This document shows, piece by piece, positions 1 through 33,604 of a DNA stretch of 33,604 nt (its first letter is position 1; each line of letters opens with the position of its first letter). The translations under genes were made by a program, and so were the position numbers. The notes beneath the pieces were generated by a model. The model was given only the letters and a program-made list of their open reading frames with translations. It was not told the origin of the DNA and made no database searches. The stretch lies in assembly GCA_944384015.1 (NCBI GenBank), contig CALWRT010000116.1, forward strand, positions 1 through 33,604, read 5' to 3'. Source of the DNA: an uncultured Lachnospiraceae bacterium. Its GTDB lineage: Bacteria; Bacillota; Clostridia; Lachnospirales; Lachnospiraceae.

Positions 1-218
1 AGACCGCAAAGCAGGTGCTGGATGAAGGCTGCTTCGAGTTCGTGGGCTGTGCTGGAGCCTTCATCGCGTATCCTCAGTTGGCCAATAAGTTCCAGGCTGG
101 ACTGCCGTACCAGGAATGTGCCGCCTGCAATACGTGCCTGAAGAAGATTCTCTTCAATAAGCCCGCCGTCTGCGCAGTGAACCCTATGGTGGGGAAAGAG
201 TATTTACAAAAAACTTGA
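1..218 (+). CDS. NADH:flavin oxidoreductase (OYE-like), 3' end only
   Basis: The reading frame is open from the window edge to a TGA at 216-218, so this is the C-terminal ~71 residues of a longer protein. It contains the end of an FMN-binding TIM barrel of the old yellow enzyme type: a GCAGAFIAYPQLANK stretch (in the family, a phosphate-binding loop followed by a 'ADPxxxNK' segment), then CAACNTC, another Cys 12 residues on, and VNPMVGKE. The cysteines resemble the Fe-S set of 2,4-dienoyl-CoA-reductase-like members, but the spacing between the second and third is short, so cluster binding is uncertain. The protein stops right after the barrel, so the NAD(P)H/FAD domain of the long members is absent. 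Substrate cannot be inferred. It faces the next gene tail to tail with 39 bases between them. Confidence 0.6.
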   Translation, partial: TAKQVLDEGCFEFVGCAGAFIAYPQLANKFQAGLPYQECAACNTCLKKILFNKPAVCAVNPMVGKEYLQKT

Positions 219-257
219 ACGGCGGCCTGTGCGATGCTTTCTTCCCTAGTCCTCACC

Positions 258-1115
258 TCACCGCTCCCAGCGCCCGGAAGCGCCGCAGGGCAGGACGAGG
301 CCGCTGGAAGTGACCGGCAGGCCGATCTCCTGGGAATCCACATAGCCGCCGAAACGTTTCAGCTCTGTGGCCAATAGGTAGGTGAGCACAGCAGGGGCCA
401 GCCCGGTAGTGTAGGAGTTCAGAAGAAAGAACAGTGGATCGTCAGAGAGAAGACGGCTGCACAGCTGTACGAAGCTGTGGATAGATTCCTCCATCTTCCA
501 GATCTCCCCCTTCGGGCCCCGGCCGTAGGACGGGGGATCCATGATGATCGCGTCATAGTGATTGCCCCGGCGGATCTCCCGCTCCACGAATTTCATGCAG
601 TCGTCCACAATCCAACGGATAGGAGTATCCTCCAGTCCGGAGGCTTTCGCATTTTCTTTCGCCCATCCTACCATCCCCTTGGACGCGTCCACATGGGTGA
701 CAGAGGCTCCGGCAGCCGCGGCGGCGATGGAGGCCGCGCCTGTATAGGCGAATAGATTGAGGAGCTTGACCGGGCGGTTGGCCTGCCGGATTTTCTCGGA
801 ACACCAGTCCCAGTTCACTGCTTGCTCCGGGAAGAGGCCGGTATGCTTGAAGCTGAAGGGCTTCAGATGGAAGGTCAGGCTGCGGTAATGGATGTCCCAC
901 TGCTGGGGCAAGTCAAAAAATTCCCACTCGCCGCCGCCTTTTTTGCTGCGGTGATAGTGGGCGTTCACCTTCTTCCACCCACGGCTGACCTTCGGCGTAT
1001 TCCAGATTACCTGGGGGTCGGGCCGTATCAGTATATATTGTCCCCACCGCTCTAATTTTTCTCCTGATGAGGTATCTATCACTTCATAATCTTTCCATTG
1101 ATCTGCAATCCACAT
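258..1115 (-). CDS. class I SAM-dependent methyltransferase, RlmI-like rRNA cytosine methyltransferase family
   Basis: A 285-residue protein. The start ATG at 1113-1115 follows an AAAGG-type ribosome binding site. The frame runs a further 62 codons upstream but through repeat-like DNA with no recognisable protein content, so the shorter form is preferred. Motif I of the Rossmann methyltransferase fold is seen as LLNLFAYTGAAS (residues 118-129), an acidic SAM-binding residue as HVDAS (141-145), and motif IV as IMDPPSYGRG (191-200). The DPPS(Y/F) form is typical of RlmI/RlmK-like 23S rRNA m5C methyltransferases and their PF10672 relatives. No N-terminal PUA domain is obvious, unlike E. coli RlmI; the first ~90 residues are a beta-rich extension. 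The RNA target is inferred from family only. It may be co-transcribed with the AraC-type gene upstream on the same strand, 157 bases away. Confidence 0.85.
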   Translation of the reverse strand: MWIADQWKDYEVIDTSSGEKLERWGQYILIRPDPQVIWNTPKVSRGWKKVNAHYHRSKKGGGEWEFFDLPQQWDIHYRSLTFHLKPFSFKHTGLFPEQAVNWDWCSEKIRQANRPVKLLNLFAYTGAASIAAAAAGASVTHVDASKGMVGWAKENAKASGLEDTPIRWIVDDCMKFVEREIRRGNHYDAIIMDPPSYGRGPKGEIWKMEESIHSFVQLCSRLLSDDPLFFLLNSYTTGLAPAVLTYLLATELKRFGGYVDSQEIGLPVTSSGLVLPCGASGRWER

Positions 1116-1149
1116 AATGTTTTGTCTGCCTTTCTCTGATTTGTTTCTT

Positions 1150-1243
1150 CTGGGGAAACGGTGATTGAAGCGTTTTACGCGCTGGATTCGCGCCTCGAAG
1201 GGGCATATTCTATAGCAAATCCGCGCGCATCCCGCGAGCTTTC
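1150..1243. repeat. dispersed intergenic repeat, copy A (diverged)
   Basis: On the plus strand this stretch aligns with 3557-3650 over about 85 bases at roughly three-quarters identity, with a single 1-base gap. It shares a GGGAAACG left end, a GCAAATCCG segment and a CGCGCAT segment. The left end can form a small hairpin (AAACG with CGTTT). The stronger second hairpin of copy B is not preserved here. It lies in the 5' region of the methyltransferase gene. The alignment was made by eye. Confidence 0.6.
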
Positions 1244-1272
1244 CTTCTATTATACTGTTTTTCCATCGGAAG

Positions 1273-2178
1273 TCAATGAAGACGGAACTGCTGCCCGTCA
1301 TCCGTTTTTCCCTTATTCCACATGGAGCGGAATTGTCCGGGGCTCACCCCCTCAATTTTTCGGAAAATCCTGGAGAAATAGTTGGGGTCTGGGATACCGC
1401 ACTGCGTTCCGATATTCTCAACGGGCAAGTCCGTAAAGCGAAGAAGCTGCTTGGCCCGGGTAATCCGAAGCTGCTGGAGATAGCTGCTGATGGAGAGCCC
1501 GTAATATTCTTTGAAAATACGGGTAAGGTAATATTTATTGATATAGAATTGCTCTGACAGTTCGTCCAGAGAAATTTTCTTCTGGTAATTTTGTTCCAGA
1601 TACCGGCGGATAGGCTGGATGTCTCGTTTGCCCTGCCGGGTATCCGCCGATGGGACAGCGGGATTCCAGCTTTCCTCCATCAAGAGGGTGAGGAGGGAGG
1701 TGAGTTTCTCGTACAGCTTCATGTCCCGGATGTAGAATTCGGAGGCGGCAATGTCGTATAGCTGGTCGAGGAGACCGCTGTATTCTTGAAAATATTCGGT
1801 GGTGAAGCAGACAGCCCCTCCTCGCTGTATATATTTTTCATAGATACCGGGCATATTAGAACCGTAGAAATGCACCCATTTCAGCGACCAGAGGAGGTCA
1901 GAAGAGCGATGAGAATATGGCGTCGTACAGTCCAGGAAAGCACAGTCTCCTTTGCGCAGAGAAAATTGACTGCCGCCGAAGCGGACGCTCCCCTCTCCTT
2001 CCTCTACCAGGAAGAACAGATAGGAGGCCAGATGCTCACGCTGACTTGTGTGAGGTTGGAGAGCCTGCAGCCTTCCTACTTCCTGCAGGTAGATCAGATT
2101 CTCCTTGGCAAAAGGGGAAGGGGTATAGACAATCCGGTCGGATCTGACCAAGTTTCCCTGGAAAATAGATGCATCCAT
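1273..2178 (-). CDS. AraC-family transcriptional regulator
   Basis: A 301-residue protein. The start ATG at 2176-2178 is preceded by AAGGAG at a good distance. Residues ~20-110 look like the beta-rich cupin/arabinose-binding-type sensor domain (for example EGEGSVRFGGSQFSLRKGD). Residues ~188-288 are a two-helix-turn-helix AraC DNA-binding domain: the first HTH around ISLDELSEQFYINKYYLTRI, the second around ENIGTQCGIPDPNYFSRIFR, and the signature ending in GVSPGQFR. Such proteins usually sense sugars or related small molecules and act on nearby genes. The divergently oriented GDP-fucose operon is a possible target, but this is inference. A clear sigma-A-type promoter lies upstream at 2214-2242. 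Confidence 0.92.
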   Translation of the reverse strand: MDASIFQGNLVRSDRIVYTPSPFAKENLIYLQEVGRLQALQPHTSQREHLASYLFFLVEEGEGSVRFGGSQFSLRKGDCAFLDCTTPYSHRSSDLLWSLKWVHFYGSNMPGIYEKYIQRGGAVCFTTEYFQEYSGLLDQLYDIAASEFYIRDMKLYEKLTSLLTLLMEESWNPAVPSADTRQGKRDIQPIRRYLEQNYQKKISLDELSEQFYINKYYLTRIFKEYYGLSISSYLQQLRITRAKQLLRFTDLPVENIGTQCGIPDPNYFSRIFRKIEGVSPGQFRSMWNKGKTDDGQQFRLH

Positions 2179-2213
2179 AGATATCGCTCCTTTACTGGTT
2201 CTATTTGTTTTTG

Positions 2214-2242
2214 ATCATACAAGAGGGAAGAGACAAAGTCAA
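2214..2242 (-). promoter_or_regulatory. predicted promoter of the AraC-family gene
   Basis: Read on the minus strand: TTGACT (plus positions 2237-2242), a 17-base spacer, then TATGAT (2214-2219). The distance to the ATG at 2178 allows a short leader of about 30 bases containing the AAGGAG site. This is a near-consensus housekeeping promoter. Confidence 0.7.
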
Positions 2243-2484
2243 TATTGTGCTATGATTGGGCAAGATAATGTATTACCTGCCGCAATGGCCGAGGGTATAA
2301 TCAGTAGCAGTTCAGCCTTCTGGCTTTCCTGTCATTAAAGAATGCATCATGCATTGAGAGTTACGCGGTGCGGCATCTTCGGCTCGGAGGTCACGCTGCA
2401 TGATTAGCGCGGCGCATGGCGGGACATAAATGCTGAATGGTTACTATTGTCATATGATTGTGTACAGAAAGTGAGAATAAGTAT
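2243..2484 (+). promoter_or_regulatory. intergenic region with possible gmd promoter and a short dyad
   Basis: The gap between the AraC-type gene and gmd is about 306 bases. A perfect TATAAT lies at 2296-2301, with a poor -35 match (TTACCT, 2273-2278) 17 bases upstream. This would give the fucose operon a leader of roughly 180 bases and leaves room for activator control by the divergent AraC-type protein. A perfect 7-base-arm dyad, AATGCAT C ATGCATT, lies at 2341-2355 and could be an operator. No riboswitch was recognised. Confidence 0.35.
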
Positions 2485-3537
2485 ATGAAGAAAGCGTTGA
2501 TTACAGGAATTACCGGACAGGACGGCTCATATCTGGCAGAGTTCCTGCTCGAGAAGGGATACGAAGTCCACGGGATCACCCGGCGGGCGTCCCTGCCCAA
2601 CACAGACAGGATCCGGCATCTGCTGGAGCAGGGGGCGGTGACGCTCCACGACGGAGATCTGACGGATTCTTCTTCCCTTATCCGGATTATCGGGCTGATA
2701 CAGCCGGATGAGATATACAACCTGGCGGCCCAGTCCCATGTCCAGGTATCCTTCGATGTGCCGGAATATTCCGGGGACGTGGACGCGCTGGGTGTCCTTC
2801 GGATCCTGGAAGCGGTGCGCATTCTGGGACTGGCGAAGAAGACGAAGATCTACCAGGCATCCACCTCAGAGCTGTATGGGAAAGTGGAGGAAGTACCCCA
2901 GAACGAGAAGACGCCGTTCCATCCTTACAGCCCTTACGCGGTGGCCAAACAGTACGGATTCTGGATCACGAAGGAATATCGGGAAGCATATGGCATGTTC
3001 GCTGTGAACGGCATTCTGTTCAACCACGAGTCGGAGCGCCGCGGGGAGAACTTTGTCACCCGCAAGATTACGCTGGCGGCGGGCAGGATCGCAGAAGGAC
3101 TGCAGGATCACCTGGAGCTGGGCAATCTGGACTCCCTGCGGGATTGGGGATATGCCAAAGACTATGTGGAATGCATGTGGATGATGCTGCAGCATGACAA
3201 GCCGGAGGATTTTGTCATCGCTACGGGCGAACAGCACACAGTGCGGGATTTCACGGAGAAGGCATTCGCCGTCAACGGTATGGAGGTCCGCTGGGAAGGA
3301 AAAGGGCTGGACGAGAAGGGCTATGATAAGAGGACGGGCAAAATGCTCGTGTGCGTGAACCCGGCGTGGTTCCGGCCGACGGATGTGGATAACCTGTGGG
3401 GAGATCCGACGAAGGCGAAGACGGTTCTGGGATGGAATCCGCGTAAGACAAGCTATGAAGAGCTGGTTGCCATTATGGCAGCGCATGACAGAGAACTGGC
3501 TAAGGCACAGGCGGCCGCACAGGCCTGCGCTCACTGA
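2485..3537 (+). CDS. gmd: GDP-mannose 4,6-dehydratase
   Basis: A 350-residue extended short-chain dehydrogenase that converts GDP-D-mannose to GDP-4-keto-6-deoxy-D-mannose, the first committed step to GDP-L-fucose. The cofactor loop is GITGQDG (residues 8-14), followed by ITRRAS (31-36), typical of NADP-binding GMDs. The catalytic set is visible as T127 and E129 in QASTSELYG and as Y151/K155 in the YxxxK motif. [16 protein letters not shown] (180-195) is a hallmark of the family, and the length matches it. The start ATG is at 2485; the frame opens nine codons earlier at a TTG, but only from the chosen Met does the protein begin at the family's usual MKKALITG. The ribosome binding site is weak. 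It heads an operon with fcl, manC, manA and a phosphohexomutase. Confidence 0.96.
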
Positions 3538-3556
3538 TGGGCAGACTTATGAGAGC

Positions 3557-3683
3557 TTAGGGAAACGCTGATGAAAGCGTTTCCCGCGCCGGATTTGCCC
3601 GCGAAGCGGTATTTTCTGTTGCAAATCCGTGCGCATCTTGCGGAGCATCTAAGGAAATGATGATGAAATCAGCATTTCCTTAG
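3557..3683. repeat. dispersed intergenic repeat, copy B, bounded by two hairpins
   Basis: This fills most of the 204-base gap between gmd and fcl. The left hairpin has perfect 10-base arms, GGGAAACGCT (3560-3569) and AGCGTTTCCC (3576-3585). The right hairpin has perfect 11-base arms, CTAAGGAAATG (3649-3659) and CATTTCCTTAG (3673-3683). The stretch 3557-3650 matches copy A at 1150-1243. Neither hairpin is followed by a T-run, so they are not typical terminators. They may mark a mobile repeat or act in mRNA processing between the two genes. Confidence 0.7.
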
Positions 3684-3741
3684 ACTATTTGGACCCTGGC
3701 GTCCTAAGATGAGGATTTAAGAAGAGAAAGCGGGATATTGT

Positions 3742-4686
3742 ATGATGGAGAAAGAAGCGAAGATCTATGTGGCGGGCCACCGGGGGATGGTGGGCTCCGC
3801 GATTGTAAGAGAATTGGAAAAAGAGGGGTACCGTAATATTATCACTAGGACACACAAAGAGCTGGATTTGTGCAGGCAGGAGGACGTGGAACGGTTTTTC
3901 GCGGAAGAGAAGCCTGACTACGTATTCCTGGCGGCGGCGAAGGTGGGTGGGATTGTGGCCAATTCCGAGGCGCTGGCGGATTTCATGTATGAGAATATGA
4001 CGCTGGAGATGAATGTGATCCACTCTGCCTGGAAGAACGGGTGCAGGAAGCTGCTTTTTCTTGGCTCCTCCTGTATCTATCCCAGGATGGCGCCCCAGCC
4101 CATGCCGGAGAGCTGCCTGCTCACTTCCGAGCTGGAGAAGACGAACGAGGCCTATGCCCTGGCGAAAATATCAGGGCTGAAATACTGTGAGTACCTGAAC
4201 CGTCAGTACGGAACCGGCTACATCTCCGCCATGCCCACGAACCTGTACGGCCCCAATGACAACTACCATCCCACCCACAGCCATGTGCTGCCGGCGCTGA
4301 TACGCAGATTCCATGAAGCGAAGGAGCAGGGTCTGACGTCTGTGACCTGCTGGGGGACCGGGACGCCCCTGCGGGAATTTCTCTATGTGGACGATCTGGC
4401 GGAGGCCTGCGTATTTTTGATGAACCATTATTCCGGCAATGAGACCGTCAACGTGGGAACCGGACAGGAGCTGACGATCCGGGAACTGACGGAGCTGGTC
4501 GCCCGGGTCATCGGCTATGAAGGAGAGATTCTCTGGGATACGTCGAAGCCGGATGGGACACCGAGAAAACTGCTGGATGTGAGCAAGCTGGAAAGGCTTG
4601 GATGGAAATACCATACGGAGCTGGAAGAGGGAATCCGGCTTGCCTATGAGGATTTCCTGAACAATCCTATGAGAGCGGAGCGGTGA
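3742..4686 (+). CDS. fcl: GDP-L-fucose synthase (GDP-4-keto-6-deoxy-D-mannose 3,5-epimerase/4-reductase)
   Basis: A 314-residue enzyme that epimerises and reduces the product of Gmd to GDP-L-fucose using NADPH. The cofactor loop is GHRGMVG (residues 12-18). By a constant +2 offset from the E. coli enzyme, the catalytic residues are S109, C111, Y138, K142 (YxxxK) and H181, all present in [17 protein letters not shown] and [22 protein letters not shown] (164-177) is family-typical. The start ATG is at 3742; a second Met follows directly, so the exact start is uncertain by one residue. It is followed after 16 bases by manC. Confidence 0.96.
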
Positions 4687-4702
4687 GAAGGAGAACAGGA
4701 CG

Positions 4703-6019
4703 ATGAATATGATTTTATTATCCGGCGGTTCCGGCAAACGGCTGTGGCCGCTGTCCAATGATATCCGGTCGAAGCAGTTCATCAAGCTGTTCCGGCGGGA
4801 AGATGGAAGCTATGAATCGATGGTACAGAGGGTGTACCGCCAGATCAGAGAGACGGATCCAGGGGCCGAGGTCACGATTGCCACCTCCCGCTCTCAGGTA
4901 TCCGCCATCCGCAACCAGCTGGGAGAAGCTGTGGGGGTATGTGTGGAGCCCTGCAGGAGAGACACGTTTCCGGCAATCGCCCTGGCCTGTGCCTATCTGC
5001 ACGATGTGAAGGGAGTGGCCCGGGAGGAGGCGGTGGTGGTCTGCCCGGTGGATCCTTATGTGAACAACGATTATTTTGAGTCTCTGGGAAGGCTGGGAGA
5101 GCTGGCCGGAGAAAACGCGGCGAGGCTCGTCCTGATGGGCATAGAGCCCACATACCCAAGTGAGAAATATGGCTATATCATCCCCGAGGATGCAGGCGCT
5201 GTCAGCCGGGTGGAGACATTCAAAGAGAAGCCGGATGAGGAGACTGCCAGGGAGTATATCCGCCGGGGCGCCCTCTGGAACGGCGGCGTGTTCGCCTTCC
5301 GCCTGGGATATGTGCTGGACCGGGCGAAAGAATTGCTGGGAATGGATGACTATGACCGGATGTACGGCGAGTATGAGAATCTGCAGAAAATCAGTTTTGA
5401 CTACGCGGTGGCGGAGAAGGAGGGCAGCATTGCTGTCATGCGGTTTGCCGGCCAGTGGAAGGATCTGGGCACATGGAATACCCTCACCGAGGAGATGTCT
5501 GAGCCGTCCATCGGGCAGGTGCTGTACAACGACACGTGTGAGAACGTCCATATCATCAATGAGCTGAATGTGCCGGTGCTGTGCATGGGGCTGAAGGATG
5601 TCATCGTGTCGGCCAGCGCGGAGGGGATTCTCGTATCGGACAAGGAGCAGTCCAGCTATATTAAGCCCTTCGTGGATACCATTGACCAGCAGATTATGTT
5701 CGCGGAGAAATCCTGGGGGAGTTTCACGGTTCTGGATGTGGAAGAGGAGAGTATGACCATCAAAGTGACGCTGAACGCCGGACACAGGATGAATTACCAT
5801 AGCCACAGCAATCGGGATGAAGTGTGGACGGTGATATCCGGCCGAGGCAGGACGATTGTGGACGGCATGGAAGAGATCGTAGAGCCCGGCGACGTGGTTA
5901 CCATGCAGGCGGGCTGCCGCCACACGGTAATAGCAGAGACCGAGCTGAAGATGATTGAGGTGCAGCTCGGCAGGGAGATCAGTGTACATGACAAACAGAA
6001 ATATCAGTTCCCAACCTGA
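4703..6019 (+). CDS. manC: mannose-1-phosphate guanylyltransferase with C-terminal cupin (type II PMI-like) domain
   Basis: A 438-residue protein that makes GDP-mannose from mannose-1-phosphate and GTP. The nucleotidyltransferase domain begins MILLSGGSGKRLWPLS (residues 3-18, the pyrophosphorylase signature) and holds VETFKEKPDEETA (170-182), where the family binds sugar phosphate. From about residue 330 the C-terminus is a cupin with NYHSHSNRDEVWTVISG, the metal-binding pattern of type II phosphomannose isomerase as in AlgA/ManC. Whether it isomerises is unclear, because a separate class I isomerase gene follows immediately. A good GAAGGAG site precedes the ATG. The gene overlaps manA by 32 bases, which points to tight translational coupling. 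Confidence 0.95.
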   Translation: MNMILLSGGSGKRLWPLSNDIRSKQFIKLFRREDGSYESMVQRVYRQIRETDPGAEVTIATSRSQVSAIRNQLGEAVGVCVEPCRRDTFPAIALACAYLHDVKGVAREEAVVVCPVDPYVNNDYFESLGRLGELAGENAARLVLMGIEPTYPSEKYGYIIPEDAGAVSRVETFKEKPDEETAREYIRRGALWNGGVFAFRLGYVLDRAKELLGMDDYDRMYGEYENLQKISFDYAVAEKEGSIAVMRFAGQWKDLGTWNTLTEEMSEPSIGQVLYNDTCENVHIINELNVPVLCMGLKDVIVSASAEGILVSDKEQSSYIKPFVDTIDQQIMFAEKSWGSFTVLDVEEESMTIKVTLNAGHRMNYHSHSNRDEVWTVISGRGRTIVDGMEEIVEPGDVVTMQAGCRHTVIAETELKMIEVQLGREISVHDKQKYQFPT

Positions 6020-7010
6020 GCCGCTGTTCCTGCAGCCGGCGGGCAAAGATTATCTCTGGGGAGGGGAAAAGCTGAAAACAGAATACGGCAAGGATCTGCC
6101 ACAAGTCCCTCTGGCGGAGAGCTGGGAATGCTCCGTCCATCCGGACGGACTGAGCACAGTGAGGGGAGGCAGCTTCGACGGGCAGACACTGAAGGAAGTC
6201 TTGCAGAAGCATCCAGAGTATATCGGGACACATCCCTCCGGAGAAAATATTCTGGCCGGAGACGGACTGCCGATCCTGGTGAAGTTCATCGACGCCAAGG
6301 AGAATCTGTCCGTCCAGGTGCACCCGGATGACGAGTATGCCAGGGAGCACGAGCACGGGCAGCGGGGAAAAAGTGAGATGTGGTATGTGGCAGATGCCGA
6401 GGAAGGAGCCAGGCTTGTCTACGGCTTTAACCGGGAGCTGAGCTATCAGGAGCTGAAGGAGAGCCTGAAGGCGGGCACCATCGAGCGCTACCTGCAGAAA
6501 GTGCCTGTGCGCAGAGGAGATGTGTTCTTCATAGAGGCGGGCACGGTGCATGCCATCGGGGCAGGGACGCTCCTGGTGGAAGTGCAGGAGAGCTCCAACC
6601 TGACATACCGGATGTATGACTACAACCGAGTGGACCAGCATGGGAAGATGAGACCCTTGCACATGGAGAAGGCTCTGGAGGTGGCGTCCAGGACGAAGAG
6701 TCCAAGGCCCAGACAGCCGATGAGAGTGCTGAAGTACCGTCCGGGCGCGGCAATGGAACTGCTGTGCCGGTGCCAGTATTTCCAGGTGGAACGGTATCTG
6801 TTGAATACGGAAAATACAAGGGAACTGTCGAGTATACAAGTGCGGGAGAATTCCTTCCGGCTGTTCATCTGCCTGCAGGGCTGCGGGACCATCAGCATGC
6901 CGGGAGGAGAGGACTACCGCTTTTTCAAGGGAGACACCTTCTTCCTTCCGGCGGGGACCCAGGAAGTAAAATTCCACGGGAAGGCCCAGTTCCTGACTGT
7001 GACGTGCTAG
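5988..7010 (+). CDS. manA: mannose-6-phosphate isomerase, class I
   Basis: A 340-residue zinc enzyme interconverting fructose-6-phosphate and mannose-6-phosphate. The zinc ligands are visible: Q110 and H112 in LSVQVHPDD, E130 in GKSEMWYV, and H188 in EAGTVHAIG. The PLAESWECS segment (41-49) is typical of the short Firmicutes form. The start chosen is the ATG at 5988, preceded by GGGAG, inside the end of manC. An earlier in-frame start at 5955 would only add residues read from manC. With manC it feeds mannose units into the GDP-fucose route. The C-terminal ~100 residues form a second cupin-like lobe. Confidence 0.94.
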   Translation: MTNRNISSQPEPLFLQPAGKDYLWGGEKLKTEYGKDLPQVPLAESWECSVHPDGLSTVRGGSFDGQTLKEVLQKHPEYIGTHPSGENILAGDGLPILVKFIDAKENLSVQVHPDDEYAREHEHGQRGKSEMWYVADAEEGARLVYGFNRELSYQELKESLKAGTIERYLQKVPVRRGDVFFIEAGTVHAIGAGTLLVEVQESSNLTYRMYDYNRVDQHGKMRPLHMEKALEVASRTKSPRPRQPMRVLKYRPGAAMELLCRCQYFQVERYLLNTENTRELSSIQVRENSFRLFICLQGCGTISMPGGEDYRFFKGDTFFLPAGTQEVKFHGKAQFLTVTC

Positions 7011-7076
7011 CAAGCATGGAGAACGGCTGAAATAAACCCGCCGGAACCACAGACAGACGGGAGAAACGGAGAAACA

Positions 7077-8768
7077 ATGGACAGACAGAAAATAGAAGAA
7101 CAATACGAGTTATGGAAAGACAGGGCGGCAGAAGATGCCGACGTAGCCGATGAGCTGCGGAACATGGCGGGGGACGGGAAAGCGATCGAGGACGCCTTCT
7201 ACCGGGAGCTGGAATTCGGGACAGGAGGACTGCGGGGAGTGATCGGCGCCGGAACCAATCGGATGAACATCTACACAGTGGGCAAGGCCTCCCAGGGACT
7301 GGCCAATTATGTGAAAACGCATTATCAGCCAGATCGGCAGAAAATTGCGGTCAGCTATGATTCCCGCATCAAGTCAGAGCTGTTCGCCAGGACGGCGTCC
7401 GAAGTATTTGCCGCCAACGGCATCGAGGTCTATATGTACCCGGAACTGATGCCGACGCCGTGCCTGTCCTTCGCCGTGCGCTTCCTGGGCTGCGGGGCGG
7501 GCATCATGGTGACTGCTTCCCACAACCCGGCGAAATACAACGGCTATAAAGTGTACGGAGACGACGGCTGCCAGATTACCACAGAGGCGGCCAAGGCCAT
7601 CCAGGAAGAGATCGGGAAGGTGGATACCTTCGGCGGGGTGAAGCGGGAATCCTTCGCCGACGGCATGCGGTCCGGGCAAATCTCTTATATTGGGGAAGAC
7701 GTGGTGACGGCTTTTGTGGAACAGGTCAAAGCACAGTCCCTGGAAAAAGAGGGGATGAAGAAGGACGTGGCCATCGTCTACACTCCTCTGAACGGAACCG
7801 GCCTGAAGCCAGTGCTGCGCACGCTTCAGGAAAAGGGCTATACGAATATCTCCGTAGTCAAGGAGCAGGAACAGCCGGACGGACGGTTCCCCACATGCCC
7901 CTACCCCAATCCGGAGATCCAGGAGGCGATGGCGCTGGGAGTTGCCTGCGCCAGGGAACAGGAGGCAGATCTGCTGCTGGCCACCGATCCGGACTGTGAT
8001 CGGGTGGGCATTGCGGTGAAAAATGAAGAAGGACAGTATGTCCTCTTAAGCGGCAATGAGACCGGCCTGCTGCTGCTGGATTACGTGTGCTCCAGGAGGA
8101 AAACATTAGGGAAGATGCCGAAAGATCCAGTGATGATCAAGACGATTGTGACTACAGATCTGGCGGAGAGGATAGCGGCTTCCTACGGCGTGGCCTGCAT
8201 CAATGTGCTGACCGGATTCAAGTTCATTGGCGAACAGATCGGCCTGCTGGAGAGAAAAGGCAGAGAAGACTGCTATATCTTCGGCTTCGAGGAGAGCTAT
8301 GGATATCTGAGCGGTACCTACGTGCGGGATAAGGACGCGGTGGACGCTTCTTTGCTGATCTGTGAAATGTTCTGTTATTACCGGGATATGGGGAAGCGTC
8401 TGACCGAGAGGCTGGAGGAACTGTACCGGCAATACGGCTTCTGTCTGAATACGCTCCACTCTTATACCTATGAGGGAGCCCAAGGCTTCAGCCGGATGCA
8501 GGCGATCATGGAAGAGCTGCGCAAAGGGATCGCCGCCCTGGGCGGGAAGCGCGTGCGGGAGACGCTGGACTATGCCGGGGGAATCGCAGGCCTGCCCCCC
8601 TCCGATGTGCTGAAATTTGTCCTGGATGGAGGCAGCTCTGTCGTCATACGGCCGTCAGGGACAGAGCCGAAGCTGAAGGCTTACCTGTCTATCCGCGCAG
8701 GCAGCAGGGAAGAGGCGGAGAAGACAGAGGAAGAGCTGCGGCGGGCACTGGAGGAGCGGCTGAAATGA
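7077..8768 (+). CDS. phosphomannomutase/phosphoglucomutase (alpha-D-phosphohexomutase)
   Basis: A 563-residue phosphohexomutase of the long PgcA-like form found in Firmicutes. It moves phosphate between C6 and C1 of mannose or glucose. The phosphoserine loop is TASHNPAKYNGYKVYGDDG (residues 146-164, active serine S148), the Mg-binding loop is TDPDCDRVG, the sugar-binding loop is GFEESYGYL, and the C-terminal phosphate-binding loop is RPSGTEPKLKAYL. Context favours mannose-6-phosphate to mannose-1-phosphate, filling the gap between ManA and ManC. Activity on glucose is equally possible, since the family is often dual-specific. A GGAG site precedes the ATG. The stop codon overlaps the next start in an ATGA junction. 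Confidence 0.93.
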   Translation: MDRQKIEEQYELWKDRAAEDADVADELRNMAGDGKAIEDAFYRELEFGTGGLRGVIGAGTNRMNIYTVGKASQGLANYVKTHYQPDRQKIAVSYDSRIKSELFARTASEVFAANGIEVYMYPELMPTPCLSFAVRFLGCGAGIMVTASHNPAKYNGYKVYGDDGCQITTEAAKAIQEEIGKVDTFGGVKRESFADGMRSGQISYIGEDVVTAFVEQVKAQSLEKEGMKKDVAIVYTPLNGTGLKPVLRTLQEKGYTNISVVKEQEQPDGRFPTCPYPNPEIQEAMALGVACAREQEADLLLATDPDCDRVGIAVKNEEGQYVLLSGNETGLLLLDYVCSRRKTLGKMPKDPVMIKTIVTTDLAERIAASYGVACINVLTGFKFIGEQIGLLERKGREDCYIFGFEESYGYLSGTYVRDKDAVDASLLICEMFCYYRDMGKRLTERLEELYRQYGFCLNTLHSYTYEGAQGFSRMQAIMEELRKGIAALGGKRVRETLDYAGGIAGLPPSDVLKFVLDGGSSVVIRPSGTEPKLKAYLSIRAGSREEAEKTEEELRRALEERLK

Positions 8769-9685
8769 ACAGAGAAGGGAAAGCTTCAAGATTTTCAGCA
8801 AAGCGGGCAGCCCCCTGCATGATTCTGCTTGCGGGGATTCTGTGGGGGACGCTGGGAGTTCCCACGAGAGTGCTGGACGCCCAGGGGCTATCGGCAATGC
8901 AGTGCGTAATTTTCCGCGCCTGGGGGGCTTCTGTGATTCTGATTCCTGCTTTGTTCCTCTATGACAGAAGGCTTCTGCGTATCAGGCTTAAGGATATCTG
9001 GTGCTTTCTCGGGACTGGGGTGTGCAGCATTGTCTTTTTCAATACGTGCTATTTTATGGCAATGACAATGACATCCCTGTCTGTGGCGGCAGTGCTGCTG
9101 TACACGGCGCCGATCTTTGTCGTCCTGCTGTCCAGGCTGCTGTTTGGGGAAAGCCTGACGGGAAAGAAGCTGCTGGCCATGGCCCTTGCGTTTGTCGGCT
9201 GTGTGTTCGTGACGGGTATTGCCGGCGGCGGTGCCGCCCTGTCCGGACGCGGGCTTCTGGTAGGGCTGGGGGCGGGCTTCGGCTATGCGCTCTACAGCAT
9301 ATTCGGCCGTTTGGCGCTGAACCGGGGCTACACATCGATGACCGTGACAGCCTATACATTTCTGACAGCCTCTATCGTGATGCTCCCCTTTTCCAGGCCG
9401 GGGCAGATATGGAAAGCAGTCAGCGCCGGGAGGCAGGCCGGTATGGCAGCTGCTTACCTGGTGCTGGCCGGGACAGCGGCCGCTTATCTGCTGTACACGG
9501 TAGGCCTGGTCTATGTGGAAGCAAGCAAAGCGTCCATTATGGCTTCCATTGAACCGGTGGTCGCCACGCTGACCGGGATGATTCTGTATGGAGAGAGGCC
9601 GACGGCGGCCGGGGCTATTGGGATTGTCCTTGTCCTGACGGCCGTCGTGCTGCTGAACTTGCCTGACAGACAGGCGGGAAAGTGA
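8765..9685 (+). CDS. EamA/DMT-superfamily transporter
   Basis: A 306-residue, very hydrophobic protein with about ten predicted membrane spans arranged as two EamA repeats. The first repeat starts near ILLAGILWGTLGVPTRVL (residues 20-37) and the second near GLLVGLGAGFGYALYSIFGR. The substrate is unknown; family members export amino acids, nucleobases or sugars. It overlaps the mutase by four bases (ATGA), so it is probably translated with the fucose operon. A role in sugar-nucleotide or precursor transport is possible but not shown. It ends only 12 bases before the stop of a convergent gene, with no evident terminator between them. Confidence 0.9.
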   Translation: MNREGKASRFSAKRAAPCMILLAGILWGTLGVPTRVLDAQGLSAMQCVIFRAWGASVILIPALFLYDRRLLRIRLKDIWCFLGTGVCSIVFFNTCYFMAMTMTSLSVAAVLLYTAPIFVVLLSRLLFGESLTGKKLLAMALAFVGCVFVTGIAGGGAALSGRGLLVGLGAGFGYALYSIFGRLALNRGYTSMTVTAYTFLTASIVMLPFSRPGQIWKAVSAGRQAGMAAAYLVLAGTAAAYLLYTVGLVYVEASKASIMASIEPVVATLTGMILYGERPTAAGAIGIVLVLTAVVLLNLPDRQAGK

Positions 9686-9697
9686 TTGGATGTCTTC

Positions 9698-10390
9698 TTA
9701 ATCAGCAATGGCCCACAGAGCAGCTGCCTTCGCGTGAAGCTCTGCTGTATCCAACACGGGGATGGGGAGATCTTCCTGGCGTATCAGAAGGCCGATCTCC
9801 GTGCAGCCGAGGATTACGCCTTCAGCGCCCTGCCGGATGAGAGACTCTATGACGCGCAGGAATGTCTCCCGGGAGCTGGGAGACAGGATGCCGGCACACA
9901 GCTCTTGGAAAATGATGTCGTTGATAAGCGGAATGTGGTCAGCTTCGGGAAGCAGGACACGAATACCGGCCTCCTGAAGCTTTTTTGTGTAGAAGTCTTG
10001 GGTCATCGTATATTTTGTGCCGAGCAGGGCTGCCGTGCGGATGCCCTGCCGGCGCAGTTCCCTGGCAGTTACATCGGCGATGTGCAGCAGAGGGATCCGT
10101 ATGCGCTGCTGGATCTGCGGGGCAACCTTGTGCATCGTGTTTGTACAGATGACAAGGCAGCCGGCGCCTGCCGCCTCCAATTTCTGGGCGGCCTCAGACA
10201 GAATGTCAGCCGCCTGTTCCCAGTCTCCGGCAGATTGAAGGGCTTCCATCTGCGCGAAATCCACGCTGTACATGAGGATTTGAGCGGAGTGCAGGCCGCC
10301 CATGTGGCTTGTAACCGTTTCATTGATGATCTTATAGTAGGTGACGGTACTTTCCCAACTCATACCGCCAAGCAGTCCAATTGTTTTCAT
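9698..10390 (-). CDS. aspartate/glutamate racemase family protein
   Basis: A 230-residue cofactor-independent racemase-like protein. The N-terminus MKTIGLLGGMSWEST is the typical start of the aspartate racemase family. The two catalytic cysteines are C82 in VICTNTMH and C196 in ILGCTEIG. Its likely action is racemisation of a small L-amino acid such as aspartate or glutamate; specificity cannot be read. The start ATG at 10388-10390 has a GGAGGAAA site upstream. It is the last gene of the blaI-blaR1-like operon, 27 bases after the M56 gene, which suggests a cell-wall or D-amino-acid link, but that is inference. Confidence 0.9.
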   Translation of the reverse strand: MKTIGLLGGMSWESTVTYYKIINETVTSHMGGLHSAQILMYSVDFAQMEALQSAGDWEQAADILSEAAQKLEAAGAGCLVICTNTMHKVAPQIQQRIRIPLLHIADVTARELRRQGIRTAALLGTKYTMTQDFYTKKLQEAGIRVLLPEADHIPLINDIIFQELCAGILSPSSRETFLRVIESLIRQGAEGVILGCTEIGLLIRQEDLPIPVLDTAELHAKAAALWAIAD

Positions 10391-10417
10391 ACGGTTTCCT
10401 CCATAATGAATGATCGA

Positions 10418-11446
10418 TTATACATCGTCGGTGACAAGAACCGTGCCGGGACTTTCATAGACCCCGGACAGGTTCGGCTCTCCTTCCTGCCTTGGATTCG
10501 TCAGGAAACAGAGGGCGGCGGCAATGCAGATGACCCAAGCGGCCGCGGCCATGAAGGGAGAGGGCCTCTGAAATGCCAGAACAGACCGGATTCGTTCCTT
10601 TACGCCGATCTCTCCAAAAGCCAGCGGCACAGCAAGAGAAGAGCGGCTTGCGGCGCTGCACGCCAGGAGGGCATAGGCATAGTTCTTCCGATCCTGCATA
10701 TTCCTATCTTTTATCACTGCCTCATCACAGGCGAGCTCCATGTCGCGGCAGAAGAAAATATAGGCGGCCCACATAAGGGGATGAAACCAGTAGGCGGCCA
10801 GAAGCAGGAAGCCAAGGAGCTTCTGCCAGTGGTCATGGCGCTTGATGTGCATTCTTTCGTGGGCGAGGACATATGGGATCCAGGAAGGGTCAAGGTTAGA
10901 AGGAATATAAATCCGGGGCCGGAACACGCCAAAGATAAACGGCTCCGAAATATAGTCACAAATCCGGACAGCGTCACTGGGCGGGGTACTGGTATTGGAT
11001 GCCAGAGGGACGGAAAACTGAAGAAGCCGCCGCAGCCTCCGCAAACCTGCGAGACTGTAAAGCATGACAGCCAGTATACCTGCCAGCCAGAGAAAGGCGA
11101 AAAAAGTCATAATGTAGCGGCCATTCCCTGCCGGCACGGAGACGCCCTCAAAATAGCGGTCTCCCAGATATTCATTGATTGGATTGTCAAGGACGGCAAT
11201 GCCAGTATGAATATAGAAGGAAGGGCCGGTGAGGATTCTCTGGGGCAGTGTCCGGGCGCTTGGCAGCAGGCTGAACATGCTCTCGGCAGAGATCGGGCAG
11301 ATAAGCCTGACAGCCACGAAAACCCACAGGATACAGCGGTAAGACTTGGGGATCCTCAGCGGAAGAAGGCGCAGTATGAGAACGGCCAGTACAAGCCAGC
11401 CCGCGGCAATGCTCATATTGATAAGTTGAAGGAATAGGGCACCCAC
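10418..11446 (-). CDS. M56-family (BlaR1/MecR1-like) membrane metallopeptidase without a sensor domain
   Basis: A 342-residue integral membrane protein. The start is GTG at 11444-11446, with GAGGAGGT just upstream, overlapping the end of the repressor gene. There are membrane spans near residues 8-30, 36-52 and 112-132, then the zinc-protease motif HERMH (196-200) with downstream E237 in DMELACDEAV, and a last span at ~297-315. In BlaR1 this region cleaves BlaI-type repressors when an extracellular domain senses a beta-lactam. Here only ~27 residues follow the last span, so the penicillin-binding sensor is missing. The signal is therefore unknown. The gene ends at a normal TAA with no sign of a frameshift. 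Confidence 0.9.
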   Translation of the reverse strand: MGALFLQLINMSIAAGWLVLAVLILRLLPLRIPKSYRCILWVFVAVRLICPISAESMFSLLPSARTLPQRILTGPSFYIHTGIAVLDNPINEYLGDRYFEGVSVPAGNGRYIMTFFAFLWLAGILAVMLYSLAGLRRLRRLLQFSVPLASNTSTPPSDAVRICDYISEPFIFGVFRPRIYIPSNLDPSWIPYVLAHERMHIKRHDHWQKLLGFLLLAAYWFHPLMWAAYIFFCRDMELACDEAVIKDRNMQDRKNYAYALLACSAASRSSLAVPLAFGEIGVKERIRSVLAFQRPSPFMAAAAWVICIAAALCFLTNPRQEGEPNLSGVYESPGTVLVTDDV

Positions 11447-11448
11447 AG

Positions 11449-11811
11449 CTACACCTCCTCAGCTTGGTCGATCATCTGTCTGATCTGAGCAATTTCTTCA
11501 GCGGTTAAAGCTTTGCGCTTGGTGAAGGCGGCCAGGAATGCCGGAAGGGAGCCCCCAAAGGCGTCCTCCACAAGCCGCTCTCCCTGTAGACTGTAGAATT
11601 CTTCCCGGGACAGGAGGGAAGAGACGATTCCGCTATTATTTTGAAAAATCCCACGGGTGCACAGTTTCTTGAGAACGGTGTAAGTGGTTGTCCGCTTCCA
11701 GCCGAGCTCCTGCATGCAAATGCGGGCGAGCTCGCCGGAGGCAATCGGCTCATGGCTCCATATAATATCAGCAAACTTAGATTCCACCGGGGCCAGCGTC
11801 CATGCGTTCAC
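11449..11811 (-). CDS. BlaI/MecI/CopY-family transcriptional repressor
   Basis: A 120-residue winged-helix repressor. Residues ~5-75 hold the DNA-binding domain, including ELGWKRTTTYTVLKKLCTRG, the BlaI-type recognition helix and wing start. The C-terminal helices ALTAEEIAQIRQMIDQ are the dimerisation part. The start is GTG at 11809-11811, chosen because AAGGAGGGG sits eight bases upstream and no in-frame ATG is nearby. The stop is two bases before the start of the M56 peptidase, which would be the protease that inactivates it. Two dyads with the arms GTCTAT/ATAGAC lie upstream and are the likely binding sites, so the operon is probably autoregulated. Confidence 0.92.
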   Translation of the reverse strand: MNAWTLAPVESKFADIIWSHEPIASGELARICMQELGWKRTTTYTVLKKLCTRGIFQNNSGIVSSLLSREEFYSLQGERLVEDAFGGSLPAFLAAFTKRKALTAEEIAQIRQMIDQAEEV

Positions 11812-11874
11812 AGGAATCCCCTCCTTCTATAAATATTATATAAGTACAGACTTTTCAAAAATTTGTGTTTGTCT

Positions 11875-11891
11875 GTCTATTCGCAATAGAC
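11875..11891. promoter_or_regulatory. predicted BlaI-type operator, site 1
   Basis: A perfect inverted repeat GTCTAT-5-ATAGAC (with one more T/A pair inside, 7-3-7). It has the same arms and spacing as the dyad at 11909-11925; the centres are 34 bases apart, about three helical turns. It would lie downstream of the TTGACA/TAGACT promoter on the minus strand. Confidence 0.7.
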
Positions 11892-11908
11892 TTCCTCTGA
11901 TGTGTATA

Positions 11909-11925
11909 GTCTATCAAGAATAGAC
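11909..11925. promoter_or_regulatory. predicted BlaI-type operator, site 2
   Basis: A perfect inverted repeat GTCTAT-5-ATAGAC overlapping the spacer and -10 element of the repressor's promoter. The arms are identical to those of site 1. The centre differs (CAAGA versus TCGCA), which suggests that the arms, not the centre, are under selection. Confidence 0.72.
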
Positions 11926-12010
11926 AAGTGTGTCAATAGGGAAAAGGCGACATAAGCCAAACGTTCTATAATGTATGCTGTGAATCGCAACTCCGTTTTG
12001 GAAAAAAAGC

Positions 12011-12039
12011 TTGATTTTTTTGGAAGAGTCGTATATAAT
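12011..12039 (+). promoter_or_regulatory. promoter of the S10-spc ribosomal operon
   Basis: TTGATT (12011-12016), a 17-base spacer, then a perfect TATAAT (12034-12039). An A/T-rich stretch, as in strong ribosomal promoters, lies just upstream. Transcription would start near 12046, giving a leader of about 230 bases before rpsJ. Confidence 0.8.
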
Positions 12040-12045
12040 AACTCT

Positions 12046-12274
12046 TGCTGTGACATTGATAGCGTTGAAGCGTGAGGTTGCTGCCTGAGAATGGCAGGTT
12101 TTCCGTGGAGCGAATGTCAAGTTAGGAAACTGGCGACAAGTCACTGTACAATTAGCAGAAAGGTCCACCACAGAGTGGATACCACGTGTGAGGCTTAAGG
12201 ACACACACGGAAGAGTGTACAGTCACCGCTTGTCGTACTGAGTGTTAAAGTACGAAAAGGAGGCGACTTTTTTT
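12046..12274 (+). promoter_or_regulatory. structured 5' leader of the S10 operon, probable autoregulatory RNA
   Basis: The long non-coding leader has several perfect arms. There is a hairpin CTGCC (12081-12085) with GGCAG (12093-12097). A closing helix pairs GCGACAAG (12133-12140) with CTTGTCGT (12229-12236, last pair G-U), extended by ACTGTACA (12143-12150) with TGTACAGT (12216-12223). Inside are small hairpins, TCCAC/GTGGA and CGTGTG/CACACG. The sequence GGCGAC occurs again at 12262-12267, directly after the ribosome binding site and before seven T's. GTCG of the closing helix could therefore pair with either copy, a possible switch hiding the rpsJ start. In E. coli the S10 leader is controlled by L4; whether L4 binds here is unknown. 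Confidence 0.6.
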
Positions 12275-12592
12275 ATGGCAAGTCAAGTAATGAGAATCAC
12301 ACTCAAGGCATATGACCATCAGCTGGTGGATGCATCTGCCAAGAAAATCATCGAAACTGTTAAGAAGAATGGGTCACAGGTGAGCGGGCCGGTGCCGCTG
12401 CCCACGAAGAAAGAGGTTGTGACAATCCTGAGGGCAGTACACAAGTACAAAGATTCCAGAGAACAGTTCGAGCAGAGAACACACAAGAGACTCATCGATA
12501 TCATCACGCCTACCCAGAAGACCGTGGACGCCCTGTCCCGTCTGGAGATGCCCGCCGGCGTATACATTGATATCAAGATGAAGAACAAGTAA
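12275..12592 (+). CDS. rpsJ: 30S ribosomal protein S10
   Basis: A 105-residue protein and first gene of the S10 operon. S10 sits in the 30S head and in many bacteria also joins NusB in transcription antitermination. Family signatures are [14 protein letters not shown] near the start and [16 protein letters not shown] in the middle (the conserved GPxPLPT loop). The ATG at 12275 is chosen because AAGGAGG lies at 12257-12263; the 11-base spacing includes a run of seven T's. An upstream in-frame start at 12242 lies inside the leader helix and is not believed. Confidence 0.97.
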
Positions 12593-12752
12593 TGATTAAT
12601 TTAAGGTAGTAATCCTGAAGGGTTGATATAGAAGCAACATAGAAGAAAGCAAGAACAACAAGCTTTCGTGTTCCACTTATATCCGCTGTTCTAGGATGAT
12701 TGGGGAGCTAAGGCAACCTAATCCGCTGTAGAGAAAACAGGAGGTAAAAAGA
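12593..12752 (+). other. 160-base spacer between rpsJ and rplC with weak structure
   Basis: No gene is seen. A 9-base direct repeat ATCCGCTGT occurs at 12681-12689 and 12721-12729. Between the copies, GATTGGG can pair with CCTAATC (one G-U). Other short arms (GAAAGC/GCTTTC, GAACA/TGTTC) are present. It ends in the AGGAGGT site of rplC. Function unknown. Confidence 0.35.
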
Positions 12753-13388
12753 ATGAAGAAAGCGATTTTAGCAACAAAAGTCGGAATGACTCAAATCTTC
12801 AATGATGACGGAGTCTTAACTCCGGTAACGGTTCTTCAGGCTGGACCTTGTGTGGTGACACAGGTGAAGACTGTAGAGAACGACGGCTATGCGGCTGTTC
12901 AGGTCGGCTTCGGCGAGAAGAGGGCCAAGCTTGTGAGCAAACCGCTGCAGGGACATTTCAAGAAAGCCGGCGTAGACAACAAGAGATATTTGAAGGAGTT
13001 CAAGTTTGAAAACGCGCAGGAATACAGCCTTGCACAGGAAATCAAAGCGGACATCTTCGCTGCGGGCGATAAGATCGACGCGACGGCTATTTCCAAAGGC
13101 AAAGGGTTCCAGGGCGCAATCAAGAGACATAATCAGCACAGAGGACCAATGGCTCATGGTTCCAAGTTCCATCGCCATGCAGGATCCAACGGTGCCTGCT
13201 CCGATCCGTCCAAAGTATTCAAGGGCAAGAAAATGCCTGGACACATGGGATGCAAGAAGATCACCATCCAGAACCTGGAAGTGGTAAGAGTCGATGCAGA
13301 TAAGAATCTCATCCTTGTGAAAGGTTCTGTACCGGGCCCGAAGAAATCTCTGGTAACAATCAAAGAGACTGTGAAGGTCGGAAAGTAA
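12753..13388 (+). CDS. rplC: 50S ribosomal protein L3
   Basis: A 211-residue protein. L3 binds 23S rRNA near the peptidyl-transferase centre and starts 50S assembly. The N-terminus [20 protein letters not shown] is the standard bacterial L3 start. The long loop reaching toward the active site is visible as [20 protein letters not shown], followed by KKMPGHMG. An AGGAGGT site precedes the ATG. rplD follows after 29 bases. Confidence 0.98.
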
Positions 13389-13417
13389 GCTTTTAGCAGG
13401 AAAGGAGGAACACACAG

Positions 13418-14038
13418 ATGGCAAACGTATCTGTTTACAATATGGAAGGCAAAGAAGTTGGCACAATGGAGTTAAACGATGCCGTGTTCGGTGTAGAAGT
13501 AAATGAACACCTGGTGCATATGGCCGTTGTCAGCCAGCTGGCAAATAATCGTCAGGGAACGCAGAAGGCTAAGACTCGTTCTGAAGTTTCCGGCGGCGGA
13601 AGAAAACCTTGGAGGCAGAAAGGAACCGGACACGCGAGACAGGGTTCGACAAGAGCGCCTCAGTGGACCGGCGGCGGAGTGGTATTTGCCCCCACTCCTA
13701 GGGATTACACAATCAAACTGAACAAGAAGGAGAGAAGACTGGCTCTGAAATCCGCGCTGACCTCCAGAGTTCAGGAGAATAAATTCATCGTTGTTGACGA
13801 GCTGAAATTTGATGAGATTAAGACAAAGAAATTCCAGGCAGTTCTGGACGGCTTCAAAGTCAGCAAAGCGCTTGTGGTTCTGAACGAGAACGATGAGAAA
13901 GTAGTTCTCTCCGCAAGGAATATTCCCGGCGTAAAGACTGCGCTCAGCAATACGATTAATACCTATGATGTAATGAAATATAACACCGTAATCGCTACGA
14001 AGGCAGCGGTTGAGCAGATCGAGGAGGTGTACGCATAA
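13418..14038 (+). CDS. rplD: 50S ribosomal protein L4
   Basis: A 206-residue protein. The exit-tunnel loop is recognised as [19 protein letters not shown], followed by [12 protein letters not shown]. In proteobacteria L4 is the autogenous repressor of the S10 operon, so it is the first candidate ligand for the leader upstream of rpsJ. A strong AAAGGAGG site lies upstream. The stop codon shares a base with the rplW start (TAATG), so the two are translationally coupled. Confidence 0.98.
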
Positions 14039-14337
14039 TGGCAAACATTCAGTACTATGATGTCATCCTCAAACCGGTAGTAACCGAGAAGAGCATGGCC
14101 GGCATGGGAGAGAAGAAATACACATTCTTAGTTCATCCTGAAGCAAACAAGGCTATGATCAAAGAAGCGGTTGAGAAGATGTTCACAGGCGCGAAGGTAA
14201 AGAGCGTGAACACCATGAACCTGGACGGCAAGACAAAGAGACGCGGCATGACCTATGGCAAGACAGCCAAGACAAAGAAAGCGATCGTACAGCTTACCGC
14301 CGACAGCGCCGATATCGAAATCTTCGAGGGCCTATAA
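14038..14337 (+). CDS. rplW: 50S ribosomal protein L23
   Basis: A 99-residue protein lying at the tunnel exit, where trigger factor and SRP dock. The N-terminal [13 protein letters not shown] is the family signature, and [19 protein letters not shown] matches the basic rRNA-binding loop. It starts on the TAATG overlap with rplD. The stop codon lies at the very start of the repeat that fills the following spacer. Confidence 0.97.
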
Positions 14338-14374
14338 GACCAGGCGATTGACGAGCCGAAGGCGAAGACAGAGC
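14336..14374 (+). repeat. spacer repeat, copy 1 (CGAGCCGAAGGC core)
   Basis: Bases 14336-14363 are repeated exactly (28 bases) at 14456-14483. Bases 14352-14374 (23 bases) recur exactly at 19740-19762 after rpsH. The flanks of this copy can pair: GACCAGG (14338-14344) with CCTTGGTC just after 14372, with one bulge, enclosing the core. The core contains a tight GCC-GAA-GGC hairpin. It starts on the rplW stop codon. Confidence 0.75.
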
Positions 14375-14455
14375 CTTGGTCGGGGCCCGTTCACGAACCT
14401 TAATGAGAGCAAGACGAAGACGCCGCTCGAATTTAGTTGAGTGAACATCCTGTAA

Positions 14456-14483
14456 AAGACCAGGCGATTGACGAGCCGAAGGC
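14456..14483 (+). repeat. spacer repeat, copy 2 (exact 28-base match to copy 1)
   Basis: Identical to 14336-14363, 120 bases downstream of copy 1. The right half of the core is missing (GGCCC follows instead of GGCGAAGACAGAG). Between the copies, GTTCAC and GTGAAC can pair and close a ~60-base loop. The whole rplW-rplB gap of 205 bases appears to be made of this repeat and derived sequence. Confidence 0.75.
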
Positions 14484-14542
14484 CCAAACTATACGCATAC
14501 AAGCGTGATACTAAATAGAGAGAATTGAAAGGAGTGACAGTA

Positions 14543-15385
14543 ATGGGAATCAAGAATTATGGCCCATATACACCTTCCATAAGACATATGACCGGTTCTG
14601 ATTTCTCCGAGATCACCAAGACAACACCGGAGAAATCCCTTGTAATTTCTTTGAATAAGAATTCCGGCCGTAACAATCAGGGAAAAATCACAGTAAGACA
14701 CCGCGGAGGCGGATCCAGAAGGAAATATAGAATCATCGACTTTAAGAGAAGAAAAGACGGGATCCACGCAAATGTTATCGGGATCGAGTATGATCCGAAC
14801 AGAAGCGCCAACATTGCCCTCATCTGCTATGAGGACGGCGAGAAGGCATATATCCTTGCTCCTGCCGGACTTGAGGTTGGCATGAAGGTAATGAACGGTC
14901 CGGAGGCGGAAGTTCGTGTAGGCAATTGCCTGCCCCTGTCCGAGATCCCGGTCGGCGCCCAGATCCACAACATCGAGCTTCATCCAGGCAGAGGCGGACA
15001 GCTCGTTCGCTCCGCTGGAAACGGGGCACAGTTGATGGCTAAGGAAGGAAAATACGCTACGTTGAGACTTCCTTCCGGAGAAATGAGAATGGTACCTCTG
15101 AACTGCCGTGCTTCCATCGGTGTTGTTGGAAACGGCGAGCACAATCTGATTAACGTAGGCAAGGCTGGACGGAAACGTCATATGGGTATCCGCCCGACGG
15201 TACGTGGTTCTGTTATGAACCCGAACGACCATCCCCACGGCGGTGGTGAAGGCAAGACCGGAATCGGCCGTCCGGGTCCGTGCACGCCTTGGGGCAAGCC
15301 TGCTCTCGGCTTGAAGACGAGAAAGAAGAACAAGCAGTCTAACAAGTTAATCGTAAGAAGAAGAGACGGTAAAACGATCAAATAA
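14543..15385 (+). CDS. rplB: 50S ribosomal protein L2
   Basis: A 280-residue protein, needed for subunit joining and peptidyl-transferase assembly. The SH3/OB region and the C-terminal [14 protein letters not shown] with the conserved His (H230, equivalent to E. coli H229) are present. The ATG at 14543 is chosen because AAAGGAG lies about nine bases upstream and the protein then begins [12 protein letters not shown] as usual. An in-frame TTG at 14525 lies before that site. Confidence 0.98.
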
Positions 15386-15397
15386 GGAGGTATATCA

Positions 15398-15679
15398 ATG
15401 GCACGTTCACTTAAGAAGGGACCGTTTGCAGATGCAAGCCTGCTGAAGAAGATTGAAGCATCCAATGCATCCGGAGATAAACAGGTAATCAAGACTTGGT
15501 CTCGTCGTTCCACAATCTTCCCTCAGTTCGTAGGACATACGATCGCTGTTCATGACGGAAGAAAACATGTTCCGGTATATATCACGGAAGACATGGTAGG
15601 CCATAAGCTGGGAGAGTTCGTTGCAACCAGAACTTACAGAGGACATGGCAAAGACGAGAAGAAATCCAAGGTACGTTAA
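15398..15679 (+). CDS. rpsS: 30S ribosomal protein S19
   Basis: A 93-residue 30S head protein that contacts S13 and the A-site tRNA. The typical [12 protein letters not shown] start and the signature [20 protein letters not shown] are present, followed by [24 protein letters not shown] site overlaps the rplB stop, giving a 12-base gap. Confidence 0.98.
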
Positions 15680-15711
15680 TAGAGATTATATTTGAAAGGA
15701 GGTTCATCCAA

Positions 15712-16098
15712 ATGGCGAAAGGACATAGATCCCAGATAAAGAGAGAGAGAAATGCGAACAAGGATACAAGGCCGTCGGCAAAACTGTCTTATGCCAGAGT
15801 GTCTGTCCAGAAAGCATGCTTCGTTTTGGATGCCATCAGAGGAAAGGATGTACAGACAGCACTTGGAATTTTAACTTACAGCCCAAGATATGCTTCTAGT
15901 ATTATAAAGAAATTATTGGAGTCGGCGATTGCGAACGCTGAGAACAACAACGGAATGGATGCCAGCAAGCTCTACGTTGAAGAGTGTTACGCAAACAAAG
16001 GACCTACAATGAAGAGAATCAGACCGCGGGCTCAGGGAAGGGCTTACAGGATCGAGAAGAGAATGAGCCACATCACGGTCGTACTCAATGAGAGATAA
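15712..16098 (+). CDS. rplV: 50S ribosomal protein L22
   Basis: A 128-residue protein. L22 lines the exit tunnel with a long beta-hairpin, seen as [20 protein letters not shown] near the C-terminus; changes in this hairpin give macrolide resistance in other bacteria. The hairpin shows no insertion or deletion visible by eye. A GAAAGGAGG site precedes the ATG. Confidence 0.97.
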
Positions 16099-16109
16099 GG
16101 AGGGCAATC

Positions 16110-16766
16110 ATGGGACAGAAAGTTAATCCGCATGGCTTAAGAGTCGGTGTTATAAAAGACTGGGATTCCAAGTGGTATGCAGAAGGCGACTTTGCAGACT
16201 GCTTAGTGGAAGACTATAACATCAGAAAATTTCTGAAGAAAAGATTATACAGCGCGGGCGTTTCCAGAATTGAGATTGAGAGGGCGTCTGACAAAGTAAA
16301 AATCATTATTTATACCGCAAAACCGGGTCTCGTAATCGGAAAAGGCGGAGCTGAGATTGAGAAAGTAAAAGGTGAGCTCAGCAAATATACAGATAAGAAG
16401 CTGATTGTAGACATCAAGGAGATTAAGAGGCCTGACAGAGAGGCACAGCTTGTGGCTGAGAACATTGCTCTGCAGCTTGAGAATCGTGTATCCTTCCGGC
16501 GTGCAATGAAATCCTGCATGGGCAGAACGATGAAGGCCGGCGCTAAGGGGATCAAGGCCTCCTGCTCCGGACGTCTGGGCGGAGCCGATATGGCACGTAC
16601 CGAATTCTACAGCGAGGGCACGATCCCGCTGCAGACTTTGAGAGCAGATATTGACTATGGCTTTGCTGAGGCAGATACCACCTACGGCAAGATCGGCGTA
16701 AAGGTATGGATCTACAAAGGCGAAGTTCTTCCCACAAAAGCATCAAAGGAAGGGAGCGATAAATAA
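16110..16766 (+). CDS. rpsC: 30S ribosomal protein S3
   Basis: A 218-residue protein that forms part of the mRNA entry channel. It begins [13 protein letters not shown]. The KH-type RNA-binding loop is VIGKGG (residues 75-80). The C-terminal domain includes [20 protein letters not shown], the family signature. TAAGGAGGG overlaps the rplV stop. The stop overlaps the rplP start (TAATG). Confidence 0.98.
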
Positions 16767-17203
16767 TGTTAATGCCGAAGAGAGTAAAGCGCCGTAAACA
16801 ATTCCGCGGTTCCATGAAAGGTAAGGCACTCAGGGGCAATACCATTTCCAACGGAGAGTACGGAATCGTCGCTTTGGAGCCAGCATGGATCAAATCCAAT
16901 CAGATTGAAGCAGCCCGTATCGCCATGACGCGTTATATCAAACGTGGCGGTAAGGTTTGGATAAAGATTTTCCCGGATAAACCTGTAACCACGAAACCTG
17001 CAGAGACACGTATGGGTTCCGGTAAAGGAACACTTGAGTACTGGGTAGCAGTAGTTAAGCCAGGACGTGTTATGTTCGAGATTTCCGGCGTTCCTGAAGA
17101 AACAGCAAAGGAAGCACTACGTCTTGCGACCCATAAGCTTCCGGTTAAGTGCAAAGTTGTTTCTCGCGCAGAGTTAGAAGGCGGTGATAACAGTGAAAAT
17201 TAA
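16766..17203 (+). CDS. rplP: 50S ribosomal protein L16
   Basis: A 145-residue protein binding near the A site of the 50S. It begins [15 protein letters not shown], as in other Firmicutes (MLxPKRVKxR), so the ATG in the TAATG overlap is preferred over the Met two codons later. [22 protein letters not shown]-type sequence in the middle is the family hallmark. Its end overlaps rpmC by 11 bases. Confidence 0.98.
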
Positions 17204-17402
17204 TAAGTATGTAGAAGATTTAAGAAAGAAATCAGCTGCAGAATTAAATGAAGAATTAGTAGCTGCTAAGAAGGAGCTTTTCAATTTGAGATTCCAGAAC
17301 GCAACCAACCAGCTTGACAACACAAGCCGGATCAAAGAAGTGAGAAAGACGATTGCGAGAATCCAGACCGTCATCACTGAGAAGGCTAAGGTTGCGCAGT
17401 AA
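17193..17402 (+). CDS. rpmC: 50S ribosomal protein L29
   Basis: A 69-residue, mostly helical tunnel-exit protein. The start is taken as GTG at 17193, which gives the usual [18 protein letters not shown] start and places GAAGGCGGTG upstream. An earlier GTG at 17184 would add three residues. [20 protein letters not shown] is the family signature. Overlap with rplP and the GTG start suggest coupled translation. Confidence 0.95.
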
Positions 17403-17501
17403 GATACCCGAAGGGGAATAAAATCTTTCAGCTTACGCGCATGCCGGGACATGACATGCCCGGAGGCGTGGAAAGACTAAAAGAAAGGAGATTAAAGTAT
17501 C
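17403..17501 (+). other. 99-base spacer between rpmC and rpsQ with a hairpin
   Basis: No gene is seen. CCGGG and CCCGG around a ten-base loop (about 17443-17462) form a small GC-rich hairpin, with no T-run after it. It ends with the AAAGGAG site of rpsQ. Confidence 0.35.
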
Positions 17502-17756
17502 GTGGAAAGAAATCTGAGAAAGACACGTACCGGCAAAGTCGTTAGCAATAAAATGGATAAAACCATTGTTGTAGCTGTAGAAGACCATGTGAAGCACCCA
17601 CTTTACAATAAGATCGTTAAGAGAACCTACAAACTGAAGGCCCATGACGAGAAGAATGAGTGCAGCATCGGAGATACGGTAAAGGTTATGGAGACAAGGC
17701 CTCTGTCCAAGGATAAGAGATGGAGACTTGTGGAAATCGTAGAGAAAGTAAAATAA
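17502..17756 (+). CDS. rpsQ: 30S ribosomal protein S17
   Basis: An 84-residue OB-fold protein binding 16S rRNA helices 7 and 11. Signatures are [19 protein letters not shown] and [20 protein letters not shown]. The start is GTG at 17502, giving [11 protein letters not shown], with AAAGGAG at 17484-17490. There is no in-frame ATG before the conserved core except one well inside it, so the GTG is well supported. Confidence 0.96.
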
Positions 17757-17807
17757 TACAGAGCGTGTCAGCTTTGTGCATATCATTTGTGAAGGAGGCA
17801 AATCCGC

Positions 17808-18176
17808 ATGATTCAACAGGAAACAAGACTGAAGGTTGCTGATAACACCGGTGCGAAGGAGCTGCTGTGCATCCGTGTCATGGGCGGATCTACGAGAAGA
17901 TACGCAAATATCGGCGACATCATTGTTGCCAGCGTCAAAGATGCAACACCAGGCGGCGTTGTTAAAAAAGGCGATGTGGTAAAAGCAGTCGTTGTACGTA
18001 CGGTAAAAGGCGCACGTCGGAAAGACGGTTCTTATATTAAATTCGATGAAAATGCAGCGGTCATCATCAAAGATGACAAGACTCCCAGAGGAACCCGTAT
18101 CTTTGGGCCGGTAGCCAGAGAGCTTCGTGAGAAGCAGTTTATGAAGATTGTATCCCTGGCTCCGGAAGTATTATAA
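17808..18176 (+). CDS. rplN: 50S ribosomal protein L14
   Basis: A 122-residue intersubunit-bridge protein. It begins [20 protein letters not shown], the standard start, and contains [21 protein letters not shown], with the family signature. A GAAGGAGG site precedes it. The rplX ribosome binding site overlaps its stop codon. Confidence 0.98.
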
Positions 18177-18188
18177 GGAGGTGCCGAA

Positions 18189-18503
18189 ATGTCCGCTATG
18201 AAGATTAAGAAGGGCGACACCGTGAGGGTAATCGCCGGCAAAGATAAAGACAAAGAGGGCAAAGTTCTGGCCGTAAATGCGAAAAACAATACGGTGATCG
18301 TGGAAGGCATCAATATGGTGACAAAGCACACGAAACCAAGCGTGTCCAACCAGAACGGCGGAATTGTCCATCAGGAAAGCCCGATTGAGGCTTCTAATGT
18401 TATGTATGTCCACAACGGCAAGGTGACCAGAATCGGCTACAAAATCGACGGTGACAAGAAGGTTCGCATCGCAAAAACAACCGGTGAAGTTATCGACAAA
18501 TAA
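18189..18503 (+). CDS. rplX: 50S ribosomal protein L24
   Basis: A 104-residue assembly-initiator protein. The KOW motif is [20 protein letters not shown] (residues ~7-26). The start is ATG 18189 with TAAGGAGG overlapping the rplN stop. A second Met three codons on is a possible alternative start. Confidence 0.97.
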
Positions 18504-18526
18504 TTTGAGAGAGGAGGTCGCAGAAG

Positions 18527-19066
18527 TTGAGTAGATTAAAAGACACATATAAGAACGAAATCGTAGATGCTATGATGAAAAAGTTCGGATATAAAAACAT
18601 CATGGAAGTGCCGAAGCTTGACAAGATTGTAGTCAACATGGGCGTGGGTGAGGCAAAAGAGAATGCCAAGATCCTGGACTCCGCGATGAAAGATATGGAA
18701 ACCATCACAGGACAGAAAGCAGTACAGACGAAAGCAAAGAAATCCATCGCCAACTTCAAAATCAGAGAGGGAATGGCGATTGGATGTAAGGTTACGCTTC
18801 GCGGCGAGAAGATGTATGAGTTCGCTGACCGTCTGATTAACCTGGCTCTGCCCCGTGTGCGTGACTTCAGAGGGGTAAATCCCAATGCGTTTGACGGAAG
18901 AGGCAACTATGCGCTTGGAATTAAGGAGCAGTTGATTTTCCCGGAAATTGAGTACGATAAAGTTGACAAGGTAAGAGGTATGGACATCATCTTTGTTACG
19001 ACTGCCAAGACAGATGAAGAGGCTCGTGAGTTACTGAGGTTGTTCAACATGCCGTTTGCAAAATAA
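18527..19066 (+). CDS. rplE: 50S ribosomal protein L5
   Basis: A 179-residue protein that, with L18 and 5S rRNA, forms the central protuberance. It begins [20 protein letters not shown]. The start is TTG at 18527, with GAGGAGGT eight bases upstream; the next in-frame ATG would remove conserved residues. [17 protein letters not shown]-like and [17 protein letters not shown] segments are family signatures. Confidence 0.97.
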
Positions 19067-19080
19067 AAGGAGGAAGATTC

Positions 19081-19266
19081 ATGGCTAAAACAGCAATGAA
19101 ATTAAAACAGCAGCGTCCGGCAAAGTTCTCTACCAGAGAGTACACACGCTGCAGAATCTGTGGCCGTCCACATGCGTACCTGAGAAAATACGGAATCTGC
19201 AGAATCTGCTTCCGCGAATTAGCTTATAAGGGACAGATTCCGGGAGTTAAGAAAGCAAGTTGGTAA
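19081..19266 (+). CDS. rpsN: 30S ribosomal protein S14, zinc-binding type (S14Z)
   Basis: A 61-residue short form of S14. Two CxxC pairs (C24/C27 in RCRICGRPH and C40/C43 in GICRICFRE) bind zinc. The family sequence [14 protein letters not shown] and [11 protein letters not shown] at the C-terminus are present. An AAAAGGAGG site lies upstream. Confidence 0.98.
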
Positions 19267-19316
19267 TCGGCTTGCGTGCCCAGCAGATTTGAAAAAGAAA
19301 AGGAGGCAGAATAATC

Positions 19317-19718
19317 ATGATGACCAGTGATCCTATTGCAGATATGCTTACAAGAATCCGTAACGCGAATACTGCGAAACATGACACAGTAGATATTCCG
19401 GCATCCAAGATGAAAATTGCAATCGCCAATATCTTGGTAGACGAAGGATATATTAAGAAATATGACTTGGTAGAGGACGGGACAATCCGTACGATCCATG
19501 TAACTCTGAAATATGGAAAAGATAAGAACGAGAAAATCATCACAGGCCTGAAGAGAATTTCCAAGCCGGGTCTGCGCGTGTATGCCGGCAAAGAGGATCT
19601 CCCGAAGGTACTCGGCGGCCTTGGAATCGCAATCATTTCCACAAATCAGGGCGTAGTGACAGACAAGAAAGCCAGAGAGCTTGGCGTAGGCGGAGAAGTA
19701 CTCGCATTCGTGTGGTGA
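19317..19718 (+). CDS. rpsH: 30S ribosomal protein S8
   Basis: A 133-residue protein. S8 binds 16S helix 21 and in E. coli represses the spc operon by binding near rplE. It begins [18 protein letters not shown]; either of the two adjacent Mets may be the start. The C-terminal [20 protein letters not shown] is the family signature. An AAAAGGAGG site is upstream. Confidence 0.97.
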
Positions 19719-19721
19719 CAC

Positions 19722-19771
19722 CCCGCACTTGGCGAGTGGCGAGCCGAAGGCGAAGACAGAGCTTCGTGCGA
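19722..19771 (+). repeat. spacer repeat, copy 3 (CGAGCCGAAGGC core)
   Basis: Bases 19740-19762 are identical over 23 bases to 14352-14374. The flanks differ from copy 1 but can again pair (CGCAC before the core, GTGCG after it), so a stem is kept while its sequence changes. It lies in the 115-base gap between rpsH and rplF. Confidence 0.7.
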
Positions 19772-19833
19772 AAGTCAAAGTAATAACTGAAAACAGGGCG
19801 AGACCCTGAAAATTTAAGTAAGGAGGTACGGGC

Positions 19834-20376
19834 ATGTCACGTATAGGGAGAATGCCAATCGCTATCCCGGCAGGCGTTACTGTCGAGATTGCAGAAAATA
19901 ACAAAGTGACGGTAAAAGGACCCAAGGGAACCCTTGAGAGAGTTTTGCCGGAAGAAATGGAAATTAAGATCGAGGATGGTCATGTGATCGTTACAAGGCC
20001 CAACGATCTGAAGAAGATGAAATCTTTGCACGGGTTGACAAGAACCCTTATCCACAACATGGTAGTAGGCGTTGAGAAGGGCTATGAGAAAGTGCTGGAA
20101 GTAAACGGCGTCGGCTACAGGGCTGCGAAGTCCGGTAAGACATTAACCCTCAACTTAGGCTATTCTCATCCGGTAGAGATGATCGATCCGGAAGGCGTAG
20201 AGGCCGTAGTAGAAGGACAGAACAAGATCATTGTCAAGGGAATTGACAAGGAGAAGGTTGGACAATACGCTGCCGAGATCAGAGACAAGAGGAGACCGGA
20301 GCCTTATAAGGGCAAGGGTATCAAGTATGCGGATGAGGTTATCAGACGTAAAGTTGGCAAGACCGGTAAGAAATAA
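19834..20376 (+). CDS. rplF: 50S ribosomal protein L6
   Basis: A 180-residue protein near the GTPase-associated centre. It begins [15 protein letters not shown], and the C-terminal signature [19 protein letters not shown] is complete. A TAAGGAGG site precedes the ATG. rplR follows after 17 bases. Confidence 0.98.
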
Positions 20377-20393
20377 GTAAGGAGAGTGTGAAG

Positions 20394-20762
20394 ATGGTTA
20401 GTAAGGAATCAAGAGCGGAAGTCCGCGCAAATAAGCATAGAAGACTGCGTAACCGGTTCAGCGGAACAGCAGAAAGACCGCGTCTGGCTGTGTTCAGAAG
20501 CAATAATCATATGTATGCTCAGATCATCGACGATACAGTTGGAAATACTCTCGTTTCTGCGTCTACTGTCCAGAAAGATGTGAAGGCGGAACTGGAAAAG
20601 ACCAACAACGTGGATGCGGCGGCATACTTGGGAACAGTCATTGCCAAGAAGGCGCTGGAAAAAGGTATCACAACAGTAGTATTTGACAGAGGCGGCTTTA
20701 TATATCAGGGCAAGATTAAAGCACTGGCAGAGGCAGCCCGTGAAGCCGGGCTGAAATTCTAA
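20394..20762 (+). CDS. rplR: 50S ribosomal protein L18
   Basis: A 122-residue 5S rRNA-binding protein. [18 protein letters not shown] and [15 protein letters not shown] match the family. ATG at 20394 is preferred because AAGGAG at 20379 lies a normal distance away; the GTG at 20388 is too close to it. Confidence 0.97.
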
Positions 20763-20781
20763 GTGAAGGAGGAGAGAACAC

Positions 20782-21291
20782 ATGAGACATGAAATCATTG
20801 ATGCTAGCCAGTTAGAATTACAGGACAAAGTAGTGTCAATCAAGCGTGTAACAAAAGTTGTTAAAGGTGGTCGTAACTTCCGCTTCAGTGCTTTGGTTGT
20901 AGTTGGCGACGGCCAGGGACATGTAGGCGCCGGACTCGGGAAGGCTGCCGAGATCCCGGAAGCTATCCGCAAAGGAAAAGAGGATGCCGCCAAGAAGCTT
21001 GTAACAGTGGCAATGGATGAGAATAACAGTATCACCCATGACTTCATCGGCAAATTCGGCAGTGCCTCCGTGCTGCTGAAGAGGGCTCCGGAAGGTACCG
21101 GTATCATCGCCGGCGGTCCGGCCCGTGCTGTGATCGAGCTGGCAGGGATCAAGAACATCCGTACAAAATCCCTTGGCTCCAATAATAAGCAGAACGTAGT
21201 CCTCGCCACTATCGAAGGACTGCGTCAGCTCAAGACACCGGAAGAGGTTGCAAGGCTCCGCGGAAAATCAGTAGAAGAGCTTTTAGGCTAA
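20782..21291 (+). CDS. rpsE: 30S ribosomal protein S5
   Basis: A 169-residue protein of the mRNA entry and decoding region. The double-stranded-RNA-binding segment is [20 protein letters not shown], followed by [37 protein letters not shown] is the second signature. The loop associated elsewhere with spectinomycin resistance (VKGGR) looks wild-type. A GAAGGAGGAG site precedes it. Confidence 0.98.
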
Positions 21292-21307
21292 GGAGGATGA
21301 GCGTAAA

Positions 21308-21490
21308 ATGGCAGATAAGTTAAGAATCACGTTAGTGAAGTCTCCCATTGGGGCGATTCCGAAGCAGAAGGCGACGGTGGCCGCACTGGGACTTAGGAAA
21401 ATGAACGCAACCGTTGAATTGCCCAACAATGATGCCACGAAAGGCATGATTCAGAGGGTAAGGCATCTGGTAAAAGTGGAAGAGATTTGA
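21308..21490 (+). CDS. rpmD: 50S ribosomal protein L30
   Basis: A 60-residue bacterial-type L30: LRITLVKSPIGAIPKQKATV, then LGLRKMNATVELPNNDATKGMI split by the usual turn. A TAAGGAGG site overlaps the rpsE stop region. Confidence 0.96.
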   Translation: MADKLRITLVKSPIGAIPKQKATVAALGLRKMNATVELPNNDATKGMIQRVRHLVKVEEI

Positions 21491-21539
21491 GAAATAGAAT
21501 TCAGATAGTTATTCGTAATTCAGATAAGGAGGTGTCACA

Positions 21540-21983
21540 ATGGATTTATCTACATTGAGGCCAGCAGAAGGCTCCAAGCACAGTGATAATTTCAGAAGAG
21601 GACGTGGACACGGTTCAGGAAATGGCAAGACAGCCGGCAAGGGCCATAAGGGACAGAAAGCTCGTTCCGGCGGCGGCAAGAGACCAGGATTTGAAGGCGG
21701 CCAGATGCCATTATACAGACGTATTCCTAAGAGAGGATTCACAAACAGGAATACCCTGGAAATTGTCGGAATCAATGTGAGCGTACTTGAGAGATTTGAC
21801 AATGACGCTGTCGTATCAGTAGATACACTGATCGAGGCGGGCATTGTGAAAAATCCAAGGGATGGCGTTAAAATTCTTGGAAATGGAGAATTAACCAAAA
21901 AGCTTACAGTTCAGGCAAATGCTTTCAGCGCGGGAGCAGTTGCGAAGATTGAAGCCGCAGGTGGAAAAGCTGAGGTGATCTAA
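21540..21983 (+). CDS. rplO: 50S ribosomal protein L15
   Basis: A 147-residue protein with the basic Gly-rich N-terminal extension [20 protein letters not shown] that threads into 23S rRNA, and the C-terminal domain signature around [28 protein letters not shown] site is upstream. The stop overlaps the secY start (TAATG). Confidence 0.98.
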
Positions 21984-23302
21984 TGCTTAAGACACTCCAG
22001 AATGCATTGAAGATTAAAGAAATCCGCCAAAAGCTGTTCTTTACTTTCTTGATGCTGATTGTAATCCGTATAGGAAGCCAGATTCCTTTGCCGGGGGTTA
22101 ACAGGGCGTATTTTGAGGCATGGTTTTCGAGCCAGACCAGTGACGTGTTCAGCTTTTTTGACGCGTTTACTGGGGGCTCTTTCACCCAGATGTCAATATT
22201 CGCGCTGAACATCAGTCCCTATATCACAGCGTCCATCATTGTCCAGCTTCTCACAATTGCAATTCCGAAATTGGAGGAGATGCATAAAGATGAGGACGGC
22301 AGGAAGAAGATCAATCAGATCACAAGATATGCAACGGTAGGCCTGGCCCTTATAGAAGGCGCGGCTATGACCATTGGATTCGGCGGAAGAGGACTTCTGG
22401 AAGAGTATAATTTTGTCAACAGCGTGGTTGTCATTGCGGCGTTCATCGCAGGTTCCACATTTCTTATGTGGATCGGCGAACGCATTACAGAGAGAGGAAT
22501 TGGAAATGGGATTTCCATTGTCCTCCTGATTAATATTTTATCTACGATACCAAGTGATTTCAGCAATCTGTTCCAGCAGTTTGTATTTGGCAAGAGTGTG
22601 CCGATGGGCGTGCTGGCGGCTGCCGTCATTATCGTGGTAGTGCTCGCTGTCATTGTCCTGGTCGTTTTCCTGCAGGGCGGGGTACGCAAAATTCCAGTGC
22701 AGTATTCCAAGAAAGTACAGGGACGTAAGATGGTGGGGGGACAGGCATCTCATATTCCGCTGCGAGTCAACACAGCAGGTGTCATACCGGTTATTTTCGC
22801 ATCTTCACTGATGCAGACGCCGGGCATTATCGCAAGCTTCATTGGGACTGACGGAGGAGACGGAATCGGCGGGCATATATTAAGAATGCTTAGCTCCAGC
22901 AACTGGTTTGTAATCAGTGAGCCGCTGTACAGCATTGGACTATTGATTTATATTGCGCTTGTTATTTTCTTTGCATATTTTTATACTTCTATCACATTCA
23001 ATCCGATTGAAGTAACAGATAATATAAAGAAGCAGGGCGGGTTCATACCGGGCATCAGACCTGGCAAGCCAACGACGGACTACTTGACAGGCATTTTGAA
23101 TTATATTATCTTTATCGGTGCTGCCGGACTTGTAATTGTGGCGATTATTCCGTTTATTTTCCAGGGTCTGTTTAATGCCAGCGTCTCCTTCGGGGGAACT
23201 TCCGTTATCATTATTGTCGGGGTTATCCTGGAGACACTCAAGCAGATTGAATCAAGCGTGCCGGAATATTATTACACAAGCAAAAAATCGATTTTTGGCT
23301 AA
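21983..23302 (+). CDS. secY: preprotein translocase subunit SecY
   Basis: A 439-residue core channel of the Sec translocon with ten membrane spans. Signatures are RIGSQIPLPGVN near the first span, the plug and second-span region FALNISPYITASIIVQLL, the cytosolic loop VQYSKKVQGRKMVGGQASHI, and the C5 loop GFIPGIRPGKPTTDYL. It starts on the TAATG overlap with rplO, so its synthesis is tied to the ribosomal operon. Confidence 0.98.
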   Translation: MLKTLQNALKIKEIRQKLFFTFLMLIVIRIGSQIPLPGVNRAYFEAWFSSQTSDVFSFFDAFTGGSFTQMSIFALNISPYITASIIVQLLTIAIPKLEEMHKDEDGRKKINQITRYATVGLALIEGAAMTIGFGGRGLLEEYNFVNSVVVIAAFIAGSTFLMWIGERITERGIGNGISIVLLINILSTIPSDFSNLFQQFVFGKSVPMGVLAAAVIIVVVLAVIVLVVFLQGGVRKIPVQYSKKVQGRKMVGGQASHIPLRVNTAGVIPVIFASSLMQTPGIIASFIGTDGGDGIGGHILRMLSSSNWFVISEPLYSIGLLIYIALVIFFAYFYTSITFNPIEVTDNIKKQGGFIPGIRPGKPTTDYLTGILNYIIFIGAAGLVIVAIIPFIFQGLFNASVSFGGTSVIIIVGVILETLKQIESSVPEYYYTSKKSIFG

Positions 23303-23312
23303 ATGATGCAGG

Positions 23313-23338
23313 CAGGGAAGGCAGAAGAGCCTTCCCTG
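23313..23338 (+). other. perfect hairpin just after secY
   Basis: The arms CAGGGAAGGC (23313-23322) and GCCTTCCCTG (23329-23338) enclose a 6-base loop. The right arm is followed by TAAAAATG, not T's, so it is not a normal intrinsic terminator. It may protect or process the mRNA between secY and adk. Confidence 0.6.
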
Positions 23339-23391
23339 TAAAAATGTGCAGGAAAGGTATTCCGAAAAGGAAAAATATCATGTATAATCAT

Positions 23392-23505
23392 AGTGGAAAG
23401 TTACTATTCACAGTCTTGATTCAGAATGAACAACACACGCTTACGTGCAAGCGCCACGCGTTGGTTGTTCATTCTGAATCGGCTGTGAATAGTAACCAGT
23501 GGAAA
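23392..23505. mobile_element. MITE-like long palindrome flanked by 8-base direct repeats
   Basis: The outer arms are 14 bases (23400-23413 with 23483-23496), perfectly complementary. The inner arms are 17 bases (23418-23434 with 23464-23480), also perfect, separated from the outer ones by a 4-by-2 internal mismatch. The ~29-base tip can form a further small hairpin (CGCTT/AAGCG). The sequence AGTGGAAA lies directly before the left arm (23392-23399) and again one base after the right arm (23498-23505), as expected for a target-site duplication. No transposase is encoded. The hairpin would form in the 5' region of the adk mRNA. Confidence 0.7.
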
Positions 23506-23537
23506 AAACGATATGATTTATTGGGAGGATATTGTAA

Positions 23538-24182
23538 ATGAAAATTATCATGTTAGGAGCGCCGGGAGCAGGCAAAGGGACACAGGCCAAGATGATCTCT
23601 GATAAGTATGGGATTCCCCACATCTCCACAGGGGATATCTTCCGGGCCAACATCAAGAATGGCACGGAGCTGGGCAAGAAGGCTAAGACGTACATGGATC
23701 AGGGACTTCTCGTTCCTGATGAGCTGGTTGTAGACTTGGTTGTAGACCGGGTGGCTCAGGACGACTGTGAGAAGGGCTATGTGCTGGATGGATTTCCCCG
23801 GACAATTCCGCAGGCAGAGGCGCTGGATGCTGCTCTTGCGAAGCTGGGATCGAAGGTGGACTATGCAGTCAACGTAGAGGTGCCTGACGAGAACATTATT
23901 ACCCGTATGTCCGGGAGACGCGCCTGTGTGTCTTGCGGAGCGACCTATCACATTGTGCATATACCGACGAAGGTGGAAGGCATCTGCGACAGATGCGGAG
24001 CTAAGTTAATTCTGCGGGATGATGATAAGCCGGAGACTGTGAAGAAACGCCTCGCGGTATATCACGAGCAGACCCAGCCTCTTATTGATTATTATACAAA
24101 GCAGAATGTCCTTGTAGAAGTTGACGGGACAAAGGACATGGAAGAAGTATTCGCGGCAATCTGCAATATATTGGGAGAATAA
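23538..24182 (+). CDS. adk: adenylate kinase, zinc-LID type
   Basis: A 214-residue enzyme: ATP + AMP to 2 ADP. The Walker A loop is GAPGAGKGT (residues 7-15), the AMP-binding region includes ISTGDIFR, and DGFPRT (84-89) is the signature. The LID has four cysteines, C130/C133 and C150/C153, as in zinc-binding Gram-positive enzymes. Linkage to secY and map is the usual arrangement. The ATG follows a GGGAGGA site, just downstream of the palindromic element. Confidence 0.98.
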
Positions 24183-24188
24183 TAAGAC

Positions 24189-24956
24189 ATGTCTGTATCG
24201 ATCAAATCAAGCCGGGAAATTGAACTGATGAGAGAGGCCGGAAGGCTTCTGGAAATTACTCACAAAGAAATGGAAAAGGCGTTAAAGCCCGGAATGTCCA
24301 CTTGGGAAATCAACAAGATCGGAGAGGACGTAATCCGAAGCTTTGGATGCATCCCTTCTTTTCTGAACTATAACGGATATCCGGCGTCAATCTGTGTATC
24401 GGTCAATGAGGAAGTGGTCCATGGGATTCCCTCCAGGGAACATATCATGAAAGAGGGCGACATGGTAAGCCTGGATGCGGGATTGATTTACAAGGGATAT
24501 CATTCCGACGCGGCCAGAACCCATATTGTCGGAGGCGAGGGAAGCGAAGCGGCGAAGAAGCTGATCGAAGTGACAAGGCAGAGCTTCTTTGAAGGATTAA
24601 AATATGCCAGAGCCGGGAATCATCTCTATGAGATATCTGCGGCGATAGGGGCTTATGCGGAGAGCTTCGGATATGGAGTGGTGAGAGACTTAGTAGGCCA
24701 TGGAATCGGCACCCGTCTCCACGAAGATCCGCAGATTCCCAACTATGCCCAGAGAAGAAGGGGATTACGGCTGGCCGCCGGGATGACGCTGGCAATCGAG
24801 CCCATGATCAACGCGGGAACATGGAGGGTGCGGTGGCTGGACGACGATTGGACCGTAGTGACGGAGGATGGCTCCTTGTCGGCTCATTATGAGAATACCG
24901 TTCTGATCACTGACGGAGAGCCGGAGATACTTACCCTTACGGCCGGGGATATTTGA
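24189..24956 (+). CDS. map: methionine aminopeptidase, type I
   Basis: A 255-residue enzyme that removes the N-terminal Met from new proteins. The metal ligands are all present: D96, D107, H171, E204 and E235, with catalytic H78 in VVHGIPS. It is the short form, without the N-terminal zinc-finger extension. It lies six bases after the adk stop, with only a weak GGGAG site, so coupling to adk is likely. Confidence 0.98.
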   Translation: MSVSIKSSREIELMREAGRLLEITHKEMEKALKPGMSTWEINKIGEDVIRSFGCIPSFLNYNGYPASICVSVNEEVVHGIPSREHIMKEGDMVSLDAGLIYKGYHSDAARTHIVGGEGSEAAKKLIEVTRQSFFEGLKYARAGNHLYEISAAIGAYAESFGYGVVRDLVGHGIGTRLHEDPQIPNYAQRRRGLRLAAGMTLAIEPMINAGTWRVRWLDDDWTVVTEDGSLSAHYENTVLITDGEPEILTLTAGDI

Positions 24957-24968
24957 CGGAGGCATTGT

Positions 24969-25244
24969 ATGGAGCTTGAAGTAGGAATGCTGGTCGAGTC
25001 CAGGGCCGGTCATGACAAAGGCAGTCTGTATGTAGTAATGGAGATGGAAGGTCCGTATCTGTTCTTATGTGACGGAAGGCTGCGTACAGTCGGACGGCCG
25101 AAGAAAAAGAAGAAGATGCATGTGGCGAAGAAAGCCGGGGTTCCGGAGAAACTTCTGAGTAAGCAAGTGGAAGGGCAACCGTGGACAGACGAGGATATAA
25201 AAAGAGTAATTAAAATATGGAGGTCAGAACATGTCGAAGGCTGA
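24969..25244 (+). CDS. KOW-domain RNA-binding protein (L14e-like)
   Basis: A 91-residue protein. The first ~40 residues, [20 protein letters not shown] and beyond, form a KOW/SH3-like RNA-binding motif resembling eukaryotic-type L14e/L27e. It is followed by a lysine-rich segment ([13 protein letters not shown]) and a charged helical tail. Genes like this occur between map and infA in Clostridia; the exact function is not established and a ribosome- or RNA-linked role is inferred. It overlaps infA by 14 bases, which suggests coupled expression. Confidence 0.85.
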
Positions 25245-25449
25245 TGTAATCGAAATTGAGGGTACTGTAGTGGAAAAGCTGCCGAACGCGATGTTCCAGG
25301 TTGAACTGGAGAACGGCCATAAAGTATTGGCACATATCAGCGGCAAGCTTCGGATGAACTTTATCCGTATTCTTCCAGGAGATAAAGTAACGATAGAACT
25401 CTCCCCCTACGATCTCTCCAAAGGCAGAATTATTTGGCGAGACAAGTGA
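25231..25449 (+). CDS. infA: translation initiation factor IF-1
   Basis: A 72-residue OB-fold protein that binds the 30S A site during initiation. The sequence [20 protein letters not shown] and [20 protein letters not shown] match the family closely. The ATG at 25231 lies inside the end of the KOW gene and is preceded by GGAGG. It is the last plus-strand gene before the interruption of the ribosomal cluster. Confidence 0.98.
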
Positions 25450-25553
25450 GGCGGGGCAGACAACGGTCCGCAGACCAATTCGCATTCGTGCGGTGCGGCT
25501 CGCCGTACCCTGTATGGAGAGGTATGCAATTATCAGATTGTTAAGAAAAAATT

Positions 25554-25587
25554 AGCGTCCTGTGGATGTTGATATCTGCAGGACGCT
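25554..25587. terminator. bidirectional intrinsic terminator
   Basis: Perfect 9-base arms, AGCGTCCTG (25554-25562) and CAGGACGCT (25579-25587). On the minus strand the stem is followed by TAATTTTTTC, a strong U-tract that would end transcripts of the inverted gene. On the plus strand it is followed by GATTTTGCTTT, a weaker U-tract that could end the infA transcript. Confidence 0.75.
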
Positions 25588-25596
25588 GATTTTGCT

Positions 25597-26367
25597 TTAA
25601 CGGTTATGTGCTTTTTTGCTTCCATATACTATCGTGCCGACGAGAACAGCTCCTGCCCCAAACATAAGCATACTCCAAAGGACAGGACGGCTGTTGTCAC
25701 TGGTCTGAGGTACGGCTGTATTGCTTGCCTGCTGATCGCTGGACGAAGTGCCGGTGCCAGGTGTTGTCTCCGCCGGAGGCTGTTCACCATTTGACTGCTC
25801 CGAAAAAATCTGCAGCGTATATGTCCCGTCCGCGACGCCTGCGAGGGGAATGGAGAGTCCGCCTTCGGCAGCTGTGGAACAATCTGCCAGCCGGCCATAA
25901 TATTGCGCTGTTCCGGCGCTGTCTGTTAGGATACTGGAAACATATCGGTTTGTCCCAGTGCTCGCATTCGAATAGCTGAAAGACAGAGTGCTTCCGCTCT
26001 GTTCCGCCTGACTGCTGGCGGCGATCACAGACAGAGACAAATTCGGATCCTTCGCGGTGAGTTTCACTGGATTGCTGCTGTCTGCGGCTGTAGCGGCAGT
26101 CAAATTATTTCCCGCACTTGCCGTGGCTTTGCTATTGTCTCCGCTGGCCTTAAATGTAAACAGTACCTTCGACAGATTCAGACTGAGCGCGGGGCGTGTG
26201 TCAAAACTATCGTTAGATCCCTTTCCACTTTTAAAAGAGCCCTTTGCCGCGATTACGTAGTGCGTATAAGTGCCTGCTGGTGTCCTCAGCCAGTAATAAT
26301 CGCCATATCCCTTTACGGAATTGCTGTTGATCTGATTCCATTCCTCCAGTGAAAGCGGCCAGCGCAT
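25597..26367 (-). pseudogene. 5'-truncated cell-surface protein gene (DUF6273-like end, Ser/Thr linker, C-terminal membrane anchor)
   Basis: The readable protein is ~256 residues from the first Met, which has no ribosome binding site. Homology-like sequence continues upstream (WFAAVPV) to a TAG, so the frame seems to begin in mid-domain. It opens with RWPLSLEEW and YYWLRTP, then DTRPALSLNLSKVLFTF, features I associate with the DUF6273 domain of Lachnospiraceae surface proteins. A beta-rich region with GTYTLQIFSEQSNG follows, then a Pro/Thr/Ser-rich linker, a degenerate sortase-like VPQTSDN, a membrane span (~WSMLMFGAGAVLVGTIVYG) and a basic tail. It lies antisense between infA and rpmJ. It may be a recombination remnant; expression is doubtful. 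Confidence 0.7.
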
Positions 26368-26423
26368 AACCGGAACTGCCGCGAACCATTGCTGTTTCTA
26401 AATAAAATTTTTTAAAATACTGC

Positions 26424-26452
26424 TTGAAAAATCAGGAAGGCTTTGCTACAAT
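26424..26452 (+). promoter_or_regulatory. promoter of the alpha (rpmJ-rplQ) operon
   Basis: TTGAAA (26424-26429), a 17-base spacer, TACAAT (26447-26452). It lies just upstream of the truncated inverted gene's 5' edge and 46 bases before rpmJ. It would restore transcription of the alpha operon separately from the spc operon. Confidence 0.8.
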
Positions 26453-26497
26453 ATTATCTGGACTTTTTTGTCCCAAGAAAGGAAAGGAGGGTTTTCC

Positions 26498-26611
26498 ATG
26501 AAAGTTAGATCTTCTGTTAAGCCTATCTGCGAGAAGTGCAAGATCATCAAGAGGAAAGGCAGTATCAGAGTAATTTGCGAAAATCCAAAACACAAGCAGA
26601 GACAGGGATAA
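26498..26611 (+). CDS. rpmJ: 50S ribosomal protein L36
   Basis: A 37-residue protein. It begins [19 protein letters not shown] and ends in KHKQRQG. C11, C14, C27 and H32 form the zinc site of the C+ type. A GGAAAGGAGG site lies upstream. It is the first gene of the alpha operon here. Confidence 0.96.
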
Positions 26612-26967
26612 TCCAAGTACCGGGAGAATTTCTGCCTCACAATTATGCGGCTGCGGTAGGACGCGCCAGGAGGCGTTGTCATACTGATTATCTTATGAAG
26701 GAATAGAATTCACGTCTGTATATCGCTGTACAGACAATGCGGGAGTTAGCATCCCCGCTGAAGATTATTCTCGAGGATATTGCTTAATACCGAGAAGTAA
26801 AGTATCGGAAAGATCGGGTATTTACCCGGTTGGGCACCCGTGAGGGCTGCCTCAATTAGGAACAATATGATGCGGAGCGATGGAAGGGCGCACAACATTT
26901 CAGGCACTGTCCCGCAAACAGTGAGCTGCGTACCGGCTATGGCTTAGAAAATGGAGGAATAATCATA
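26612..26967 (+). promoter_or_regulatory. 356-base structured spacer/leader before rpsM
   Basis: No gene is seen. There are several complementary arms: GTCTGTA (26714-26720) with TACAGAC (26729-26735); GCGGG (26739-26743) with CCCGC (26754-26758); CGGGT with ACCCG (around 26817-26830); and CACTGT (26905-26910) with ACAGTG (26918-26923). The last part ends in the GGAGG site of rpsM. The size and structure fit a cis-regulatory leader. In E. coli, S4 represses the alpha operon at a pseudoknot before S13, and rpsD is in this operon here too, so S4 is a candidate ligand. No sequence likeness to the E. coli element was recognised. Confidence 0.5.
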
Positions 26968-27336
26968 ATGGCTCGTATTGCTGGTGTAGACTTACCAAGA
27001 GAGAAACGTGTAGAGATCGGACTGACTTATATCTACGGTATCGGAAGAGTAAGCTCCAACAAGATTCTGGAGGAGGCGAAAGTAAATCCGGATACCCGTG
27101 TCAGAGATCTTACCGACGATGAAGTAAAGAGAATGAGCGCAATCATTGATGAGAAGTACATGGTAGAAGGAGATCTCAGAAGAGAGATCGCTATGAACAT
27201 CAAGAGACTGCAGGAGATCGGATGCTATAGGGGGATCCGTCATAGAAAGGGACTGCCGGTCCGCGGACAGAAGACAAAGACAAACGCGAGAACGAGAAAA
27301 GGCCCGAAGAGAACTGTTGCTAATAAGAAGAAATAA
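26968..27336 (+). CDS. rpsM: 30S ribosomal protein S13
   Basis: A 122-residue 30S head protein. It begins [20 protein letters not shown]; the H2TH region [13 protein letters not shown] and the C-terminal [19 protein letters not shown] are family signatures. A TGGAGGAAT site precedes the ATG. It is separated from rpsK by an unusually long structured spacer. Confidence 0.98.
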
Positions 27337-27549
27337 GTTCGGAAGCAAACTTCCGAATCTACCTGTATGACGCAGCAAGTGCGTCAAAGAGAGGAAATCA
27401 TATATCGCATGCAGAGGGCAGGCGGATAAGGAGCGCGGCCTGAACGTATGTGTGCAACCGATAGATGATGCCTGCCCGGGAAGGTGTATGCTGCCCTGCG
27501 GGATATGGCACAGAATAAAAGTATAAGAAAGTGTAGGTTAGTTTAGAAA
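27337..27549 (+). promoter_or_regulatory. structured spacer between rpsM and rpsK with three perfect stems
   Basis: Hairpin 1: TTCGGAAG (27338-27345), CAAA loop, CTTCCGAA (27350-27357). Hairpin 2: TGACGCA (27368-27374), five-base loop, TGCGTCA (27380-27386). A long-range stem pairs GGGCAGGC (27416-27423) with GCCTGCCC (27470-27477). None is followed by a proper T-run. The rpsK start that follows has only a weak ribosome binding site (TAGGTTAG), unlike its neighbours. A regulatory or processing role is inferred. Confidence 0.55.
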
Positions 27550-27945
27550 ATGGCTAAAAAAGTTACAAAAAAAGTGACAAAAAAGCGCGTTAAGAAAAAC
27601 GTTGAACGTGGACAGGCACATATTCAGTCTTCCTTTAACAATACAATTGTTACTTTGACAGATGCCGAGGGAAATGCATTATCCTGGGCAAGTGCCGGTG
27701 GTCTTGGTTTTAGAGGTTCAAGGAAATCTACCCCTTATGCAGCTCAGATGGCGGCGGAGACAGCTACGAAGGCAGCTCTCGTGCATGGTCTGAAGACTGT
27801 TGACGTTATGGTGAAAGGTCCCGGATCCGGACGTGAAGCAGCTATCCGCGCGCTTCAGGCATGTGGTCTGGAAGTTACAAGTATCAAGGACGTAACGCCG
27901 GTTCCTCACAACGGATGCCGTCCGCCCAAACGCAGAAGAGTTTAA
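27550..27945 (+). CDS. rpsK: 30S ribosomal protein S11
   Basis: A 131-residue platform protein. It starts with a Lys-rich tail ([17 protein letters not shown]), then [19 protein letters not shown] and [13 protein letters not shown], and ends [18 protein letters not shown], all standard. The ribosome binding site is poor, the odd feature among the ribosomal genes here. rpsD follows after 19 bases. Confidence 0.98.
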
Positions 27946-27964
27946 TTAGGAGGTATAGGAGACA

Positions 27965-28558
27965 ATGGCAGTTAATAGAGTACCCGTTCTGAAAAGATGC
28001 AGATCCCTTGGAATGGATCCGATTTACCTTGGAATAGATAAGAAGTCCAACAGACAGTCAGCAAGAGCTGGAAAGAAGATGAGTGAGTACGCCCTTCAGC
28101 TGCGTGAGAAGCAGAAGGCGAAGTTCATCTATGGCGTTCTGGAGAAGCCGTTCCGCAATTATTATAAGAAGGCGGACCGCATGAAGGGACAGACTGGTGA
28201 GAACCTGATGGTTATGCTGGAGTCCAGACTGGACAATGTAATTTTCCGCATGGGCTTTGCCAGGACGAGAAGAGAGGCAAGACAGATTGTGGGCCATAAG
28301 CATGTGCTGGTAAACGGCAAGAGTGTGAACATTCCGTCTTATCTGATCAAGGCCGGCGATGTGGTTGAGATCAGGGAGAAGAGCAAAGACAGCCAGAGAT
28401 ATAAAGACATCCTTGAGGTGACAGGCGGCCGTCTTGTACCGGAATGGCTGATTGTAGATCAGGAGAATTTGAAAGGCGAGATTAAGGAGCTTCCTACGAG
28501 AGAAGCCATCGACGTGCCCGTAAACGAAATGCTTATCGTCGAGTTGTATTCGAAATAA
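27965..28558 (+). CDS. rpsD: 30S ribosomal protein S4
   Basis: A 197-residue primary 16S rRNA-binding protein. It has a single cysteine (C12) near the start, so it is the zinc-free form. The S4 domain is at ~90-150 ([36 protein letters not shown]). In E. coli S4 autoregulates the alpha operon, and in B. subtilis it regulates its own gene. A TTAGGAGG site lies upstream. Confidence 0.98.
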
Positions 28559-28634
28559 TAGCTGATGACAGTTGTTAGGCAGAATATGATACCCTCAAAA
28601 ATAGATCACCCACAGAATAAGGAGGGGCTTTGAA

Positions 28635-29597
28635 ATGTTCGATTTTAACAAACCTAAAATTGAAATCGCGGAAATTTCAGAAGATAAGAAGTACGGAAGA
28701 TTTGTAGTTGAACCTCTTGAGAGGGGATATGGCACGACTTTAGGCAACTCTCTTAGAAGAATTATGCTTTCTTCCCTGCCCGGCTGCGCAGTAAGCCAGG
28801 TAAAAATTGACGGCGTCCTTCACGAATTCAGTTCGATCCCAGGCATCAAGGAAGACGTGACCGAGATCATTATGAATATCAAGAGCCTTGCGATTAAGAA
28901 TACCAGCGAATCCAATGAGCCCAAGAAGGCGTATATTGAGTTCGAGGGCGAAGGCATCGTGACAGCCGCGGATATCCAGGTAGATCAGGATATCGAGATT
29001 ATTAACAAGGATCAGGTGATCGCGACCTTAAGCGGCGGCGCTGACTGTAAGCTGTATATGGAGCTTACGATTACCAAAGGCAGAGGCTACGTAGGAGCCG
29101 ACAAGAATAAGAGCGAGGATATGGCAATCGGCGTTATTGCGGTGGATTCCATCTATACGCCGGTGGAGCGCGTCAATCTAACAGTTGAGAATACGCGTGT
29201 CGGTCAGATCACCGATTATGATAAGCTTACGTTAGATGTATTTACCAATGGGACGCTGGCTCCTGATGAGGCGGTGAGCCTTGCGGCCAAAGTTCTCAGT
29301 GAGCATCTGAGCCTGTTCATTGATCTTTCCGAGAATGCCAAGACAGCAGAGGTTATGATCGAGAAAGAAGATAATGAGAAGGAAAAAGTACTCGAGATGA
29401 ACATCGATGAGCTGGAGCTTTCTGTACGTTCTTATAATTGCCTGAAGAGAGCCGGAATTAATACGGTGGAAGAGCTGTGCAACAGGACTCCCGAGGATAT
29501 GATGAAGGTACGAAACCTTGGCCGCAAATCCTTGGAGGAAGTGCTGGCAAAACTCAAGGAACTGGGTCTGCAGCTGCATCCCAGCGATGAAAACTAA
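28635..29597 (+). CDS. rpoA: DNA-directed RNA polymerase alpha subunit
   Basis: A 320-residue protein. Residues ~1-230 form the dimerisation and assembly domain ([18 protein letters not shown] near residues 34-51). Residues ~245-315 form the C-terminal domain that binds UP elements and activators ([15 protein letters not shown], then LGRKSLEEV). AAGGAGGGG precedes the ATG. Confidence 0.98.
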
Positions 29598-29632
29598 GGA
29601 AGCGCTTCAATCATCGTTTCCCTAACAATAAT
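29598..29632. repeat. short hairpin resembling the ends of repeat copies A/B
   Basis: TAAGGAAGCG...CGTTTCCCTA lies directly after the rpoA stop, with about ten bases between the arms (one mismatch, one G-U). It resembles the hairpin arms at 3560-3585 and 3649-3683. The internal part of that repeat is absent. It may be a solo end of the same family or chance likeness. Confidence 0.4.
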
Positions 29633-29715
29633 ATTAATATTTATGGAGAATCAGCGCTTTGTCAGTAAGCCCGAAGAGCGTGGCATGAGCGTTCCACAAA
29701 TGGAGGAATTGTAAA

Positions 29716-30252
29716 ATGGCAGGATATAGAAAACTTGGCAGAACTTCCAGCCAGAGGAAGGCATTGCTGAGAAATCAAGTAACAGCCCTGTTATACAGAG
29801 GCAAAATTGTGACAACCGAGGCCAAGGCAAAAGAAATACGCAGGATCGCGGAGGGTCTGATTGCTATGGCTGTGAGAGAGAAAGACAATTTCGACACAGT
29901 CACTGTGACAGCGAAAGTACCCCGTAAAGATGCCGACGGAAAACGTGTGAAAGAAGTGGTAGACGGTAAGAAGAAGACCGTCTATGACGAGGTGGAGAAG
30001 ACAATTAAGAAAGATCAGCCGTCCAGGCTGCATGCAAGAAGGCAGATGCTTAAAGTTCTCTACCCAGTAAAGGAAGTTCCAAAGAAGGCTGCAGGAAAGA
30101 AGAAGAATACAAAGGAAATTGACTTGGCGGATAAGCTGTTCACTGAGATCGCTCCTAAGTACGCAGACCGCAAGGGCGGCTACACGAGAATCGTGAAAAT
30201 CGGCCAGCGCAAAGGTGATGCTGCGATGGAAGTTATCATCGAGCTGGTGTAA
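29716..30252 (+). CDS. rplQ: 50S ribosomal protein L17, extended form
   Basis: A 178-residue protein; the common bacterial form has ~115-125. The N-terminal GRTSSQRKALLRNQVTALL and the C-terminal YADRKGGYTRIVKIGQRKGDAA are canonical. The extra ~45 residues fall between about 56 and 103, a Lys-rich and acidic insert including KDADGKRVKEVVDGKKKT. A second shorter Lys/Ala-rich insert is near 117-133. Such long L17 forms are known to me from Lachnospiraceae-type Clostridia. The insert would sit on the ribosome surface near the tunnel exit; its role is unknown. A TGGAGGAAT site is upstream. Confidence 0.95.
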   Translation: MAGYRKLGRTSSQRKALLRNQVTALLYRGKIVTTEAKAKEIRRIAEGLIAMAVREKDNFDTVTVTAKVPRKDADGKRVKEVVDGKKKTVYDEVEKTIKKDQPSRLHARRQMLKVLYPVKEVPKKAAGKKKNTKEIDLADKLFTEIAPKYADRKGGYTRIVKIGQRKGDAAMEVIIELV

Positions 30253-30291
30253 GTTAAAGAGTATGATTTACAGAAAAATATGATGGAAGAG

Positions 30292-30324
30292 GAAAGGTTT
30301 CCAACAGCGGAAGCCTTTCTTTTT
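30292..30324 (+). terminator. intrinsic terminator of the alpha operon
   Basis: An 11-pair stem, GAAAGGTTTCC (30292-30302) with GGAAGCCTTTC (30309-30319, one G-U), and a 6-base loop, followed directly by TTTTTCTGTCTTT. It lies 40 bases after the rplQ stop. Confidence 0.9.
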
Positions 30325-30346
30325 CTGTCTTTCATCCGCAGAAGGA

Positions 30347-30594
30347 TTGTATATTCCTCCAAAATTTGATATTATTTTACTGTAAGAGTCCAGTCTGGAA
30401 GCAGAGACGGACGGATATGCTTTCGAGACGCTTACCCCTAGAGGCCAGACGAGCCTGCAGGCCGGATTGCTCAGAAAGGGGCAGAATGACGGAAGCGCGC
30501 AGCGCGAAGCTGTTCTGGGACTTTTATACGCGGAAGCATCCGTTTTGGCGGATATTTCCGTTTTAATCAGAAAAGTCTTGGAGGGTTACAATTT
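30347..30594 (+). promoter_or_regulatory. promoter and ~210-base leader of the nucleotidyltransferase gene
   Basis: TTGTAT (30347-30352), 17 bases, TATTAT (30370-30375) is a plausible promoter. The leader holds a hairpin at 30532-30559 (GGAA..ATCCG with CGGAT..TTCC, two mismatches) followed by GTTTTAATC, which could be a weak attenuator. A GC-rich GCGC-GCA-GCGC motif lies just upstream. No protein-like reading frame is convincing. No known riboswitch was recognised. Confidence 0.4.
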
Positions 30595-31512
30595 ATGAAG
30601 ACAACACTTGCAATCATGGCGGCGGGTATTGGGAGCCGGTTCGGCGGCGGAATTAAGCAGTTGGAGCCGGTAGGGCCCAACGGAGAGATCATCATGGACT
30701 ATTCGGTGAAGGATGCCATAGAAGCTGGATTTGACCGTATAGTATTTATTATCCGCAAGGATTTAGACAAGGATTTCCGGGAGATCATCGGTAACCGTAT
30801 GGAAAAGATCGCGGATGTGTCATATGCATATCAGGAGCTGGACGATTTGCCGGAGGGTTTTGTGAGGCCGGCGGACAGGACGAAGCCGTGGGGAACCGGG
30901 CAGGCAGTCCTGGCCTGCAGGGATATTATCCATGAGCCGTTTGCAGTGATCAACGCGGACGACTATTATGGGAAAGAAGCATTTGTGAAGATTCATGATT
31001 ATTTGCTGCAGATGCCCAATAAGAAGACGGATGTGTTCCATTTCTGCATGGCGGGCTTTATCCTTGGCAATACTTTGAGTGATAACGGAGCGGTGACCAG
31101 GGGGGTCTGCGTAGGCGATGAGAATGATAATCTTCTGCAGATTGAGGAGACCCACAATATTGAGAAGATTGACGGCAAGGCAGGGGTGCGGCAGGAAGAC
31201 GGCAGCATCCGGTGGATCGATATGGACAGCCGGGTATCAATGAATATGTGGGGGATGACGCCGGATTTCCTGACTTACCTGGAGGATGGCTTTGTTCAGT
31301 TCCTGAGGGAAGTGCCCGAAGGCGATATCAAGAAGGAGTATCTCTTGCCCACAATTATCGGGGATATGCTGAAGAATGGAGAAGTGCAGGTAAAAATACT
31401 GGAGAGTCGCGACCGCTGGTTCGGCGTGACCTATAAGGAAGACAAGAACGACGTGGCAAAGGCATTTCGGGAACTGATCGCGGCAGGCGTCTACCCGGAG
31501 AAATTATTCTGA
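30595..31512 (+). CDS. nucleotidyltransferase family protein (sugar-phosphate nucleotidyltransferase-like)
   Basis: A 305-residue protein of the NTP_transferase fold. The N-terminal MAAGIGSRFGGGIKQLEPVG (residues 8-27) is the nucleotide-binding signature, with K21 as the usual catalytic lysine. NADDYYG (120-126) carries the metal-binding Asp. The family transfers NMP to sugar phosphates or related compounds such as choline phosphate; the substrate here cannot be read. It is shorter than RmlA or GalU extensions would suggest and has no C-terminal hexapeptide repeat. GGAGG lies ten bases before the ATG. It appears to be a single-gene unit, with a promoter before and a hairpin after. Confidence 0.82.
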   Translation: MKTTLAIMAAGIGSRFGGGIKQLEPVGPNGEIIMDYSVKDAIEAGFDRIVFIIRKDLDKDFREIIGNRMEKIADVSYAYQELDDLPEGFVRPADRTKPWGTGQAVLACRDIIHEPFAVINADDYYGKEAFVKIHDYLLQMPNKKTDVFHFCMAGFILGNTLSDNGAVTRGVCVGDENDNLLQIEETHNIEKIDGKAGVRQEDGSIRWIDMDSRVSMNMWGMTPDFLTYLEDGFVQFLREVPEGDIKKEYLLPTIIGDMLKNGEVQVKILESRDRWFGVTYKEDKNDVAKAFRELIAAGVYPEKLF

Positions 31513-31587
31513 ACAGAGAAAAATGACGGAGGGTGTCTAAAACTGTGAATTTTGGGTTCATAGAAGGAGACACCCTCTTTCCTCTGT
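31513..31587 (+). terminator. long-loop hairpin, probable terminator
   Basis: Ten-base perfect arms, GAGGGTGTCT (31529-31538) and AGACACCCTC (31568-31577), followed by TTTCCTCTGT. An outer pairing ACAGAG (31513-31518) with CTCTGT (31582-31587) extends it. The loop is 29 bases, long for a classical terminator, and the U-tract is short. It fills the start of the gap before the LCP gene. Confidence 0.5.
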
Positions 31588-31642
31588 GCGTTATTGGCAT
31601 CTTACGATTTTGTGAAATTTGTAAAAATATCTCCGGATCACC

Positions 31643-31671
31643 TTGAATTCCTGACTTAAACTAGGTAGAAT
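31643..31671 (+). promoter_or_regulatory. promoter of the LCP-family gene
   Basis: TTGAAT (31643-31648), 17 bases, TAGAAT (31666-31671). The start codon is 27 bases further on, with AGAAGGAGG between, giving a short leader. Confidence 0.65.
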
Positions 31672-31698
31672 AAAATGATTATAGAAGGAGGAAAGTGA

Positions 31699-33381
31699 AT
31701 GGACAGACGAGATACGCCGGATTACGCAGATGATATCGAAGTGCGCACAGACACGGATCAGTGGGAAAATGAGGGGGCTGACGAGGAAGATTACCGCATC
31801 ACGGATGCGGCTGAATATATTGATCAGTATGGTGAGGATTATGGCGTACAGGAACAGGAAACAGATACCTTGCAGGAAAAACCGCAGGAGACGCCAAGAC
31901 CGCAGTTACGAAGAACGGTTGTGGGCAAGCGTGCTGAGCAGGGATCTCATATAGATGGCGGACGCCCACAGGGGGCTTATGGAGAGAGCGTGCTGGATGA
32001 CGGTCGGCGGCGCCCGAGAGGACGGTATATGGAACCGGGGAATGCGGCTGACCGGCGCAGAGACAGCCGTTATCGGGAAGAGGAAGGCAGAAGTCCAAGA
32101 GAACGCCGGATGAGAGAGGACGCTGGAAATACAAGAGAACACAGGAACGAAGGCAGGAGAGCGGCTGGGCAGGAGAGCGGCCGAGAAGGCAGGTATCGGG
32201 AAAGCGGATATCGGGAAGACAGATACCGGGAAGAAGAGTATCGAGAAGACACAAGGCGGAGAAGAAACAACAGGTATGAGGAAAGCGGGAGGCCGCCCAG
32301 GGAGAGGAGGCCCGCGCCAAGAAGAGATGAGAGGGAGAACCGGAATCCCAGGGAAGAAGAGGAAGAGATGGCATCCAGGAAAAAGCCTTCAAAAAAAGGG
32401 AAAAAGAAGGAAAAATCTTTATTTTCAGAGCGAGTAATCAAACTGGTCGGAGGTCTGATTGGTGTGATTATCGTTCTCCTTGTGGTTTTTGTCGTGTTTG
32501 GCGACGGAATCCTGGAGAGTATAGGGCTTGGCGGAACGAGAACAGATTCCGAAGGACTTGTGTCCGACACCGGAGTCCTAAATATTTTGCTGATTGGTCA
32601 GGACGGCAGAGATGAAGAAGGGGTCTCCGGGAGCCGGTCGGATTCTATGATGATTGTGTCGGTAGATAAAGGAACCGACAAAGTGAAGATGATATCCTTG
32701 ATGAGAGATATGTATGTCTCGATTCCAGGATATGAAGATAACCGAATCAACGCGGCGTATTCCTATGGCGGGGTTGACCTGCTGAAGGAAACAATTGAAG
32801 AAAATTTTAAAGTGAAGATAGACGGCAATGTTCAGATCGATTTTGAGAGCTTTAAAGAGATCGTAGACAAACTGGGAGGAGTCGAGATTGATTTGAGTCA
32901 GGAAGAGGCGGATTATCTGAACACTGCTTACTGGCAGAATGGATGGACACTAACAGCCGGCATCCAGACGCTGGACGGGGATCAGGCGCTTGCTTATTCC
33001 AGGGTACGACAGGTGGGCAACTCTGACTTTGAAAGGACAGAGCGCCAGAAAAAAGTGCTGATGAGCGCTTTCCGTAAGGTGAAATCTCAGGGGATTATCA
33101 GCATGCTGAGCTTGGCTAAAGATATTTACCCAATGTTGGATACGGATATCGGAATTGGGGATATGATCAGTCTCGGAACAACCGCGATGGGTATGGAAGA
33201 GTCGGATATAGAATCTTATCGGCTGCCGGCAGATGGCATGTACGAGAACCAGACAATTCGGGGAATGCAGGTACTAGTTCCTGATCTGGAAGCAAATAGG
33301 GAATACTTGTATGAGCTTTTGTTCGGCGAGGATGCAAGTACAGAAGAGAATGAGACAGAAGATGGCAGCAGCGGACAGTAA
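31699..33381 (+). CDS. LCP (LytR-CpsA-Psr) family cell-wall glycopolymer ligase with long charged cytoplasmic tail
   Basis: A 560-residue, type II membrane protein. Residues 1-245 are cytoplasmic, with no hydrophobic stretch, very rich in Arg/Glu, with repeat-like YREE/YRED units at ~165-184. One membrane span is at ~247-268. The LCP domain runs from ~293 to 450: SRSDSMMIV (312-320), LMRDMYVSIPG (334-344), NRINAAYSYGG (348-358) and YSRVRQVGNSDFERTERQ (433-450) hold the Arg/Asp residues that bind the polyprenyl pyrophosphate. The family attaches teichoic acids or polysaccharides to peptidoglycan. A short acidic tail ends the protein. The tail is far longer than in B. subtilis TagT/U/V. AGAAGGAGG precedes the ATG; cysteine synthase follows after 19 bases. 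Confidence 0.92.
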   Translation: MDRRDTPDYADDIEVRTDTDQWENEGADEEDYRITDAAEYIDQYGEDYGVQEQETDTLQEKPQETPRPQLRRTVVGKRAEQGSHIDGGRPQGAYGESVLDDGRRRPRGRYMEPGNAADRRRDSRYREEEGRSPRERRMREDAGNTREHRNEGRRAAGQESGREGRYRESGYREDRYREEEYREDTRRRRNNRYEESGRPPRERRPAPRRDERENRNPREEEEEMASRKKPSKKGKKKEKSLFSERVIKLVGGLIGVIIVLLVVFVVFGDGILESIGLGGTRTDSEGLVSDTGVLNILLIGQDGRDEEGVSGSRSDSMMIVSVDKGTDKVKMISLMRDMYVSIPGYEDNRINAAYSYGGVDLLKETIEENFKVKIDGNVQIDFESFKEIVDKLGGVEIDLSQEEADYLNTAYWQNGWTLTAGIQTLDGDQALAYSRVRQVGNSDFERTERQKKVLMSAFRKVKSQGIISMLSLAKDIYPMLDTDIGIGDMISLGTTAMGMEESDIESYRLPADGMYENQTIRGMQVLVPDLEANREYLYELLFGEDASTEENETEDGSSGQ

Positions 33382-33400
33382 AAGAAAAGGAGTGCATTAC

Positions 33401-33604
33401 ATGGCGAAGATTTATAATGGAATTGAAGAGCTGATCGGCAGGACGCCGATTCTGAAGCTCAATAGACTGGGAGAAAGATATCATGCCGGAGCGGAAATCT
33501 ATGCGAAGCTGGAGGCCTTTAATCCTGGGGGAAGCGCAAAGGACCGCGTGGCCTGGGAAATGATCAGGGACGCGCAGGAGAAAGGAATCTTGAAGCCAGG
33601 ATCG
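33401..33604 (+). CDS. cysK: cysteine synthase A (O-acetylserine sulfhydrylase), 5' part only
   Basis: The first 68 residues are visible; the gene runs off the window. MAKIYNGIEELIGRTPILKL is the standard start, and NPGGSAKDRVA (41-51) carries the lysine that forms the Schiff base with PLP (K47). The family makes L-cysteine from O-acetylserine and sulfide. The symbol cysK is preferred to cysM on the fold start alone, so the choice is tentative. AAAAGGAG precedes the ATG. It may share the LCP transcript. Confidence 0.92.
   Translation, partial: MAKIYNGIEELIGRTPILKLNRLGERYHAGAEIYAKLEAFNPGGSAKDRVAWEMIRDAQEKGILKPGS

Follow-up and report, generated by a model that had tools for sequence, protein, structure and literature searches.

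The window analysed here is a stretch of 33,604 nucleotides from an uncultured Lachnospiraceae bacterium, whose draft genome (G000) comprises 2.78 Mb in 187 contigs and is 93% complete. Between secY and adk, the latter an open reading frame at 23538–24182 on the plus strand with homologues in relatives, lies a near-perfect palindrome of 97 bases. An earlier note made from the sequence had given its length as 98 bases; the palindrome is there, but it spans 23400–23496. The coordinates confirm the two tiers of perfect arms around a tip of about 29 bases described in that note. A perfect 14-bp terminal inverted repeat, GTTACTATTCACAG, occupies 23400–23413 (plus strand) and 23483–23496 (minus strand), an inner perfect arm of 17 bp at 23418–23434 pairs with its counterpart at 23464–23480 (both plus strand), and the 29-base tip (23435–23463) is itself partly paired. 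The 8-base flanking duplications reported previously are also present, as AGTGGAAA at 23392–23399 and again at 23498–23505, with one extra C (23497) between the element end and the right copy.

The two further properties attributed to the palindrome held up. It contains no coding capacity beyond chance ORFs, and as RNA it is predicted to form a very stable hairpin (−57.2 kcal/mol, z = −9.25), with none of 200 dinucleotide shuffles equally stable. A supposed degraded second end at 2438–2447 (GGTTACTATT) was discarded, having three mismatches to the terminal 14-mer, when 1.6 such matches are expected by chance in the window. A role as an intrinsic terminator was rejected, as terminator-like calls were confined to the tip and no T-run follows the hairpin.

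A dispersed family of short elements

The earlier note interpreted the palindrome as a miniature inverted-repeat transposable element (MITE) with a target-site duplication, and proposed a search for further copies. Relatives were found at approximately 28 places in the same genome, dispersed over many contigs and including about 25 near-full copies together with partial ones. The exact terminal 14-mer, GTWACKATTCACAG, occurred 38 times in this genome versus 0 for a reversed control pattern, while an exact-interior pattern (arm plus end) was too strict and recovered the window copy alone. The window copy matched the covariance model of the family at 62.9 bits (E 6e-18) on the minus strand, which is the family orientation.

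The family is modular, with three forms sharing the ends GTTAC[T/G]ATTCAC[A/G]G: form A of about 97 bp (the window copy), form B of about 100 bp, and form AB of about 195 bp, in which A is followed by a short hairpin and then a second, branched hairpin. The motif CTGTGAA is found twice in AB as a direct repeat, once after the A hairpin and once at the 3′ end, so that deleting from one to the other yields precisely form A, and the window copy may be a derivative of the 195-bp AB shortened in this way. There are also mini-versions of 36–43 bp that lack the full interior; some have perfect or near-perfect 8-bp duplications, and such duplications are present around forms A and B too.

Across many genomes, the 8-bp flanks were perfect in 25 of 82 elements bounded by terminal inverted repeats and matched at seven or more positions in 41, whereas 2000 flank permutations gave 0.61 on average and never more than 4. 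The excess was confined to length 8, with none or one perfect pair at lengths 4–7 and 9–12. In this tally the window copy falls on the negative side, since the additional C puts its perfect repeat out of register.

An empty site with a single AGTGGAAA, which the earlier note had suggested looking for, is present in a congener (G003, locus L049) whose Adk is 96% identical at the amino acid level. Here the aligned intergenic region lacks the element and reads TATAATCATTAGTGGAAAAACGATATTATC, with the single AGTGGAAA at the insertion point flanked by TATAATCAT(T) and AACGATAT..TTGGGAGGATAT, whereas the window reads TATAATCAT-AGTGGAAA-[element]-C-AGTGGAAA-AAACGATATGATT. Adk homologues were found in 28 of the 31 genomes searched, and the element was absent from the adk leader in the two other congeners and in the more distant relatives examined. 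On the genus scale the insertion is therefore a recent event, not a leader conserved with adk. A hairpin without other copies and conserved at this site in relatives, which would have spoken against a mobile element, is thus the reverse of what was observed. Shared terminal repeats, dispersed copies, a duplication of fixed length at unrelated flanks, the empty site and a short length without a transposase gene (97 bp, with forms up to about 195 bp) identify the palindrome as a MITE with a target-site duplication, as the earlier note proposed, and ordinary in kind.

The ends were detected in 99 of 397 genomes of the family and were strongly enriched in about 30 other genera, with controls giving 0–2. 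Named contigs of Merdimonas, Eisenbergiella, Bariatricus and Lachnoclostridium contain an exact match to a 24-mer from the A end, and chicken is given as the source in at least one of their titles. No plasmid or phage DNA similar to the AB element was found. The highest count in one genome (G255) was 262 ends (137 + 125), many of them at contig breaks. Interiors there are of several kinds and some insertions are nested, and we describe this as a very active or recent expansion. Another genome (G161) contains recurring 31-bp palindromes nested in larger elements (L170, 618–648), each consisting of two 14-bp ends and a 3-bp spacer. Separately, a 3.5-kb unit (L162, 1267–4794; G195:C1:524066–527593) is bounded by GTTACTATTCACAG and GTTACTATTCACGG with a perfect 8-bp duplication, CTCGCAAC, and carries pdxT, pdxS and a GntR/aminotransferase regulator but no transposase. 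We read it as a putative vitamin B6 cassette moved between element ends, hence the ends may move host genes.

The folded interior and Clostridiales-1 RNA

Covariation was assessed in an alignment of 34 AB elements from several genera. Double compensatory changes were seen in 35 of 61 pairs, 95% of cells were able to pair, and compensated cells numbered 205, whereas column shuffles gave 57 and sliding the partners gave no more than 48. The sequences of the long arms differ between genera while their complementarity is kept, and AB remains about 195 bp long throughout. In the tip, family copies conserve a CGTGCTTGCACGTAAG-like motif (minus strand), which in the window copy is mutated to GGCGCTTGCACGTAAG. 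The interior is thus conserved in structure, not in sequence, which is unusual for a MITE; strong covariation is not predicted by a purely selfish element mobilised end to end, and it counts against our best explanation. Counts of G-U versus A-C showed no clear G-U excess on either strand, and the outcome depended on the strand used to infer the structure. As RNA of neither strand is clearly favoured, the constraint may act on DNA as well as RNA, where hairpin extrusion or arm-to-arm copying could be responsible.

One tentative reading, to which we give some credence, is that AB is a transposable structured nucleic acid, with a long hairpin and a branched interior that selection maintains through compensatory change, spreading among gut genera on IS66-type ends and having an evolutionary link to Clostridiales-1 RNA (RF01699). 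Its interior would then be either a folded RNA or a DNA hairpin that transposition requires or that regulates it.

A somewhat less probable alternative is that these are genes for a structured RNA or for single-stranded DNA, akin to RF01699, that a transposon happens to carry, the folded interior being selected for a function of its own. The compensatory changes and the steady length of AB across genera agree with this, as does the resemblance of the GTGCTTGCACG tip and the ATAAGCA/TGCGCAT motifs to RF01699, which the element matches below threshold at 36 bits (E ~6e-5). However, the best RF01699 score (36.4 bits) lies below the curated gathering cut-off of 48, G-U pairs are not clearly above A-C on either strand, and forms A, B and the 36–43-bp minis carry 8-bp duplications without the full interior. 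In the reverse comparison, our family model gave a substantial full-length match at 1 of 37 true RF01699 loci, at 16.7 bits, hence the element is not filed under RF01699, and membership was rejected on both scores. The sub-threshold match and the shared tip motifs nevertheless suggest a possible link.

Clostridiales-1 RNA is listed as a probable RNA that is probably not cis-regulatory (PMC2864571). Like the element, it is multi-copy within one genome and has a closing stem, a first long hairpin with a GCUUGCACG-type tip and a second with an AUGAGCA/UGCGAAU-like loop; unlike the MITE family, the RF01699 copies viewed had no target duplication evident by eye. The genome carrying the window contains about 27 true Clostridiales-1 copies above the Rfam cut-off, several with apparent partial tandem copies downstream, a number that is very high for a trans-acting RNA. 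A weak RF01699 match (28.6 bits, below the 48-bit cut-off) was also seen in the window at 30385–30524 on the plus strand. That the interior covaries while the element transposes raises the question of whether some multi-copy "structured RNA" families of Clostridia travel as, or descend from, MITEs.

Terminal repeats and a candidate transposase

Genomes were searched for transposases of the IS66 family alone. A PF03050 search of the 93% complete draft detected none in the genome carrying the window, so mobilisation in trans is what we infer; IS66 transposases were present in 9 of 20 MITE-rich relatives. One of these MITE-rich genomes (G312) possesses a divergent single-ORF IS66 element of 2267 bp with identical GTTACTGTTCAGGG ends and a transposase of 546 aa (Pfam DDE_Tnp_IS66, 4e-23; NCBIfam IS66, 2.5e-47 but under the cut-off of that model), around which no 8-bp duplication was recognisable. 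In plasmids, tblastn with this transposase retrieved IS66 elements including ISGst1 and ISGka4. A scan for inverted termini flanked by 8-bp duplications located the ends of these two: GTAACTATTCAG/GTAACTATTCAC in ISGst1, where AAAAGAAC is perfectly duplicated, and GTAACTATTCAG/GTATCTATTCAG in ISGka4, where AACTCGTC is perfectly duplicated. The end form they share is GTAACTATTCA[C/G]. Both therefore combine GTNAC-type ends with 8-bp duplications, as expected of IS66/ISBst12-type elements, and we place them in the single-ORF group because each carries one transposase gene. In a relative from the human gut (MT837605, 52% identical), the end is GTTACTGTTCAGAG. In the ISBst12 group, ISDge4 has ends GTGACTACTCAGCA/GTAACTGCTCAGCA and makes an 8-bp repeat on transposition (PMC12898284).

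The best IS66/ISBst12-type ends match the MITE 14-mer at 11–12 of 14 positions, and no IS66 element with exactly GTTACTATTCACAG ends was found anywhere searched. The earlier note had suggested looking for a transposase with matching inverted repeats: similar ends occur on IS66-family elements, but a parent with the exact ends was not recovered. In viral contigs, the end followed by CC gave 11 matches, of which two (L214 and L217) had a paired partner end nearby and none was a parent element; viral scans contained no relatives of the gut IS66 protein. No transposase was recognised among the ORFs recurring beside the ends across loci. Among the papers listed for MITE, IS66 and ISBst12, none contains both MITE and ISBst12, and GTTACTATTCAC matched a plant transcriptome paper only.

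Taken with the duplication length, the ends make an IS66/ISBst12-type mobilising enzyme well supported. It is very probable that the palindrome is a non-autonomous MITE and that its 14-bp ends are of the type on which single-ORF IS66-family (ISBst12-type) transposases act. Such a transposase, supplied in trans, would have bound both ends and inserted the element into AGTGGAAA, thereby duplicating it. Mobilisation of the same MITE by a transposase of another family that makes 8-bp duplications (e.g. ISL3, IS1595, IS256) is improbable. Duplications of this length are not unique to IS66 and no autonomous copy with the exact ends was found, but ends resembling GT[A/T]ACT[A/G]TTCA[C/G] occur on several IS66-family elements, and those of the other families are not known to begin in this way.

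The adk leader and comparison with known elements

The insertion point lies three bases past a TATAAT box (23383–23388, plus strand), a putative −10-like promoter element that is kept in G003 directly before the insertion site. The adk ribosome-binding site GGGAGGA (23523–23529, plus strand) and the start codon are intact and outside the hairpin. A consensus scan called no full or strict sigma-70 promoter before adk, hence the promoter is proposed from the conserved TATAAT. Lying between this box and the ribosome-binding site, the element probably forms a 5′-leader hairpin of adk, and the gene would still be expressed with this stable hairpin in its leader.

That the hairpin is instead a cis-regulatory RNA of adk, a leader or attenuator conserved for regulation, is highly improbable. 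Its position in the adk 5′ region, its RNA fold (−57 kcal/mol) and the ribosome-binding site lying clear of it would suit such a role, but the idea of a conserved leader is refuted: the nearest congener has an empty site with one AGTGGAAA, the element is missing from the adk leaders of the congeners examined and of other relatives, and its dispersed copies adjoin unrelated genes. At gathering threshold Rfam reports nothing here, yet it does detect both the S10 and the S4 leader in the window. The hairpin may have been co-opted as an adk regulator in this species alone.

Using a rough ORF heuristic, raw counts placed 12 copies in this genome between tandem genes, 12 between divergent and 1 between convergent genes, with 1 possibly intragenic and 2 at contig edges. 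This hints at a preference for promoter regions, or at selection against other sites. Elsewhere in the window, a solo element end, GTTGCGATTCACAG (11978–11991, minus strand), follows a TATAAT-like box and precedes the S10-Clostridia leader (12057–12139); it is likely what is left of another insertion, this one in the promoter region of ribosomal-protein genes.

The family is abundant and apparently undescribed in gut Lachnospiraceae, tied to IS66/ISBst12-type ends, and the window copy shows such a MITE inserted in the leader of a gene that is essential, with an unoccupied site in a congener for clean comparison. What sets it apart, in our judgement, is this empty site together with its IS66/ISBst12-type ends and the covariation of its interior, which is unusual. 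Members of the ISBst12 subgroup of IS66 (ISGst1, ISGka4, ISDge4) share with it ends of the form GT[A/T/G]ACT[A/G][T/C]TCA[C/G] and an 8-bp target duplication. They are, however, autonomous elements with a transposase (ISGst1 and ISGka4 of about 1.6 kb), whereas the window MITE is gene-free at 97 bp, and the last end bases are AG in the MITE versus CC, CA or GG in ISBst12-type elements. Bacterial MITEs with known parents, such as MITEAba12, are likewise short and non-coding, with inverted ends, a target duplication and many dispersed copies, but the window family differs in its long hairpin interior covarying across genera, its A, B and AB modules, and the lack of an exact parent among the elements found. 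BOX, RUP and Correia/NEMIS repeats are also short intergenic mobile repeats that fold into hairpins, and BOX too is modular, but their ends, hosts and target rules differ from those of the window family.
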